Positions 1-58,684 of a DNA stretch of 58,684 nt are shown piece after piece. Within the stretch, counting starts at the first letter, position 1. Every line of letters starts with the position of its first letter. Location of the stretch: positions 1 through 58,684 of IMG/VR virus record IMGVR_UViG_3300013372_002058. One strand, written 5' to 3'. The notes under the pieces are model-generated. The model saw nothing but the letters and a program-made list of their open reading frames with translations. It made no database searches and was not told where the DNA came from. The stretch is from a virus. A program made the translations under genes and the position numbers.

Positions 1-1274
1 CAACTCTTTGGCCTTATGTGTTTGGTATTCCTGACACTTTGACTGGTAAGCGCACAACATTTTGCCCGTACACATCTAGAACTCAAGAAAGCATATCGTC
101 TAAAACTATTTACCCCAGTCCTACATCTTTTGGTAATAGCTATATTGCGTATAACGGAAGGAATGTTTCGTATGGGGTGCTTAGATCTGACAAGTTTGCA
201 TTTCAAGTTGCAAGCCCTGATGCTTTTTCTAATACTTATGAACCATTTGATGGCTATGTATGGAGACTTAATACACATTTTAATTTGCATTTTTGTAGCG
301 TACAAAAAACAAGCAAAGAACCTGTTTCGTCTTATACTTATTTTCAAATCCCTGCAGCTTATGCAGCTACAGTTAATACTGCAGACCCTAACAATCTTAT
401 GGAGCATGATGTTGATAAAGTTGGTGACAATGGCTACATGTTTAATCACGGACGATGTATAGAGTACCCTAAAGGCTACAAGAAAGTAATACGAAGCAAA
501 GATTTAAACAACCTTGAGAAAGGCTGTATTGAATTAGAAGAAGGTTATTGGAATGGCAGGGAGTTTCATGGTAGAGAACAGTATTATTGTGTCATCCCTA
601 TGATTGAACCAGCTGGATGCACTAACATTAAAGCTGACGGAGCACCCGGTGCAGGTGCTCAACGCCTTACCACAAATGATATATCTTCTATTGACAAAAT
701 TAAAGCGTATGCAGCTAGTGTTAAAAATACTAAAACTTCAGGCATGTCCCGATTAAAAGAAAATTTCAGTAAAGAAGGCCAGTACAATTCGTTTGTAAAA
801 CCAGAAGATTTCCAAGGTGGAAAGTATTTTTATTTTCATATTAAGTGTCACCCATACGCTGGTGTAGATTACCTTAAGCTTACACAAAAATATGGTGAAG
901 CAGGATTAATGAAAGACAAATACGACTGGAGTATAGATAGTTCTTCTGTTGATTTAGACTTAGCTTTGTTACAAAAATATGCTGGCCGATACAACAAAGT
1001 TGTGTATCATCACTTCCCAAGTGATCCAGAAAGTTCTAAAGACAAGACAGAAATAGACAGCACGGATAGCGCAAGCCAGTTGCAACGGACTAACTGTTCA
1101 TCGATGAAACAATCTTCTAAATCTTTAGCTAATGTTTTTTTTAATTGCTATAACACTACTTTTGAAAAAACTGTTATGGCTACAAGTAAAAAAGATTTGG
1201 CAAATTTTATTTATTACGAGTTTGTTGATGATAAATCTAAAGCGGAAGATATAGGAAAAAGGTATAAAGAATAG
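1..1274 (+). CDS. C-terminal part of a 978-aa virion/tail protein that crosses the contig join
   Basis: The open frame enters at base 3 and continues the frame that starts at 56899. With the 123-bp terminal overlap removed, the two pieces make one protein of 978 aa. The GTG at 18 is only the first in-frame start-like codon in this piece and is not the real start. No family is recognised. The C-terminal half is rich in Asn, Lys and Tyr and has several Cys. It follows the large tail protein at 54626-56896 and precedes the Cys-rich small gene at 1275, so a tail or receptor-binding role is likely from position only. Confidence 0.75.
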   Translation, partial: TLWPYVFGIPDTLTGKRTTFCPYTSRTQESISSKTIYPSPTSFGNSYIAYNGRNVSYGVLRSDKFAFQVASPDAFSNTYEPFDGYVWRLNTHFNLHFCSVQKTSKEPVSSYTYFQIPAAYAATVNTADPNNLMEHDVDKVGDNGYMFNHGRCIEYPKGYKKVIRSKDLNNLEKGCIELEEGYWNGREFHGREQYYCVIPMIEPAGCTNIKADGAPGAGAQRLTTNDISSIDKIKAYAASVKNTKTSGMSRLKENFSKEGQYNSFVKPEDFQGGKYFYFHIKCHPYAGVDYLKLTQKYGEAGLMKDKYDWSIDSSSVDLDLALLQKYAGRYNKVVYHHFPSDPESSKDKTEIDSTDSASQLQRTNCSSMKQSSKSLANVFFNCYNTTFEKTVMATSKKDLANFIYYEFVDDKSKAEDIGKRYKE

Positions 1275-1589
1275 ATGGCTACCCCGTGCAGACATGTACC
1301 GATGGTCCCTAATTCTTGCCCAGTGTGTGCAGTTTACGCACACTACCCACACATGAAAGAGATTTATGATAAGCAGCACCCTAACTCAGACGATTTAAAA
1401 GATGCCATAGGCGAGGATATTAAGCCTAAGGCTACATGTTTTTACCGAGGTAAGGTTAAAAAAAGAGCTGACTGTAACTGCCCATTTAAGTTTGTGCATG
1501 AATGCGAAATTCATGGTGAGTGTACGATAGGTCCAAACAAAGAAGGAATGCATTCTTGTTTTGGTTGTACAGATTATTTAATTGAATAA
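1275..1589 (+). CDS. Small Cys-rich protein (CxxC / CxxHGxCT / CxxCxDY pattern)
   Basis: A 104-aa protein whose ATG directly follows the stop of the gene before it. It has ten cysteines in pairs: an early CRH and CPVC, then CNCPF, CEIHGECT, and CFGCTDY near the end. Such spacing suggests zinc or Fe-S binding. From memory, short proteins ending in a CxxHGxCT...CxxCxDY pattern are common in Planctomycetota and their phages, which is the main hint for the host. No enzymatic function can be named. It sits between tail and ejection-protein genes, so it may be a moron-type or structural gene. Confidence 0.75.
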   Translation: MATPCRHVPMVPNSCPVCAVYAHYPHMKEIYDKQHPNSDDLKDAIGEDIKPKATCFYRGKVKKRADCNCPFKFVHECEIHGECTIGPNKEGMHSCFGCTDYLIE

Positions 1590-1623
1590 TTCTGTATTTT
1601 ATTTTAACATTGGGCTTAACTTT

Positions 1624-2199
1624 ATGGCTACAACATTTGAAGAATTTGTGAATCAAAGTTCAAGAATTGTTAAAAAGCAATGGTCTACGCCTACGGAGTT
1701 AGCACAAGAATTATTTACTATGCTTTCTAGTTCTGGATCGTCAAGCTTAGCTGGCATTAATACAAAATTAGTAACCCCAACTTATGGAGAAGTAAGCAAA
1801 AACTTTGTAAGTTCTTATCCAGAAAACGCTGCTGCGTTTACAAACAATAGTAGGATTGATTTCCATGGATTAAAAAACCCAACTAAGCCTACTTTCCCAG
1901 AGGTCCCACCAATAACAAAAAGATATAGTGCTACAACTTTAAACTCAAACGGTGGTAATGGTAGTGGAGGTAGTGTTAATATTGATGCAGCTGTATCCTT
2001 TGGACAAGTTACTTCAAGCGAAGGTGCTGCCCATGCTTTCCCCGGAAGAGTAGATGTTTTAATAACATACAATGCAAAGAAGACAGCCGAGCTTAAAAAT
2101 ATAAAAGTTTTAAATGCTAACGAAAGCTTTAAGGTTCCTGTGGGTACAGAGGTTATTGTTTTTTTTGATCAGTATGCAATGTTTCCTGTTTGGCTATAA
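1624..2199 (+). CDS. Hypothetical virion-region protein, 191 aa
   Basis: No recognised family. The ATG at 1624 is preferred over an in-frame TTG at 1582 that overlaps the previous gene; the ribosome-binding site is weak in either case. There is a Gly/Asn/Ser-rich hinge near residue 110-120, followed by a segment that looks beta-rich. It is followed 9 bp later by an Ala-rich ejection-type gene. Position suggests a tail or internal virion component. Confidence 0.7.
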   Translation: MATTFEEFVNQSSRIVKKQWSTPTELAQELFTMLSSSGSSSLAGINTKLVTPTYGEVSKNFVSSYPENAAAFTNNSRIDFHGLKNPTKPTFPEVPPITKRYSATTLNSNGGNGSGGSVNIDAAVSFGQVTSSEGAAHAFPGRVDVLITYNAKKTAELKNIKVLNANESFKVPVGTEVIVFFDQYAMFPVWL

Positions 2200-2208
2200 G
2201 GAGGAATC

Positions 2209-2853
2209 ATGGGTTACAATGAAGACATGGCTAAGTATCAAGCTGACATGTCAATATATGCAGCTAAAATACAGTCTCAATCTGCTATAAATTCAGCTAA
2301 AGCTGCAGCCGAAGCAGCAATAGATGCAGCTAGGATAGGCGCTCGAACGCAGCAGCAGATGCTTGATTTAGATAAAGGAAGATATGAATCTGCTTATGCC
2401 AATTTAATGGCAAACGACCCATCAAAAAATCCAGCTAACGCAAGCCAAGCAGAATACTATAGGAACAACCCTATTACTAGAGAATCGCTTGGGTTTGGTG
2501 GCGATTCCATCTCTGAGCCAGATAGGCAAGTCCAAGCAAACAGACTTATAGCTGGCAATAGTAAACAAGCAGCGTCAGAAAGATTAAAGAATACTTCCGA
2601 TGTTAGCTCAAGAGGCATATCATACAGAAGTCCTTTGCTTGATTCTTTAAATGCCGAGACAGATATGAGGCAAGCAGACGCTAATGCTTTAGCTTCAGCT
2701 ACTACAAAGATAGGGGCTGGACAAGCTAACGCTGCGTACAAATTAGCTGGCCAACAAGCAGTCGAAACACAAGTTGGTGGTGCTGCTGGATCAGAGAAAG
2801 CTAGGCAAGATGCTCTTAATGGTTTCTCTGGATTACTTCAGGGATTAATTTAA
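2209..2853 (+). CDS. Ala-rich helical virion protein, probable ejection protein (paralogue A)
   Basis: A 214-aa protein rich in Ala, Gln and Ser, with a long predicted helix at residues 5-60 and a conserved-looking tail segment around 'SPLLDSL'. The start has a strong AAGGAGG. Its C-terminal half resembles the next gene (2864-3775), including the pattern RSPLLDSL versus DSPILSGLLDS followed by an AxxxIxxG helix, so the two look like paralogues. In podoviruses, Ala/Gln-rich helical proteins before large internal proteins are often DNA-ejection proteins; the role here is inferred from that. Confidence 0.75.
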   Translation: MGYNEDMAKYQADMSIYAAKIQSQSAINSAKAAAEAAIDAARIGARTQQQMLDLDKGRYESAYANLMANDPSKNPANASQAEYYRNNPITRESLGFGGDSISEPDRQVQANRLIAGNSKQAASERLKNTSDVSSRGISYRSPLLDSLNAETDMRQADANALASATTKIGAGQANAAYKLAGQQAVETQVGGAAGSEKARQDALNGFSGLLQGLI

Positions 2854-2863
2854 GGAGATAGTT

Positions 2864-3775
2864 ATGGCAATGATTAAAAGTGATTGGGATAGTTTAACTA
2901 CTGACGAAAAAAGACAAGTAATGGTTATGGCTGAGTCAACACCTAATTATGGTGCTGATGCTGGCGGTCCTCCCGGTGTTGTATTTAGTGGCAGAGATTC
3001 AAATGGCAATCATATTCCTACACACCTGCAAAGTAAAGAAGCTGTTGCTGCAGCAAAAAGAGAAACTGAAAAAAACATTCAGAATTTAATGCAGAAAAAA
3101 GCAAAAGATGCTGCATACGCAAAAGAAAATCAAAGTTACGCAGAAGCACAAAATATTGCAAAGATAAAAGCACAAGCAAGTATTGAACAAGCAAAGATTG
3201 ATGCTGCTACACAAGCTTCTTTATCAAAAATAAGAGCTGATCAATCTAGACAAATAGCTGATATTAACGCAAGAGCAAGTATGCTTGCTCCGCAATTTAA
3301 GCAGGATAAGTTTGATCAAATAAACCCACAAATACTAGATGCAATTAGTAAATCTAAATCAAACTACGGTATGTATGATGCGCTTGGTGGCACAAGGCCA
3401 GTTGACAGGGCTTCTCTTGGGCTCACTGACAAGCTGTACTCGTCAGGACAGATCCAAGGAATGAATGATAGTGCTACAAAATCTTATGGTTCTGCATTAA
3501 GTAGGTCAGCTGCTAAGCTTGCAGACAAATATCAAAAGCAAGGCTATGGTTCTGATAGTCCTATACTTTCTGGTCTTTTAGATTCGCAGTCTGGCATGGC
3601 TAGAACTATGGGCGAAGGAACAGCTCAAAAGATTTATGACGATACGCTTAAAGGTAATCAGCAGTACGGTTTTGATTCTAATAAGCTTATAGAAACAAGG
3701 CAAGGTACACTTGCTGATCTTAAAACATCTACTGACAAGGGTAACCTTGGTTTACTTGGACTCTTAAGGAGCTAA
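2864..3775 (+). CDS. Ala-rich helical virion protein, probable ejection protein (paralogue B)
   Basis: A 303-aa protein with a coiled-coil-like region at about residues 60-145 (repeated Ala, Lys, Gln and Ile) and a C-terminal part related to the preceding gene. AAGGAG lies six bases before the ATG. Genes on both sides are separated by 10 bp or less, so it is co-translated with them. It is likely an internal virion or ejection component; no enzymatic motif is visible. Confidence 0.75.
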   Translation: MAMIKSDWDSLTTDEKRQVMVMAESTPNYGADAGGPPGVVFSGRDSNGNHIPTHLQSKEAVAAAKRETEKNIQNLMQKKAKDAAYAKENQSYAEAQNIAKIKAQASIEQAKIDAATQASLSKIRADQSRQIADINARASMLAPQFKQDKFDQINPQILDAISKSKSNYGMYDALGGTRPVDRASLGLTDKLYSSGQIQGMNDSATKSYGSALSRSAAKLADKYQKQGYGSDSPILSGLLDSQSGMARTMGEGTAQKIYDDTLKGNQQYGFDSNKLIETRQGTLADLKTSTDKGNLGLLGLLRS

Positions 3776-3776
3776 C

Positions 3777-6700
3777 ATGGCTATACGATACGATGAAAAT
3801 GGCGTTCCTTATGATGATGGCTCGTTTGATTACGAAGCATTGCAACAGCAATCAGCACCACAAGAGCAGAATCAACAGCAACAAGCAGAACAGAACCCAC
3901 AGCAACAGGGAACACCACAAGAAGCACCACAAGAGCAGCAGCAAGTAGAGCAACAGCAAGTGGAAGAGCAAGCTGTTCAACAATATCTTCAGCAGGAAGA
4001 AGAAAAAAAACAAGCTGAACAAATACTTATTCAAGAGGAAGCAGATCAACAAGTAATAGATCAGCAAGCAATGGAAGAAGAGCTTGTAGCTCCTGCATCA
4101 GATCCAATATTAGAGCCTTATAAATATGAAGACCCAGTATCTGAAGCTGAAAAAGTTAGCACTTCGGAATTTGAAAATGCAAGGAGAACTCCGTTTCGTG
4201 GGGGCCAAGATGGATCTAGAGGAACTCCAATAAGGGACCGATTGTTTGGAAGAAAAGGTAGGTACACGGAATCAGAATCACCTATTTATGTTTCAGAACC
4301 ATCTCCCGCTACAGCTGTTGTTGAACAACAACCGTTAGAACAAAAGCTAAACCCATTAGCACCAACTAGTCCGGGGGAATACGACTACACTCCTTTAGGT
4401 ACTCAGGGTCCACCTCCTGAACTTAAAGGATCTTTCCCCGGAATTAGTGCAGCTCCGGTAGATATTAGCGCAACCCCAGTAGATGCTAATACTCCTACGG
4501 GATTAGCTGCCCTTGGTGATGGCGTGATAAAGATGCCAGCTGGAGATCCTAATCCTAACGCACCTAAGATTTATTCCGAAGGCATAAATGATCTGTCAAG
4601 AATACTAGGTAATGGACCAACAGATTATAAATATGGTAAACAAATAGACAATCTTGGTAGAGATGTAGAAAGAGCAGGTCAACCTTTATATAGGACTCCT
4701 GAAGGAAGAATGATTGCCCCTGAAAATACTGGCCAAAGGATGCTTGATATATTTAAATACAATCCTGAGTTGGGAGCTAAAAGAGAATCTACTGGGTTGT
4801 CGTTTAGTCCAAACACTCGAATCCAAAATGCTTTAATAGAAGAAAGGGATGGTTTAAAAACCAATGAGCAGCTTCGTAATGAAACTTTTCCGTTAACTAG
4901 TATGGACATTATTGGAAATGAAGCATTAAAAAACACTAAGACTTTATACCCTAAAGATTATGTTCCTGCACCATTGTCTCAAAGTATTCCTCAAAGTTTA
5001 ACTTACGATCAAATGGTACAGCGAGATCGTGATGGGGTTTTAGTTACTAGGCCAATTGATCCAAACGAAACTCCCGATCAAAAAGCAGAGAGAGAAATTA
5101 CTACTAGGCTACTTGGCGAAGATCAGTATAAAGCTGACCTTCAAGCTCAAAAAAATGATAGTTATGACAGGGCTGCAATGCAAGGCAAAGGTCGTACCCC
5201 ACAAGAGGTAGCAGCTACAAACGCTAGGGTCGCCCAATATGAAAAAGAAGCAGAGCAAAAAGCTATTGCTAACGATCCTACTTCTCCAAGCAACACTATT
5301 CAGGCAAGAGTTAAAGCTGCAATGGCAGCAGAGAAAGGTATGTCCTTACCAGCTGGTGCTGCACCAATGCCGTCTACTGTTCCAGCAGCTAGCACTACAC
5401 CTACAGCTGTAACTCCAATGCCATCATCAGATACTGTTCAAGCTAGAATGAAAGAAGCATTGGCAGCAGCAGGTACTCCAGCAGCAGGTACTCCAGCAGT
5501 AAAGGCTGATGAGAAGCCTTATCAAATGACTCCAGTGGAACAAGCTGCAAAAATAATGGCTGATTTAAAAACTTCGCAAAGGTTGGGTACACCAGAACAA
5601 CAGGCAGCAGCTAGAGAAGCTTATCAAAAAGGTGTAGCTTCTGGTATTATAAAGCCTTTAAATTTTGATGCAGCAGGTGCAATAAAAAATGACCCTCAAA
5701 CTTTAGTGAGTCAATATTATGACACCAAAAATTTAGAAGAAAAAAAACTTATAGCAAGTCAAATAGCAGAATCTCTTTTAGTACCTTTATCGGAGAGTGA
5801 CAAGGAAGCATTAAAAGCTGGCGAAAATGTTAAAAGGAAATTTAACTTTTTACCAGCAGTTGGTTTAAAAGGGGAGCAAGAGCTTGGGAATGTAGATATT
5901 AATAGTATTGCTCAAAAACATTTGCAAACACTTCAAGGTGGAGCATACATAACTAAACCTGAAGATGTTGGTATTACTCCAGCTCAACCTAATAATCAGG
6001 GACCTTCTGGTTCGTCACTTATTCCTACTCCTGATGGTGGATTTAAAGTTCCTTATGTAGACCCTGATGGAAAGTTTAATGTGCAATCAATTCCTCCAAG
6101 AAGCGGGCTAGTATCTGTAGCTCAAGCTGACAGGGCCATAGGTCTTATTACTCAAAAGATGACGGAAGATGTAAACAGGATTCCTTTGCCAAATATTAAA
6201 AGAATTTTAGCAGGTGAAGCCGAAAGAACAGACACTCTTAACTCTGGGGCTCTTGATAAATTGCAGAATTTAACTCAAGCTTGGTCTGATTCTGTAAGAA
6301 AAGATTGGAGCCATTCTATATCTAATACTAAGTCTGGTTCTTCTACTAATTCAGTTGGTTCATCTACCGAGATAGGCAGTGTAACTTCTTTTGGTAGCAC
6401 TAATTCTAGTACACAAACTGGTTCTCAGACTGAAAAAAATAAAAATGGCTCAAGCAGTAGTGGCTTTTCAAATTCTCAAGGCAACAGTATGGATCAAAGA
6501 AATTCTATTACCAATAGAAATTCAAGAGATAGTTCAAATACTCAAGGAGCAAGTACAACTGAAACAGTTACTTCGGGAGGTGGTACAACTAAGACTCAGA
6601 CCGAGAGCAAGGAAACAATTGATAACCGAAATGCTGTTATGGGTATGCTCAGTAATTTAGATCAGCAAAAAGTTTCAAACATGATGCAAGATTATAAAAA

Positions 6701-7610
6701 TAAGATTGACCAAGTAACAAATGGCAATAAAGAAATACGGTCAGAGTATATTAAACAAGCTGATATTCTTTTAGCAAACCAAGGTAAAGAACAAGCTAAT
6801 AAAGAGTTGGTCCCAATCTTAACTCAGAATCCTATTCCAGATAGGAATGCTATGGCTGCACTTGAACCTCACAATTCTAACAGTATTGCTAAGTACATAG
6901 AGTATGTTTCTCAATCTCAACCTGCAGTTGCAAAAGCTTGGAGTCAAGCTGTACCTAATTTTTACACAGCTACTGATGGCCACAGCAATCGTGCAAATAA
7001 TGCCACTCCTTTAATTGACATAAGGTTTCCTGTTATCCAAAGTATTCTTAAAGGAGAAATGGGTATAAGAGAAGGCGTTAAAGACATAGGACCAGAGTCT
7101 AGAAAGATGATTGAGGCATTTGGGAATCTTATTCCTGCTCAAGATGTTGCTTCAAAAGCATTTGAAAGAGATGGCTACGAAGAAGGTTTGCGTAAGCTAG
7201 GAAATAATGCTCACGAAAGTATGGCTGTAAGAAATCTTAATTCTATGAAAGTTCTTAGTGCCTATGATACACTTACTAACATGATGATTCCCAAGACTCA
7301 AATGCCAGACGGATCAATATCTCCAAGGAAACTTATTCCTCCTGAGGAATTTGTTAAGCAAGTGACAGATCTTATTGTAAATAACCCTAAAGGCAACAGC
7401 CATATGGGAGCTGTTGCTTTTGAGATGATGAAAACAAATAAACCGTACAGAGAATATTTACAAAAATATTCAGACAGTCAAGGTTTAGGTTTTCTTTGGA
7501 GTAATCAAGCTGAGATAGACAAGTATAATCGCCTTAAAGCTTTGTCTGACCCGGTCAACCATGATGCTTATATTAAAGATGGTGGAAGAAAATTACAACC
7601 ACGCTGGTAG
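3777..7610 (+). CDS. Large Gln-rich internal virion protein, 1277 aa
   Basis: The first 100 residues are mostly Gln and Glu, followed by Pro-rich linkers, two copies of a TxQAR(M/V)KxAxAA motif near residues 505 and 555, a Ser/Thr/Asn-rich stretch near 850-930 and a helical C-terminus. The segment TPIRDRLFGRKGR near residue 150 matches SIRDKLFNR in the 476-aa protein at 38754. It lies in the ejection-protein cluster just ahead of the 1412-aa protein. A DNA-ejection or internal-core role is plausible; no lytic transglycosylase motif was found. Confidence 0.75.
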   Translation: MAIRYDENGVPYDDGSFDYEALQQQSAPQEQNQQQQAEQNPQQQGTPQEAPQEQQQVEQQQVEEQAVQQYLQQEEEKKQAEQILIQEEADQQVIDQQAMEEELVAPASDPILEPYKYEDPVSEAEKVSTSEFENARRTPFRGGQDGSRGTPIRDRLFGRKGRYTESESPIYVSEPSPATAVVEQQPLEQKLNPLAPTSPGEYDYTPLGTQGPPPELKGSFPGISAAPVDISATPVDANTPTGLAALGDGVIKMPAGDPNPNAPKIYSEGINDLSRILGNGPTDYKYGKQIDNLGRDVERAGQPLYRTPEGRMIAPENTGQRMLDIFKYNPELGAKRESTGLSFSPNTRIQNALIEERDGLKTNEQLRNETFPLTSMDIIGNEALKNTKTLYPKDYVPAPLSQSIPQSLTYDQMVQRDRDGVLVTRPIDPNETPDQKAEREITTRLLGEDQYKADLQAQKNDSYDRAAMQGKGRTPQEVAATNARVAQYEKEAEQKAIANDPTSPSNTIQARVKAAMAAEKGMSLPAGAAPMPSTVPAASTTPTAVTPMPSSDTVQARMKEALAAAGTPAAGTPAVKADEKPYQMTPVEQAAKIMADLKTSQRLGTPEQQAAAREAYQKGVASGIIKPLNFDAAGAIKNDPQTLVSQYYDTKNLEEKKLIASQIAESLLVPLSESDKEALKAGENVKRKFNFLPAVGLKGEQELGNVDINSIAQKHLQTLQGGAYITKPEDVGITPAQPNNQGPSGSSLIPTPDGGFKVPYVDPDGKFNVQSIPPRSGLVSVAQADRAIGLITQKMTEDVNRIPLPNIKRILAGEAERTDTLNSGALDKLQNLTQAWSDSVRKDWSHSISNTKSGSSTNSVGSSTEIGSVTSFGSTNSSTQTGSQTEKNKNGSSSSGFSNSQGNSMDQRNSITNRNSRDSSNTQGASTTETVTSGGGTTKTQTESKETIDNRNAVMGMLSNLDQQKVSNMMQDYKNKIDQVTNGNKEIRSEYIKQADILLANQGKEQANKELVPILTQNPIPDRNAMAALEPHNSNSIAKYIEYVSQSQPAVAKAWSQAVPNFYTATDGHSNRANNATPLIDIRFPVIQSILKGEMGIREGVKDIGPESRKMIEAFGNLIPAQDVASKAFERDGYEEGLRKLGNNAHESMAVRNLNSMKVLSAYDTLTNMMIPKTQMPDGSISPRKLIPPEEFVKQVTDLIVNNPKGNSHMGAVAFEMMKTNKPYREYLQKYSDSQGLGFLWSNQAEIDKYNRLKALSDPVNHDAYIKDGGRKLQPRW

Positions 7611-7628
7611 TTTTAACAAGGAGTTTTT

Positions 7629-8195
7629 ATGTTACAGTCTTCTTCAATGCCCCAAATGAATCCAGATGCAATTATGGATATGATTAGTAAATCACAAGGT
7701 GCTAATCCTGAACAGGAAATGAGCATGGATTCTATGCAAGGGATGCCACCTGATATGGGTGGCGACATGGGTGGCGCACCACCTATGGACCCAAGCATGA
7801 TGGGTATGGACTCAAGCATGATGCCTCCTTCTCAACCAACTAGTGGATATGATGACGGAGAAGCGATGAAACTTCTTCAGCAATTAAACCTACCTGCAGA
7901 AGCAATTGAACAGCTACTGTCATCTTTGTATTCTTCTTCTGGTCAGGACGGTATGTCAATGGGGACATCACCTGCAGCTGAAAGTCAAGCTGGAAATATG
8001 CAGTTGCTTCAAGAGCTTATTGGTTCGTTAGCAGCGCAGCAGCCACCAATGGGCATGGACCCAAGCATGATGGGCATGGACCCAAGCATGATGCCTCCAC
8101 CAATTCCACCTCAACCACCTATGCCTCCTATGGGTGGACCGCCAATGCCACCGATGCCACCACAAGGTATGCCTCCAATGCCACCGATGTCTTAA
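7629..8195 (+). CDS. Met/Pro-rich low-complexity virion protein, 188 aa
   Basis: It has repeated MDPSMMGM units at about residues 57-67 and 139-155 and a C-terminus made almost only of Pro, Met and Gly. The same composition appears at the C-terminus of the portal protein (36063-38027). The start has AAGGAG. The central part (about 75-135) is helical and Gln/Leu-rich. A role in binding or lining the portal or ejection channel is a guess based on that shared composition and the position between the two largest internal proteins. Confidence 0.7.
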   Translation: MLQSSSMPQMNPDAIMDMISKSQGANPEQEMSMDSMQGMPPDMGGDMGGAPPMDPSMMGMDSSMMPPSQPTSGYDDGEAMKLLQQLNLPAEAIEQLLSSLYSSSGQDGMSMGTSPAAESQAGNMQLLQELIGSLAAQQPPMGMDPSMMGMDPSMMPPPIPPQPPMPPMGGPPMPPMPPQGMPPMPPMS

Positions 8196-8210
8196 TAAGG
8201 GCTTAAGATT

Positions 8211-11200
8211 ATGGGCACATTTAGCGGTTCGTTTTTTGATGAAGACGAAGAAAAGCGTAAGCGTGACCGTATGAACGGTATCACTCCTGAGTACAAGACT
8301 CTTCTTACCCCAGAGGAAGAGTCTTCTGCACTTAAGAGTATAGGGTCAGCTAGCTTGTCTGGCCTTGCAATGGCTGGTAATGCTTTAGATAAATATTCTG
8401 GAGCAAGGGCAGTAAGAGGTATACTTGGTGACAAGCCAGAGGAAGCTCTGTCTATTATTCCTTTCTCTGATATGCTTGGTTGGACTAAGCCAGAAAATAT
8501 AGTATCTGGTTCTGATTTAAATAAAAAGTACGGAGTAAATAGTGTCTTTGGTGATGAAGGGATTATGTCAACCTTGGGTGGTATTGCTACAGAGATTGCA
8601 TTAGATCCAACCACCTACCTTACTCTTGGTGGTTCGGCATTAACTAAGACTGGTGCAGCATTAGCCAAGCATGGGTTTAATCCAGCAAAGAATGTTGTAC
8701 AAGCAGCTCAAGGTTTAAAAAATATCGATGAACTTCGATGGCTTAATGATGGGAAAGTTCTTGGTAGCTTGCTGTCAACTGGAATGAAAGAACCAGAGAT
8801 TGCTAAACAATTTATTAACCAACCTTTAGGTGGCCCTCTTGGTTTTAAAATTCCTTTTATGAAAAATAGAGTTGCGTTGACTGGTGATGCAGGAGTGGCT
8901 GTAGCCAACGCAGCAGAAGGTGTAGGAGATGCAATTAGTGGGGCGTACCAATACGCAAAAGCACTTCCTTATGTTGGTAGTATTGCTAAAGGAATAGGTG
9001 AAGGTGCAGGTGTAATAGGTAGGGCAGCTAACGCTGCATTTAGTAGTCAGTACAACAACGCAATGACTCCTGAAGGCCAAGCTATATTTAAAGAAGCTAG
9101 CCAAGATGCTGCGTCAAATATTTCTAGGTCAAGATCAGACAAGAACATTTTAAGAGCAGCTTTGGGGGAAGACAACAAGTATCCTGAGCTAGCTAGATGG
9201 GCTGTTGATAACGGCGAAGTTATAAAAGGTTTTGCTAATAAACCTGCACTGCTTTCTTTAAACACTGCTATAGCTTCATCTATGAATGATGCACTTAGTT
9301 TCATAAAAAGTTCTAATCCAGATTTAGCAAAGCTGACTGATCAAGAGTTGCTTGTTAAAGCTGGATCAATTTATGACAGAAGCAGTCCTATGGTTAGGAT
9401 GGATGGCGAGGTTATGAGGCATAGTAATCCTTTGCCTACAGAGAACTACATGACAAGAGCTGATAGAGAAAGAGTTCTTGCAGGTGGAGCAGATACCTTT
9501 CAGCTTGATAACCTAGTTCATCTAGGTGATGGTTCAACAATTAACACTACCTATTTCCCTAGGTATGGTAATGAAGTTGTCGATGGAAGAATTGCAAGGA
9601 CAGCAAACCTTGCTAACTCTGATGCGTCTGTTGCTGCTAACCTTACTACCGCAAGGACTCTTGGGGCTTTACCTCAAGGTGCTTTGTCCGTAGAGATGAT
9701 GGCTAAAGACGCAGCAATTACAGCTCTTCGTTCTACATCTGAGTCAAGGGTTGTAGATCAAAAGATTGGAAAAGCTGCAGAAAAAATTGCAGTTGATTAC
9801 CTTAAGTTCCCAGATGTTAAATCATATCAAGACGCAAAAGATACTGCAGACAAATTGACAAACTTGTTTGGTTCTGAGGCTATCAACAGGCTTGGTGGTA
9901 TTGGAAAATTTAAGTCCAAAGAATTGCCTATACTTACTGATGACGCATACAAAGTATTGAATGATGTAAACGGTTTAGTTCCAGAGATAGCTAGACAAGA
10001 AGCAGCAAAGCTTGGTATACACCCAGACGAATGGCTTCGCAGGTTTAATATTAGTGATGATCATCTTAAGGCTGCGCTGTTAGATCAGAATGCTTACAAC
10101 ACAGCAAAGAGTTACCCTAATGGTTACAGCTTAAACGGCATGGTGCAAACACCATCAGGAAAAATAATTGAAAACCCATTGATAGACAACGCTTTCAGAA
10201 TCCGTAACGAGCTTAAGCTTCAAGGCAAAGACCCATCGTTCATTGCCAACTTGCCTAGAGTTGATGACATGTCTAGAAGCAAAATCATTGCAGCTAAAAA
10301 TGCTAGAGATATTGCTGAGACCATGGCTAACCAAAGTCCAGCACACCTGCCAGCTGGTACAGTAATCCCCGGTAACAGCATGTTTACTGGTAAGGTTGGT
10401 GATGTTCCTGTTGGTGCGCCATTCTATGAGCATGTACTTGACTCATTAGATACAAGAATTGCATCGTCATTTACTGGTGCAAGTAAAGCTAAGGCTGTAT
10501 TCAATACAGTTCTTGGGTCTGGTCTAAAGAATGTTGATCCTTACAACTCAGTTACATTTGAAAAAGCTCTTCGTGATGTTAAGCTTGACCCTGATAGAGC
10601 TATCAAGAACTACGCTGACAAATATTTAGATACTAACAGAGCTAAAGATATTAATACAAATCCGTTAGACCAGACAACTCTAAAGAACATACAAGATACA
10701 GCTCTTGATCTGCGAACTAATCGAAAGCAATATGTTATTGATGAGCTTGCTGCTGATTTAAAGATTGAACCAGCCGATCTGATGGCAAACATCAATAACT
10801 ATGGCGAAGCTATAGCAAGAAAAGAAAATGAGCTAGCTTTTAGGACTGTCTTTAAACAGCTTAGAGTTCCGCAAAGCACTGTCAATAATATAGCTCAAGA
10901 TGTTATAAGCTTTACTCCAGCAGCACCATTGCATCCAGTCTTAAATATGTTTGATAAGTATTCTGACCTGCTTAAAGGTGGCTTAACTATCATAGCTCCG
11001 GGCTTTCATGGGCGCAATCTTATCTCAGGTCAGACTACTAATGTTGCATCTGGCAGTGCAGGTACAAGACCATGGGAAGTAATATCTAATGCTTACCAAG
11101 CAGATAAAGCTGCATCTGGTAAAGTAATTAACAATTTATCGCAAGACCTTCCACTGTTTCAACAGATTAATAAGGAAAGATTAAGCAGAGGTTTACCTGC

Positions 11201-12449
11201 GCTTACTGATCAACAGGCAACTAAAAGATTTAACGAGATGATGTATGAGTACGGGGTTGTTTCTCCGCATACTGTAGGGGAATTAGCTGTAGATCCTGCT
11301 GGCCTTGCAGCTAAGGTGGCGCAACAAGTTCCGGGTGAAGTACCAACAAGGTCAGCCGGGAGTTTGATTGGAGGTTTCTGGGATACATCTAAGGTAGACC
11401 CACTGACAAATACAAGGGCTACTAATTTTCAAAACCTTTCGCCAGCAAAGATCGTTGACGGTCAGATAGCAAGCAACATGGATAACTTTGCTCCGTTCAC
11501 ATGGGGTAGAGATGTCAACCAAAAGATTGAAGGTGCTAATAGAGGTGGTGCATTCCTTGGATTTTTAAAGCAGGGATACAGCCCAGAGCAAGCAGCAAAA
11601 CTAGTGGCTGAAAGTCATGTTGACTACTCAGCTCTGACTAGCTTTGAAAAGAATGTAATGAAGAGGGCTATACCTTTCTATACATTCACCAAGAAGATGG
11701 CTCCGTTTGTAGCCAGAGATATTATAGAGCATCCCGGTGGTCTTACTGCACAGTATGCTAAGACAGCTGGAAGACTGAGGTCTGGTGACGAGGACACAGC
11801 GTTGCTACCTACCCACCTAGGAAGCAGCATGCTATATGACACAACAGAAATGAGCAAAGCTTTAGGCGCAGTCAAGCCTGAAGGAACACGCACATTCTTT
11901 ACTGGTCTTGATCTTCCAGTTGATGTTGTTGCTCAATACCTTAGTGATCCATTTGGGAACAAGCCTTTCCGTGGCTTTGAATCTTTGCTTGGATCTCTTA
12001 ACCCAGTATTTAAAATGCCATTGGAGCTTGGAACAGAGAGGCAATTCTTTGGCCATAGAAATCTTGATGACTTGTATAGTCCAACAGGGAATAGAACTCT
12101 TGATCAAGTGCTAATGAACAGCCCGATCTCTAGGCTTATTAGCATGGGCAAGACTGCATTTGATGAGCGCAAAGATCCTCTTACTAAAGTTCTTAACCTT
12201 ACCTTAGGTGGTAGGTTTACAGATGTGGATACAGAAAAGTGGGCCAACCTTAGAGCTAAAGAGTTGATTAAAGAAAGGTTAACTGGCACTAGTGGTATAG
12301 GTACATTTGAAAAGGTATATGCTAGACCAGATAAGATTCAAGATCTAACAAGAGATCAGATAGAATTGCTTAGGCTTCAAAGAAACATGGAGAGAAACGC
12401 TTTGCTGTACAAGAAGGCGCACCCTAAACAACAGCCTATATTTCAGTGA
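8211..12449 (+). CDS. Large internal virion / DNA-ejection protein, 1412 aa
   Basis: The largest gene of the window. Its N-terminus has a module with ALDKYSGARAVRG, IIPFSD and EIALDPTTYLTLG, a pattern I associate with large internal proteins of tailed phages. The 481-aa protein at 40868 carries a diverged copy. The middle is helical; the C-terminal third has HGRNLISG and FYTFTKKMAPF segments typical of such proteins. It ends the late operon and overlaps the opposing gene at 12436 by 14 bp, with no clear terminator between them. An ejection or core role is inferred. Confidence 0.8.
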   Translation: MGTFSGSFFDEDEEKRKRDRMNGITPEYKTLLTPEEESSALKSIGSASLSGLAMAGNALDKYSGARAVRGILGDKPEEALSIIPFSDMLGWTKPENIVSGSDLNKKYGVNSVFGDEGIMSTLGGIATEIALDPTTYLTLGGSALTKTGAALAKHGFNPAKNVVQAAQGLKNIDELRWLNDGKVLGSLLSTGMKEPEIAKQFINQPLGGPLGFKIPFMKNRVALTGDAGVAVANAAEGVGDAISGAYQYAKALPYVGSIAKGIGEGAGVIGRAANAAFSSQYNNAMTPEGQAIFKEASQDAASNISRSRSDKNILRAALGEDNKYPELARWAVDNGEVIKGFANKPALLSLNTAIASSMNDALSFIKSSNPDLAKLTDQELLVKAGSIYDRSSPMVRMDGEVMRHSNPLPTENYMTRADRERVLAGGADTFQLDNLVHLGDGSTINTTYFPRYGNEVVDGRIARTANLANSDASVAANLTTARTLGALPQGALSVEMMAKDAAITALRSTSESRVVDQKIGKAAEKIAVDYLKFPDVKSYQDAKDTADKLTNLFGSEAINRLGGIGKFKSKELPILTDDAYKVLNDVNGLVPEIARQEAAKLGIHPDEWLRRFNISDDHLKAALLDQNAYNTAKSYPNGYSLNGMVQTPSGKIIENPLIDNAFRIRNELKLQGKDPSFIANLPRVDDMSRSKIIAAKNARDIAETMANQSPAHLPAGTVIPGNSMFTGKVGDVPVGAPFYEHVLDSLDTRIASSFTGASKAKAVFNTVLGSGLKNVDPYNSVTFEKALRDVKLDPDRAIKNYADKYLDTNRAKDINTNPLDQTTLKNIQDTALDLRTNRKQYVIDELAADLKIEPADLMANINNYGEAIARKENELAFRTVFKQLRVPQSTVNNIAQDVISFTPAAPLHPVLNMFDKYSDLLKGGLTIIAPGFHGRNLISGQTTNVASGSAGTRPWEVISNAYQADKAASGKVINNLSQDLPLFQQINKERLSRGLPALTDQQATKRFNEMMYEYGVVSPHTVGELAVDPAGLAAKVAQQVPGEVPTRSAGSLIGGFWDTSKVDPLTNTRATNFQNLSPAKIVDGQIASNMDNFAPFTWGRDVNQKIEGANRGGAFLGFLKQGYSPEQAAKLVAESHVDYSALTSFEKNVMKRAIPFYTFTKKMAPFVARDIIEHPGGLTAQYAKTAGRLRSGDEDTALLPTHLGSSMLYDTTEMSKALGAVKPEGTRTFFTGLDLPVDVVAQYLSDPFGNKPFRGFESLLGSLNPVFKMPLELGTERQFFGHRNLDDLYSPTGNRTLDQVLMNSPISRLISMGKTAFDERKDPLTKVLNLTLGGRFTDVDTEKWANLRAKELIKERLTGTSGIGTFEKVYARPDKIQDLTRDQIELLRLQRNMERNALLYKKAHPKQQPIFQ

Positions 12450-12753
12450 TAGTAAAGTTGTAGATAGCTTCAACTAATTTCTTCTTAAGCTTATAGATGT
12501 CTGTTCTGTATCCTTTAACATCTTCGACAACTGTACCGTGATTTTCTAGGTCACGGTACACGAAGTCAGCAACATACTTACATATCTTCTTACCATTAAC
12601 CTCAACCTGATATGAAACTTGTGTTGCTAGATCTGAGATCACCCCCTCTCTAAGTAAAAGTAAAAGCTCTGCATACCTTTTACCCTCCTTCTGTGAGTGG
12701 AACTTTACTCCGTCAACTAACACAATTTTGTTGTTGTATTTATTTCTTCTCAT
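12436..12753 (-). CDS. DUF1064-like PD-(D/E)xK nuclease-fold protein
   Basis: A 105-aa protein. It shows the order typical of DUF1064 phage proteins: a DGVKFHSQKEGKRYAEL segment at residues 14-30, a YVADFVYRD strand, then VVEDVKGYRTDIYKLKKKL. ADF and EDVKG fit the acidic and ExK positions of a restriction-endonuclease-like core. It is probably a structure-specific nuclease acting with the recombination genes upstream. It is the last gene of the minus-strand early block and overlaps the end of the 1412-aa gene tail to tail. Confidence 0.8.
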   Translation of the reverse strand: MRRNKYNNKIVLVDGVKFHSQKEGKRYAELLLLLREGVISDLATQVSYQVEVNGKKICKYVADFVYRDLENHGTVVEDVKGYRTDIYKLKKKLVEAIYNFTITEI

Positions 12754-13099
12754 TAGGTTTTCTTTTTGGGGTTTTGTTCTTGTTAAGTTTGAATATAGTT
12801 CCGTCTTCCATCATTCCCTTAACACGATCAAACTCTTCAGTAGCTTTCTCATACCCATGAACAAAGTTCCTAACGGTTTGTATGTAGCCCAGTTCATCAA
12901 GTGTTTCCAAGGTAAGACACCAAGTCTTAGGTTGTGTTTCTTTTATCCAGCTCACTCCAACCCAACTAAGCTTAAGCTCTAGGTCATGCTTAGTATAGTT
13001 GTCTTCGTTGGTATAGCTTGCATCTCTTATAAGATTGCACCATTCAGCCTTATCTATTTTCTTGTTGTCTTTGTTGTAGTAAAGTAGTTCGTCTGGCAT
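12740..13099 (-). CDS. Hypothetical early protein, 119 aa
   Basis: No recognised family. The start at 13099 has AAGGAGTG seven bases upstream. The protein is charged, with Trp/Tyr residues in the middle and a strongly basic C-terminus (KNKTPKRKPNEKK), which could bind nucleic acid. A terminator-like hairpin separates it from recT; it overlaps the nuclease-like gene downstream by 14 bp. Confidence 0.7.
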   Translation of the reverse strand: MPDELLYYNKDNKKIDKAEWCNLIRDASYTNEDNYTKHDLELKLSWVGVSWIKETQPKTWCLTLETLDELGYIQTVRNFVHGYEKATEEFDRVKGMMEDGTIFKLNKNKTPKRKPNEKK

Positions 13100-13110
13100 T
13101 GTCACTCCTT

Positions 13111-13143
13111 ATAAAAACAGGGGTCACTGTTATGTAACCCCTG
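13111..13143 (-). terminator. Rho-independent terminator after recT
   Basis: On the minus strand, arms CAGGGGTTAC and GTGACCCCTG form a 10-bp stem with one G-U pair and the loop ATAACA, followed by TTTTT. It lies directly after the recT stop and before the 119-aa gene, so it probably reduces expression of the last two genes. Confidence 0.75.
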
Positions 13144-13155
13144 ATTTTGTTTTGA

Positions 13156-14022
13156 CTATCTAGGTTCTCCAGATTCTGGAGTGTCCTCTAATAAGTCCTG
13201 AGATCCAACAGCCTTATTAAGTGTGTCCTTTAAGAGACTAGTCTTAGATCGTCTTGCTGTATCATCCTGTTTGCCAGCTTTATTTTCAACAGAAAAATCA
13301 ACATTCGGAGCCATAGAAAATCCCACATTATGGAACGGTCTCTCGTCTTCATCGATAGCAGAGTGAAGGTCAGTACAAAGTGGCAATCTCTTAGCCAGCT
13401 TTCTAATGACAGTCTTCTTAGCCATCTCAGTAAACGCTGTGTGCCATGGAGAATCTGCACCAGCCTTAGAGTATTTGTCACGATGCTCAAGGATCTGGTT
13501 AAGACTCATGTACTCTATATCCGTGGCACTATTCTTAAAGAACACTGACGAATAAAAGCCAATGATATCTCCGGGCTCACCACCTAAAGATGGCTGATGA
13601 TTAAAGCATGGGTTGTCAGAGTAACTAATACTGAAGTGGTCCTTACTATAGACTACCCTTGCATCAAACCGTAGCACACGATCAGACCTATACGCCAGCT
13701 CGATCAATCCACGATAGCCAATCTGAAAGTTAGCAGTAGTGCCAGCCTTGCTACGGTATGGTATCAGGTATGCCTGACCCAATGCTCCGGTCAATTCTAT
13801 GCCTAGCTCTGCTGCCTTAACGATGCCAGCTAAGATGCTAGCTTGCGTACATTCCAGCAGTGCTGGTGTAGTCTGCACTAAGGTCATAGCTGTTCTGATT
13901 AGCTTCTCTGGTTTAATGTTCGCTGAACATGCCATGCCAATCTGTTCTTTAACTCTGGGCTCGGACAGGAAAGTCCTAAGCTGTGTCGCCTTGTTAGTGG
14001 CGGTTGTCAATTCCGTACTCAT
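13156..14022 (-). CDS. recT: RecT-family single-strand annealing protein
   Basis: A 288-aa protein. RecT proteins anneal complementary DNA strands in phage recombination. The family pattern is clear: early helices ending in CTQASILAGIVKAAELGIEL (residues about 57-76), then YLIPYRSK, NFQIGYRGLIELAYRS and a basic segment TEMAKKTVIRKLAKRLPL. Its ATG overlaps the stop of the exonuclease gene (TAATG), so the pair is translationally coupled. The C-terminus is a charged linker. Length is normal for RecT. Confidence 0.93.
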   Translation of the reverse strand: MSTELTTATNKATQLRTFLSEPRVKEQIGMACSANIKPEKLIRTAMTLVQTTPALLECTQASILAGIVKAAELGIELTGALGQAYLIPYRSKAGTTANFQIGYRGLIELAYRSDRVLRFDARVVYSKDHFSISYSDNPCFNHQPSLGGEPGDIIGFYSSVFFKNSATDIEYMSLNQILEHRDKYSKAGADSPWHTAFTEMAKKTVIRKLAKRLPLCTDLHSAIDEDERPFHNVGFSMAPNVDFSVENKAGKQDDTARRSKTSLLKDTLNKAVGSQDLLEDTPESGEPR

Positions 14023-14915
14023 TAGTAATCTTCTTTCTCGCTAAGTTTAAAACTGGTTTTGTAATAGCTACTTGCTTTAACAACAGACTCCTTGCGCTCT
14101 ATAACTTTCCTTTCTATTGCGCCACCACTTGGGAACCTTCCGACTTCTGCATCACCCATCATCAAGATCAGATCCGCTTGCGCTTGCTCTTTAAGTCTTG
14201 CTGCTGTCTCTTCCTTTTTCTTTTCGTCAAGGTAAGTATGCAGTAGGGTAATGCTTTCCATTGGCAAGTCAACGCTCTTGCCTGTGATCGATTTAAATTT
14301 CTTTACAAACTCTCTACCTGATTTAGTGCTAGTGTCAGGTGACGGTGGGTTTCTATTGGTTACCCTAGCCCAGAACTCATGGGCTATGTCTTGCAGATGC
14401 TTGATCACATCGTCATCTCTATCTACCCTATAGATTCTAAAGTCTGATGTGTCAATCAGCACTGGTACATAAGCAGTCTTGTGTCCGCTAATACCCATCT
14501 GATAGTGGACCTGCACTAGATACTGAATGGGTATCTGGTCAGTCATCTCTTCGCCCCACTTGATAGCGTTGCGAGCTGAGGTTGTCTTAACTTCTACTAC
14601 TACTTCTTCACCGTCAGGCATGATAGCTATTCTGTCAAGAGATGCCATGATGTGTGGGTGATCAGCCAGTGACATGATAGGTAGTGGTGGTGCTTTAATC
14701 TGCGCCTTCATTACTCTACCAAACTCATCTGCCACTACTGGTTCAAGTATGTTTCCCCAGTGGGTAAAGTGATTACTAAACTCATTCACTTCCTCTGATG
14801 TCTTGTCTAGGTACACATCGAAGGCAGACTTCCAAGGGTTAACGCCAGCTAGTGAACTGATGTCACTAGCACCTACCCCCTTCTTCCTAGCCTTCAGCCA
14901 TTCTGTTCTGTCCAT
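14022..14915 (-). CDS. YqaJ-family 5'-3' exonuclease (RecE/lambda-Exo type)
   Basis: A 297-aa protein. It resects double-stranded ends to give the substrate for RecT. Visible motifs: GASDISSLAGVNPW (17-30), WGNILEPVVADEF with E58, the acidic D94 in ASLDRIAIMPDG, the E108-V-K110 core in VVEVKTTSA, and Q131/Q135 in IQYLVQVHYQ. The start at 14915 has AAGGAG upstream. It is directly upstream of recT with overlapping stop and start, the usual two-gene recombination cassette. Confidence 0.92.
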   Translation of the reverse strand: MDRTEWLKARKKGVGASDISSLAGVNPWKSAFDVYLDKTSEEVNEFSNHFTHWGNILEPVVADEFGRVMKAQIKAPPLPIMSLADHPHIMASLDRIAIMPDGEEVVVEVKTTSARNAIKWGEEMTDQIPIQYLVQVHYQMGISGHKTAYVPVLIDTSDFRIYRVDRDDDVIKHLQDIAHEFWARVTNRNPPSPDTSTKSGREFVKKFKSITGKSVDLPMESITLLHTYLDEKKKEETAARLKEQAQADLILMMGDAEVGRFPSGGAIERKVIERKESVVKASSYYKTSFKLSEKEDY

Positions 14916-14917
14916 AA

Positions 14918-15058
14918 TTAACACTCCTTAAATAACCATTTAGAAAAAATCCAGAACCCGAAAATTGTTATAAGCAATACAATAAGAACAGCTTCTTTAG
15001 GTATTAGTTTCATGGCTTCACTTGTTGGAAAGTAAAAAGATCCATACAAGTTATGCAT
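14918..15058 (-). CDS. Small single-span membrane protein, 46 aa
   Basis: A short gene that starts with AAAGGA ten bases upstream. It overlaps the end of the preceding gene by 8 bp and ends 2 bp before the exonuclease ATG. It has one hydrophobic segment of about 20 residues (AVLIVLLITIFGFWIF) and a short basic C-terminus, so it should be a one-pass inner-membrane protein. No function is recognised. Its tight packing in the operon supports that it is real. Confidence 0.65.
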   Translation of the reverse strand: MHNLYGSFYFPTSEAMKLIPKEAVLIVLLITIFGFWIFSKWLFKEC

Positions 15059-15500
15059 GATTAATCCTTTCGCCGACTTTGTAAAACTTATTGGTTGGAA
15101 TTAAAACGCACGGTTCAATATCTTCTGAGTCGTTCCTGTCTGTCCTCCCTCCTAGTATTATGTTCTGGTTGTAGAAACAATCGAAGCTTGCTACATACAC
15201 ACCATCTAAAGCACTGATAGCAAGAGCAAACTTTATTCCTGTTAAGTCATATAAGTTCTTAGCCATCATCCACTTCTTAAGTGACAGCATGTATCCACCA
15301 AACAGATTGATCTCTCCCATGGTGTAGTTCCTTTGCTTGATCTCAACCCAAGCTACGATCTTGTTACCACGCTTGGCTATGTAGTCTATCTCCCACTTCA
15401 TGGGTGCGCTTATCATTTCGCAGCCCATATATTGTTCGATAGCTGCAGCTATTTCTTTCTCATTATCTTTATTTTTTTTTGTTTCGTAGGTCTTTTGCAT
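15051..15500 (-). CDS. Restriction-endonuclease-fold protein (Holliday-junction-resolvase/VRR-like), 149 aa
   Basis: The start at 15500 follows GGAGG. The pattern E37-x-D39 (KWEIDYIAK) then E53-I-K55 (VAWVEIKQRN) is a PD-(D/E)xK nuclease core, followed by a long helix LFGGYMLSLKKWMMAKNL. It is likely a nuclease or resolvase that processes branched DNA, in keeping with the exonuclease/RecT genes next to it. The exact family cannot be named. It overlaps its upstream neighbour by 52 bp in another frame. Confidence 0.7.
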   Translation of the reverse strand: MQKTYETKKNKDNEKEIAAAIEQYMGCEMISAPMKWEIDYIAKRGNKIVAWVEIKQRNYTMGEINLFGGYMLSLKKWMMAKNLYDLTGIKFALAISALDGVYVASFDCFYNQNIILGGRTDRNDSEDIEPCVLIPTNKFYKVGERINHA

Positions 15501-15754
15501 GAGTCCTCCATGTCTAGGTAAAGTTTCAGGTATCCTGCCATGTCTATTACATTGTCCCTCTTGTGACTTGAGATCTCCCGGCATAGCTTTGTTGCAACCA
15601 TGCAGAGGAGTACATCTTTTGGTGTTACATTCTTCTTTAAGATTAAGCTCCATAGTTCTGCTGTCCTTTTGTAGTTGTCATCGGGAGTACCATAGCTTTT
15701 GCCTCTCTCCCTTATAGTGTCAATCACTTCTGTAAACATATCTTTTTTAATCAT
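15449..15754 (-). CDS. DUF6378-like small phage protein, 101 aa
   Basis: The pattern IRERGKSYGTPDDNYKRTAELW, then VTPKDVLLCMVATKLCRE and DNVIDMAGYLKLYL is typical of a widespread small phage family that I recall as DUF6378. Its helices resemble all-alpha NTP pyrophosphohydrolases, but no catalytic ExxE is clear. The start at 15754 has GAGGAA and overlaps the stop of the preceding gene by 8 bp. The C-terminus is basic. Confidence 0.75.
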   Translation of the reverse strand: MIKKDMFTEVIDTIRERGKSYGTPDDNYKRTAELWSLILKKNVTPKDVLLCMVATKLCREISSHKRDNVIDMAGYLKLYLDMEDSCKRPTKQKKIKIMRKK

Positions 15755-16049
15755 CAAAGTATTCCTCATTAATGTCAGCTGACCTTACAATCCTAACCTC
15801 TTCCGTGTTATCTTTACCCGGATAAACTAACACCGCTAAGGCAGCTGCTGTGCATAGCGTGTGCCCTCCATAATCAAGGGCTACGATGAATGCGTTTGAC
15901 TGTTTGGGATACAGCATTATCCTTGCTAGATCCTTAGCCTGTTTGACCTGAGCTTTGGTGTATCCTGTCCTGCTGTATACGCCCATAACTTTACAGAACA
16001 ATACTTCTTTCTCTTCAGGTATCCGATCCTTCTTAGGTGATCTTCGCAT
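15747..16049 (-). CDS. Hypothetical early protein, 100 aa
   Basis: No family recognised. The start at 16049 is chosen for the GGAGG nearby; the in-frame ATG at 16061 lies inside the recombinase coding end. The middle has a small hydrophobic segment (AFIVALDYGGHTLCTAAALAVLV) that may be buried rather than membrane-spanning. It overlaps both neighbours by a few bases, which supports a real, coupled gene. Confidence 0.65.
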   Translation of the reverse strand: MRRSPKKDRIPEEKEVLFCKVMGVYSRTGYTKAQVKQAKDLARIMLYPKQSNAFIVALDYGGHTLCTAAALAVLVYPGKDNTEEVRIVRSADINEEYFDD

Positions 16050-17166
16050 TGCTACCTCCAATAGATTTAAGTTCGTTCCTTACATACAAAGCAATAAGCT
16101 TAAGCGTCCAACCTAACTTGCCTTGCTTGAGTAACCTTCTGCCATAGGTCCAGCACCGTTGATTGGCTACAGCTTCTGGTATCTTAATGTTGTTGCGCTC
16201 AAGCTCATCAAGTATGAGGCGATAGGTTACATGAGTACGCTTAGTGTATTGGTGGTTGTCAACAATACCCTGAGCTACATCGTCATTGCTTGGCCCAACC
16301 CTGATGTCTCTGGAGTACCCAATCTTCTGGCTAATCCTTGAAGAGATCTCGTTGATTGCATTTACCCTGCATGTGGCTACCACTACTGGGTCATGCGTAC
16401 CAACCATCTCCTCTATGCGCTTAAGCTTCTTAGACTTGGCTACCATCCTTGACATCAGTGCTTGGCGCAACCGCTTATGAATGCTAACCTTTTCTTTTCT
16501 TTTGCTAGGCTTGGCTATCATCTGTCGTTCATATCCTGAAGCCTTGACCTGCGCAAGCACCCTCAGGTACATCTTAACTAGCATCTCGCCAATAGCTTTC
16601 TCCTCTGGCATCTCGAACCCTCTCTTGTGTTCGCTACTCCACCTCCAACAGTAGGGTGTGTTGCGATACCCGATTGGCATGCTGGTATTGAATGGCGTAG
16701 CACCAACAAAGAACTCTTCTACATACTTACGCCTTGCACCTTGCACTTCTCTTGTGCGGGTTACAATTCTGCTGCGCTCGAAGTCTGCAACTGACGCTAG
16801 GATTCCAGCCATCAGCTTACCTACATCTGAATCAGTGGAGACATTGATATCTAGTAGGTGAACAGCAACGCCCTTCTCTTTCAGTACCTCCATAGTCTGC
16901 GCCATATCACGCATACTTCTGAACGCACGGTCAAGCTTAGTTACTATGACTGCATCACCCATCTTGGCTTGGCGTAAGATCTTTGCACCACCTGCCCGCT
17001 TCTCAAAGCCTTTGGTGGCAGAGGTAGCTGCATCTTCGATAATCACAAAGTCATGTGTGGTTTTAAACTTGTAGTCATAGAATCTTTGGAGGCATTCTGT
17101 TTGTGCAACAAGCGTTAACTCTTGCTTGCTTGTACTGCCTCGAACATACCCGTACACTGTCGCCAT
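16033..17166 (-). CDS. Serine recombinase (resolvase/invertase N-terminal domain)
   Basis: A 377-aa protein. The N-terminal 150 residues match serine resolvases: YGYVRGSTSKQ with nucleophile S11, VIIEDAATSATKGFEKR, and VTKLDRAFRSM with R80 and R83, ending in DFERSRIVTRT. The remaining 220 residues are basic and helical but do not show the usual zinc ribbon of large serine integrases. It may resolve multimers, invert a segment or integrate. No repressor and no att-like repeat was seen nearby. Its Shine-Dalgarno lies in a small hairpin (17171-17185). Confidence 0.88.
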   Translation of the reverse strand: MATVYGYVRGSTSKQELTLVAQTECLQRFYDYKFKTTHDFVIIEDAATSATKGFEKRAGGAKILRQAKMGDAVIVTKLDRAFRSMRDMAQTMEVLKEKGVAVHLLDINVSTDSDVGKLMAGILASVADFERSRIVTRTREVQGARRKYVEEFFVGATPFNTSMPIGYRNTPYCWRWSSEHKRGFEMPEEKAIGEMLVKMYLRVLAQVKASGYERQMIAKPSKRKEKVSIHKRLRQALMSRMVAKSKKLKRIEEMVGTHDPVVVATCRVNAINEISSRISQKIGYSRDIRVGPSNDDVAQGIVDNHQYTKRTHVTYRLILDELERNNIKIPEAVANQRCWTYGRRLLKQGKLGWTLKLIALYVRNELKSIGGSNAKIT

Positions 17167-17170
17167 AGCA

Positions 17171-17185
17171 TCTCCTTTCAAGAGA
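17171..17185 (-). promoter_or_regulatory. Shine-Dalgarno hairpin of the serine recombinase
   Basis: The transcript reads UCUCUUGAAAGGAGA, a 5-bp stem (last pair U-G) with loop UGAAA. The Shine-Dalgarno GGAG forms the 3' arm. The same design occurs at 21881, 23822 and, with a different stem, 26080. Confidence 0.5.
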
Positions 17186-17708
17186 ATAAGTTTATCATAT
17201 TTTGTTCTAGTATGAACTCTATATTTGCCTCACTATACCCAATGATAACCGACTCACCATACACACCAGCTGTGTAGTGCATTCGAGCTGTCGTCAAAGT
17301 ATCTACTAATGTGTATTCAATCATTGGGTCAAAGAGCTTAGACATCTTCAATGCAATTGAACCAATGACACCTGTCGCATTGTCTAGTCTGATGTTTCCA
17401 TTGTGTACTTTAGTCTTGGTTGTCCAAGCTATTCGCAACGCTTCTAAAGCTTCGTTCTTTCCAGTCTTTTTATCATCGAAGCATGACTTGTCAAGCGACA
17501 TAAGGTAATGGATATGATGCTCACCGTCATCTGTGTAGTGACTAGTAAAATCTATAGCTGTCTTGCTTGGACTATTAACCTTTACTACTTCAGTGAAGGT
17601 GCTTCTTGATTTACCTATAGGTTTAAATGCCATCTCTTTAAATGGCCCAGTGCATAACTTCTTCCATGAGTTAAGCGTCAGTGTTGGCGGGCTTATTTCA
17701 AATCGCAT
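17178..17708 (-). CDS. Hypothetical early protein, 176 aa
   Basis: No recognised family. The protein seems to be mixed alpha/beta with no obvious motif. Its ATG overlaps the end of the upstream gene (17693) by 16 bp, and it ends 11 bp before the recombinase ATG. It is part of the early operon between the 804-aa protein and the recombinase. Confidence 0.7.
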   Translation of the reverse strand: MRFEISPPTLTLNSWKKLCTGPFKEMAFKPIGKSRSTFTEVVKVNSPSKTAIDFTSHYTDDGEHHIHYLMSLDKSCFDDKKTGKNEALEALRIAWTTKTKVHNGNIRLDNATGVIGSIALKMSKLFDPMIEYTLVDTLTTARMHYTAGVYGESVIIGYSEANIEFILEQNMINLFS

Positions 17709-18058
17709 TCGTCATCCCTCATCTTTCTTACAATAATATATTTCTCGCCGAACCCTTCGGGGATCTGCTTACCTTTAGCCATGGTTCTTAGTGTGTCCGA
17801 CAGTAAGAGGTTGAGCCATTCTGTTATGGCACTAGCTAGCACCCACTGTGCTTGCTTCTCTTCTGTCGTTTCAGCGTGGGGAAATGTTACCAGTGGTTTG
17901 CCAGCTGTCTGCTGCTTATCTACCTGACCTACGCATACCACTACGCTTTGCCCATCCATCGTACCAGCTAACTCGCATAGCACAAGCTCTGCCATTAGCC
18001 TATCTTTACTACCCTTCTTAGTTACAATTTTGTAACCGTGTTCTGTTCTACTAGACAT
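17693..18058 (-). CDS. Hypothetical early protein, 121 aa
   Basis: No recognised family. The start at 18058 has AAAGGA upstream. It has a predicted strand-rich first half (LVLCELAG, SVVVCVGQVDKQ) and a helix at about 70-95 (QAQWVLASAITEWLNLLL). The C-terminus is acidic. It overlaps the next gene by 16 bp. Confidence 0.7.
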   Translation of the reverse strand: MSSRTEHGYKIVTKKGSKDRLMAELVLCELAGTMDGQSVVVCVGQVDKQQTAGKPLVTFPHAETTEEKQAQWVLASAITEWLNLLLSDTLRTMAKGKQIPEGFGEKYIIVRKMRDDECDLK

Positions 18059-18125
18059 GTTGAATCCTTTCGTTAGGAAGTCGAAGTTGTAATCGAACTC
18101 TACGCATCTGTCTATACCAATAATA

Positions 18126-20540
18126 TTATTTGTTAAAAATACTTTTGCTCCTTATGATCGTGGGGAAATTGATATCAGATGCTAGTGCTATACCTACTAG
18201 ACGCAAGTCTTCTCTGATCTCTAAGTCTGGCATACCACTTCTAAGATGTGGTATCGGATGCTCAGTTACAGCTGACCCGTAGTTATCAGCAACTATCAGC
18301 CTATCAGTACGGCAATTGATAGAACTGTCAAGCTTGACATTCATCTTAAGTCCAGTGCGTGATAGGTACATGTTCTTTTCGCATGGTAGACAGAACGAAT
18401 TGCAGTTGTTGATTGTGTAGTTCATAGCAGTAGGTGCTATGATGTGACCAGCTAGTATACGGCAGTCGTGGGCTGTGGCTATTGCACCATCTGAATCTAC
18501 ATAGAACTTCTTGACTGCTGCCCTAGCTGCTGTTGCTATCGATGGATCGTAGTCTTCCTTCTTAAGCTCGGCATACTTCCTACGCATAAGTGAGCAGTTG
18601 CCTATCTCGCTATCCTCCTGCATGAGATCGTGAAGCTTGCGACCCTTGTCGCTGAAGATACGCATGCTGTCAATAGATTCTAATGCAGATATGTATTGTA
18701 GGAAAGCGTTGATAAACTTATCGCTTACCTCATGCTTGCATACCTCATCGTAGTTAGGCTGGTTGATAAAAGCCTCACGCCATTCGTCATTACTATGCTT
18801 GACTTTGTGCCTCTGCACTAGCTTAAGCGTATCGCAATTGATGGCAGTCGTAATACCTGTTGGTCTATGCTTGACGAACAGTCGTTGGTACTGCCGTGGG
18901 TTAATAATCTGGTGCTCGTCAACATACTTCTGGAAACTGGTAGTTCCTAGCCGTTTCATCTCGCCACCGTGATCAGATCTCACCCCTTCATACACGATCA
19001 TGTCGTGGCCTATCTCTCTTGGCTTAGAGTACACATGGGTAGTAATGCCACCACTCCATGACAGACCTCGGCTGAACACACGCTCAAAAAACTTAGGTGA
19101 GATCTTGTCGTTGCGAATCACTAGGTCTCTAACTTCTGTGTAGTTAGACCTATCTTCATACGCTGGTGTACCCATGTATTGCCTTATGGAAGCGATATAA
19201 TCTAAGTCATTGGTGTATAGTCCACCATCTAGTCCAGTTGTCATCCATCTGTGGGAGTTTCTTGCATCAAAATACGCTGCTGTACCAGTGCCCTCCATCG
19301 TAAGAGTGGCTTCCTTCTTGGAGTATATCTGAGACATCAGCTTCTCGTACTTGACACCAGCATCAACACCCTTGAACCAGTAATAGCCAGCACTCATACC
19401 GTTGACTTGAGCATCTGTCAATTCTGTTAGAGCTGTCAGACCATTGTACTCTGTGCGTGATGCACTCATGGTGCGTGTCACTTGTGGCATACTAATAGGT
19501 GATGCTAGTACCCATCTGTCCTTGCGATACCATTTGTTCCACTCGTTATTGCGGTGGGCTACATCTGTACCACCTGAGTAATCACCAGTGTGTGGGTATG
19601 TAAAATCTGCGTCATAATGGTTTGTCCACTTAGCCTTAAACCTATCTATAAAGTTAGGTTCGCCTTTACTAAACCCTAGCTCGCAGTTGATCATGGTCTC
19701 ATCGCTTATGTCCTTGCGCCTAGACTCTCTGATGCAACCCATCATAACTCTAGCCATGATGTGTGCCATGTAGCTATCCATCAAGCGGTATGCCTTCGCT
19801 ACTAGCTCTTCTGGAAGATGCTTCTCTAGTACATCACGGGCATTCTTGCTAAAGGTCTGCATCCCGTAGTCGCCACTTGTCACCTTTGATGTGGTTCTCT
19901 TAAGCCTTACAAACACTTCTTGCATAGCCTCAGTGTTGTTATCAAACACACTAGGCTTATCATTCATCACACGGTAGTACCCATCTAGGCAAGCACCATG
20001 CCACCTACTGCACGACCAGCTGTCCATAGCACTTTTCACACTGCACACAAAGGGCCATGCTGGATAGTAACCTAAGACATAGTTGATCACATATGATCGT
20101 AGTATCACAAATGTATTCTCGACTGGGTCAGGCGATGATTCTGGCTCGTGACGACTCATGCTTGATAGCATAATTTTCATTGGCTTCTTGTGGTAACCAC
20201 ATTCTTCCCTGAACCTAGCCAGTGCAACCTTGATGTGGCGTACTAACTTCTTGTATGAGACATCATCCCTGCATACATTACGCTTGTACAATGCGCTTAA
20301 CTCATCTGTCAGTCTTAGCCTTGGTCCAACCATATGGATGACTGGGCCTGTGCCGTCAGTTATCACATGCTGTATGTGATTCATGGCGTAAAACCACATT
20401 TTCTTGCGAGCATCTTGATAGTGGCTATCAAGATAATCAATAAAGTTTGTATCCTCCTTTGTTTTCTTAAGTGCGATCTTGCGGTGATCAGCTATACCGA
20501 ATAGTTTCCAAGCAACACCATAAACATTAACAGTCTTCAT
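18126..20540 (-). CDS. Large early protein of unknown function, 804 aa, linked to the MoxR/VWA genes
   Basis: No family is recognised over its whole length. The start at 20540 is set by GGGAG directly after the 20-nt dyad repeat; an upstream in-frame start would lie inside the dyad. It is a soluble, Cys- and His-containing protein (WSCSRWHGAC near 190, NCNSFCLPCEKN near 720) that may bind metal. I checked for single-subunit RNA polymerase and helicase motifs and did not find a convincing set. It directly follows the VWA gene and shares its leader type with the MoxR and 275-aa genes, so it may be the fourth part of one system. Confidence 0.75.
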   Translation of the reverse strand: MKTVNVYGVAWKLFGIADHRKIALKKTKEDTNFIDYLDSHYQDARKKMWFYAMNHIQHVITDGTGPVIHMVGPRLRLTDELSALYKRNVCRDDVSYKKLVRHIKVALARFREECGYHKKPMKIMLSSMSRHEPESSPDPVENTFVILRSYVINYVLGYYPAWPFVCSVKSAMDSWSCSRWHGACLDGYYRVMNDKPSVFDNNTEAMQEVFVRLKRTTSKVTSGDYGMQTFSKNARDVLEKHLPEELVAKAYRLMDSYMAHIMARVMMGCIRESRRKDISDETMINCELGFSKGEPNFIDRFKAKWTNHYDADFTYPHTGDYSGGTDVAHRNNEWNKWYRKDRWVLASPISMPQVTRTMSASRTEYNGLTALTELTDAQVNGMSAGYYWFKGVDAGVKYEKLMSQIYSKKEATLTMEGTGTAAYFDARNSHRWMTTGLDGGLYTNDLDYIASIRQYMGTPAYEDRSNYTEVRDLVIRNDKISPKFFERVFSRGLSWSGGITTHVYSKPREIGHDMIVYEGVRSDHGGEMKRLGTTSFQKYVDEHQIINPRQYQRLFVKHRPTGITTAINCDTLKLVQRHKVKHSNDEWREAFINQPNYDEVCKHEVSDKFINAFLQYISALESIDSMRIFSDKGRKLHDLMQEDSEIGNCSLMRRKYAELKKEDYDPSIATAARAAVKKFYVDSDGAIATAHDCRILAGHIIAPTAMNYTINNCNSFCLPCEKNMYLSRTGLKMNVKLDSSINCRTDRLIVADNYGSAVTEHPIPHLRSGMPDLEIREDLRLVGIALASDINFPTIIRSKSIFNK

Positions 20541-20550
20541 TGCAACTCCC

Positions 20551-20570
20551 TTTACTCTTACAAGAGTAAA
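20551..20570 (-). repeat. Early-leader dyad repeat, copy 1 (804-aa gene)
   Basis: An exact copy of TTTACTCTTGTAAGAGTAAA (minus strand). It ends 10 nt before the ATG, so its last AAA leads into the Shine-Dalgarno GGGAG. It can form an 8-bp RNA stem with loop UGUA. Confidence 0.85.
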
Positions 20571-20580
20571 CACCAGCTTG

Positions 20581-20607
20581 ACTCGGCCCTCAACGCAAGG
20601 GCCAAGT
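20581..20607 (-). promoter_or_regulatory. Leader hairpin with UGCGUUG loop (804-aa gene)
   Basis: On the minus strand, arms ACTTGGCCCT and AGGGCCGAGT form a 10-bp stem with one wobble pair around the loop TGCGTTG. There is no T-tract, so it is not a typical terminator. The same 7-nt loop is found in the MoxR leader (23893-23923). Confidence 0.6.
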
Positions 20608-20619
20608 CGTCGCTGTAAT

Positions 20620-21873
20620 TTATTGCACTATATCTACTACTACACCATACTCAGGTGGCTTGCCAACGCTGTAGCCTTGGCAGTGGCGCACCCATATCAC
20701 ATCAACGCCGGGATCATTGGGGTAACAGCTGAAGCAATCCGTAAGTGATACGATCACCTCAGCTTCTGCAACCAACGCTTTCTGTATTGCATCGACATGG
20801 CTAGTGCCACCACCTTGTGGCTTGGGCATGACAAGCTCATCGTCAGGTGCTACCTCAACTACCTCATACGCATCTACATTGTGCATGATCAGCACAACAT
20901 CGCACTTAGCAGTATCCCTGAAGGCACGGATCTCTGCCATGAAGTCACCAAGCGTGGTGTTATTGATTGACCCTGATGTGTCAACCAATACTGCCACCTT
21001 GGGGCATGCCTTCCCACCGAGGATAGGAAGGATGACACCTTTGGCAGCTCGCCTACTGGGCCGAGTGTACACATAGTCTTGTTTTACCTTGCGTGTTAGC
21101 AAGTCTTGTAGTACACGCCTCCAGTCAACACTTGCACGGACTGCGTCAACTGCTTGCCTTAGGCCAGCTGACATAGTGCCCTTGCTCATCTCCGTGGCGG
21201 TAGCAACCATGGCCCGTGCGTCACTCTCTGCCTCACTTGGATTGGGTGCTTCCAGCACCTCGCCAAACCCACCCTTGCCACCTTGCTTCTTGCCGGGCTG
21301 AGGCTTGCCGGGTTGATCTCCGGGCTTGTCGCTCGGCTTGTCAGATGGCTGATCGCCACCGCTACCCTTGTCACCGGGCTTGTCGCTTGGCTTACCCGGA
21401 TCATCACCGGGCTTGTCAGGCTGCTCTGGCTGCTCGCAGTCAGGCAAGAGGGTATAGTATTCCTCTGCCGTCTTGTTAGCTGGCATGCTGGCATACTGCC
21501 CGACACCTGCCATGCAAGCACCAGCTGGTAAGGACATGCCACCTTCGATGACTATCTGATTGATAGCCAAGTCACAAGCAATGTTCCAGCGTTGGTGATT
21601 GCGATTACCTTTTCTGCAGTGATGCAGCACTGCTACATGCAGCACCTCATGGCAGATCACCCCTACTATCTCTCGCTCACTAAGCGTGGCGATAAAGTCA
21701 GGATTGTAGATGATCTCCTTGCCGTTAGTGGCAAAGGTCTCGACTTCTGGTGAACACCTGCCGGGCAATCGCATGGCTATCGCACTGTAGAATGCGCCAG
21801 CTCCACGATTGCCAAACCTACCTAGCATGAGTGCCACCAAGGCACTCTTGTACTTCCGTTCCATGTCGTGCAT
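20620..21873 (-). CDS. Putative metallopeptidase plus VWA-like domain protein (DUF2201 type)
   Basis: A 417-aa protein. The N-terminal domain has HEVLH (75-79) with extra His at 84-85, and WNIACDLAINQ (96-106), the usual pattern of the putative zinc metallopeptidase domain next to VWA-like domains. A low-complexity linker of Lys, Pro, Asp and Gly spans about 148-205. The C-terminal VWA-like domain has the MIDAS motif DTSGS (298-302), T357 in GGGTSH and D379 in SLTD. The next-but-one gene upstream is a MoxR ATPase; such pairs act as chaperone-like machines in bacteria. The linker DNA is clearly G+C-richer than the late genes. Confidence 0.88.
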   Translation of the reverse strand: MHDMERKYKSALVALMLGRFGNRGAGAFYSAIAMRLPGRCSPEVETFATNGKEIIYNPDFIATLSEREIVGVICHEVLHVAVLHHCRKGNRNHQRWNIACDLAINQIVIEGGMSLPAGACMAGVGQYASMPANKTAEEYYTLLPDCEQPEQPDKPGDDPGKPSDKPGDKGSGGDQPSDKPSDKPGDQPGKPQPGKKQGGKGGFGEVLEAPNPSEAESDARAMVATATEMSKGTMSAGLRQAVDAVRASVDWRRVLQDLLTRKVKQDYVYTRPSRRAAKGVILPILGGKACPKVAVLVDTSGSINNTTLGDFMAEIRAFRDTAKCDVVLIMHNVDAYEVVEVAPDDELVMPKPQGGGTSHVDAIQKALVAEAEVIVSLTDCFSCYPNDPGVDVIWVRHCQGYSVGKPPEYGVVVDIVQ

Positions 21874-21880
21874 GATACAT

Positions 21881-21895
21881 TCTCCTTTCAAGAGA
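21881..21895 (-). promoter_or_regulatory. Shine-Dalgarno hairpin of the VWA gene
   Basis: The transcript reads UCUCUUGAAAGGAGA, identical to the element before the serine recombinase. The stem holds the GGAG and the loop is UGAAA; the ATG follows 7 nt later. Confidence 0.5.
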
Positions 21896-22723
21896 TTAGT
21901 TACTAGAACCTGCAAGAATAGCTGCAGTTGACGCTGCAACCTTGACATCGTCAAGGGCTTTGATGATCTGGCTGAGATCAGTCTGCAACGCAGTCTGGAA
22001 GAACTCAGCTTTCCTAATTAGTGACTCGCACTCCTTCTCACGATTGGCAAGGGCATAGCCCTTGAGATCCCCATTTGACACATCTTCATACACTGCACCG
22101 CACTTGCGGTTAAGGTCCTGAATTGCAGCTGACAGAACAGACTGACGCTCTTCGTCATTCAATTCGTGACGGAAGATGGCAAAGCGAAACTCGCCATTCG
22201 TGGCTGCAGCGATTGCAGATCCTACACTGTCAAGCATAGACTTCATGCTTTCAGATACCCAATAGACCGCCCCTGCGTCTTTCAACGGCACACCTTGGAA
22301 CCCACTGTTAGGATTGGTAAGCATACGGCGCAAGCAATCCGTGAGCTCGATAGGTGACACTCGACCCGAAGCTTTCTTGTACTCCTGTGCCACACGGTCA
22401 ACCAGAGTTTGGTCAAATGGACTTACTGTCATAGTCTCATCCTCGAACATGATGAAAGATCTTTCGTGATCTAGTTCGTTGATTTCCGTACCCTTGGTTT
22501 CCCGAACAACTTGATAACCGTTCTTACCCTTTAGTGGGCGAATAAGCCAAGACTGTCCGCTGTATACCTGCTTCAGTGCGTGGAGCAAGGAAGCCAATTT
22601 AGTGCGTGGATTAGGTATAAACCCTTTGAGTCCAATGCTCTCGAAACCTGCAGCGATCACTGAGTGATCACACTCCAACGCATTCCAAAGAACTACAATG
22701 CCACGGCCCTTAATACTTATCAT
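21896..22723 (-). CDS. Unknown protein between MoxR and VWA genes, 275 aa
   Basis: The start at 22723 follows GGAGG that sits directly after a dyad repeat. The protein has an N-terminal basic/aromatic part (RTKLASLLHALKQVYSGQSWLIRP), a middle alpha/beta part, and a helical C-terminal third (about 195-270) that could be a coiled coil. I have a weak recollection of a DUF6744-like family in phages, which would need a profile search. Its position between the ATPase and VWA genes suggests a substrate, adaptor or third subunit. Confidence 0.75.
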   Translation of the reverse strand: MISIKGRGIVVLWNALECDHSVIAAGFESIGLKGFIPNPRTKLASLLHALKQVYSGQSWLIRPLKGKNGYQVVRETKGTEINELDHERSFIMFEDETMTVSPFDQTLVDRVAQEYKKASGRVSPIELTDCLRRMLTNPNSGFQGVPLKDAGAVYWVSESMKSMLDSVGSAIAAATNGEFRFAIFRHELNDEERQSVLSAAIQDLNRKCGAVYEDVSNGDLKGYALANREKECESLIRKAEFFQTALQTDLSQIIKALDDVKVAASTAAILAGSSN

Positions 22724-22733
22724 CTGAACCTCC

Positions 22734-22753
22734 GTTACTCTTACAAGAGTAAA
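22734..22753 (-). repeat. Early-leader dyad repeat, copy 2 (275-aa gene)
   Basis: The minus strand reads TTTACTCTTGTAAGAGTAAC, one mismatch at the outer end relative to the other copies. The Shine-Dalgarno GGAGG follows at once and the ATG is 10 nt downstream. Confidence 0.8.
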
Positions 22754-22778
22754 CCATGTGCTAACTGGCACTCATCAG

Positions 22779-22810
22779 TAGGGGCAACACCCCTAGACCC
22801 CGTGTGGGGT
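22779..22810 (-). promoter_or_regulatory. Tandem hairpins between the MoxR gene and the 275-aa gene
   Basis: Two adjacent hairpins on the minus strand: ACCCC-ACAC-GGGGT and TAGGGG-TGTTG-CCCCTA. There is no T-tract. They lie a few bases after the MoxR stop and upstream of the dyad repeat, so they may protect or process the mRNA rather than end it. Confidence 0.5.
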
Positions 22811-22816
22811 TTCGTG

Positions 22817-23815
22817 CTAGACCATAAGCCTAAGCATGTCTTGGTGCTCCTTAGACCATTTGACATACGCCGGGATACGCAACATCTTCTTGACGAAAGT
22901 CTTGGAATCCTTCGCAAACAAAGACTTGAAGTACATGGCAGCAAATTCTGGCGACATGCGAGTAGACAAGGTGACGCAAGCGTCAAGCTCCTTCTCTGAC
23001 GCATTCGTGCTGCGCTCTGCCAAGCCAGCCGTTATCGCATACCTAATGTCCTGTCCATCAGGTATCTCGCAGTTGCTTGGGTCCATGAGCATCTTGGGAA
23101 GATCGAACTTGCCGAAAACGGACAGCCAGCCCCAATACGATGGGGCTATCTCTGGACCTATTAAGCCAGCTATGATGTCATAGTCTGGCTGGTCAAACCT
23201 TGACAACATATCCCAAGACCGTGGCGTTGGGAACGGTGTGCCCTCAGACTTTGGTACGCCGGGAGACAAGTGCTGGGGGCACATCTCTATGAAACCACAG
23301 ATCTCTTTGCGGACACCGTGGCTGTATGCCCACGGTAGCCAGCTATCAATATCCATCTCGACCTCGACAATGCACAACCGATTGACCATTGGAGAGATTA
23401 GGCCAGTACAGCCAGCTCTGTCGCTGGTCTTGTTACCTGCCATGACTATCAGGGTATTCTTGGGCAGTGGGTAATCCCCGAAGCATTTATCCCAAACTAC
23501 CTGCAAGCATGCTGCTTGGACAGGCTTGTTGCTCTGGGTAAATTCATCCATGTAAAGAACCGTAACAGTCCCATCATCTTCTGGGAGTTGAGATGGCCTG
23601 CCCCACGCTACTTTGCCATCAAGGACATAGGGTAGACCCCTAAAGTCTGTTGGTTCAAGCATCGAGCACCGAATATCGATCATGCGGTATCCCTTAGACT
23701 CACACAGCTGTTTGATTACTGCCGACTTTGCCAGACCGGGACTGCCGAGAACCATAGGGACAACATCGCTGTCCCAACATTTTGATACAAAACTAGCTAA
23801 CTTGGAAATCAACAT
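22817..23815 (-). CDS. MoxR-type AAA+ ATPase
   Basis: A 332-aa protein. Walker A is GSPGLAKS (24-31), Walker B is TVLYMDE with D90-E91, and sensor 1 is N128 in VMAGNKTS. Between them lies the MoxR-typical stretch LEPTDFRGLPYVLDGKVAW. MoxR ATPases work with VWA-domain partners to load cofactors, remodel or activate target proteins. Here the partner is encoded two genes downstream. It has its own TTGACA/TATACT promoter, an NGCGUUG-loop hairpin, a dyad repeat and a hairpin-held Shine-Dalgarno, so it seems tightly regulated. Confidence 0.92.
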   Translation of the reverse strand: MLISKLASFVSKCWDSDVVPMVLGSPGLAKSAVIKQLCESKGYRMIDIRCSMLEPTDFRGLPYVLDGKVAWGRPSQLPEDDGTVTVLYMDEFTQSNKPVQAACLQVVWDKCFGDYPLPKNTLIVMAGNKTSDRAGCTGLISPMVNRLCIVEVEMDIDSWLPWAYSHGVRKEICGFIEMCPQHLSPGVPKSEGTPFPTPRSWDMLSRFDQPDYDIIAGLIGPEIAPSYWGWLSVFGKFDLPKMLMDPSNCEIPDGQDIRYAITAGLAERSTNASEKELDACVTLSTRMSPEFAAMYFKSLFAKDSKTFVKKMLRIPAYVKWSKEHQDMLRLMV

Positions 23816-23821
23816 ACTGAT

Positions 23822-23836
23822 TCTCCTTTCGAGAGA
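23822..23836 (-). promoter_or_regulatory. Shine-Dalgarno hairpin of the MoxR gene
   Basis: The transcript reads UCUCUCGAAAGGAGA, the same 5-bp stem as at 17171 and 21881 with loop CGAAA instead of UGAAA. The GGAG is in the 3' arm. Confidence 0.5.
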
Positions 23837-23844
23837 TGTGGCTG

Positions 23845-23864
23845 TTTACTCTTACAAGAGTAAA
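23845..23864 (-). repeat. Early-leader dyad repeat, copy 3 (MoxR gene)
   Basis: An exact copy, lying between the promoter-proximal hairpin and the Shine-Dalgarno hairpin of the MoxR gene, about 30 nt before the ATG. Confidence 0.85.
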
Positions 23865-23892
23865 ACCGATAGATAAGGCAACCGAAACAAAC

Positions 23893-23923
23893 TGTCAGCT
23901 GAGTCAACGCAACTCAACTGACA
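23893..23923 (-). promoter_or_regulatory. 5'-terminal leader hairpin with UGCGUUG loop (MoxR gene)
   Basis: On the minus strand the arms TGTCAGTTGAGT and ACTCAGCTGACA give a 12-bp stem with one U-G pair and loop TGCGTTG. It begins almost exactly at the start site predicted from the promoter at 23930-23958, so the mRNA would begin with it. It might also be a DNA operator. Confidence 0.65.
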
Positions 23924-23929
23924 ATATAT

Positions 23930-23958
23930 AGTATAACAGATTACTCCGCTAGTGTCAA
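23930..23958 (-). promoter_or_regulatory. Sigma70-like promoter of the MoxR gene
   Basis: On the minus strand, TTGACA (23953-23958) and TATACT (23930-23935) are separated by 17 bp. This is close to consensus. The predicted start is near 23923. Confidence 0.8.
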
Positions 23959-24260
23959 GTATTGGCGGTTCGATGCATGCGCTTTATGGCTGCATCTAGC
24001 TCAATCTTTGGGCAGCCTACCCAATCTGGACATGCCAGACGGGTAATCGTGTTGTGGCGGTTAGTTGTAACGCTTGACCTCTCTGTGTTGAGAAGCCAAA
24101 AACGCCCGTTCCACATTGCTAGTGGCCAGTGGGGCCCATAGGAATAGACAACGAAACCGTTGTCACCTAGCTTCATCCCGTACATACTGCCAGTATGGGT
24201 CTGGAACTCTGACCTTGTTTGAATGTGGTAGCCTACACGGTTATTAGAGATTTTTTTCAT
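23955..24260 (-). CDS. Small phage protein with YSYGPHWPLA motif, 101 aa
   Basis: The pattern FVVYSYGPHWPLAMWNGRFWLLNTERSSVTTNRHNT recalls a common family of about 80-100 aa in phage genomes that has 'SYGTHWPL' and 'S.TTSRH' motifs; no biochemical function is known to me. The start at 24260 follows GGAGG and overlaps the preceding gene by 17 bp. It is the last gene before the MoxR promoter, and its end overlaps the -35 box. Confidence 0.7.
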   Translation of the reverse strand: MKKISNNRVGYHIQTRSEFQTHTGSMYGMKLGDNGFVVYSYGPHWPLAMWNGRFWLLNTERSSVTTNRHNTITRLACPDWVGCPKIELDAAIKRMHRTANT

Positions 24261-24444
24261 TGGAACCTCCTTTCGTGGCGGTTACGAGAGTAGTGAGCTT
24301 TGACTTTCGTGCATGGTTGACCCATTTCTTGTAACGCTTTTCGGCGTTACAGTCATGGCATATATCGCTGATAAATGGGTAGGGGTGTACCACACGGAAG
24401 ACAGCTATTTCTCGCAAACAAAAATCACAGATAGAAGTTATCAT
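24244..24444 (-). CDS. Small zinc-finger-like protein, 66 aa
   Basis: Two cysteine pairs, CDFC (residues 6-9) and CHDC (29-32), spaced by 19 residues, suggest a small zinc ribbon, followed by a basic helix (KRYKKWVNHARKSK). It could bind DNA or RNA. The start is two bases after the stop of the preceding gene. No family named. Confidence 0.65.
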   Translation of the reverse strand: MITSICDFCLREIAVFRVVHPYPFISDICHDCNAEKRYKKWVNHARKSKLTTLVTATKGGSNEKNL

Positions 24445-24446
24445 TA

Positions 24447-24653
24447 CTACACCCCCAATTCTGGGGGTAGATCGTATGTCGCACCTGTAGACAGATCCTT
24501 AAGGTACAATTTCAACAACTCGATCTGGGCTTTGGCTTCTGCCAATTCCGATTGCAGCATCTCGACTTTAAAGCCATGTGCTTGCACGGTTTCTCTGTAA
24601 ATTAACCCCATAGCCCTGATCCGTTCCGCATCATTAGTCCAGTTATACAACAT
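24447..24653 (-). CDS. Small coiled-coil early protein, 68 aa
   Basis: It starts at 24653 after AAAGGAG. The body is one long amphipathic helix (MLQSELAEAKAQIELLKLYLKDL), so it may form a coiled coil. No family recognised. Its leader (24654-24742) has a dyad repeat and two competing hairpins, and its Shine-Dalgarno is in the loop of CAAA-GGAG-TTTG. Confidence 0.65.
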   Translation of the reverse strand: MLYNWTNDAERIRAMGLIYRETVQAHGFKVEMLQSELAEAKAQIELLKLYLKDLSTGATYDLPPELGV

Positions 24654-24655
24654 CG

Positions 24656-24667
24656 CAAACTCCTTTG
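24656..24667 (-). promoter_or_regulatory. GGAG-in-loop Shine-Dalgarno hairpin (68-aa gene)
   Basis: The transcript can fold as CAAA-GGAG-UUUG, with the Shine-Dalgarno GGAG as the loop. CsrA/RsmA proteins bind GGA in such loops, so this may be a target of the CsrA-like protein encoded just upstream. The stem is only 4 bp. Confidence 0.4.
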
Positions 24668-24674
24668 AAGTTGA

Positions 24675-24717
24675 AGTGTCAGTTAAAAGAAACAACCACG
24701 CTGACACTCAAGCGTGG
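24675..24717 (-). promoter_or_regulatory. Two mutually exclusive hairpins in the leader of the 68-aa gene
   Basis: Hairpin A (24696-24717) pairs CCACGCT with AGCGTGG. Hairpin B pairs AGTGTCAG (minus strand from 24708) with CTGACACT (to 24675) over an 18-nt loop. They share bases 24701-24708, so only one can form. This looks like a possible RNA switch in front of the gene. Confidence 0.45.
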
Positions 24718-24720
24718 CTG

Positions 24721-24740
24721 TTTACTCTTACAAGAGTAAA
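24721..24740 (-). repeat. Early-leader dyad repeat, copy 4 (68-aa gene)
   Basis: An exact copy, starting two bases after the csrA stop and 68 nt before the next ATG. It is immediately followed by the two competing hairpins. Confidence 0.85.
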
Positions 24741-24742
24741 TA

Positions 24743-24901
24743 CTACTTAGCCTTGGTCGTTTCAATCTTGATACGCTTGATGTCGAATGCCTTGGAAGCA
24801 TTGATACCAACCTTGACCTTGCTCTCGAAGAAAAGAACAATCTTTTCTCCGTTGTGGGTAATCTCAAGGCAATTCGTATCCGATACAGTAAGGACCAACA
24901 T
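24743..24901 (-). CDS. csrA: CsrA/RsmA-like RNA-binding translational regulator, 52 aa
   Basis: A short gene (52 aa). The sequence MLVLT at the start, L12-x-I14 and VKVGINASK (29-37) with R43 in DIKRIKI align with bacterial CsrA over its beta-strand core with a one-residue gap. L4 and R43 match the RNA-contact positions L4 and R44 of E. coli CsrA; the usual R6 is V6 here. CsrA dimers bind GGA in mRNA leaders and block or stabilise them. Its own Shine-Dalgarno lies in the loop of a 5-bp hairpin, which fits autoregulation. It has a strong promoter and heads the operon below. Confidence 0.82.
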   Translation of the reverse strand: MLVLTVSDTNCLEITHNGEKIVLFFESKVKVGINASKAFDIKRIKIETTKAK

Positions 24902-24902
24902 A

Positions 24903-24917
24903 GGAAACTCCTTTTCC
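24903..24917 (-). promoter_or_regulatory. GGAG-in-loop Shine-Dalgarno hairpin of csrA
   Basis: The transcript reads GGAAAAGGAGUUUCC: 5-bp stem GGAAA/UUUCC, loop AGGAG, then U and the AUG. The Shine-Dalgarno is the loop. It matches the usual form of a CsrA site and suggests feedback control. Confidence 0.55.
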
Positions 24918-24918
24918 A

Positions 24919-24938
24919 TTTACTCTTACAAGAGTAAA
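24919..24938 (-). repeat. Early-leader dyad repeat, copy 5 (csrA)
   Basis: An exact copy, between the NGCGUUG-loop hairpin and the csrA Shine-Dalgarno hairpin. Confidence 0.85.
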
Positions 24939-24958
24939 ACTAGGTTGATGATCGTGGC

Positions 24959-24977
24959 GGTTAACAACGCTTTAACC
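24959..24977 (-). promoter_or_regulatory. Leader hairpin with AGCGUUG loop (csrA)
   Basis: The minus strand reads GGTTAA-AGCGTTG-TTAACC, a perfect 6-bp stem. The loop differs in one base from the UGCGUUG loops at 20581 and 23893, while the stems are unrelated. It lies between the csrA promoter and the dyad. Confidence 0.55.
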
Positions 24978-25011
24978 ATTCAAATTCAAACCATATCACC
25001 AACCGATTAGT

Positions 25012-25040
25012 ATTGTAGCACAATAGATCTCTGGTGTCAA
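25012..25040 (-). promoter_or_regulatory. Sigma70-like promoter of csrA
   Basis: On the minus strand, TTGACA (25035-25040) and TACAAT (25012-25017) with a 17-bp spacer. The predicted start is near 25005, giving a csrA leader of about 105 nt. Confidence 0.8.
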
Positions 25041-25204
25041 ATAATCCAAATGTCACTAGTCAAACAGAATTGTGGCTGTCCCATGGGTGCGGGCGCATTG
25101 ATCTTTTTATTGATCGTGGCGCATGCGTGAAGTGGGGTTTACTCTTACAAGAGTAAAAAGTGGCGGTTTGCGTAAAAGTCTTAAAATCCTTGGAAGCTAG
25201 GGCA
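25041..25204. other. Non-coding stretch upstream of the csrA promoter
   Basis: No gene with a credible ribosome-binding site is seen on either strand. It lies between a terminator and the csrA promoter and carries an orphan dyad repeat (25138-25157), an AACCGCCAC copy beside it that recurs in the csrA leader and before the gene at 24260, and GATC-TTTTTATT-GATC near 25101. The whole gap 24902-25314 is regulatory in appearance. Confidence 0.5.
25138..25157 (-). repeat. Early-leader dyad repeat, copy 6 (orphan)
   Basis: An exact copy with no gene directly after it. On the minus strand the next features are the csrA promoter and leader. It may mark a lost gene or a short untranslated RNA. Confidence 0.8.
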
Positions 25205-25237
25205 TAAAAAAACCCCCCTTGCAACAAGCAAGAGGGG
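25205..25237 (-). terminator. Rho-independent terminator after the 252-aa gene
   Basis: On the minus strand the arms CCCCTCTTGC and GCAAGGGGGG pair over 10 bp with loop TTGTT, followed by seven T. It separates the first early gene from the csrA promoter. Confidence 0.85.
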
Positions 25238-25280
25238 TAAACTAGGTAATGCAAGGGGATTAAGTAAAAAACAGTTAAAA

Positions 25281-25316
25281 ACACAAAAAACACAAGAAAC
25301 ACAAGAAACACAAGTT
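25281..25316. repeat. Four tandem 9-bp units (ACACAAGAA type)
   Basis: Units at 25281, 25290, 25299 and 25308 read ACACAAAAA, ACACAAGAA, ACACAAGAA and ACACAAGTT. They end at the stop codon of the 252-aa gene. Slippage repeat or short binding array; no function can be assigned. Confidence 0.7.
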
Positions 25317-26073
25317 ATTTGCCAGAAAGATCATATCGTTTGCTCTTATTAACCATGGTTAATTGATCGCAAAGTTTAGTAGAAAAATCTTGATCGATAT
25401 TAAAAACATGAGCACAAAACGCAATTAAATAATCATTGCTAATGTCGCATTGTCTTTTTAATTCGATAGCAAGATTGTAGGCTGATTGTTCTTTGCTATT
25501 GTGAACCGGATTAGATTCTAAAGGCTTATTTTCTAAGGCTTTTTGTTCCTTTTCTTTAAAAGCCTTTTCGTTCCTATCTTGCAAAGTCGGCATGCCTTTT
25601 AAAGTGTTTACGATCTCCCGTAATTCTTTAGTTTCGACATTGTTAGGCACGGCTTTGATAGTCTCAGAAATAGGCTTTTCAGCCTTATTTGTTGTGACTA
25701 TTTCAAGAGCGCCTACACCGTTACAAGCCGGGACTGATTGCATGCTAGCTAATCCAATAGCCAAACAAGTTACATTCTTAAATCCTAGTAACCATGCCTT
25801 ATCTTTCTTTGCAATATTCCCAATCTTGATCATATTGGAGAAAGTAAATGAAGAGTTGGTTATACCTAGTTCTTTCCATGTATCGTTCCATTCAGCCCGG
25901 TAATCTTTTAAACTTTCATCCTCTTTGATATTGCTTTCAATTAGATTGAAAGTTTCAATACAAATATCGATAAAAGCTTTCGATAAGTCCTTTTCGGCAC
26001 GGCTTAAAACAAGATTGAACTTGTTAAGAGAATTGGCCGAAAAGCTTTTCAAGATGCTGCTAATAGTCTTCAT
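25315..26073 (-). CDS. First minus-strand early protein, 252 aa, unknown
   Basis: No family recognised. The start at 26073 is used because it follows GAAAGGA in a hairpin; an upstream in-frame start (26109) lacks a site. The N-terminal 110 residues are helical (SFSANSLNKFNLVLSRAEKDLSKAFIDICI is one helix-rich part), a charged linker lies around 140-200, and the C-terminus is helical. It has its own promoter, dyad and terminator, so it is a single-gene unit nearest to the divergent control region. It may be an early regulator, but this rests on position only. Confidence 0.7.
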   Translation of the reverse strand: MKTISSILKSFSANSLNKFNLVLSRAEKDLSKAFIDICIETFNLIESNIKEDESLKDYRAEWNDTWKELGITNSSFTFSNMIKIGNIAKKDKAWLLGFKNVTCLAIGLASMQSVPACNGVGALEIVTTNKAEKPISETIKAVPNNVETKELREIVNTLKGMPTLQDRNEKAFKEKEQKALENKPLESNPVHNSKEQSAYNLAIELKRQCDISNDYLIAFCAHVFNIDQDFSTKLCDQLTMVNKSKRYDLSGK

Positions 26074-26079
26074 GGGGTG

Positions 26080-26096
26080 CAATCCTTTCAAGATTG
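26080..26096 (-). promoter_or_regulatory. Shine-Dalgarno hairpin of the 252-aa gene (covarying stem)
   Basis: The transcript reads CAAUCUUGAAAGGAUUG: a 6-bp stem ending in a U-G pair, with loop UGAAA. The loop and closing pair match the elements at 17171 and 21881 while the outer stem has changed on both sides, which supports a real RNA fold. Confidence 0.55.
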
Positions 26097-26132
26097 TTTC
26101 CCCTTGCATCGCCTAGTTGTCAAAGATCATTG

Positions 26133-26152
26133 TTTACTCTTACAAGAGCAAA
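26133..26152 (-). repeat. Early-leader dyad repeat, copy 7 (252-aa gene)
   Basis: The minus strand reads TTTGCTCTTGTAAGAGTAAA. The single change (A to G) breaks the DNA symmetry but keeps RNA pairing as G-U. Confidence 0.8.
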
Positions 26153-26175
26153 CACGCCAAACACCAACAGATAGA

Positions 26176-26205
26176 ACAATAATCGATCAAGCTATTCCAT
26201 GTCAA
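26176..26205 (-). promoter_or_regulatory. Sigma70-like promoter of the 252-aa gene
   Basis: On the minus strand, TTGACA (26200-26205) and TATTGT (26176-26181) with an 18-bp spacer. The -10 is weak, but the -35 is perfect, as in the csrA and MoxR promoters. Confidence 0.5.
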
Positions 26206-26351
26206 AATAAATCTTGCAAGAATTTTAAGATTGTTCTAAAACGCCTATTTTTATAGTGCTTTTATTTTAGGCGGATACTGTCAATTGAAGATAATGACGA
26301 TCGGGAATTAGAGTAATGGCAAGGCATGCTATGCAAGCTTGCTACCATTGC

Positions 26352-26373
26352 TAGCTATTGAAGTAGCTATTGA
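26352..26373. repeat. Direct repeat TAGCTATTGA x2
   Basis: Two identical 10-bp units at 26352 and 26364, about one helical turn apart, in the divergent control region. They may be a protein-binding site. Confidence 0.6.
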
Positions 26374-26569
26374 TCGGTATAGGAACCATAACGGAATAGT
26401 AGGTGAGTAGATATCTAGGAATTGTAGGGACTAGGCAAGCTAGGCAGGATACCCCGTAGACCCCCATGTGCCCCCCAAGTATAGGTTACGGTCATCAACC
26501 ATAATTTTTGGCTATTTTCCAGTTTGGCATTCGGGACATGTCATCTGCGCTGGAGCGCAAAAAGTGCAT

Positions 26570-26603
26570 AAAAAAAGACCGGAACTAGCGTTGGTAGCTC
26601 CGG
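26570..26603 (-). terminator. Terminator-like hairpin on the minus strand with no gene upstream
   Basis: The minus strand reads CCGGAGCTA, loop CCAACGC, TAGTTCCGG, a 9-bp stem with one G-U pair, then TC and seven T. No minus-strand gene ends here, so it may end a short antisense RNA (see 26604-26642). Confidence 0.65.
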
Positions 26604-26642
26604 CCCTCGAAAGGAGTGCGACCATGGTTTGGACAGTCGTAC
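26570..26642 (-). ncRNA. Candidate antisense small RNA, about 72 nt
   Basis: A weak promoter TTGTTT (26671-26676), 16 bp, TATGAT (26649-26654) predicts a start near 26642, and the terminator at 26570-26603 would end it. The RNA would be complementary to the leader and ribosome-binding site of the plus-strand genes. It also contains CUCCUUUCGAG, complementary for 11 nt to the MoxR Shine-Dalgarno. No direct evidence of transcription. Confidence 0.3.
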
Positions 26643-26668
26643 ATAGGCATCATAGGCGAGTATTTTAA
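26624..26668 (+). CDS. Possible 14-aa leader peptide
   Basis: ATG with a strong AAGGAG seven bases upstream encodes MVWTVVHRHHRRVF and stops about 100 nt before the initiator gene. The His/Arg run and the hairpin upstream suggest a leader peptide, but its small size makes it uncertain. In the same frame, a GTG at 26468 would give 66 aa without a good site. Confidence 0.35.
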   Translation: MVWTVVHRHHRRVF

Positions 26669-26676
26669 AAAAACAA
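26649..26676 (-). promoter_or_regulatory. Weak promoter for the candidate antisense RNA
   Basis: TTGTTT and TATGAT on the minus strand with a 16-bp spacer. Reported because it is in the right place relative to the terminator at 26570. Confidence 0.3.
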
Positions 26677-26770
26677 TAGGAAAGCATTTGATCTTGCAAA
26701 AAAAGTAGCTAAGATCATCGATCCCGTTTGGACAAAGCGTTGTTTGTTGTCAAGAAAGGCACAAAATACC

Positions 26771-27904
26771 ATGGCGAAGAAAACTCCAAAACCACCTGAA
26801 TTTTTAACGATCTACCTGTTAGATGACCCAGAACTCAAATCGTTAGTAATATCGCTAAATAGACCCACTACAGAGGCTCTAGGAGCCATCTTCTTGCTTT
26901 GGGTACTTGCAGTTGAGGCAGAAGCCCACCAAAACGAATGGATTCTTGGAATGAGCTGGCAGGAGATCGATGATGCGGTAGGCATTCCGGGATTTTGCGA
27001 TGCGATGGTTGCGGTGAAATGGATGAAAAAGCTGACTATCGCTGGAGCTGGCGCAGTTCAAATCCTGAAGATTACTAAGCAAATTAAGCCAAAGCCACCA
27101 GCTAATTTTGACCCAGACGAAGAGCATTTGACGCAAGATAAACGCTCAAAAACGCTGGAAACCATAAAATCCCTCTCTCCCTTTAATCCCCTGTCCCTGC
27201 ACCCTCTTTCCCCTACTCCTCTCTCCCCCTCTTTTCTCTCCCCTACAACCCCTCTCTATACACCCCCTCACTCCACACCTCTATCACCCACACCCTTCAC
27301 CCCTTTTAATCCCTCTCACCCTATCTTCAATATCATCTATGAAAAACAAACCTCTTCTGTCAATCAGAGCGATTCTGAAAGCTTAGTGTCAGCCAAGAGT
27401 GGTCAAAAATCTTCATGCTTCGCATTACCACAAAATGGTGTGGTCTCATTTAAAAAGTCTTTCCAAGAGCAATGCCCTGAGATATACAAATCGCTTGGTT
27501 CTGGGGATGAAAGGTACGAGGAATTAAAAGAATATGCAGCTAAACTTTGCTGGTTGTTTGTAAATCAATACAAGGGTTATGGTTTATACAATCGGCAACA
27601 CTTTTTTAAAGCGAACATTGGCACAATCTTTGAAATTATACGGCTTAAAGTTAGCCCGATAGCCCTTAAGTACGAGATTTTAAGTGACACTAGGGATAAA
27701 TCAGAGCCAGTTTTTAAGCTGTCTGAACGAGCTAATAAGTTTATGATTGATCCTAAATTTAATTCTTACAACGATGTGGAAATTGATTACATCTACCACT
27801 ACGGCAAACTCGAAGACTCTGAAGATCCAAACGGTTGGGTGTCTGGATTAGAGTCTGAGCTTGAAAGACACTTAGGTGTTCAAAAACAGCAGAAAACTGT
27901 TTAG
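26771..27904 (+). CDS. Putative replication initiator / replisome organiser, 377 aa
   Basis: The N-terminal 130 residues have the layout of a winged-helix phage replisome organiser: FLTIYLLDDPELKSL, then TTEALGAIFLLWVLAVEAEAHQNEWI, MSWQEIDDAVGIPGFCDAMVAVKWM and a strand. A Ser/Pro/Leu/Thr linker follows (about 134-190), then a helical C-terminal domain. This domain order is like lambda O, whose origin is in the linker DNA. The linker DNA here is almost G-free for 170 nt. The ATG at 26771 is preferred to an in-frame TTG at 26744. Assignment is by pattern, not by a firm family match. Confidence 0.6.
   Translation: MAKKTPKPPEFLTIYLLDDPELKSLVISLNRPTTEALGAIFLLWVLAVEAEAHQNEWILGMSWQEIDDAVGIPGFCDAMVAVKWMKKLTIAGAGAVQILKITKQIKPKPPANFDPDEEHLTQDKRSKTLETIKSLSPFNPLSLHPLSPTPLSPSFLSPTTPLYTPPHSTPLSPTPFTPFNPSHPIFNIIYEKQTSSVNQSDSESLVSAKSGQKSSCFALPQNGVVSFKKSFQEQCPEIYKSLGSGDERYEELKEYAAKLCWLFVNQYKGYGLYNRQHFFKANIGTIFEIIRLKVSPIALKYEILSDTRDKSEPVFKLSERANKFMIDPKFNSYNDVEIDYIYHYGKLEDSEDPNGWVSGLESELERHLGVQKQQKTV
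27171..27340 (+). other. Nearly G-free C/T-rich tract in the initiator gene, candidate origin
   Basis: Over 170 nt I count two G. The strand is made of CCCCTCTCTCC-like runs with some A and T. It codes for the low-complexity linker of the initiator. Such strand asymmetry and central position recall origins embedded in initiator genes (lambda O). Confidence 0.5.
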
Positions 27905-28416
27905 GCTGGCCAGTGTTTGTTAGGCTTTTCCCACCAAAAAGTGAGATCTTCTTTGGTGTCATCGTAGTATCTGCCTACAAAGTCAGACTTAAACTTGCTT
28001 CCGTAGTTTTCAAACATGGTAAGTGTTAGGATCTCGTTGGTTAGCTTAAGGTTTTCTTTGATTAGCTCAACGATTTTAGTGTAGTTGCCTCCACGGATGA
28101 CACCTGCCTCTACTAAGAGGATCTTTTTGTCTTTAATATGTATTAAGTTAAGGTAGAAAACAGCTAGGAAAGCGTTAATAAAATCATCATCAAACTCTTG
28201 ATCAGGGTAAGGCACATCAACCCCAAACCCTGCACAGATTTCCCCATCGTGAGATAGCTGATGCCTAAGGTATTGAGCGATTACTGAGGAATAATCAGTG
28301 GATACTGCAACTATAACCGTGTTAGACGCATTAATGTTTTCTGAAACTAACCTACACCTAAGCGAGTTCATCAGCTTCATTTCTTCTAGCCAGTTAACAA
28401 AGAGAATTTCACGCAT
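27901..28416 (-). CDS. Phosphoribosyltransferase-like protein, 171 aa
   Basis: The segment KKILLVEAGVIRGGNYTKIVELIK (near 98-121) has the strand-loop-helix shape of the PRPP-binding motif of type I phosphoribosyltransferases, though the usual two acidic residues are changed to E-A. The C-terminal FWWEKPNKHW resembles the PWE end of hypoxanthine/xanthine enzymes, and the N-terminus has TVIVAVSTDYSSVIAQYL. It may be a nucleotide-salvage enzyme or an inactive relative. It is the only minus-strand gene in the replication block and overlaps the end of the initiator gene by 4 bp. Confidence 0.6.
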   Translation of the reverse strand: MREILFVNWLEEMKLMNSLRCRLVSENINASNTVIVAVSTDYSSVIAQYLRHQLSHDGEICAGFGVDVPYPDQEFDDDFINAFLAVFYLNLIHIKDKKILLVEAGVIRGGNYTKIVELIKENLKLTNEILTLTMFENYGSKFKSDFVGRYYDDTKEDLTFWWEKPNKHWPA

Positions 28417-28517
28417 ATTAGGCTCCTAGGTAAAAAATCTGTTAGGCTATTGTTTTGTTTTAGTGGTTCTGGTAGAGATAAGCACTAGACACATCTTATC
28501 CACGAAAGGGGTGAGTA

Positions 28518-29327
28518 ATGATTCCTGCAGAAAACATAGAAGATTTCGGTCAATGGGTCAATTGGATTGTTGCCAGAACCAAATGGAACACCAAAGATCA
28601 GATAATTGCCTTACGCCGAATGGTTGCTGACTTTGAAGCCTTGGTTTATACGGCTAAAGAGGTGACTAAAGCTACTCAAAAGATATTTTTTAATAATTCT
28701 GGAAATAAAATCGAGTTCGATCCGAATATATTAGTAACGATAGTTGACATCGTTCAGCTAGAACGCTCTAAAGAAGAAGAAATAAAGGTAGAAATACAGT
28801 CTGGAAGGTTCCAGTGCGGTGATTGTAAGTGCGAAGGGTATGTACCAGTGCCCCATCCTAAGAGTATTCGCAAGAAATCTAACGGAGATGTGCTAGTTTT
28901 GAATGGCGTTACAGCTTTATGCACCTGTCACTGCGCAATTGGTAGGGATAAGCTGCTTAATGCAGCGAATAGTAACCGATTCATCCTACAAATTGAGGTA
29001 TATCAGCAAACCTTCCCCGGATGGAAGCGAGAAATGCAGAGAAGGTACGATTGTGACCTAAGCTACAGCTTATCCATGATTGGATTAACGATTGAGGAGT
29101 TTAAAGCCTTAGATGAAGAGAAAAGGAGGCAGATCTTCTTGAAAGGTGCTAAAGGTATAGGGGCAGGGTGTACAACCACTGAGAACCTTAAGCCTTTGTA
29201 CCCATACTTGATTAAGCGCACCAACTCTTTTGATGATATGCCTGTTGTTCAGAACGATTTTTCATATGATGCTATAACAAACGGGCGTTCTACGGAAGAA
29301 CACCTGCATGAAGCATCGTTTTCCTAG
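28518..29327 (+). CDS. Unknown protein of the replication block, 269 aa, Cys-containing
   Basis: GAAAGGGG lies before the ATG. A cysteine cluster CGDCKC (about 97-102) and LCTCHC (134-139) could bind zinc or Fe-S; the helical parts on both sides have no known pattern. It lies between the initiator and the SSB-tail protein, so a role as primosome or helicase-loader component is possible. That is from context only. Confidence 0.65.
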   Translation: MIPAENIEDFGQWVNWIVARTKWNTKDQIIALRRMVADFEALVYTAKEVTKATQKIFFNNSGNKIEFDPNILVTIVDIVQLERSKEEEIKVEIQSGRFQCGDCKCEGYVPVPHPKSIRKKSNGDVLVLNGVTALCTCHCAIGRDKLLNAANSNRFILQIEVYQQTFPGWKREMQRRYDCDLSYSLSMIGLTIEEFKALDEEKRRQIFLKGAKGIGAGCTTTENLKPLYPYLIKRTNSFDDMPVVQNDFSYDAITNGRSTEEHLHEASFS

Positions 29328-29345
29328 CGTTGAGGAGTGTTAGTT

Positions 29346-29858
29346 ATGTCAGAAGTTAAAGAATACAAGTTGCCATCACGGAACGGGAGGTTGCATGGTA
29401 CATACATCATACCACAGCCCGTACTGCGAGAGGCAGCTAAGAAGTTTCCTACTGTAAGTGTTGATGTTCAGATCAAAAAGATGGTGGATTGGTTGGAAAA
29501 AGAACCAGATCTCCAGAAAAAAGATGAGTGGTATCCAGAATTTATCCTTAATTGGTTCGCTAGAGCTGCTGGCCACAAGATTGAAACCGATAAAAGGGGT
29601 CAAACAGGGGGTCAAAGTGGTGGAAATAGTGACCAAATGGGGGCTATTTTGAAGGAAATCAAGCTTATAAATGAGCGTATTGGGACCCTGCAAAGGCTAC
29701 TTTTAAAGCGTTTATTTGCTGAAGATGGCGATGTTGATGCATCTAAGATACTAGAAGGGGCTAATCTAGTAGAGGATGGTGAAGAGATAGATGCCGATTT
29801 TGAAATTGTGCCACCAAAGAAGGCTCCAAGTCGTGATGACGAAGACCTTCCTTTCTGA
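29346..29858 (+). CDS. DNA-replication accessory protein with SSB-like C-terminal tip, 170 aa
   Basis: The last residues, SRDDEDLPF, match the acidic tip of bacterial SSB (DDDIPF type), which recruits many replication and repair proteins. The N-terminal part has WYPEFILNWFARAAGHK, a motif seen in some phage replication proteins, followed by a Gly/Gln linker and a helix at about 100-125. It does not look like a canonical OB-fold SSB. It may compete for or recruit host SSB partners. GAGGAG precedes the ATG at 29346; a GTG at 29337 is less likely. Confidence 0.7.
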   Translation: MSEVKEYKLPSRNGRLHGTYIIPQPVLREAAKKFPTVSVDVQIKKMVDWLEKEPDLQKKDEWYPEFILNWFARAAGHKIETDKRGQTGGQSGGNSDQMGAILKEIKLINERIGTLQRLLLKRLFAEDGDVDASKILEGANLVEDGEEIDADFEIVPPKKAPSRDDEDLPF

Positions 29859-29866
29859 TAAAAAAG

Positions 29867-29896
29867 AACCCTCAGGTAAAACTGGGGGTTTTTTTA
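29867..29896 (+). terminator. Rho-independent terminator of the replication block
   Basis: Arms AACCCTCAG and CTGGGGGTT (one wobble) with loop GTAAAA, followed by TTTTT. It lies 9 bp after the stop and directly before the late promoter. Confidence 0.85.
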
Positions 29897-29897
29897 T

Positions 29898-29926
29898 TTG
29901 ACTTTTTATTTGGAACCAATCATATT
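29898..29926 (+). promoter_or_regulatory. Sigma70-like late promoter
   Basis: TTGACT (29898-29903), 17 bp, CATATT (29921-29926). The predicted start is near 29933. It precedes the scaffold-like gene and is the only good plus-strand promoter I found for the late block. Confidence 0.65.
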
Positions 29927-29932
29927 TAAGTT

Positions 29933-29951
29933 ACTACAAATTAGTTGTAGT
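29933..29951 (+). promoter_or_regulatory. Inverted repeat at the late start site
   Basis: ACTACAA-ATTAG-TTGTAGT, a perfect 7-bp dyad beginning at the predicted late transcription start. It may be an operator or a 5'-terminal mRNA hairpin, as for the MoxR leader. Confidence 0.55.
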
Positions 29952-29964
29952 CAAAAGGAAAAAC

Positions 29965-31248
29965 ATGGACCCAGAAACTATTGGTCAGTCAGAATCCAGT
30001 TCAGTACCAGAATCTTCTGGTATGTCATCCGAACCGCAATCAAGCGGTGGTGAGTTTACTGGTTCGTCTTCTCCTGAAACTTCAGGTGGTCAAGGTGGAC
30101 AATCAAGTCCGCAACAATTTGTAGCAAATCCTAATCAGCGCAATGGTGCTCCTAACGGATACGGCACTAGCCCTGCTTCGGTGAATGCTCCACCACAACA
30201 ACAACCGCAAACGCCTCAGCAACAACAGTACACTGTGCGTGAAGCTATTGCTCGATACGGATATGATGCTCAGGGATACACAAATGATGCTGAAGCTATT
30301 CGAGATTTAGTTGCAAAAGCGCAACAGTCTCAGCAGCTACAGCAAATGGCTCAGTATGGTAATCAGTATCTGCAACATGCTGGCGACTTTAATAATTGGC
30401 TAAAAGAAAAACAAGCTGCAGAAGCTGCTAAAGCTGCACCTGCTCAAGAGTCTTGGTGGAAAGCTCCAGAGTTTGATCCTGAATGGCGATCAAAGGTTGT
30501 AAGAGATTCCAATGGAAACCTTACTACTTTACCCGGTGCTCCTCCTGACTTAATTAATAAATACTCCAGTGCTATTGAGCATAGAGATAAATTCCTAGAG
30601 CAATTTGCATTTGATCCAGTAGGGGCGATTAAGCCCGGTATTGAAGAAGTTGCTAAAGGGTTAATTGAAAAGATTCTTGGCGAGCGAGATAATCAGCAAC
30701 AGGTTCAATCCTTTGCTAAAGATTATATTGCACAAAATAGTAGCTGGCTACATCAGCGGGATCAGCAGGGCAAGCTTGTCTATGATCGAGCAACTGGTAA
30801 GCCAGCTCTAGCTCCTTACGGTAAAGCTTTTGCTCACTATGTTCAACAAGCTGCAGCAACAGGAATAGCTAACGAGAACCAACGAGCATCGTATGCTGCA
30901 TCTATGGTTCAGCGTGATTACCTGAAGCATCAAGCTCAACGAGAAGCACAGCAGAATGCTCAGTATCGAGATTACTATCATCAATCTATGATGCAACAGC
31001 AAGCTGCTCAACAGCAAGCTGCTCAACAAGCTGCTCAACGCCAACAGGGCGAACAGCAGAAGCAGCAGTTTGTGCAACAGGCTCCAGCGAGACAAGGTAA
31101 TGCTTTGTCTAGGATCGGCAATTCGGACGCAGCTGCTTTATCAAGCAGTGGCGCAGTGAAAAACAAAGCCTTGAATTTGGCGCAGAGAATGCGTCAGTCA
31201 TTAGAAGCCAATGGGGTTTCTGAGGGTAGTTTTAATCGTTCACGATAA
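29965..31248 (+). CDS. Scaffold-like protein, 427 aa
   Basis: It lies directly before the major capsid protein. The first 75 residues are Ser/Gly/Gln/Pro-rich and disordered, the middle has a TVREAIARYGYDAQGYTNDAEAIRDLV helical domain, and the C-terminal third is Ala/Gln-rich coiled coil. Acidic or Gln-rich helical proteins upstream of the capsid gene are usually scaffolds. AAAAGGAAAAAC precedes the ATG. No sequence family recognised with certainty. Confidence 0.7.
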   Translation: MDPETIGQSESSSVPESSGMSSEPQSSGGEFTGSSSPETSGGQGGQSSPQQFVANPNQRNGAPNGYGTSPASVNAPPQQQPQTPQQQQYTVREAIARYGYDAQGYTNDAEAIRDLVAKAQQSQQLQQMAQYGNQYLQHAGDFNNWLKEKQAAEAAKAAPAQESWWKAPEFDPEWRSKVVRDSNGNLTTLPGAPPDLINKYSSAIEHRDKFLEQFAFDPVGAIKPGIEEVAKGLIEKILGERDNQQQVQSFAKDYIAQNSSWLHQRDQQGKLVYDRATGKPALAPYGKAFAHYVQQAAATGIANENQRASYAASMVQRDYLKHQAQREAQQNAQYRDYYHQSMMQQQAAQQQAAQQAAQRQQGEQQKQQFVQQAPARQGNALSRIGNSDAAALSSSGAVKNKALNLAQRMRQSLEANGVSEGSFNRSR

Positions 31249-31303
31249 TGTTTTTAATTTCCCGCCCCACGGGTAATACCGGAGAATATAAGGGTTAATT
31301 GTT

Positions 31304-32410
31304 ATGGCTGAATGGCAAAGAATACTGAACACAACGATCCATCAATATATCAAAGATGTTGAAGATAACATCATGCGTAACCGCAAGATTCTTGCTATGT
31401 TGCAAGATCGTGGTCGTGTGACTTTCAACAACTCTGGTGATCTCATGGATTGGAAGGTGAAATACAAAAAATCACCTTTGCGTACTATCACTGACGGCGA
31501 CACTTTGACTTTTAGCAAAGTTAACCGTTACAAGACCGCACAACTTGATTGGCGTGGTTATGCTGTGACAGATGCACTTGGTAAATTTGAAAAACTCAAA
31601 AATCAAGGCACTGCCGAAGGCATTATTAAGTTGGCATCTGACATCGTTAACTCAATGGTCTTTGAAATTGAAGACTCTTTTGGTGACGAAATCTATGCTG
31701 ATGGTAATGCTGCTGGTGGTACTGGACGCATACACGGTTTAGAGTCATGGTTCGGAACATCTGGACCTAGCCCACACGGGTTTGTAGGTCTACCTTCTGA
31801 TACCTACGCTGGACTTCTTACCACCCTAGGCAACTACGGTGGTAGCTGGTCTAAGGATGCTAGCAACAACACTGCTTGGCCAGATGGCACAGGTGATGTT
31901 GAGTATTCCTTCTGGTCTCCTTTAGTTGTCGATTATACCGACACTGCATGGACCATTCCATCTGGAGGCACTTACACTTGGGCTAACACTTGTACTCAAG
32001 CTATTCGCTATGCGATTACTAAGAGTCACAAGAACAAGTCTAAGCGTGGTATGCTTGACATGATTATCTTGGAATCTGAAATGTACCGACTTGTACTTGA
32101 ACAACAAGCTGTCAAGGAACGCTTGACGGTTGTTCGTGGTGACAAGAAGGGTGGTCTTTACGCTCTTGGTTTTGAAGACTCCGTCAATGTTGATGGTGTT
32201 GACATTACTTCTGAGTACGGGATTCCTGATGGTGTTGGCTACGGTCTTAATGTTGATGAGCTGGAATTGAGAAGCTTACAGTCACAACTGTTTGTTCCTG
32301 AAGTTCCTGACTTCGACCTTGCTAGCTATACCGAAAGATTCTCAATCGACTTCTTCGGTAACATGAGATGTAATCCACGCTACCAAGCTAAATTTGTAGC
32401 ACTTACTTAA
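31304..32410 (+). CDS. Major capsid protein (HK97-fold type)
   Basis: A 368-aa protein. It is highly ordered in composition, without low-complexity parts, and starts with a long helix (WQRILNTTIHQYIKDVEDNIMRNRKIL), the N-arm. The central part has a surface loop with Gly/Ser/Thr, and the C-terminus ends in FGNMRCNPRYQAKFVAL, as often seen in capsid proteins. Length, place after the scaffold gene and lack of other candidates support the call. The gene has A/C-rich, frequent-codon usage unlike its neighbours, as for a highly expressed protein. Confidence 0.85.
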   Translation: MAEWQRILNTTIHQYIKDVEDNIMRNRKILAMLQDRGRVTFNNSGDLMDWKVKYKKSPLRTITDGDTLTFSKVNRYKTAQLDWRGYAVTDALGKFEKLKNQGTAEGIIKLASDIVNSMVFEIEDSFGDEIYADGNAAGGTGRIHGLESWFGTSGPSPHGFVGLPSDTYAGLLTTLGNYGGSWSKDASNNTAWPDGTGDVEYSFWSPLVVDYTDTAWTIPSGGTYTWANTCTQAIRYAITKSHKNKSKRGMLDMIILESEMYRLVLEQQAVKERLTVVRGDKKGGLYALGFEDSVNVDGVDITSEYGIPDGVGYGLNVDELELRSLQSQLFVPEVPDFDLASYTERFSIDFFGNMRCNPRYQAKFVALT

Positions 32411-32448
32411 CATTCATTAGGAACTTTTTTACTTAGGAGAAATTGATA

Positions 32449-33012
32449 ATGGCAAGAAATGAAAATCCTCCCTTCGAGCGTGGTACTACCTTTTACGGCG
32501 GTGCTACAATTGACGCTAACGATCTTGGTGGCGCAAACCTTGAAGGACAAGAGTTTGAATTTGAAGACTTAGTTACAGCAACCATTGGCTCTACTAAAAT
32601 TGCTCGATCTGGCCACAAGGTCAGGTGTCGAGTAGTTCGTAACGCTGGATCTGCTGCTATTCTTCCAAAAACTATCACTGGATTTACTACTTCTACTACC
32701 GCTGGAACTTACGGTACTAAAGCTACCGGAACAGTTGCAGCTGGTGGTGTTGGTTACCCAGTAGATGAACAACTACCTGCAGCTGGTGTTCCAGTTGGTG
32801 ACTTGTTCTATGTAGTTGTTGGCGGTCCTGCGCTTATTTCACCCGCTTCTGGTGGCTGGACAGTAACGATTGCAGCTAACGATGTACTCAGTGCATTAGT
32901 TAACAAAGCTGTAACCAATGTCCTACCTTCCGGTGGGTTTGTAGTAGGCAGGGCTTGCTCCGGTGCTGCTACTTCTAGCACTGGCGATATTACTGCTTTC
33001 ATTGGCAGATAA
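32449..33012 (+). CDS. Head decoration or minor capsid protein, 187 aa
   Basis: A small beta-rich protein, with Gly/Ala/Thr repeats in the middle (TGTVAAGGVGY) and a C-terminal VGRACSGAATSSTGDITAFIGR. It follows the capsid gene by about 40 bp with TTAGGAG before the ATG at 32449. Capsid-stabilising or DUF2190-like proteins often occupy this position. Assignment is from context. Confidence 0.6.
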   Translation: MARNENPPFERGTTFYGGATIDANDLGGANLEGQEFEFEDLVTATIGSTKIARSGHKVRCRVVRNAGSAAILPKTITGFTTSTTAGTYGTKATGTVAAGGVGYPVDEQLPAAGVPVGDLFYVVVGGPALISPASGGWTVTIAANDVLSALVNKAVTNVLPSGGFVVGRACSGAATSSTGDITAFIGR

Positions 33013-33025
33013 GCCTTCGCTTAGA

Positions 33026-33046
33026 CACTTGGGCAATGCCTAAGTG
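33026..33046 (+). promoter_or_regulatory. Hairpin before the capsid-block terminator
   Basis: CACTTGGGC-AAT-GCCTAAGTG forms a 9-bp stem with one G-U pair. There is no T-tract after it; it may protect the 3' end of capsid mRNA. Confidence 0.5.
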
Positions 33047-33057
33047 AATGGATTAGT

Positions 33058-33090
33058 AAGGGTGTAGCTTTTGTTGCACCCTTGCTTTTT
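33058..33090 (+). terminator. Terminator after the capsid genes
   Basis: AAGGGTG pairs with CACCCTT (7 bp, 12-nt loop) and is followed by GCTTTTT. It separates abundant capsid transcripts from the terminase genes and likely lets some transcription pass. Confidence 0.65.
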
Positions 33091-33103
33091 AAATAGGATA
33101 GAA

Positions 33104-33574
33104 ATGCCTCCATCTTCAAACAAAACAGAAGCTAACTTACGCAGTAACCTGAAAGACGGAAAGAAGCTACCGCATCTTTCTGAGCTTGCTGAGAATTTCG
33201 TAAGGGTAGTTGGTGGTCCTTCTAAATTGGCAGAGATGCTTTTTGAAGAATGGATTGCTGCTGGTGAGGGATCTCTGGTTCGACAAAGAATATTAGATAT
33301 CATTACTAGAGTTTGGAAGTTTGCTTCTGAGTCTGACGAAAAGCCAGATGACACTGGCCTTATGACTGACGAAGACCTTGACAGAGAGATTGACGGCGTT
33401 GTAAATCAAATCAAGGAGAAGTCAGATGGAAGATCAAGAACCAAAGAGAGAGCTGACGCAGCTGGAAAAGTCAGTGATGAACTCGCTGCGGTGGTGGAAG
33501 ACATCGGGTCTGAGCTCGCAGGAGAATTTTCCAGACGGGATACTAACCCTACAATCAGTAAAGACCCTGATTGA
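33104..33574 (+). CDS. Putative small terminase subunit, 156 aa
   Basis: It lies immediately before and overlaps the large subunit by 149 bp in a different frame. The sequence is helical with an acidic end (EKPDDTGLMTDEDLDREIDGVV). Small terminase subunits recognise the packaging site. The call rests on position; no HTH is obvious. AGGATAG precedes the ATG at 33104. Confidence 0.6.
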   Translation: MPPSSNKTEANLRSNLKDGKKLPHLSELAENFVRVVGGPSKLAEMLFEEWIAAGEGSLVRQRILDIITRVWKFASESDEKPDDTGLMTDEDLDREIDGVVNQIKEKSDGRSRTKERADAAGKVSDELAAVVEDIGSELAGEFSRRDTNPTISKDPD

Positions 33575-35420
33575 TGAGCTGAATCTGACTGACAATAAAT
33601 TGTCAGAAGACATGGCTCTTGATGTTGTTCAGAAAATTGTTGTTGCACATCTCTTAGATCAAAGCCGAAAACCTAAAGTAGCTAAAAAACAGTTTGATGC
33701 TGTTGTTAAAAAACACTTTGATTTAAACCCGCCGATTGAGCAGAAGGTCGAGCAAGTAACTTCTAAAGATAGAAGCAAAGAAACTTTTGATTACTCTGAA
33801 CTTGGGCAAAGAGATAGCATAAGGTTTAAAAAACTTCTTGGCGAAGCTGCCAGACGCAAGATGGAAGCTCTTAAGATCTATGAGCCTACCGGAATCCAGC
33901 AATCATTTCATTCGTCTAAAGCCACCCACCGATTAGTCCGTGGTGGAAACCGATCAGGTAAAACTACAGTGGCAGCTGTTGAATTGTCTAGAGCTGTTTG
34001 CGGTGTTGATCCTTTTTTAAAGTATCCCATAGAAGGTGGCAGAGCTTTTTGCGTAGGTAGGAATCTTGATCATATTGGTAATGTAATGTGGCGAAAGCTA
34101 GGTAGAGCTGGTGCTTTCAGGATTATAAGGGATTTAAAAACCAAACAATGGAGAACTTACAAACCTTGGGAAAAGTCTGATCTTGATCGGTTTCATCTTA
34201 CTAAGCCATCACCTCCGCTAATTCCTAAAAGGCTAATCAAAAAGATTGCATGGGAAAACAAAGCCAAAAATATTCCTAAACTTGTTGTGCTAAACAACGG
34301 GTGGGAAATAAGCTTCTACTCCTCGGAAGGTAAGCCACCTCAAGGTAGCGATATTGATATCTTCTGGCTTGACGAGGAAATCGTAGATCCTGATTGGCAT
34401 CCAGAATTAAGTGCTCGTATTTTGGACCGCAAAGGTTGCGGGTTCTGGTCTGCTACGCCACAAACTGGAACAGAAAAACTTCTTGAATTGCATGAACGAG
34501 CTTTGACAGAAAGAGAGAAGCATCCAGATGATCCAGATGAAAGAACCGTGGACGAGTTCGTTATTATTTTGGATGACAACCCACACATCGGTGACAAAGA
34601 GAAAAAGGAATTTGCAGAAGGAATGTCAGAAGACGAGCGAAAAGTTAGGATATCTGGCGAGTTTGCAATTAATAGTCTTAGGGTATTTCCAGAGTTTTCA
34701 AAAGCAATGCATGGAGTCGAGTTTTTTCAGATACCTAATGAATGGACTAGGTATGCTGTTGTTGACCCCGGTAGGCAGGTTTGCTGCGTTTTGTTTTTTG
34801 CTATTCCTCCACCTATGCTTGGGAATACTATTTATCTATATGATGAGCTTTATATTTACAACTGTGATGCTGAACAGTTTGGCCAAAGAATGGCTCAAAA
34901 ATCCGTAGGTCAGCAGTTTGAAAAGTTTGTAATAGATATGCATGGTGGGAGAATATCTGACATTGGTAGTGGTTTAAATGTTGAACAACAGTATTCAAGA
35001 GCGTTGCGTAAATACAAGGTTTATTCTGCTTCTACTGGTAGCGGTTTTCAATGGGGCTCAGATGATGTGCAGGGCGGTATTGAAGCTGCAAGATCATTTC
35101 TAAAAGTTAGAGAAGACGGGTCAATTAAATTAAAAGTATTTCCGCAATGTCCTAACTTTATGTGGGAGATAGAAAGATATAGATACAAGAAAGAGCCAAG
35201 AGGTTATGTTACCGACAAGCCAGAAGATAGAGGTAGGGTTCATGCTATGGCATGTTTTAGATACATGGCCATGAGTAATTTAAAATATGTGCAAAGGCAC
35301 ACTATGGAAAGAAAAGATGATACTGTGTTGAAAGCCTTGAAAGCGAAAGTCAGGCGCATGAACAAGCAAAACGGGGGCTTGGGCATGATTAATCTTGGCC
35401 CCGGTAAAGAAAAGGTGTGA
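33426..35420 (+). CDS. terL: Large terminase subunit (DNA-packaging ATPase/nuclease)
   Basis: A 664-aa protein. Walker A is RGGNRSGKT (172-180), Walker B is DIFWLDEE with D316-E317, and the C-terminal nuclease starts with YAVVDPGRQ (D447) and continues with acidic residues in FEKFVIDMHGG and a basic end. It drives DNA into the procapsid and cuts the concatemer. It has AAGGAG before the ATG at 33426. An N-terminal extension of about 130 residues before the ATPase core is longer than usual and comes partly from the overlap with the small subunit. Confidence 0.95.
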   Translation: MEDQEPKRELTQLEKSVMNSLRWWKTSGLSSQENFPDGILTLQSVKTLIDELNLTDNKLSEDMALDVVQKIVVAHLLDQSRKPKVAKKQFDAVVKKHFDLNPPIEQKVEQVTSKDRSKETFDYSELGQRDSIRFKKLLGEAARRKMEALKIYEPTGIQQSFHSSKATHRLVRGGNRSGKTTVAAVELSRAVCGVDPFLKYPIEGGRAFCVGRNLDHIGNVMWRKLGRAGAFRIIRDLKTKQWRTYKPWEKSDLDRFHLTKPSPPLIPKRLIKKIAWENKAKNIPKLVVLNNGWEISFYSSEGKPPQGSDIDIFWLDEEIVDPDWHPELSARILDRKGCGFWSATPQTGTEKLLELHERALTEREKHPDDPDERTVDEFVIILDDNPHIGDKEKKEFAEGMSEDERKVRISGEFAINSLRVFPEFSKAMHGVEFFQIPNEWTRYAVVDPGRQVCCVLFFAIPPPMLGNTIYLYDELYIYNCDAEQFGQRMAQKSVGQQFEKFVIDMHGGRISDIGSGLNVEQQYSRALRKYKVYSASTGSGFQWGSDDVQGGIEAARSFLKVREDGSIKLKVFPQCPNFMWEIERYRYKKEPRGYVTDKPEDRGRVHAMACFRYMAMSNLKYVQRHTMERKDDTVLKALKAKVRRMNKQNGGLGMINLGPGKEKV

Positions 35421-35422
35421 TT

Positions 35423-35761
35423 ATGAGTGGATCTTCCGCAATGATTATTGGAGCTATTGCCAAAGAAGGCTTTAAAGATGCTTGCCAGTTTTTAGATTAT
35501 GCGCCTAAAAACGAAGAACTTGATGAAAATTCTTGGACAGCAATAGGCGAATGGGCACTAAACAACCCAGATGGCAAGGTAAAAGATTTAGCCTCCCAGA
35601 TCGCAAAACTTTGTAATAGTGAGCCAAATGAGAAATCTTTAGTTGCGTGGGAAGCTGCGATTATGGTACTTTATAACACTGTTATTGAGCCTGAAGAAAA
35701 GTTTGATCTTGACGGATGGCTTAAATCAGTGAAGCCCCTAGAAATTGCTCAAGGAGAATGA
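35423..35761 (+). CDS. Hypothetical protein between terminase and portal, 112 aa
   Basis: A helical protein with no known pattern. The ATG at 35423 is just after the terminase stop (35420). It has several conserved-looking Trp (SWTAIGEWAL, VAWEAAIM). A head-assembly or connector function is possible by position. Confidence 0.6.
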   Translation: MSGSSAMIIGAIAKEGFKDACQFLDYAPKNEELDENSWTAIGEWALNNPDGKVKDLASQIAKLCNSEPNEKSLVAWEAAIMVLYNTVIEPEEKFDLDGWLKSVKPLEIAQGE

Positions 35762-35762
35762 T

Positions 35763-36059
35763 ATGCCCTCGTTTGTTATGCCTAATATTTTTGTTGGTGA
35801 TATGGTGCTTTGGTATCATGCAGCGGATAGGACTACTGCGCCAAGGCCAGCGGTTGTTACTCATGTTGGAGCAGAAACTATTGCTTGCAGCGTGTTTGAA
35901 AAAGATAGCGTAACCATGCGGTGTATGGATGGAGTAAGACATTTAGATGATCCTACTACACAAATACCTGAAGCCAGAGAAGCTGGAGCTTGGACTTTGG
36001 TTATGCGAATAACTGAACAACAACAAAAACAAAAAGGCGCATTTGCTGTTGCGAAATAA
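35763..36059 (+). CDS. Small SH3-like protein, 98 aa
   Basis: The segment MVLWYHAADRTTAPRPAVVTHVGAETIACSVF looks like a small beta-barrel (SH3 or KOW type) domain. AAGGAG lies before the ATG at 35763, and the gene ends 3 bp before the portal ATG. No family named; likely a head or portal-associated protein. Confidence 0.6.
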   Translation: MPSFVMPNIFVGDMVLWYHAADRTTAPRPAVVTHVGAETIACSVFEKDSVTMRCMDGVRHLDDPTTQIPEAREAGAWTLVMRITEQQQKQKGAFAVAK

Positions 36060-36062
36060 TAA

Positions 36063-38027
36063 ATGAAAGAAGACTCCCTCTTAGCCCCTATAGTTACTGC
36101 ATGGTTGAAAAAAATTCAGCTTGCTTATGATTTTAAGCAGGATGAATTTGGTAAGGATGCCGAAACTTGTATGCAGTTCTTTGATGGCCCATACGATTTT
36201 ATGTATGGTCTTAAAAAGGGTGGAGGGGGAGGGCTTTCTTTTACTGGAAGCGCAGACGATTTCCCTAGACCTACCTTTGCTATGACGGTTAATAAAGTTG
36301 CAGAAATGGTGCAGCTCTTTGGGCCAGCACTTTACTCAAGAAATCCAAATCGAAAAGTAAATCCAAGAGTTGTAATGGATATTCCAGAAGGTGCATTTGC
36401 TCCTTTTAATCCACAACAATTTGGGCCAATGTTTGATATGCTTCAAGATTTAAATGTTAAGCAAACAAAGCTTGATGGAGCTAGAGCACTTTTACTTGAG
36501 CAATATTTAAACTTTACACCTGATGCGCTTAACCTTAAAGATCATTCAAGACGAGCGATTGATGAAGCGTTAATTAAAGGCATGGGCGTACTCTGGACAA
36601 GACCCTATGTATCTCCCGGAACAGGAAAGAAATTTATTGGTAGCTTCTACGACACTGTAGACAATTTGGTTATTGATCCTGATATGGAAACAATTGCTGA
36701 AGCAGGATGGATAGCTAAACGCTGTGTTGATCCTGTGTGGCAAGTAGAGCGAGATTTCGGCCTAGTTGCTGGTACTTTGTCTGGTCATCTTGAATCATAT
36801 AACCAGCAAGGTAATCTCATGGGAGAAGGCACTGCTGGAGATTACAAGCGCAAGCAAGGTAAAACAAATGACCTTCTTGTCTATTGGAAAGTCTACTCTA
36901 AGGTTGGTGTTGGTGGTCGTTTGTCTGGTGTTCCAAAAGAAAATCTTGAACCGCTAGAAGAGTACGGCGATTACGCTTATCTTGCTGTATGTGACAAAGT
37001 AGATTACCCGCTTAACCTTCCTCCTGATATTCAAAATGGCGGGGATGACGCAGAAATTAAGCGAAGGTTAGAATGGGATACTCCATTCTGGGCTGATGAC
37101 AGCTGGCCAATGACTCCAATTATCTTCCATGAAAGGCCAAGAAAAGTTTGGCCTATGTCGCATCTTAAACCCGGTCTTGGTGAACTTAAGTTTATTAACT
37201 GGGTGTATTCATTTATTGCTGGAAAAATTAGAGTTTCGTGCAGGGATTTTCTTGCAATTAAAAAATCAGTTGGCGAAGAAATTAAGTCTACAATTTTACA
37301 CGGCACTGACTATGAGCTTTTAGAAATAGATGAAACTCATGGTACTGTTACTGATGTAGTTCAATTCCTTCAGCATCCTCCATTTAATTCGGACATCTGG
37401 CAGGTTCTATCTGCCGTTGAGAGAAACTTTGAAAAGCGTGTAGGGCTCACGGAGTTGGTTTATGGCGAATCGGCTGCATCATACCGTTCTGCCACGGAAG
37501 CTCAGAGTAAAACGGAACAAACCAAAATCCGTCCTGATGACATGGCGAACAAAGTTGAAGACGCAATGACGGATATAGCAAAGAAGGAAGCTCTTGCTGT
37601 CCGTTGGCATCTTACTGGCAATGATGTTGTTAATGTTGTTGGTAAACCAATTGCTTTTCTTTGGGATCAGCTTATTGTATCTAGCGATCCAAATGATATT
37701 TTGCACAACCTTGAATATAGAGTTGCTGCTGGCAGTTCTATGAAGCCAAACAAGCAGCGTGACGCAGATAACATGGGTCTTGCTATGCAGAATATATTGC
37801 CTAGCTTGTCTACCTTTGCACAAAACACTGGAGATTTTACTGCAGTCAATGCACTTCTTCAGGATTGGGCTAAAACTTTAGACCTTGATATTACAAAGTA
37901 TTTGATTGTGCCCCCGCCTCCCCCGCCTCCCGGAATGATGCCACCGGGGATGATGCCACCAGAAGGTATGCCACCTGAAGGCATGCCTCCCGAAATGATG
38001 CCACCAATGCCACCCCAAGGAGTTTAA
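36063..38027 (+). CDS. Portal protein, 654 aa
   Basis: A ring protein through which DNA is packaged and ejected. It follows the terminase as usual, has a helical N-terminus, the alpha/beta core and the long helix region EATEAQSKTEQTKIRPDDMANKVEDAM typical of portals. The last 40 residues consist of Pro, Met, Gly and Glu (from about 618), which is not usual for portals and matches the low-complexity end of the 188-aa protein at 7629. Confidence 0.88.
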   Translation: MKEDSLLAPIVTAWLKKIQLAYDFKQDEFGKDAETCMQFFDGPYDFMYGLKKGGGGGLSFTGSADDFPRPTFAMTVNKVAEMVQLFGPALYSRNPNRKVNPRVVMDIPEGAFAPFNPQQFGPMFDMLQDLNVKQTKLDGARALLLEQYLNFTPDALNLKDHSRRAIDEALIKGMGVLWTRPYVSPGTGKKFIGSFYDTVDNLVIDPDMETIAEAGWIAKRCVDPVWQVERDFGLVAGTLSGHLESYNQQGNLMGEGTAGDYKRKQGKTNDLLVYWKVYSKVGVGGRLSGVPKENLEPLEEYGDYAYLAVCDKVDYPLNLPPDIQNGGDDAEIKRRLEWDTPFWADDSWPMTPIIFHERPRKVWPMSHLKPGLGELKFINWVYSFIAGKIRVSCRDFLAIKKSVGEEIKSTILHGTDYELLEIDETHGTVTDVVQFLQHPPFNSDIWQVLSAVERNFEKRVGLTELVYGESAASYRSATEAQSKTEQTKIRPDDMANKVEDAMTDIAKKEALAVRWHLTGNDVVNVVGKPIAFLWDQLIVSSDPNDILHNLEYRVAAGSSMKPNKQRDADNMGLAMQNILPSLSTFAQNTGDFTAVNALLQDWAKTLDLDITKYLIVPPPPPPPGMMPPGMMPPEGMPPEGMPPEMMPPMPPQGV

Positions 38028-38029
38028 AA

Positions 38030-38743
38030 ATGGCAAGTAATTTTCAAAAATTACCTTACGAAATGCAATGGCTTCTCGCTAATGGATTTAATACTAAGAC
38101 TCAAGGAAATAAACCAGTAACTAGATGGACTACTGGTGACATTGATAACGAGTTTTCAACAAAAAGCCAATTGGAACGAGACATTTTAGTTACTGCTGCT
38201 GATCAAAGCAGAAGAAGACTTATTGCAGAAGATGAAGCTAATGAATTTATGGCTAAACAATGGGAGCCATACGGAGGTTTGCCGGGTTCTAAGACAGGTC
38301 CAAGTGAAACTTGGAAATATGGTTATGGCAAAATGAGCCCTGAAGGCATGAAGAATCCAATTGCAATTCAAACTCCAGTTAACAACGCTCCGGGGGCTGG
38401 TGGTATTGGTGGTTATTATACTAATATTCCGGGCATGGGTAGAAACAGACCTGCAGGCGGGGCTGAAAAAGCTGGCCTTATTATGTATTACGATATGCCA
38501 GTTGATAAGCCTCCAACAACAACACCCGGAGGAGCACCGTTACCGATTCCATCAGTACAAGAGCGCATGACAAGAATGGGTGAAGCGGTACAGAAGGGTA
38601 TTGACAAAGGTTCAATAGGTGCGAATCAGATGCAAGATAAGTTTAAGTACCAAGTACCGGGGACAACTCCAGCAACTCCAGTAACTAAGCCTGTTGCTGC
38701 TCCTAAGACAAACACACTAGCTGGAATGACAAGACTTACATAA
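38030..38743 (+). CDS. Virion-region protein with duplicated C-terminal module, 237 aa
   Basis: It starts 2 bp after the portal stop. The N-terminal part (WLLANGF...TGDIDNEFS) is a diverged form of that in the 173-aa protein at 40196; the C-terminal 75 residues (IPSVQERMTRMG...NTLAGMTRLT) are nearly the same in both. Pro/Gly-rich linkers join the parts. It may be cargo or a portal-plug protein with a docking tail. No known family. Confidence 0.7.
   Translation: MASNFQKLPYEMQWLLANGFNTKTQGNKPVTRWTTGDIDNEFSTKSQLERDILVTAADQSRRRLIAEDEANEFMAKQWEPYGGLPGSKTGPSETWKYGYGKMSPEGMKNPIAIQTPVNNAPGAGGIGGYYTNIPGMGRNRPAGGAEKAGLIMYYDMPVDKPPTTTPGGAPLPIPSVQERMTRMGEAVQKGIDKGSIGANQMQDKFKYQVPGTTPATPVTKPVAAPKTNTLAGMTRLT
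38519..38743 (+). repeat. Duplicated C-terminal coding module, copy 1
   Basis: Closely similar to 40484-40717, with runs of more than 40 identical bases (from GGTATTGACAAAGGTTCAAT on), up to and including the TAAGGA after the stop. Confidence 0.85.
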
Positions 38744-38753
38744 GGAGTTTAAA

Positions 38754-40184
38754 ATGGCTAGTAACGAAATACCAACTGTAGCGCAGCGAATGTCTGGGGC
38801 AAGTCCAGCTAAAGGTACTGGTGTGACTAAGAAGTCTATACGAGATAAATTGTTTAATAGACCTATGCAGCAAGGTCAAGCAAGATCACGACAACAAGCA
38901 AACACTATTCCTTATAGGGTTCCCGGCCAGCCAGCACAACCACTAACAGCACCTGTTGGAACTAATAAGCCTTTAGGTTCGCCACAGCAAGGGCAAGCTC
39001 CAAGCCCTTTAGTAAACAATGATGATCCTTATTTTTACAATCCTATTGCAAAGCCAGATTACAGCAAAATTAATCCAAACGACCCTGCAGAAATCGAATA
39101 TCAAAGAATTATGAAAGCAAAAGAAGCAGCTGGTAAAGCTGGAAAGGGTGTTACTATGGAGCATAATTCAACTCCAGAAAGAACTAGAATTGGAGAAGAA
39201 TATAGTGCCAAAGAAGCAGAACGACAAAAGAAATTTTTAGAAGCAAGAAAGGCTGATCCTGAAGGCTATGAAAAATGGTTAGATATTAAGTTTCCCGGTA
39301 GGCTTAAAGACCGTGGTTTTGATATGAGGCTTCCTGAGAATACTGGACCTGCACCGTATTGGTTTCCAAATAGAATTCTTAAAGGTGACGAAAAACTTAC
39401 TAATATTCGGATGCCGGGGTTACCTGAAGGGTGGGAAAAAGCTGGTCCTGATGATAAACCCGGAAGCCTTAGGGATTTAGCAGCAAAAGCAAATTGGTAT
39501 TGGGAGAATGCAAATGCTCAGACAAACATGGCTGAAGCTTCGGCAGCAATAAGTGCATACGAAAAAGCAGCTAACCGAGCGCAATATAAAAATATGACTG
39601 ACGCAGAATTTGAACGAATGATAGCGCCTAGAGAAAGGCAATTAACTCAAGCTGAATTTGAAGCAGCTCACAGGGCAAAAGGGGGTAAATTTGCAATGGG
39701 TTTAAGTGGAACCATGATTCCAGTTATTGGAGAAGAAAGTAATTCGCCAGAATTAAATGCCTTTAAACAAAAGCATAAAGATGCTGGTGGAAAATTTGCT
39801 CCTGCTTATCCGGGTGGTCCAATGATCCCAGTGGCAGATGATAACACTATATCTCCATCCGAAAAAGCTATTAACGATAAGCATGCAGCTGGTGGTGGTA
39901 AATTTGCTACTACACCGGGAGGCAAAATGATTCCAATTTCTGGAACAGCCAATAATGAGCGCAGCCAAAGTTTAATTGATGCTGAGAATGCTCACCGAGC
40001 TAAGGGTGGGCAATTTGCTCCTGATAGTCAAGGCCGAATGATTCCTGTCATTACGCATGATCCAAATGTACCTGTTGGTCCATATGTTCCTACGCCACCA
40101 GAAAAGTTTATTGACACTAATAAACCAAAGACTTATGCAAAAACGCCTATGGATGCGCCAGTTAATTCTTACAATTATGTATAA
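38754..40184 (+). CDS. Repeat-containing virion-region protein, 476 aa
   Basis: Residues about 300-445 hold four tandem units of the type HrakGGkFa...G.MIPV, 33-45 residues apart. The N-terminus has IPTVAQRM...KKSIRDKLFNR, which resembles both the C-terminal module of its neighbours and a segment of the 1277-aa protein. Linkers are Pro/Gln-rich. AAGGAG precedes the ATG. A virion or assembly role is likely from position; function unknown. Confidence 0.7.
   Translation: MASNEIPTVAQRMSGASPAKGTGVTKKSIRDKLFNRPMQQGQARSRQQANTIPYRVPGQPAQPLTAPVGTNKPLGSPQQGQAPSPLVNNDDPYFYNPIAKPDYSKINPNDPAEIEYQRIMKAKEAAGKAGKGVTMEHNSTPERTRIGEEYSAKEAERQKKFLEARKADPEGYEKWLDIKFPGRLKDRGFDMRLPENTGPAPYWFPNRILKGDEKLTNIRMPGLPEGWEKAGPDDKPGSLRDLAAKANWYWENANAQTNMAEASAAISAYEKAANRAQYKNMTDAEFERMIAPRERQLTQAEFEAAHRAKGGKFAMGLSGTMIPVIGEESNSPELNAFKQKHKDAGGKFAPAYPGGPMIPVADDNTISPSEKAINDKHAAGGGKFATTPGGKMIPISGTANNERSQSLIDAENAHRAKGGQFAPDSQGRMIPVITHDPNVPVGPYVPTPPEKFIDTNKPKTYAKTPMDAPVNSYNYV
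39657..40050 (+). repeat. Four tandem GGKFA/GxMIPV protein repeats
   Basis: Units begin near 39667, 39772, 39880 and 39991. Each has H or K, GGKFA or GGQFA, then G-x-MIP(V/I). They have diverged at DNA level, so selection for the protein motif is likely. Confidence 0.7.
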
Positions 40185-40195
40185 GGAGTTTTACA

Positions 40196-40717
40196 ATGCC
40201 AGCAAAAGGAAGTAGAGCTTTTACAAGTTTAACCCCAGAAGATCAATGGGCTATGGCTAATGGGGTGTCTTCGCCTAACGGTGGAGGTTGGAAAAACCAA
40301 TGGAACACTAACGATATTGATAATGAATTTTCTATGATGGGGCCAAGCCAACAGGCGACTTTGCTTCAATCTATGAACCAACATAGGCAAAGGATTTATA
40401 GTCAACAACAGCAATACGATAATAATCAAAAAAGTAAAGCTGCTGCAGACGCTGCAAAAGCTGCTGCAGACGCTGCAAAAGCTCCAACAACACCCGGAGG
40501 AGCACCGTTGCCAATTCCAACCGTACAAGAACGCATGACAAGAATGGGTGCAGCAGTGCAAAAAGGTATTGACAAAGGTTCAATAGGTGCGAATCAGATG
40601 CAAGATAAGTTTAAGTATAAAGTACCGGGTACAACTCCAGCAACACCAGTGACCAACCCTGTTCCTGTCCCTATGCCTAAAAAAAACACACTAGCTGGAA
40701 TGACAAGACTTACATAA
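40196..40717 (+). CDS. Paralogue of the 237-aa protein, 173 aa
   Basis: The order is the same as in 38030-38743: WAMANGV, then NDIDNEFS, a helix rich in Gln and Ala (AAADAAKAAADAAKA is a short tandem), and the conserved C-terminal module IPTVQERM...NTLAGMTRLT. AAGGAGTTTT precedes the ATG. Function unknown. Confidence 0.7.
   Translation: MPAKGSRAFTSLTPEDQWAMANGVSSPNGGGWKNQWNTNDIDNEFSMMGPSQQATLLQSMNQHRQRIYSQQQQYDNNQKSKAAADAAKAAADAAKAPTTPGGAPLPIPTVQERMTRMGAAVQKGIDKGSIGANQMQDKFKYKVPGTTPATPVTNPVPVPMPKKNTLAGMTRLT
40484..40717 (+). repeat. Duplicated C-terminal coding module, copy 2
   Basis: See 38519-38743. The two differ mostly at third codon positions, plus a few changes near the end. Confidence 0.85.
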
Positions 40718-40728
40718 GGATATTATTA

Positions 40729-40842
40729 ATGCAAAATTTTCCTAACAGTAGTGTTCTTTACGAAATGCTAATTAATGCTTTAGGACAACAGCCTGTTGCT
40801 CCCGGAGATCCACCACCACTACCTAAGCCTCCAGAAAGTTAA
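40729..40842 (+). CDS. Small Pro-rich peptide, 37 aa
   Basis: ATG at 40729 preceded by AAGGA; the product has a helical first half (SSVLYEMLINALG) and a Pro-rich end (PPPLPKPPES). It fits exactly between two genes of the operon. Likely real, but too short for a family call. Confidence 0.5.
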   Translation: MQNFPNSSVLYEMLINALGQQPVAPGDPPPLPKPPES

Positions 40843-40867
40843 TTTTAAATTTTAACATAGGTGATAC

Positions 40868-42313
40868 ATGAAACCTGAAGAGCAAAATTTATTATTGCAA
40901 GCACTTGGCTATGCTGGCGAAACGCTAGATAAACCCGGAAGGTTTGCTCGTGGATTAATTAGCACTGCCCTTAATTATGCGACAGGTTATGGTCAAGCTG
41001 ATGAACAAGCTATTGGGAATATAATTCCATTTTCCGATTATTTTCAAATTACTGACCCAAAAAAAGAGCTTAATGCAAGACAGCTTTATGCACCTTCATA
41101 TGGTGGCATGAATGCTCCGGGAAGTGGTCAATTTTGGCCTAGTGTTGGTGACGCAGTTTTAGATATGGCTACAGATCCAACAAGTTATATGAGCTTAGGT
41201 ATAGTGCCAGCTGTTAAAACTGGGATTGCTGGTGTAAAAGCTGTTCCTAAATTAATGGGTTTTGGTGCTAAAGCTGCCCCAGATATTATGTCTGCAGCTT
41301 CTAAAGTAGTACCTGATGCTGTTACAGTTGCTTCTAAACTTTCTCCATCTGTTGTCCCTACGCTTGAGTCAACTAGTAAAAGTTTTGGTGATGTATCTAG
41401 TGCTGGTGTTAATGCAATGGAGACCATATCTGGGCTTAGAAGTAATTCTTTAGGTTCTAGTTCGTCTGACACATTTACAAACAGTATGAAAGATTTTCCT
41501 TATGGCGATTTGTTAAAAAAAATTGAACCTGAAGTTGTTCCTGTTATAAAACCTACTTCAATAATTGATGATTATAAACCTCTTATGTATGATTTTAGTG
41601 ATAACTATTATAAAGCTGCAGCTAACGCAGTACCTAGTACACCAAAAGTTGGTCCAACGGCTGATATGATAGCGGACCTAATGCTTAAGACTCCTGAAAA
41701 TTCTTTTGATTATGCTAAGTATCTTAATGATGCATCTGCATACTCTCAAGATTTAGGCAAGTTAGACCCTGCCACTGGTACTATGGGTTCATTTGCTAGC
41801 CTGACAAATCAAGCTCCAGACATTGGCAGAATAACAGATTTTTCCACACCAAATAGTGCTACATTTGGTAACGCCTCTTCTAAAGCAGGTATAGATGATA
41901 TATCTAAAACTATTGATAACATGGACCTGTCTATACTTAATAAGATTCCTCTTGATGCTGCAAGTGATACTACTAAAGCTTTTGATTATGGTTCAGGTCT
42001 AGGAAACAACATTGTTGGTAAAAGTTTTGATGATATAAATGCAGAAGCAGCAGCAGTAGCAGCAGCAGAAGTAGTAGCACCTGCAGCAAAAGCAGCTAGG
42101 ACTTGGGCTGGACTTGGTGTGGAAACTGCTTCTGGCATAGCAAACAAGGTGGGAAATATATCAGAGCAATCATATGAAAATGCAGGAAGATTTATTAGGA
42201 ATGCTGTTCCAGATCAGCAATCTCTAGCAGAGCAAAGAGGACAAATGCAAAGTACGCCTAGTCCAAATAATCCAAATAGAATGATAAGTCCTGAAGATCC
42301 TTATGGTTGGTAA
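40868..42313 (+). CDS. Ejection-type protein with N-terminal module shared with the 1412-aa protein, 481 aa
   Basis: The N-terminal 115 residues contain LDKPGRFARGL, NIIPFSDYF and DMATDPTSYMSLG, in the same order as in the 1412-aa protein at 8211 (LDKYSGARAVRG, IIPFSD, EIALDPTTYLTLG). The rest is Ser/Ala/Asp-rich with no match. It may be a short paralogue that uses the module for targeting into the capsid. No strong ribosome-binding site (ATAGGTG). Confidence 0.7.
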   Translation: MKPEEQNLLLQALGYAGETLDKPGRFARGLISTALNYATGYGQADEQAIGNIIPFSDYFQITDPKKELNARQLYAPSYGGMNAPGSGQFWPSVGDAVLDMATDPTSYMSLGIVPAVKTGIAGVKAVPKLMGFGAKAAPDIMSAASKVVPDAVTVASKLSPSVVPTLESTSKSFGDVSSAGVNAMETISGLRSNSLGSSSSDTFTNSMKDFPYGDLLKKIEPEVVPVIKPTSIIDDYKPLMYDFSDNYYKAAANAVPSTPKVGPTADMIADLMLKTPENSFDYAKYLNDASAYSQDLGKLDPATGTMGSFASLTNQAPDIGRITDFSTPNSATFGNASSKAGIDDISKTIDNMDLSILNKIPLDAASDTTKAFDYGSGLGNNIVGKSFDDINAEAAAVAAAEVVAPAAKAARTWAGLGVETASGIANKVGNISEQSYENAGRFIRNAVPDQQSLAEQRGQMQSTPSPNNPNRMISPEDPYGW

Positions 42314-42333
42314 TTAATTTAATGGAGATAAAA

Positions 42334-42831
42334 ATGAGCCTAAGTTTTTATGACGAAATGATTTCCTCTGGTGTTTCTCCTAAACTCGCTGACATGCTTG
42401 CTTCACGGACTCCTCCCGGAGCAAGCACGGACAGAGAGTTTCTTCATGGTCATTGCAACGGCAATCAATTTGAAGGTGCTCCGAACATGGGCGATTACTA
42501 TCAGTCCTATGCAAAGAAAGCTGGAATAAGCACCAAAGGAAAGATATACCTAAGCAGCCTTGCAAACTTTCCCGGAGACCCTAAAGCTTGGGTGTCAGAC
42601 AGAGCGCATGCAGCCAAGGTTATTGATGAGAACGGTTGGGGTGCTGAAGGAGCTATCTCTAGGAAAGTTAAGAAAGTTTCCGAAAGATTTAATAAAGATG
42701 TGGCAGATGACATCGTGCTTGAAAATGCTGAAAAACGCATGGGTAGCCAAGTTCTTTCTAAGAAAGAAAAGATAGACCTAATCCATAAGACAAGATCCTC
42801 ATTAAAGAAGGTTGTCAAAAATGGCAGATAA
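42334..42831 (+). CDS. Hypothetical protein, 165 aa
   Basis: A basic C-terminal half (KVKKVSERFNKDVADD...KKVVKNG) and an N-terminal SFYDEMISSGVSPKLADMLASR helix. No family. GGAGAT precedes the ATG at 42334. It overlaps the next gene by 11 bp. Confidence 0.65.
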   Translation: MSLSFYDEMISSGVSPKLADMLASRTPPGASTDREFLHGHCNGNQFEGAPNMGDYYQSYAKKAGISTKGKIYLSSLANFPGDPKAWVSDRAHAAKVIDENGWGAEGAISRKVKKVSERFNKDVADDIVLENAEKRMGSQVLSKKEKIDLIHKTRSSLKKVVKNGR

Positions 42832-43273
42832 TGTTATTCTCAATCCCGGCGAAGGCGGGGATACGATAGGCGCAGACGATGTAGGTGGAGTCAAGTATGT
42901 AGTTGACAAAATTGCTTATGGTCCAGACGGATCAATAACTTTAGTCAGCCTTGCTTCTGGACTCCCGATCAACTTAGTTAAATCTGTATCGTCAGCAGTT
43001 GTGACTGGCAGTAAATCTACAACAGCTAATACAGCTGTAGCTTTGGTTGCCAGCTCGACTCCTACAACTAGGGGAATTATTGTCAAAAGTGCCAATGCTA
43101 ATTCAGAAAATGTTTATGTTGGGCCATCTACTGTAACGCCCGGAACAACTTCTGCTACAGATGGTTTTGAGCTGTACGCTGGTGAGAGCATGACGATTCC
43201 AATTGACGATGTTTCTAAGGTCTATGTAAATTCGACCTTCTCAGGGATGAAAGTTTTTTGGACCATGGTATAA
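42821..43273 (+). CDS. Beta-rich virion protein, 150 aa
   Basis: A small beta-sandwich-like protein (TTRGIIVKSANANSENVYVGPSTVT; FELYAGESMTIPIDDVSKVYVNS). This pattern of 'exposed value with position and unit' is common in small phage head or fibre-associated proteins. No named family. Starts inside the end of the previous gene. Confidence 0.65.
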   Translation: MADNVILNPGEGGDTIGADDVGGVKYVVDKIAYGPDGSITLVSLASGLPINLVKSVSSAVVTGSKSTTANTAVALVASSTPTTRGIIVKSANANSENVYVGPSTVTPGTTSATDGFELYAGESMTIPIDDVSKVYVNSTFSGMKVFWTMV

Positions 43274-43276
43274 AAA

Positions 43277-43564
43277 ATGAACCTGATTCATCAGCCAAAA
43301 ATATCAATTAAAAAGTTTACTGGCGCAGGTTATGTACCTACAGCGTCACAGCTAGGTATAGGCGAATTAGGCGTTAACTCGACAGATTCAAGGGTCTATA
43401 CAAAAAATCAATCTGGGGTCGTTGTAGATGTTGGTGGTAGTGGTTCTATTTCGTCACTTACTGATGTTCAGTTGACAAGCCTAGCAAACGATAATTTTCT
43501 TCAGTACAACACTGCTGCTTCTAAATGGGTAAATTCATCTGCTTTAGATGGCGGTAATTTTTAA
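43277..43564 (+). CDS. Short tail-fibre-like protein, 95 aa
   Basis: The segment SQLGIGELGVNSTDSRVYTKNQSG is the usual N-terminal fibre motif 'GELAVN..D..ly.k'. The rest is short. It is followed by two larger fibre genes that begin with the same motif. Confidence 0.65.
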   Translation: MNLIHQPKISIKKFTGAGYVPTASQLGIGELGVNSTDSRVYTKNQSGVVVDVGGSGSISSLTDVQLTSLANDNFLQYNTAASKWVNSSALDGGNF

Positions 43565-43576
43565 AAAGGAATAGCT

Positions 43577-44527
43577 ATGGCAAATACAATTAGGATTAAG
43601 CGTAGGTCTTCTGCAGGTGCAGCAGGTGCTCCGTCAACTTTAGCTCCTGCCGAGCTTGCATATTCGGAAGTAGACAATATTCTATATTATGGGTTTGGAG
43701 ATGCTGGAACAGGAGTGTCTTCTACTGTTGTTCCTATTGCTGGAACAGGTTCTTTTGTAACCACCACTACAACACAGACTGTATCTGGGGCTAAGACATT
43801 CTCCAACATTACTATTACTGGTGGTTCAGTAACTGGCATAACAGATTTAGCAATAGCTGACGGTGGTACTGGAGCGTCAACTGCAGCTACAGCAAGAGCA
43901 AATCTTCTTCCTACTTTTGCTGGCAATGCTGGTAAGGTTTTACTTGTAAACGCTGGCGCTACAGATGTCGAGTATGTAACTCCTAACCCCGGAACAGTAA
44001 TCTCTATAGGCATGACTGTTCCTAGCATTATGTCTGTTTCTGGTTCGCCAATTACTTCGACTGGCACATTAGCTGTAACTTTAGCAACGCAGACAATGAA
44101 TACTATCTTTGCTGGTCCTTCAACGGGATCAGCTGCTGTTCCAACCTTTAGGTCTTTAGTAGCTGCTGATATTCCATCGTTATCTTACTTGCCTTTAGCT
44201 GGCGGTACAGTTTCAGGAGCTTTAACCGTAACTGGGGATTTAACAGTTTCTGGCACTACAACTACAGTTAATTCTAGTACACTTGCTGTGGCAGATAAAA
44301 ATATTGAGCTTGCTTATGGGTCTACTACCGAGGCAGCAGCAACGGGTGGCGGTATTACTTTGCATGGTCTTACTGATCATACAATTATCTATACAACCGG
44401 GACTTCCTCATGGGATTTTTCTGAACATGTTAACCTAGTTACTGGAAAAGCATTTAAAATTAACGGCACAACCGTTCTTTCTGCAACGGCACTTGATGGT
44501 GTAATTGTCGATGGGGGTACATTTTAG
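43577..44527 (+). CDS. Tail fibre protein, 316 aa
   Basis: The N-terminus (APAELAYSEVDNILYYG) has the fibre attachment motif, followed by Gly/Thr-rich repeats (TTTTQTVSGAKTFS, ADGGTGASTAATARANL, GALTVTGDLTVSGTTTTVNS) that are typical of trimeric beta-helical fibres. The final residues again resemble the end of the 95-aa gene (LDGVIVDGGTF versus LDGGNF). It overlaps the next gene by one base (TAGTG). Confidence 0.85.
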   Translation: MANTIRIKRRSSAGAAGAPSTLAPAELAYSEVDNILYYGFGDAGTGVSSTVVPIAGTGSFVTTTTTQTVSGAKTFSNITITGGSVTGITDLAIADGGTGASTAATARANLLPTFAGNAGKVLLVNAGATDVEYVTPNPGTVISIGMTVPSIMSVSGSPITSTGTLAVTLATQTMNTIFAGPSTGSAAVPTFRSLVAADIPSLSYLPLAGGTVSGALTVTGDLTVSGTTTTVNSSTLAVADKNIELAYGSTTEAAATGGGITLHGLTDHTIIYTTGTSSWDFSEHVNLVTGKAFKINGTTVLSATALDGVIVDGGTF

Positions 44528-46602
44528 TGGCTAACATAATAAAGCCAAAAAGATCATATACAGCTTCTTCTGTTCCGGCAGCTACTTCGGCTGGAGAAAT
44601 GGCTGTCAATGTAACTGATGGTAAAATATGGGTTACTAATGCAGCAGGTACAGCTCAAGTTTTGGTGTCTTCTTTAGCTTTTTCTGATCATACTGGAACA
44701 GTATCAAATGCTCAGTTAAGCACTACTGCTGTAACTGCTGGTTCGTACACAAATAGTAATATTACTGTCAATGCCCAAGGAAGAATAACTGCTGCTTCTA
44801 GTGGGACTGCATCTGGAACAGTAACATCAATTGCAACCACTTCCCCAATAACAGGTGGAACAATAACCGGAACTGGCACAATTGGAATAAATGCAGCAAG
44901 TGCAAACACAGCTTCTTATGTTGTACAGCGAGATGCTTCTGGAGACTTTAGTGCTGGCAAAATAACGCTTGGAGGTTCTGGTTCAAGCACTTTGGCCCAA
45001 TTGACTTTTTCTGGATCGACTAATAACTGGATTGATTTAGGAACAAACGGATACGCAGCACCAGCATTTACAACTCGAAGTGTTGGTACAAAAGTTGTTT
45101 TTTATAAAGACCTTGGTGCATCATCCACTGATTATGCTGCTGGTATTGAATTGAATGCATTATGGTTTTCCATACCAGCAGCAACTTCAGACAGAGCATT
45201 TAAATTTTATGGTGGAACGACTAATATAGCCAGTTTGGCTGGTGATGGTAATTTTTCTGCAAACAAAAAAATTACTGGCGAAACTCTAAGTTCTACCGTA
45301 GCTATTGGCACAGCACCGATTACTGTAACATCAACTACACAGGTTACTAATTTAAACGCTTCCTTGCTCGAAGGTTATTCCACGGCTACTGCAAATACAG
45401 TTAGCACTATAGTACGCAGAGATGCTTCTGGAAACTTTGCTGCTGGAACTATTACCGCAGCGTTAACAGGGAACGCATCAACCGCAACTAGTCTCTCTGG
45501 CGGTGGTGCTGGTCAAGTTCCGTACAACACAGGATCTGGTGCAACAAGTTTTCTTGCAGCGGGAACAGCAGGGCAAGTATTACAATCCAATGCAACATCT
45601 GCCCCTACATGGACAAGCAGAGTTAATTACACGGCTAGTTCATCTGCACCTTCAAGCCCTGCTGTTGGAGATCATTGGTACGACACAGACGATGCAGCGT
45701 TGTTAGTTTACATAAATGACGGAAACACCTCTCAATGGGTTGAAGCTGGAAGCCCTAGTGTTGGTGCTGGTGCTATACAGTCTAATGGTAGGCTTACTTT
45801 AGAGTCTGGAGTTCCTGTTTCGTCAACAGACCAGACAGCTAAGACTGCTGTTTACTACACTCCATACAACGGAAATATTCTTAGCCTTTATAACGGTACA
45901 AATTGGAATGCTTATACCTTTGCTGAGTTGTCGCTAGCTTTAGGGACTTTAACATCTGGAAAGAATTATGATATTTTTGCGTATGTTAGCGGAAGCACAG
46001 TAACTCTTGAATTGAGTACAGCTTGGACAAGCGACACAGTAAGAGCAGATGCTATCTCGCTTCTTAATGGGGTTTACATTAAGACATCAAACAATACTAG
46101 AAGATACTTAGGAACATTTAGGACTACAGCTACTACGACAACAGAGGATAGCATTACAAAAAGATTTTTATGGAGCATGCACAATCAAACACAAAGGCCA
46201 GTACAAAGGTTTGAGTCTACCGCAAGTTGGACTTATCAGGCTACAACTTGGAGATATGTAAACAATAGTTCTTTAAACAGAATAGAATGCGTGTTTGGAT
46301 TGCCATCTTTGTTGGATTTAAAAGCATCTGGTTTTTTTAGTGCTGGAACAACTATGCAAGGATCTAGAATTTCTATTGGTGAAGATTCAAGTTCTTCAGC
46401 GTCATCTAATTGTAATATACCTGATGGAGCAACTACTGCTAATGGTTATGTTGGAACTACTGCTTTTTTAACAATGAACCCAACATCTGGATATCACTAT
46501 TATTCTTGGCTTGAGAGTGCTTATACTGGTGTTGCTTCAACTTTTTATGGTGATGGTGGTGGATATAGAAGAACGGGTATAAGCGGTTGTGTAATTAATT
46601 AG
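44527..46602 (+). CDS. Receptor-binding tail fibre, 691 aa
   Basis: A GTG start overlapping the stop of the previous fibre. N-terminal motif SAGEMAVNVTDGKIWVTN, then repeated 'VVQRDASGDFSAGKI' and 'IVRRDASGNFAAGTI' shaft units, and a C-terminal domain of about 270 residues that is shared with the next gene (RLTLESGVPV, YYTPYNGN, TRRYLGTFR). The C-terminal domain is likely the receptor-binding tip. Confidence 0.85.
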   Translation: MANIIKPKRSYTASSVPAATSAGEMAVNVTDGKIWVTNAAGTAQVLVSSLAFSDHTGTVSNAQLSTTAVTAGSYTNSNITVNAQGRITAASSGTASGTVTSIATTSPITGGTITGTGTIGINAASANTASYVVQRDASGDFSAGKITLGGSGSSTLAQLTFSGSTNNWIDLGTNGYAAPAFTTRSVGTKVVFYKDLGASSTDYAAGIELNALWFSIPAATSDRAFKFYGGTTNIASLAGDGNFSANKKITGETLSSTVAIGTAPITVTSTTQVTNLNASLLEGYSTATANTVSTIVRRDASGNFAAGTITAALTGNASTATSLSGGGAGQVPYNTGSGATSFLAAGTAGQVLQSNATSAPTWTSRVNYTASSSAPSSPAVGDHWYDTDDAALLVYINDGNTSQWVEAGSPSVGAGAIQSNGRLTLESGVPVSSTDQTAKTAVYYTPYNGNILSLYNGTNWNAYTFAELSLALGTLTSGKNYDIFAYVSGSTVTLELSTAWTSDTVRADAISLLNGVYIKTSNNTRRYLGTFRTTATTTTEDSITKRFLWSMHNQTQRPVQRFESTASWTYQATTWRYVNNSSLNRIECVFGLPSLLDLKASGFFSAGTTMQGSRISIGEDSSSSASSNCNIPDGATTANGYVGTTAFLTMNPTSGYHYYSWLESAYTGVASTFYGDGGGYRRTGISGCVIN

Positions 46603-46610
46603 GAGTAATA

Positions 46611-47498
46611 ATGCCAGTTGACTTTCCAGCATCCCCTGCAACAAACCAAATCTACTCTTATAACAATAAGTCGTGGACATGGAACGGTTCGGCATGGCTA
46701 TCTGCCCAACCTTCTGTTTCAATTGGCAACACTTTTTCTTCTGGCAGGTTAACTCTTAGTTCTGGTGTTCCTGTTACTACATCAGATGTAAGCTCTACTA
46801 CAATTTACTACACTCCTTACAATGGGAACATGATTAGCCTTTATGACGGAGCAAGTTGGTCTTCTTTTGCTTTTACAGAAAGAAGTTTAGCTTTATCTGG
46901 CTTAAGCACTATTAACTATGATGTTTTTATTTACAACAATTCAGGAACATTGACATTAGAGCTAGCTGCATGGTCTTCTAGCACCGCAAGAGCTACGGCA
47001 TTAGTTTTAACTAATGGGGTGTATTTAAAATCTGGAGCTTTAACTAGAAGATATCTAGGAACTTTTAGAGCTACTGGTGGAAACACTACTGCAAGCAGCA
47101 AAAATAACAGATTGTTATGGAACTTAAATAATCAAGTAGAGCTTCCAGTTCATCAAGATACTTACACCACTTATGCATACACCGGGCACACTTACACCAC
47201 AGCAGCATGGAGATCATGGAACAACGATTCTAATCAGAAAATCGGTTATGTAGTTGGGTTAGACCGTGGAATATCAGTAGGGTTTGGTTGTGCTTCTAGC
47301 GGATCAGCTACCAGTCAAGGTGCTGCGTGGGATGGTGGCACTCCCGGCTATGACTCAATAGATCTAGCAAACAGGGCTGGAAGAACTTACTCAACTAGAG
47401 GTACGGTGTTAGGATACCATTACATAACTATGATGGAATACGGATTATCTGGAACTAATTATATTCAAGCAATTCTTGAAGGTACTTTTTGGTGTTAG
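46611..47498 (+). CDS. Second fibre tip protein, 295 aa, paralogous to the C-terminus of the 691-aa fibre
   Basis: The N-terminus (FPASPATNQIYSYNNKSWTWNGSAW) is a common fibre adhesin motif. Then follow RLTLSSGVPV, YYTPYNGNMISLYDG, NGVYLKSGALTRRYLGTFR, parallel to the last part of the fibre at 44527. The final 100 residues differ. It could be an alternative or auxiliary tip. Confidence 0.8.
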   Translation: MPVDFPASPATNQIYSYNNKSWTWNGSAWLSAQPSVSIGNTFSSGRLTLSSGVPVTTSDVSSTTIYYTPYNGNMISLYDGASWSSFAFTERSLALSGLSTINYDVFIYNNSGTLTLELAAWSSSTARATALVLTNGVYLKSGALTRRYLGTFRATGGNTTASSKNNRLLWNLNNQVELPVHQDTYTTYAYTGHTYTTAAWRSWNNDSNQKIGYVVGLDRGISVGFGCASSGSATSQGAAWDGGTPGYDSIDLANRAGRTYSTRGTVLGYHYITMMEYGLSGTNYIQAILEGTFWC

Positions 47499-47519
47499 GC
47501 TAATTTAAAAGGAATCACA

Positions 47520-47993
47520 ATGCTAATTGTATTACACGAAAAAATTAACTCGATTGTTCCCATACAAGGAATCTCTGATAACGGTGATGGAACCTACCGT
47601 GTAGATTACATTGCAGAACCTACTGAAGAGCAATTGCTTTTAGTTAATCAAGCTATTGCTAATTATCCTCTTCTTGTTGAAAAAGAAGAAAAGTTAAAAC
47701 AGATTGATGCTGAGTGGGCAGTTTTAGAGCAAACAGGATGGGATTCTGGCCAAGGATTTAATTTGGGTATTGCTTCTTCTGATGTGGCCTTGTTAGTAGG
47801 GGTGTTTTCTCTGGCTAAAGAAGCAGCAGCAATGGGCCTCCCTATACCGTCAATTATAGCTATGAATAATTCCGTAGTTAATTTTTCAACTATAGACGAA
47901 ATGACTCTTTTGTTGCTACGATATGGTGCAGCAAGATCGCAAATGTCAGAAGAATTTGCAGCAAAACGAAGAGCAGTCAATGAGTCAATCTAG
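47520..47993 (+). CDS. Fibre-associated/assembly-like protein, 157 aa
   Basis: The position after fibres and pattern of a short N-terminal beta part (GDGTYRVDYIAEP), then a helix, then GWDSGQGFNLGIASSDVALLVGVFSLAKEA resembles small fibre-assembly or DUF4376-like proteins. AAGGAATC precedes the ATG. Moderately uncertain. Confidence 0.55.
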   Translation: MLIVLHEKINSIVPIQGISDNGDGTYRVDYIAEPTEEQLLLVNQAIANYPLLVEKEEKLKQIDAEWAVLEQTGWDSGQGFNLGIASSDVALLVGVFSLAKEAAAMGLPIPSIIAMNNSVVNFSTIDEMTLLLLRYGAARSQMSEEFAAKRRAVNESI

Positions 47994-48105
47994 GTGCGGA
48001 GATACACCTAGGTTAAATTGACGGGCTGGTCATACGGGGAAGCTTGTTGCGACTCTTAAAAAGACATTGATTTTACCGAGTCAATTAGTAACACCACAGC
48101 CCGTC
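47990..48105 (+). other. Structured intergenic region, possible RNA element
   Basis: A hairpin CTAGGTG/CACCTAG (47990-48011) is followed by a long-range stem GACGGGCTG (48020-48028) with CAGCCCGTC (48097-48105). Inside it are GACTC/GAGTC (48051 and 48078) and GTTGC/GTAAC (48046 and 48088). AATTGAC (48016) could pair with GTCAATT (48080) instead. It is not a tRNA. Function unknown; it may control the genes that follow. Confidence 0.5.
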
Positions 48106-48133
48106 TTTGTTACATACATATGGAGGCAGTTTA

Positions 48134-48838
48134 ATGATAAGAATATTTACAGCTTTAGTTATCTTTGTGTCTTGCTATTCATTAGACGCACAAGAGCCTA
48201 AAAAAAACGAGCCATACATAAAGATAGCTGAAAAAGTTGAAGCTAAAGCTGGAAGGCTTGTAAAGCTAACTGTTCAAACTAATGGTAAGATAGTCAAATG
48301 GTTCTCAGCATCAGACGAAAACGACCTTGTTGTGTCAGACACTGGGTTGTGGGCTATATTCTGCGCTACAAATCCCGGCAATTACCGTATTTTTGTTTAC
48401 ACTTCGATGAACGATATTCCTACTGACCCGCAGCTTTGCTTGGTGACGGTTGCTGGTGCTCAGCCACCACCTGTTCCACCTACTCCAGTAGATCCTGCCT
48501 CAGTGTTTGAATCAAAGCTAAAGTCTCTTATAGATGCAAACCAAAATCCTAAGAAAAATGACTCTCTTAGGTCATTGTCTTCGGTGTACTCAAAACTTTC
48601 TTCTGCATCACAAGACGAGAAGTACCAGACAATCAAAGAATTGTACGAATATGGTATAAAGATATCTTTGTCTACTTTGGCAGCTGAAGAGGTTGTTGAG
48701 GTTAGAGATTTTATCGGGTCATATCTCAATAGTTTAGCCCCAACATCTACCGAAAAAATGATAAACAAAAGTGACCGTGACTTGTTTGCTAGTGAATTTA
48801 AAATGATTGCAGATACTCTTACTAAACTCTCAAAGTGA
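48134..48838 (+). CDS. Signal-peptide protein, 234 aa
   Basis: The N-terminus MIRIFTALVIFVSCYSLDAQ is a clear signal peptide, perhaps with lipid modification at the Cys. An Ig-like or beta domain (about 28-115) follows, with the pattern 'G.lV.L......WF......L.......ifc...pGnY', then a Pro linker and a helical C-terminus. It is likely exported and may act in lysis, host-surface change or exclusion. GGAGGCAG precedes the ATG at 48134. Confidence 0.7.
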   Translation: MIRIFTALVIFVSCYSLDAQEPKKNEPYIKIAEKVEAKAGRLVKLTVQTNGKIVKWFSASDENDLVVSDTGLWAIFCATNPGNYRIFVYTSMNDIPTDPQLCLVTVAGAQPPPVPPTPVDPASVFESKLKSLIDANQNPKKNDSLRSLSSVYSKLSSASQDEKYQTIKELYEYGIKISLSTLAAEEVVEVRDFIGSYLNSLAPTSTEKMINKSDRDLFASEFKMIADTLTKLSK

Positions 48839-48845
48839 GGCTTAC

Positions 48846-49838
48846 ATGAGCGATGAATCTTTTTTCCGTTCAGTTGGTGGCAAGGTTCCATACCTAGGGC
48901 AAGAAAAAGCTAGCTGGAATTTTGGTAGGATTGCACCTGCTGACATGAGCGATGACCAGAAAAAAACTGACGCTCTTGCCAAGGAGAACTTTGTTGAATT
49001 TAAGCTGGTTGGGGAGACTGACGAATCAAAGGACAGGGCGTTCCTTTGGGACTTCTCCAAGAAAGCTAACAACGGTAAGCATTTCGAGGCTTTTTACCAG
49101 CAAACTGGCAGCTGCGTTGGGAACGGTATTGGTCAGGCTATGTGGTATCTCCAAGCTGTTGAGTCAATCAGGCTTGGTGACGCAGAATTAGTAAAGCTTC
49201 CTTTCTGGCTACTGCCATATGGTAGATCTAGGTATATTGCCGGGATGCATGGCAGGGGTGAGGGCTCTTTTGGGTCTGCTGCAGCTGAAGCTATGCGAGT
49301 AGATGGCACAATGGAATCAGACCTTGAAGGTTTACCTCAGCCAACCTCTTCTGGTGGTCTTACTTGGGGTTCCAAGGCTGAAATGGAATGGTCTGATGGT
49401 GGAGCTATTAAGGATAAATGGCTTTCCATAAGCAGGAAGCATTTAGTTAAGAGCACAGCACAGATAAAAAGTGGCAAAGAAGCTAGGGAGGCTTTGCTTA
49501 ACTACTACCCATTGACTATTGCAAGCATGTTTGGCACTAGCCCTTTAGTGGTTAAAGCTGTTGGTACTCCAGCGGTAAGGCTAGCTAAAAGGACTGACTC
49601 ATGGGGTCATCAGATGTGCGTTATTGGGGTGTTAAATCACCCTGAGTTTGGCTGGATATTCTATGTGTTAAATAGTTGGGGAACTACTGTTCATGGTGAG
49701 CCATGCGGTAACTACGGAGAACCAGCTGGTGGGTTCTGGATTACCGAAGCTGATATGGACTGGATCTGCAGGGATGAATGTTTTGCTTTTTCCCAGTTTA
49801 ACGGATTCCCAACTCAAAGTGTTAGCTGGAGAATGTAA
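48846..49838 (+). CDS. Papain-like (C1-type) cysteine peptidase, 330 aa
   Basis: The triad is visible: YQQTGSCVGNG with C90 and the oxyanion Q85/Q86, DSWGHQMCVIGV with H255, and VLNSWGT with N276. The order and spacing fit papain-type peptidases. There is no signal peptide. It lies between a signal-peptide protein and two small membrane proteins, and no other lysin is seen in the genome, so it may be the lysis enzyme; alternatively it processes virion proteins. GTGAGG precedes the ATG at 48846. Confidence 0.8.
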   Translation: MSDESFFRSVGGKVPYLGQEKASWNFGRIAPADMSDDQKKTDALAKENFVEFKLVGETDESKDRAFLWDFSKKANNGKHFEAFYQQTGSCVGNGIGQAMWYLQAVESIRLGDAELVKLPFWLLPYGRSRYIAGMHGRGEGSFGSAAAEAMRVDGTMESDLEGLPQPTSSGGLTWGSKAEMEWSDGGAIKDKWLSISRKHLVKSTAQIKSGKEAREALLNYYPLTIASMFGTSPLVVKAVGTPAVRLAKRTDSWGHQMCVIGVLNHPEFGWIFYVLNSWGTTVHGEPCGNYGEPAGGFWITEADMDWICRDECFAFSQFNGFPTQSVSWRM

Positions 49839-49896
49839 TTCTATTGTGTATTTATGCCCATTTTGTTACAACTTACGCAGCCCCTAGGAGGTTCGT

Positions 49897-50157
49897 ATGT
49901 CATCAGAATGGGTTGTTCTTATAGATAAGCTTGGCATACCTGTTTCAGTAATGATAGGTATGGGGTTTGCGTTCTACAAAATAGTAATATGGTTAGGTAT
50001 GCATGTTGTAGTTCCGCTAAAAGATAAACACATGTCTTTCATTGATCAGTTACAAGAACTGATTGGAAAGATTGTGACAGTGCAAGGTTCAATTGATTCA
50101 AAAGTGCAGCAGATAAACGATAAGCTTTTTGACGACAAATTTAAAAAGGAGAAATAG
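49897..50157 (+). CDS. Small membrane protein, holin-like, 86 aa
   Basis: A hydrophobic segment (VSVMIGMGFAFYKIVIWLGMHVVV, residues 15-40), then a helical, charged C-terminus. Size, a single membrane segment and place after the peptidase gene fit a holin or related lysis protein. It has AGGAGG before the ATG. Not proven. Confidence 0.55.
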   Translation: MSSEWVVLIDKLGIPVSVMIGMGFAFYKIVIWLGMHVVVPLKDKHMSFIDQLQELIGKIVTVQGSIDSKVQQINDKLFDDKFKKEK

Positions 50158-50158
50158 A

Positions 50159-50473
50159 ATGGTTAATTTTCCTGATAGCCTACCGACAGATGCTTTAATA
50201 ACTTTAATCGATAAGCTTAGGGGTAAAGATGTACCTAATAAGCTTGTCTATCAAGCTGCATGGAATGTAGCTGGTTATGGCATTGATCAAGTAGTTCAAA
50301 ACCAAAGGCCAATTGTAAAGAGCTCAGAGCCTAGGACAGATGAAGACGATGCGTTGACATTAGAATCAGTGGTTGCTATGCAAGGCAACAACGAAGAAGG
50401 TCTTAAAGCATTCGTTCCTTATTGGCTTATTATTGCAATTGCAATGAGGATTTTAAAGAATGTTCTGGAGTAA
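50159..50473 (+). CDS. Small protein with C-terminal membrane segment, 104 aa
   Basis: The last 16 residues (PYWLIIAIAMRILKNVLE) can form one short membrane helix; the rest is soluble and helical. AAGGAG precedes the ATG. It starts one base after the previous stop and overlaps the HNH gene by 14 bp. Possibly a lysis or spanin-type component. Confidence 0.55.
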   Translation: MVNFPDSLPTDALITLIDKLRGKDVPNKLVYQAAWNVAGYGIDQVVQNQRPIVKSSEPRTDEDDALTLESVVAMQGNNEEGLKAFVPYWLIIAIAMRILKNVLE

Positions 50474-50798
50474 CAAACCGTTCTTTGGTATGCCTCCAAG
50501 ATCAAGTTCTTGGAGAAAAGTAAGAGATTCTTTTATAAAAAAGAACCCTACTTGTGCAGCTTGTGGTGGTACTAAAAATCTTGAGTGCCACCATAAAATA
50601 CCTTACCATGTTGACCCGCATCGAGAGCTTCTTGAAGATAACTTAATGACTCTCTGTGAAGGTCCCGGTAATTGCCATTATGTTTGGGGCCACTTGTTAA
50701 ACTGGAAAGCGTATAACCCTACGGTTGTTGACGATACTAAAGCTTTCTTGGAAAAAATAAACAAAAGGCTTACACATGATTTGGCAAGCAAGGAATGA
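50460..50798 (+). CDS. HNH endonuclease, 112 aa
   Basis: CAAC (32-35), LECHHKIPYH with C43, H44, H45, a central N61 in DNLMTLC, and C66/C72-H73 followed by GHLLNW give a zinc-bound HNH core. HNH proteins near terminases assist packaging, but this one lies in the lysis region, so a homing or moron role is also possible. Overlaps both neighbours. Confidence 0.85.
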   Translation: MFWSNKPFFGMPPRSSSWRKVRDSFIKKNPTCAACGGTKNLECHHKIPYHVDPHRELLEDNLMTLCEGPGNCHYVWGHLLNWKAYNPTVVDDTKAFLEKINKRLTHDLASKE

Positions 50799-51099
50799 TT
50801 GCAAGCTTTTAGTAGATCTTTACAAAGAAGATATGCTGCAAAGCAGTGACCATAAAATTAAAGCTATTAAGCTCATATCTAAAATATTCTACAACTTGGT
50901 TCCCCGCACCTCTTCTCTTGATGTCCCTAATATTGAAATAGCTGTAAAGATAATCGATTGGTTTGTTGACGAGAAGCCTGTTGACTGGCGAGATATAGCC
51001 AAAGCAATAGGTTCTTTCTTGGAAGTCATAGAGCTAGGTCTTATAGAGTCAAAACTTTTAGCTGAAGAAAAACATAAAGCTGTGGAAAAATTAGAATAA
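50776..51099 (+). CDS. Hypothetical helical protein, 107 aa
   Basis: All-helical and charged, with EEKHKAVEKLE at the end. No family. The ATG overlaps the end of the HNH gene by 23 bp; there is no clear ribosome-binding site, so coupling is likely. Confidence 0.6.
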   Translation: MIWQARNDCKLLVDLYKEDMLQSSDHKIKAIKLISKIFYNLVPRTSSLDVPNIEIAVKIIDWFVDEKPVDWRDIAKAIGSFLEVIELGLIESKLLAEEKHKAVEKLE

Positions 51100-51115
51100 G
51101 AGGTTACTATAGGCT

Positions 51116-51775
51116 ATGAGTTTTCCGTTTTTAAATACCGATAGCTTGGTTAGTATTTTAAGTGATGAGGCTGAATACATGGCGTACCGAATAACCCCTA
51201 ACTCCAGCGCAAAATCTTTAGTAATGAAGATTCGTGGAACTACTGGGAAGTCAAAGAAAGGTTTAGCCTACAATTCTGCTGGTGTAGTGTCAAGTTATAC
51301 CCGTGAAGGCGCAGCTCCGGTAAGCTTTCCTTTAGTAAGCCTTGCTTCTGGATCTGCATCTTGGGTTAGTGGTGGCTTTGTTGAGCTGAACCAGTCTTTA
51401 GCTGGTGGCTTGTATCGGGTAGACATACCTAATGCTGCCCTTCTATCAGGTGCTCAGTATGTGCTTATAAGTATAAGCTTTACCGGAACCTTAGAAGAAG
51501 AAGTTCTTGTACGATTAGACTTGCCTTTTTCAGCTGCATCTGGCACTGGAGCTAAGAGTCATACAGTTCAGGTCAATAGCACTGCTGGCAATGTTCCTGT
51601 GGTAGCAGCTGCTGTTTGGGTTTCCACTGATCTTGCTGGCGATAATGTAATCGCTAGCGGTAGAACCAACACATTTGGTACGGCTACATTTTTACTTGAT
51701 GTTGGCACATACTATCTATGGGTATTAGACGAGGCTTACTTGGCTAACAACCCTACAACTATTACGGTGGTATAA
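51116..51775 (+). CDS. Tail/baseplate-like protein with Ig-like C-terminus, 219 aa
   Basis: The first 130 residues contain TGKSKKGLAYNSAGVVSSYTREG and GGLYRVDIPNAALLSGAQYVLIS, a pattern I recall in small tail proteins. Residues 145-219 look like a beta-sandwich (VPVVAAAVWVSTDLAGDNVIASGRTNTFGTATF), as in carbohydrate-binding or carboxypeptidase-regulatory-like domains. Role in adhesion or tail structure is likely. Confidence 0.65.
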   Translation: MSFPFLNTDSLVSILSDEAEYMAYRITPNSSAKSLVMKIRGTTGKSKKGLAYNSAGVVSSYTREGAAPVSFPLVSLASGSASWVSGGFVELNQSLAGGLYRVDIPNAALLSGAQYVLISISFTGTLEEEVLVRLDLPFSAASGTGAKSHTVQVNSTAGNVPVVAAAVWVSTDLAGDNVIASGRTNTFGTATFLLDVGTYYLWVLDEAYLANNPTTITVV

Positions 51776-51776
51776 A

Positions 51777-53018
51777 ATGGCAACGACAAATATCAACATC
51801 AATCCTAGGCCACTACCTTCAGCTCCGTTGAAGCAGTTTGTTATTCGTGGTATAGCGTTTACTTATCAAGATGCAATCAATCACTTGCTTGACTTCTTAG
51901 GTGCAGATGTTGGTGCTGAAGCGTTGAGGACAGCTAGGCGAGCTATACAAAATACGCTCCGAACATTTCCAAGAATGCATAGGTGGTCCTATTATTACAA
52001 TCATGGACGAATCAATACAAACGGATCGTATTCTACTGGTACAGTATCTTACGATTTTACTGGTGGTGCTTACGAGAGAATGCTTGTACTAACTGGCGGT
52101 ACATTTCCAGCATGGGCATCTGAAGGTACTGTTAGAATTAATGACGCTAACTACAAGATAGCTTCTGTTGTGTCGTCTACTATTGCTATGCTTGATTCAG
52201 CTCAAAGCCCTAGAGAAGATCTTCCTGCAGGTACAAAGTTTGTTATCTTTTGTGATGAGTATCTTCTTCCGCTTGAATTTATATCAGCAGACGAGGGCTT
52301 AAACAAAAGCAACTTTACTAACCTGTCTTATGTTCACCCAAGAGAATGGTTAAGCAATGTCGAGAATGGTAATAACTATTCTAGTGATCCTTACATGTAT
52401 ACGATTACTGGCCATTCGACACTACAAGGCAGGTTAAGCTTTAGGGTTTATCCGTTCCCTTCGACAAGTAAATCGTTTGATTTCTTATATCAGAAGGGTG
52501 CTAGGCAAGTAGCCGTAGAACTATACACTGCTGGCACTGTAGCTGCTAACACAAGCAGTGGCCCAACTACAACGATTACTGCTACTGGTGCAAACTTTAC
52601 CAGCTCTCTTACTGGATCAATCATAAGGGTAAGCGCAGATAGCTCTGAGTTCCCTACTGGTTTAGACGGTGATAATATAGCTGAGTATGAACGCCAAATT
52701 GTAGGGGTTGTTAGCTCAAGCCAGATAATTGTTGACGAGCCTATATACGCAACCTTCACTGCAAGAAAATATTCCATCAGTGATCCTATTGATGTTGAGC
52801 AAGGCGTAATGTTAGATCCGTTTCTGCGTGGTTGTGAGTATCAGGTTAGCTTACTAAGAAGTAAAGCTAACGCTCCAGATCTTTACCAGCTTTATATGTC
52901 TTCTGTTAAGCAAGCGCAAGCTGCTGACAGTAAAGTTATCCAAAGGAGAAGTGCAAGCCCAGATACTTATATAAGACCAAGGCTTGCTTCATTCCCGTTA
53001 GGAGGCAACATTGGCTGA
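51777..53018 (+). CDS. Head-tail adaptor / tail tubular protein A-like, 413 aa
   Basis: The N-terminal part (TYQDAINHLLDFLGADVGAEALRTARRAIQNTLRTFPRMHRW...YY) is the helix pattern common to podovirus adaptor proteins (gp4 or gp11 type). The beta-rich centre and helix-rich end (VMLDPFLRGCEYQVSLLRSK) also fit. It would dock below the portal. Clear start, with the next gene starting inside its end. Confidence 0.75.
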   Translation: MATTNININPRPLPSAPLKQFVIRGIAFTYQDAINHLLDFLGADVGAEALRTARRAIQNTLRTFPRMHRWSYYYNHGRINTNGSYSTGTVSYDFTGGAYERMLVLTGGTFPAWASEGTVRINDANYKIASVVSSTIAMLDSAQSPREDLPAGTKFVIFCDEYLLPLEFISADEGLNKSNFTNLSYVHPREWLSNVENGNNYSSDPYMYTITGHSTLQGRLSFRVYPFPSTSKSFDFLYQKGARQVAVELYTAGTVAANTSSGPTTTITATGANFTSSLTGSIIRVSADSSEFPTGLDGDNIAEYERQIVGVVSSSQIIVDEPIYATFTARKYSISDPIDVEQGVMLDPFLRGCEYQVSLLRSKANAPDLYQLYMSSVKQAQAADSKVIQRRSASPDTYIRPRLASFPLGGNIG

Positions 53019-53190
53019 GAACTTTAAAGATTTAACTATTGTCGAAGATTTTAGGGGTATTATAGATTCAATGAACGCTGATCTTTTACCTGCAGGAGCT
53101 ATGGTAAATCAGATTAATATTGGGTGTGTAAAAAAAAATCAATTGCAAGTTAGAAGCGGTTACAAGAAAATAATATTTGACGAGGAATAA
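53011..53190 (+). CDS. 59-aa protein resembling the N-terminus of large podovirus tail proteins
   Basis: TTG start with GGAGG seven bases upstream. The sequence 'VEDFRGIIDSMNADLLPAGAMVNQINIGCVKKNQLQVRSGYKKI' follows the usual start of large tail proteins ('DFRGGLN...LPPGa....N......g.l.vRpGy..'). In other phages this part is fused with or adjacent to the domain found here at 54626. It overlaps the adaptor gene by 8 bp. Confidence 0.6.
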   Translation: MAENFKDLTIVEDFRGIIDSMNADLLPAGAMVNQINIGCVKKNQLQVRSGYKKIIFDEE

Positions 53191-53193
53191 ATT

Positions 53194-53487
53194 ATGTTCA
53201 TGGGATTTGTAAATAATGGTGCTACATTTACAGCAGTTTACCCTGTTGTTGGTGATTTAAGTGAGCCTATAACCGTAAGCTCTACTTATACAGTGTACGG
53301 GCCACTAGGTGATGTGATGGCAAACTCCTCTGGGTCATCTACATTAATTGTGCAAGGCATTTACAAAGCTTCTATTCCTGTTACTACGGGCAACTTGTAC
53401 GAAGCTGGTAAGTTTTACTATTTAGTTGTTACCTATACTCATAATTCTCATAGCAAAATATCAAACTTTACATTTGGGGTAGTATGA
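53194..53487 (+). CDS. Small beta-rich protein, 97 aa
   Basis: A single beta-sandwich-like domain (PITVSSTYTVYGPLGD; AGKFYYLVVTYT), like small tail-adhesin or Ig-like domains. GAGG lies before the ATG at 53194. Overlaps the next gene by 4 bp. Confidence 0.6.
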   Translation: MFMGFVNNGATFTAVYPVVGDLSEPITVSSTYTVYGPLGDVMANSSGSSTLIVQGIYKASIPVTTGNLYEAGKFYYLVVTYTHNSHSKISNFTFGVV

Positions 53488-53903
53488 GTTATTTAGGTTA
53501 CTACCAATTAGGTGACGAAGTTTATTTGCCTGTGCTTACTGCTTCTGGTATTGGGCGGGAAATTGAACCTACCGAAGCTCCTACTATATCTATTTTTAAT
53601 TCTGTTGGTGACTTAGAAGCAACTGTAAAAGTTCCAAAAATAAGTAGCTCTCGTAAGAAATATCACTTTGGAATAGAGTATTATTTAAAATACACTTTAG
53701 CTTTAGGTAAATATACAGCTATAGTTTCATATCAAAAAGATAATGCTTCTTATATTAAAGCATTGTATTTTGATGTGTATAATTCGGGCGATATTAACGG
53801 CGGTCCTGTGTCTATGACTGCTGTTAAGTTTGAGAATGCTAACTTTGTAATATCCCAGTTAAGCTCTGGGGTAATAATAAGAGGAAAATTAAATGAAGGC
53901 TAA
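53484..53903 (+). CDS. Small beta-rich tail protein, 139 aa
   Basis: The pattern YYQLGDEVYLPVLTASGIGREIEPTEAPTISIF...YTAIVSYQ recalls small tail or fibre proteins of the type 'G..v.l...t.....P..aP...i'. No specific family. Overlaps both neighbours by 4 and 11 bp. Confidence 0.6.
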   Translation: MSYLGYYQLGDEVYLPVLTASGIGREIEPTEAPTISIFNSVGDLEATVKVPKISSSRKKYHFGIEYYLKYTLALGKYTAIVSYQKDNASYIKALYFDVYNSGDINGGPVSMTAVKFENANFVISQLSSGVIIRGKLNEG

Positions 53904-54393
53904 CACTCAAGGCATGTTTAATATTGTTTGTAAAAATCCCGATGGCTCAGTTGCATGGGAAGAAAGTTTTTCCAATGGAACTACTGATCAAGGAAGAGCT
54001 TTTGCTCTTAACAATGTTTTTAGAAATGTTGCTGCAAGTGCAACTTGGTTTGTTGGTTTAATATCAGCAACTTCTTTTACTGCTTTATCATCACTAGATA
54101 CAGCTGCAACCCATACTGGTTGGTCCGAACTTGTGGATTATACTGAAGCAACAAGAAGGCAGTGGGACCCATCTGCACCTGTTTCTTCATCTGGTGTTAC
54201 TACTTTAACAATTGCTACTCCTTTAGTTTTTACTGCAAGCGGAAGTGTAACAGTCAAAGGTGCATTTCTTGCTAGTGCATCAGCTAAAAGTTCTACAGCT
54301 GGTGTGTTGTGGGCGACTGGTGTTTTTGCTAGTGATCAAGTTCTTATTGTTGGACAAACTGTAAGCATAACTTATCAAACAAGTTTAACTTAA
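53893..54393 (+). CDS. Tail or adhesin protein (W-[FY]-VGLI motif), 166 aa
   Basis: TDQGRAFALNNVFRNVAASATWFVGLISATSFTALSSLDTAATHTGWSEL and VTVKGAFLASASAK match a common phage structural family with this order of motifs: a GLI strand, a D-T-h-x-x-H pair and a 'kGaf' strand. The role is likely surface-exposed. It begins inside the preceding gene. Confidence 0.7.
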   Translation: MKANTQGMFNIVCKNPDGSVAWEESFSNGTTDQGRAFALNNVFRNVAASATWFVGLISATSFTALSSLDTAATHTGWSELVDYTEATRRQWDPSAPVSSSGVTTLTIATPLVFTASGSVTVKGAFLASASAKSSTAGVLWATGVFASDQVLIVGQTVSITYQTSLT

Positions 54394-54405
54394 CTTAAGG
54401 TAGCC

Positions 54406-54624
54406 ATGGAAAACAATATCGCAGTTGGCTCACAATTTTCTGTTGGTCCTCGCCCGTTTGCAACTGTTGTTTCTGCGAATGTTTTCACAGCAGGGAACAC
54501 AAAAGCTTTTGTTGATAAAGTAAATGTAGATTCTTTTTTTTATATAGCAAGCACTGCTGCTGGTGATGTGAACAGTAGTTACCCAATTGTTCATTATCTT
54601 TTTGTTGGAAGAACAGGGAGATAA
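54406..54624 (+). CDS. Hypothetical small protein, 72 aa
   Basis: No family. A beta-rich small domain (VGPRPFATVVSANVFTAGNTKAFVDKVNVDSFFYIAS). It ends 2 bp before the ATG of the large tail protein. Confidence 0.55.
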   Translation: MENNIAVGSQFSVGPRPFATVVSANVFTAGNTKAFVDKVNVDSFFYIASTAAGDVNSSYPIVHYLFVGRTGR

Positions 54625-54625
54625 T

Positions 54626-56896
54626 ATGCCAGATACTTATTTAAAAACAAGCACTAGCGATGTTTATATTCTTAACGGTATAGACGATGTGATTTGTTGG
54701 GATGGATTAAAGAGTCAAGCGGTATTAGCTAAAGTTGAATTTCCAACAATTAGGCCAGTTCTTTCAAGTAGTGGTGCAGGTGGCATTGCTGGAAAATATT
54801 ATTGCTATGTAAGGTTTATTGATGTAGATGGCACTCCTTCAAATCTAAGCCCTTTAAGTTCTCCGGTAACTGTTAATGCTTCATTTGGTTCTGTAGTTGA
54901 TGTGTCTTCAACTACACCTATTGTTGTTGAAAGTGTAGGTCACAAGCTGGCTACTGGACAATTTGTTGCATTGATAGGTGTTGGTGGAATTACTGAAGCT
55001 AATGGCACTTTTAAAATAGAAGTAATTGATGCTGATTTTTTTATTTTACTTGAGACCCAAACAAATAGTGGGAACACTTATACTGGTGGTGGTACTTGGA
55101 ATGCTGGAGTAAAGACTATTAACTACACAAATGTTCAAGTTCCTACAGATTCTAGAATAGTCAAAAGGCAAATCTTAAGAAACACTAACGGTCAAACAGA
55201 AGTTTTTTTTGTTGATGTTGAAACTTCAGATTTAACTTCAACAGTTTTTTCTTCTATACTTGATGATGAAGCTTTAAGTAATAACGAAGATGTACCACTT
55301 TACAACAGCGAAAACAAACAGATAGCTAATAGTTTTGCAGAGATCCCTAACTGGAAGCCTTGTGCAGCAACAGTAAGCGACAGGAGTTTCTACGGTGGTT
55401 CTATTTCGTACACTGATGGTTCAGCTAAAATATTAAATGGTAGCTCTCTTGTATATGGGATAGGCACTAAGTGGAAAAAGACATTTGTAGGCAGAAGGTT
55501 TTTAACTCCTAACTCTATAAATTTTTCCATTATAAAAAGTGTAGACATAGAGAACCAAACATTAACTTTAAACGCTCCTTTCTCTGGTGTGTCTGGGCCT
55601 TACTCTAATTATAGTATTGCTCCTCCTTACTTAGAAAAAAAGGCTTTGTATTACTCTGAGATAGGCCAGCCTAAAAATATAAAGACAACAAGCGGACTTG
55701 TTCTGCAAGAAGAACAAGATGAAATAATTGCACTTTTAAATCTTGACACATACCTTTTAATATTCTGTAAGAGTAAACTTTTTAGATTAACATTTGGTAG
55801 TTCCCCAGATACTGACGGTAGTATCTACCCGGCTTCTTATACTAGAGGTGCGCTTAATCAAAAATGTATAGTCACTATGGGCGCAGCTGCTGTAGCCATG
55901 GATCGTCTTGGTGTTTACACTTATCTCGAAGGTAAAGAAGAAGCAATTAGCCTTCAAATCAATTCTCTTTTTGAAGGTTCAAATAAAAACTACGATATAA
56001 ATTGGAAGTATTCGAGGTTTTTCCACGCTGTTCATATATCGTCAAAAAGTACCATACGATGGTTTGTTGTAATGGGCGCAGGTAGATACCCTAGACATGC
56101 CTTATGCTACAACTATCAGACTAACGCTTGGTGGATAGAAGAATTTTCAGTTCCAATAATGTCATCTTGCCAAGACTTTGAAGTTTCTGCTTCAACATGT
56201 TTTCTTGGAACAAACAATAATAGGGTGCTTAGGTATCCTTCAGGCAATCTTGATGGCCATGATCAATCTTTGGGGAAAGTTAACGGATCTGTTACTAGTA
56301 GTCAGTCTATGTGGATTGAAGACTCTAGTTTTAATTTTGATCTTGTACAAGCAGTTAACAATCCGGTGACAATTTTTACTCAGGACGGTACATCTTACAA
56401 CAGGGTTATAAAGAAAACTTCTGGAACAAGAGCTTATCTTGACAGGCCATTAATTGTCAAAATTTCTGGTGCAACCTACACGCTTGGGTCTTCTCCTTGG
56501 TTGTTTAAAACTGGGACATTTCGTATAGAAGGGAACGACAAAAATATTGTTCGCAATATGGAGATTAATTATCAACCGACATCATTGCCTTCTTTTTTTA
56601 ATTTGAAATTTTACAGAGACAGGCTAAACGAAACTCTTGTTTTTAAAAAGCCTTACAGAAAACAAACAGAGCAAGAATTTTATGTTTCTGATGATGGCAA
56701 AAAATTAATAGGAAACTTTATTAATGACCTTGGTGCTTTGCAACAAAGGTTTGATACGCACAAAGAAAGCTCAGTCGATGGTGTTAAATATATTGCTCTA
56801 GAACTTAATGGTAACACTACTGAAAGTGAAGAAATAATATATGGAATAAGATTGGAAGGAGTATTCCACGCCCCTTCTGAAATACAAAAGGAGTAG
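54626..56896 (+). CDS. Large tail structural protein, 756 aa
   Basis: The N-terminal VYILNGIDDVICWDGLKSQAVLAKVEFPTIRPVL...GGIAGKYYCYVRFIDVDGTPSNLSPLSS matches podovirus tail-hub-type proteins ('NGvDdvl.wDG...aGi..P...p....G.l.G.Y.Y.vrf.D..G..SnlSp.S'). Beta-propeller-like repeats follow. The 59-aa gene at 53011 resembles the part normally found before it. The ATG at 54626 follows GGGAG. Confidence 0.8.
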   Translation: MPDTYLKTSTSDVYILNGIDDVICWDGLKSQAVLAKVEFPTIRPVLSSSGAGGIAGKYYCYVRFIDVDGTPSNLSPLSSPVTVNASFGSVVDVSSTTPIVVESVGHKLATGQFVALIGVGGITEANGTFKIEVIDADFFILLETQTNSGNTYTGGGTWNAGVKTINYTNVQVPTDSRIVKRQILRNTNGQTEVFFVDVETSDLTSTVFSSILDDEALSNNEDVPLYNSENKQIANSFAEIPNWKPCAATVSDRSFYGGSISYTDGSAKILNGSSLVYGIGTKWKKTFVGRRFLTPNSINFSIIKSVDIENQTLTLNAPFSGVSGPYSNYSIAPPYLEKKALYYSEIGQPKNIKTTSGLVLQEEQDEIIALLNLDTYLLIFCKSKLFRLTFGSSPDTDGSIYPASYTRGALNQKCIVTMGAAAVAMDRLGVYTYLEGKEEAISLQINSLFEGSNKNYDINWKYSRFFHAVHISSKSTIRWFVVMGAGRYPRHALCYNYQTNAWWIEEFSVPIMSSCQDFEVSASTCFLGTNNNRVLRYPSGNLDGHDQSLGKVNGSVTSSQSMWIEDSSFNFDLVQAVNNPVTIFTQDGTSYNRVIKKTSGTRAYLDRPLIVKISGATYTLGSSPWLFKTGTFRIEGNDKNIVRNMEINYQPTSLPSFFNLKFYRDRLNETLVFKKPYRKQTEQEFYVSDDGKKLIGNFINDLGALQQRFDTHKESSVDGVKYIALELNGNTTESEEIIYGIRLEGVFHAPSEIQKE

Positions 56897-56898
56897 CA

Positions 56899-58684
56899 AT
56901 GTCATATCCAGCAGACCACATGTACATTGCTACATACGGAGTATTACCATTAATTTTAGATCCTTATGAACCAGAGGGGGCTGTTCATAAAGTTACTTAC
57001 CAATATAGTTACCCAACTCCAGATCCAAGTGTTGATGGCACTATGTTTTATGGGTGGGAAATACACGCTTTAAATGTTATTAATCAGATTGATACTACTT
57101 ATACTGGCAGTTGCACGATTTCTATGACTAATGGAGGTAGGTTTATAACGGCATATGGTTTGCCTCCTGTTGATTCAGAGACTGTTCAATTTGTTGCAGG
57201 TAAAGCTTACTTTGGAATGGGTTATACATGGAAATATTTACCAGCTATAAATGATGTCTACAATTTAATTAATACTTATACTGTACAATTTGAAGGAGGT
57301 ATTGTTGGGGCTTCTTCTGCTCCATTCAAGTTTGTTAAAAGCCAATTGTTTACAGATTTAAATGTTAGAAAAATTAATTTTTTACAACCGCAAGAACCTT
57401 TAAGCGTTATTAATATAGATGTAAGTCAAAATGAAATTGTAGAATATGAGATTTGTGTTAGTTCTAAAGCTGATTATTTTGGCTGTGCTAACTGGCCAGT
57501 TATATCTACAGCGCAAGTTGAAATGTCTTATCTGCCTGATTTTATTAATTACACTGGGTCAAAAAGTTTTAGCTTTAATTATAGAGGTAGAGCCATACTT
57601 GACACTTTCACTTTTGCAATTAAAAAAGAATATCTTTTAGATGAAGAATTTAATTTGGATGAAGCTTTTGCTTCACAGCCTACTGGCGCTTTTTATGTTG
57701 TATCTAATTCAACAATACCGGGAAAAGCTATATACCAAGCTGGACCTATAACAATAAATTTTTTCAACAACGAAAATAAGAACAAGACATTTAGTGCTGC
57801 ACCTAGTTATGGCAAGCCATTAATACTAGAAGATATAAATAGAGTTGGGTCTAAGGTGGATTACAAAGGTTTATCTCCAATTGGTGCAGGAGTTAATATT
57901 TACGATTCGTTACGCAACAGTAATTCGTATGAAGCTATAAGCTCTACTTTTTCTTCTGCTAGTGCTTTCTATTACCCATTAGATCTAGATGATTCTCCTA
58001 CTATATACTATATTCCTAAACACCACTGCGCCGTGCATGGGTCATTAACTAAGCCTTACAATGTTCTTGCTAGTAGAGCGTTTGAAAACCCTAAAGTTCT
58101 TAGCAGATTCCTTTCTTCAGAATGTATTGCAATCTATGAAAAGCTAGACATTATGCTTTGTGCTCCAAACAAATATGAAATTATGAACAATAGACCTGAA
58201 CAGTTAATTGGTTCTACAGAAGGGCGTGACAAAATAAATTGTGAATGGCCTTTAACTGGGGAGCTAGGGATACACAGTTATGTAGCGTCAATAGCTCCGG
58301 TAGTAATAAAAAATTATGAGTCAGGTTATGATCGAGAAATATGTTCATTCCCATGCGAAGGTTTCTTTCCAGCTTGTTCTTCTCCATCACTTGCAGATTG
58401 TGATGAAAAAAGTATAGAACAAACGCATGTTAAGATTCCTTGTACTTTAGCAAGGAATATTGATGTTGCTACCGGAGAATCAATCCTTACTGTAGCAGTA
58501 GCTATAACAAATTTTGGGTTTTCTCCTGTTGTTAAAGAGGATGAAGAATGGTGGATAAACTCAACTCTTTGGCCTTATGTGTTTGGTATTCCTGACACTT
58601 TGACTGGTAAGCGCACAACATTTTGCCCGTACACATCTAGAACTCAAGAAAGCATATCGTCTAAAACTATTTACCCCAGTCCTA
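56899..58684 (+). CDS. N-terminal part of a 978-aa tail/virion protein crossing the join
   Basis: The ATG at 56899 has AAGGAG upstream and the frame is open to the end of the window, then continues at base 3 and stops at 1274. Residues 1-90 are beta-rich; later parts have several Cys, including CSFPCEGFFPACSSPSLADC near 480-500. No family recognised. It follows the large tail protein by 2 bp and so is co-expressed with it. Confidence 0.8.
   Translation, partial: MSYPADHMYIATYGVLPLILDPYEPEGAVHKVTYQYSYPTPDPSVDGTMFYGWEIHALNVINQIDTTYTGSCTISMTNGGRFITAYGLPPVDSETVQFVAGKAYFGMGYTWKYLPAINDVYNLINTYTVQFEGGIVGASSAPFKFVKSQLFTDLNVRKINFLQPQEPLSVINIDVSQNEIVEYEICVSSKADYFGCANWPVISTAQVEMSYLPDFINYTGSKSFSFNYRGRAILDTFTFAIKKEYLLDEEFNLDEAFASQPTGAFYVVSNSTIPGKAIYQAGPITINFFNNENKNKTFSAAPSYGKPLILEDINRVGSKVDYKGLSPIGAGVNIYDSLRNSNSYEAISSTFSSASAFYYPLDLDDSPTIYYIPKHHCAVHGSLTKPYNVLASRAFENPKVLSRFLSSECIAIYEKLDIMLCAPNKYEIMNNRPEQLIGSTEGRDKINCEWPLTGELGIHSYVASIAPVVIKNYESGYDREICSFPCEGFFPACSSPSLADCDEKSIEQTHVKIPCTLARNIDVATGESILTVAVAITNFGFSPVVKEDEEWWINSTLWPYVFGIPDTLTGKRTTFCPYTSRTQESISSKTIYPSP
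58562..58684. repeat. 123-bp terminal overlap with bases 1-123
   Basis: Exact copy of bases 1-123 inside the same reading frame. This is what a circular assembly gives (a headful-packaged or otherwise circular genome); a real terminal repeat of this size inside a coding region is less likely. Confidence 0.95.

Follow-up and report, generated by a model that had tools for sequence, protein, structure and literature searches.

What is the function of a 20-nt inverted repeat that recurs at the early-gene junctions of an undescribed freshwater phage, and is it read as RNA or as DNA? The window analysed here is the whole virus record (58.7 kb, called W when set beside other genomes). The copies are numbered along transcription, from S1 (26133) to S7 (20551). 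An earlier interpretation of this DNA from its letters alone, hereafter the sequence-only reading, had proposed that the repeat marks a set of early genes and acts as an RNA hairpin rather than as a DNA operator.

Seven copies of one dyad in the early block

Scanning both strands of the 58.7 kb for TTTACTCTTGTAAGAGTAAA revealed seven copies, all on the minus strand, five of them exact and two (26133 and 22734) with one difference. This confirms the number, positions and strand given by the sequence-only reading, except that the difference at 22734 is now read as a deletion. No further copy with up to three mismatches was found on either strand of the record. Shuffled sequences led us to expect a mean of 0.01 copies against the seven present, and a control search with the pattern reversed returned none on the whole record. 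The seven copies have the identical asymmetric centre TGTA in the coding direction, as had also been claimed, and are confined to 5.6 kb of the early block; the gaps read downstream of the 804-aa gene in this block contain no dyad.

All features described below lie on the minus strand. S1 (26133..26152, TTTGCTCT-TGTA-AGAGTAAA) is located in the leader of the first early gene, which encodes 252 aa, and carries an A4>G change that leaves a G-U pair in RNA. S2 (25138..25157) lies between a predicted intrinsic terminator (25238-25212) and the promoter that follows it (25040-25012), in no gene leader, and this site is kept in four lineages. S3 (24919..24938) is in the leader of a csrA-like gene, about 67 nt 3' of the start inferred from a predicted promoter, and S4 (24721..24740) follows the csrA-like stop codon, in the leader of the next small gene. 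S5 (23845..23864) is in the leader of a gene for a MoxR-type ATPase. S6 (22734..22753) adjoins the Shine-Dalgarno sequence of a 275-aa gene, with a hammerhead ribozyme just upstream, and S7 (20551..20570) adjoins that of the 804-aa gene. The claim that six copies stand in leaders was borne out: six of the seven are upstream of a start codon on the transcribed strand, and S2 is the exception. The S6 copy is best read as having lost one A at its 3' end relative to AGAGTAAACGGAGG in relative G001, giving AGAGTAACGGAGG; a substitution was set aside because the alignment with G001 fits a one-base deletion better.

Two sigma-70-like promoters were predicted upstream of S3 (TTGACA-17-TACAAT, 25012..25040) and S5 (TTGACA-17-TATACT, 23930..23958). 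Both are conserved in four lineages, and the transcription starts that they imply are some 60-70 nt upstream of the two dyads. A weaker predicted promoter (26205-26176) stands just upstream of S1; G001 and G002 have not kept it. No dyad copy overlaps a predicted strong promoter. The dyads do not have the G+C-rich stem and following T-tract of an intrinsic terminator either. As the sequence-only reading had stated, no copy is followed by a T-tract; one of the seven (26133, with three G-C pairs) was weakly flagged as terminator-like in the scan.

The dyad set in related genomes

A nucleotide search of an annotated phage collection with the early region gave no match. Protein searches in IMG/VR led to the close relatives G001, G002 and G003 and to the further contigs G004, G005 and G010. 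The four lineages (W, G001, G002 and G003) together contain 27 dyad copies, at orthologous gene junctions and on the coding strand: G001 and G002 have seven sites each, and G003, whose contig starts near S2, has six. No extra copies of the dyad core occur in these four genomes, and G014-G016, more distant relatives by their terminase, do not contain the dyad. Additional protein searches returned no relatives beyond G001-G005, G010 and G014-G016, and a search of genomes gave none.

The exact 20-mer had no match in viral contigs because the relatives alter its centre. The arm pattern was matched exactly in nine other viral records, once in each, which we treated as chance. When the arms were shortened, the matches listed among viral contigs held one copy each, except for G003. 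A search of genomes from 84,980 species of bacteria and archaea gave 74 stretches with the arm pattern, again one copy each and treated as chance. Since only single copies were obtained there, the dyads as a set belong specifically to this phage group, and the dyad family itself was not found in any database searched. These results point to one phage-specific control signal at early-gene junctions. The early site set proposed by the sequence-only reading therefore recurs in all four lineages; copies in both orientations, which that reading had named as contrary evidence, were looked for in the relatives, and every copy was on the coding strand.

Base pairing within the dyad

The consensus over the 27 copies is TTTACTCT-N-NN-N'-AGAGTAAA, with no variation at bases 5-8 and 13-18 (CTCT....AGAGTA). 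A Watson-Crick pair joins positions 9 and 12 in 27/27 copies (G-C 13, U-A 7, A-U 5, C-G 2), so that the search for covariation in relatives, suggested in the sequence-only reading, found it through four different Watson-Crick pairs. All eight distinct centres are complementary at these positions (permutation p 0.0009), and the inner dinucleotide of the centre is under no constraint. The covariation score was 0.221 vs 0.080 after shuffling, with double changes at pair 9 only. At the minority sites (G002 S6; G003 S4; G001 S4, S5 and S7), positions 9 and 12 change jointly and complementarity is kept. The predicted helix, pair 9 included, would thus consist of nine pairs around two bases, or of eight pairs and a tetraloop. 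The CUUG loop is one precedent for a two-base RNA tip closed by a Watson-Crick pair. The loop UGUA on an 8-bp stem, as originally described, had to be given up, as this loop is not conserved in the relatives.

When leaders were folded as single sequences, 19 of 23 had a dyad stem with a probability above 0.8. For S4 of W, G001 and G002, folding favoured an alternative hairpin with upstream sequence, while S4 of G003 reached 0.80. Stem variants that keep a G-U pair (pairs 4/17 and 2/19) were found in five copies (A4>G three times, A19>G twice) and recur in G003. These changes are few and non-independent. Two internal pairs are lost in G003 S4. A general anti-Shine-Dalgarno switch formed by the 5' arm was rejected, as it was seen in a few leaders only.

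The argument for RNA is thereby strengthened in one part and left short in another. The change at 26133 does keep pairing as G-U, as the sequence-only reading had argued; a single change is too little evidence alone. The preference for an RNA hairpin over a DNA operator gains from pair 9 and from the G-U variants in G003; arms 1-8, however, show no compensatory change in any of the 27 copies, unlike the stems of the adjoining NGCGUUG hairpin and of the hammerhead. Arms fixed in this way around a free centre fit a dimeric DNA-binding protein, of which they are the usual signature, and this counts against an RNA hairpin; a DNA site is therefore a possibility to be taken seriously. In such an explanation a dimeric repressor or other regulator of the phage would bind the copies as duplex DNA, they would serve as stoperator-like roadblocks in transcribed junctions or as operators, and the centre would provide an immunity-like specificity. 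The invariant half-site TTTACTCT with its variable spacer agrees with this. The joint changes at the minority sites argue the other way, since a homodimer would not need positions 9 and 12 to stay complementary, and so does the position of all copies off the predicted strong promoters.

Turnover of the centre

Between G001 and G002, identity is 94% in the 40-nt flanks, 99% in the arms and 43% in the centre, and fourfold sites of three adjacent genes are 65% identical. The comparison of the flanks (94%) with the fourfold sites (65%) shows the leaders to be strongly constrained. The centre, pair 9 excepted, changes as fast as silent sites or somewhat faster. The idea of a hypervariable centre was revised accordingly: the unusual feature is the slow flanks.

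Within a genome the centre is nearly uniform (TGTA in 7/7 copies of W, GCCC in 6/7 of G002, GTAC in 5/6 of G003), G001 being mixed, and the predominant centre differs from genome to genome. This uniformity within three genomes, with differences between relatives, again favours DNA sites with a changing specificity. It is also what would be expected if the dyads were selfish or neutral palindromes without regulatory role, alike through copying between sites and palindrome-perfecting mutation, which could by itself maintain pair 9. S6 and S7 of G003 have 32 identical bases in common, the Shine-Dalgarno included, so that copying between sites is visible in this genome. Nevertheless, we consider neutral palindromes very improbable: the places are fixed and the arms invariant although silent sites of the lineages are near saturation, no copies occur elsewhere, and there is no sign of mobility.

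Structured RNAs beside the dyads

A candidate type II hammerhead ribozyme (22768..22817) occupies the junction between the MoxR and 275-aa genes, directly 3' of the MoxR stop codon, with a predicted cut at 22796/22795. Its Rfam score (RF02276, 17.3 bits) is under the gathering score of 37. The predicted structure has the GAAA and CUGAUGA core, closed stems I and III, an open stem II and putative cleavage after UH, as type II requires. A structural scan detected a single hammerhead, always ahead of the same gene, in W, G001, G002, G003 and G005, where shuffled genome strands yielded 0.02 each. G016 has three more, each near the next start codon. Across six sequences, 15/15 pairs are kept, nine of them with double changes.

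Hairpins with the loop NGCGUUG were found upstream of S3 (24958..24978), at the predicted 5' end of the S5 transcript (23891..23925) and upstream of S7 (20580..20608), the latter two with UGCGUUG. They number two to four per genome, on the coding strand only and only upstream of dyads, compared with 0 to 0.05 in shuffles. The loop is fixed while double changes occur at every pair of the stem, in a set that was itself selected for pairing. Two further structures were noted. The hairpin GGAAA-AGGAG-UUUCC (24903..24917) presents the GGA of the csrA-like Shine-Dalgarno in its loop, and its stem is altered yet kept in relatives, according to the alignment and consensus fold of S3. The S4 leader contains a candidate pseudoknot (24675..24717), in which the loop AGUGUC of a CCACGCU/AGCGUGG hairpin is complementary to GACACU just 5' of the Shine-Dalgarno; both strands are present in the four lineages, as read from the alignment.

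Proteins of the early block

The csrA-like gene (24743..24901, 52 aa) lies between S3 and S4, and its product was assigned to the CsrA family: a PDB profile search gave CsrA/RsmE chains only (best E 4.5e-4), and the Pfam CsrA matches (E 8e-4 to 0.07) were under the curated cut-off. CsrA genes are already known in phages (PMC9144972). CsrA as reader of the dyad was rejected, as none of the eight distinct centres contains the GGA that a CsrA site presents in its hairpin loop; GGA is also absent from some of the Shine-Dalgarno sequences.

The orphan protein of 252 aa encoded downstream of S1 (25315..26073) is only 36-38% identical to its counterparts in the relatives, whereas most neighbours are 77-100% identical. 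Between G001 and G002 it reaches 59%, against 88-100% for other early proteins, and the dN/dS of its gene is 0.23 vs about 0.05 for two neighbours. It evolves much faster than any other early protein for which relatives could be detected. This co-divergence with the dyad centre, and that alone, makes it a candidate trans-acting partner of the dyad, whether in DNA, where an early protein diverging with the centre would be expected, or in RNA. No recognised domain was found in it; a helix-turn-helix of the DUF3102 type gave no match, and its structural model was of low confidence (mean pLDDT 58), with no match in a fold search of that model. No DNA-binding domain was detected in the early proteins tested and no repressor was recognised by sequence, which weighs against DNA sites, with the reservation that the fold search used a low-confidence model. 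The scan of early proteins turned up no relative of RegB. The early block also contains an invertase-like gene. The dyad as a serine recombinase site was rejected, since the centres differ and, with the repeats in direct orientation, recombination would remove genes.

A cis-acting RNA hairpin as the preferred reading

The covariation of pair 9, including that at the minority sites, the place of the copies within transcripts and off promoters, the G-U variants and the structured RNAs around them favour an RNA hairpin. We therefore prefer, with a probability of about one half, to regard the dyads as cis-acting RNA hairpins at early-mRNA junctions, forming one phage-specific set of sites that is probably read by one phage-encoded factor. 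The working form would be RNA and the reader a protein that probably recognises the invariant arms; the fast-evolving S1-gene product is only a candidate for this role. The dyad may mark where early transcripts are processed, or where their stability or translation is set. Several observations were counted against an RNA hairpin: S2 is outside any leader, internal pairs are lost in S4 of G003, another fold is predicted for S4 of W, G001 and G002, a two-base RNA tip is unusual, and no trans-factor was recognised among the early proteins.

A fuller version of the RNA hairpin reading is conceivable, although we think it rather unlikely in its entirety. The hairpin family would punctuate early mRNA, its stem being read by a co-evolving phage protein (the S1-gene product being the candidate) beside the hammerhead and the phage CsrA, and the polycistronic transcript would thus be cut or partitioned while the centre drifts and the arms remain fixed.

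Comparison with known systems

The CIRCE element, the HrcA operator of host heat-shock genes (TTAGCACTC-N9-GAGTGCTAA), is an inverted repeat in mRNA leaders that acts as DNA and can fold as RNA. The dyad resembles it in its conserved arms, variable centre and leader position; it differs in having the arms TTTACTCT/AGAGTAAA at a spacing of 4, against the 9-base spacer of CIRCE. A dual element of this type, which would act as an operator in DNA and as a folded structure once transcribed, would account at once for the fixed arms, the covariation of pair 9 and the leader position. With spacing and sequence unlike those of CIRCE, we regard it as improbable.

If the dyads are RNA hairpins, as we prefer, the RegB sites of T4 offer a parallel: in T4 early transcripts they mark translation starts and the regions between genes, are specific to the phage, and define an early set (PMC3014915). 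The dyad would likewise mark early-transcript junctions. However, RegB cuts GGAG, which is absent from the dyad, and the dyad is a stem. Intergenic type II hammerheads of phages are likewise known (PMC3088659), and the element adjoining S6 is like them in its core, its three stems with stem II open, and its place at a gene junction; the dyad itself has no such core and is not a ribozyme.

The stoperators of cluster A mycobacteriophages are present in multiple copies, mostly outside promoters and oriented with transcription, and their consensus differs between related phages; they are asymmetric 13-bp sites, distributed over a large part of the genome, where a monomeric phage repressor binds the duplex DNA and stops elongation (PMC6550527, PMC9283540). 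Likeness to stoperators in orientation, position and differences between phages speaks for DNA sites (PMC6550527): the dyads share the orientation with transcription (7/7 on the same strand with the same centre) and the position off predicted strong promoters. Unlike stoperators, the dyad is a 20-bp near-perfect palindrome, is confined to one early block and has a covarying ninth pair. It is a clearly delimited element in several copies that can be put to the test, in a phage group not described before. Should the DNA form be the working one, the dyads would correspond to stoperators built as palindromes, with a specificity that changes; should it be the RNA form, they would tag early transcripts through their stem sequence, next to a ribozyme and a homologue of CsrA. 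In both cases the answer matters for understanding how long early operons are managed in phages.

Structured elements in the early leaders

Hairpins with an NGCGUUG loop occur on the minus strand of the window at 24958-24978, 23891-23925 and 20580-20608. Their heptaloop is fixed and their stems covary freely, and every one of these hairpins has a 20-nt dyad downstream of it. In the relative G001, a further NGCGUUG hairpin was found within a terminator-like hairpin, upstream of S2, the dyad between terminator and promoter. In the window leader of the csrA-like gene, which carries dyad S3, the NGCGUUG hairpin is surrounded by a long helix (GGUUGGUGAU/AUCAUCAACC; 24943-25004, minus strand) that is conserved in G001 and G002. 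The Shine-Dalgarno GGA of the 52-aa CsrA-family protein (24743-24901, minus strand) is held in a hairpin loop, which suggests autoregulation of this protein. The leader of the next small gene contains a candidate pseudoknot (24675-24717, minus strand), in which a loop AGUGUC would pair with GACACU upstream of the Shine-Dalgarno in this S4 leader, and this candidate is present in all four lineages.

The short motif CCGCCAC is present in seven copies on the early coding strand (for example at 24954-24960 and 25160-25166, minus strand, in early leaders) and in none on the opposite strand. An orphan early protein (25315-26073, minus strand) evolves far faster than its neighbours. A weak Rfam match to psRNA14 at 29856-29938 (plus strand; 30.1 bits against a gathering threshold of 60, E 0.46) is probably due to chance.

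Hammerhead ribozymes

A type II hammerhead ribozyme lies between the MoxR and 275-aa genes (22768-22817, minus strand). Downstream of it is a conserved strand, GCAC or GGAC, that could compete for the open stem II. Three type II hammerheads were also found on the reverse strand of G016 (L060-L063), a more distant relative without the dyad, at 11442, 11831 and 13052, each near the start codon of the gene that follows it.
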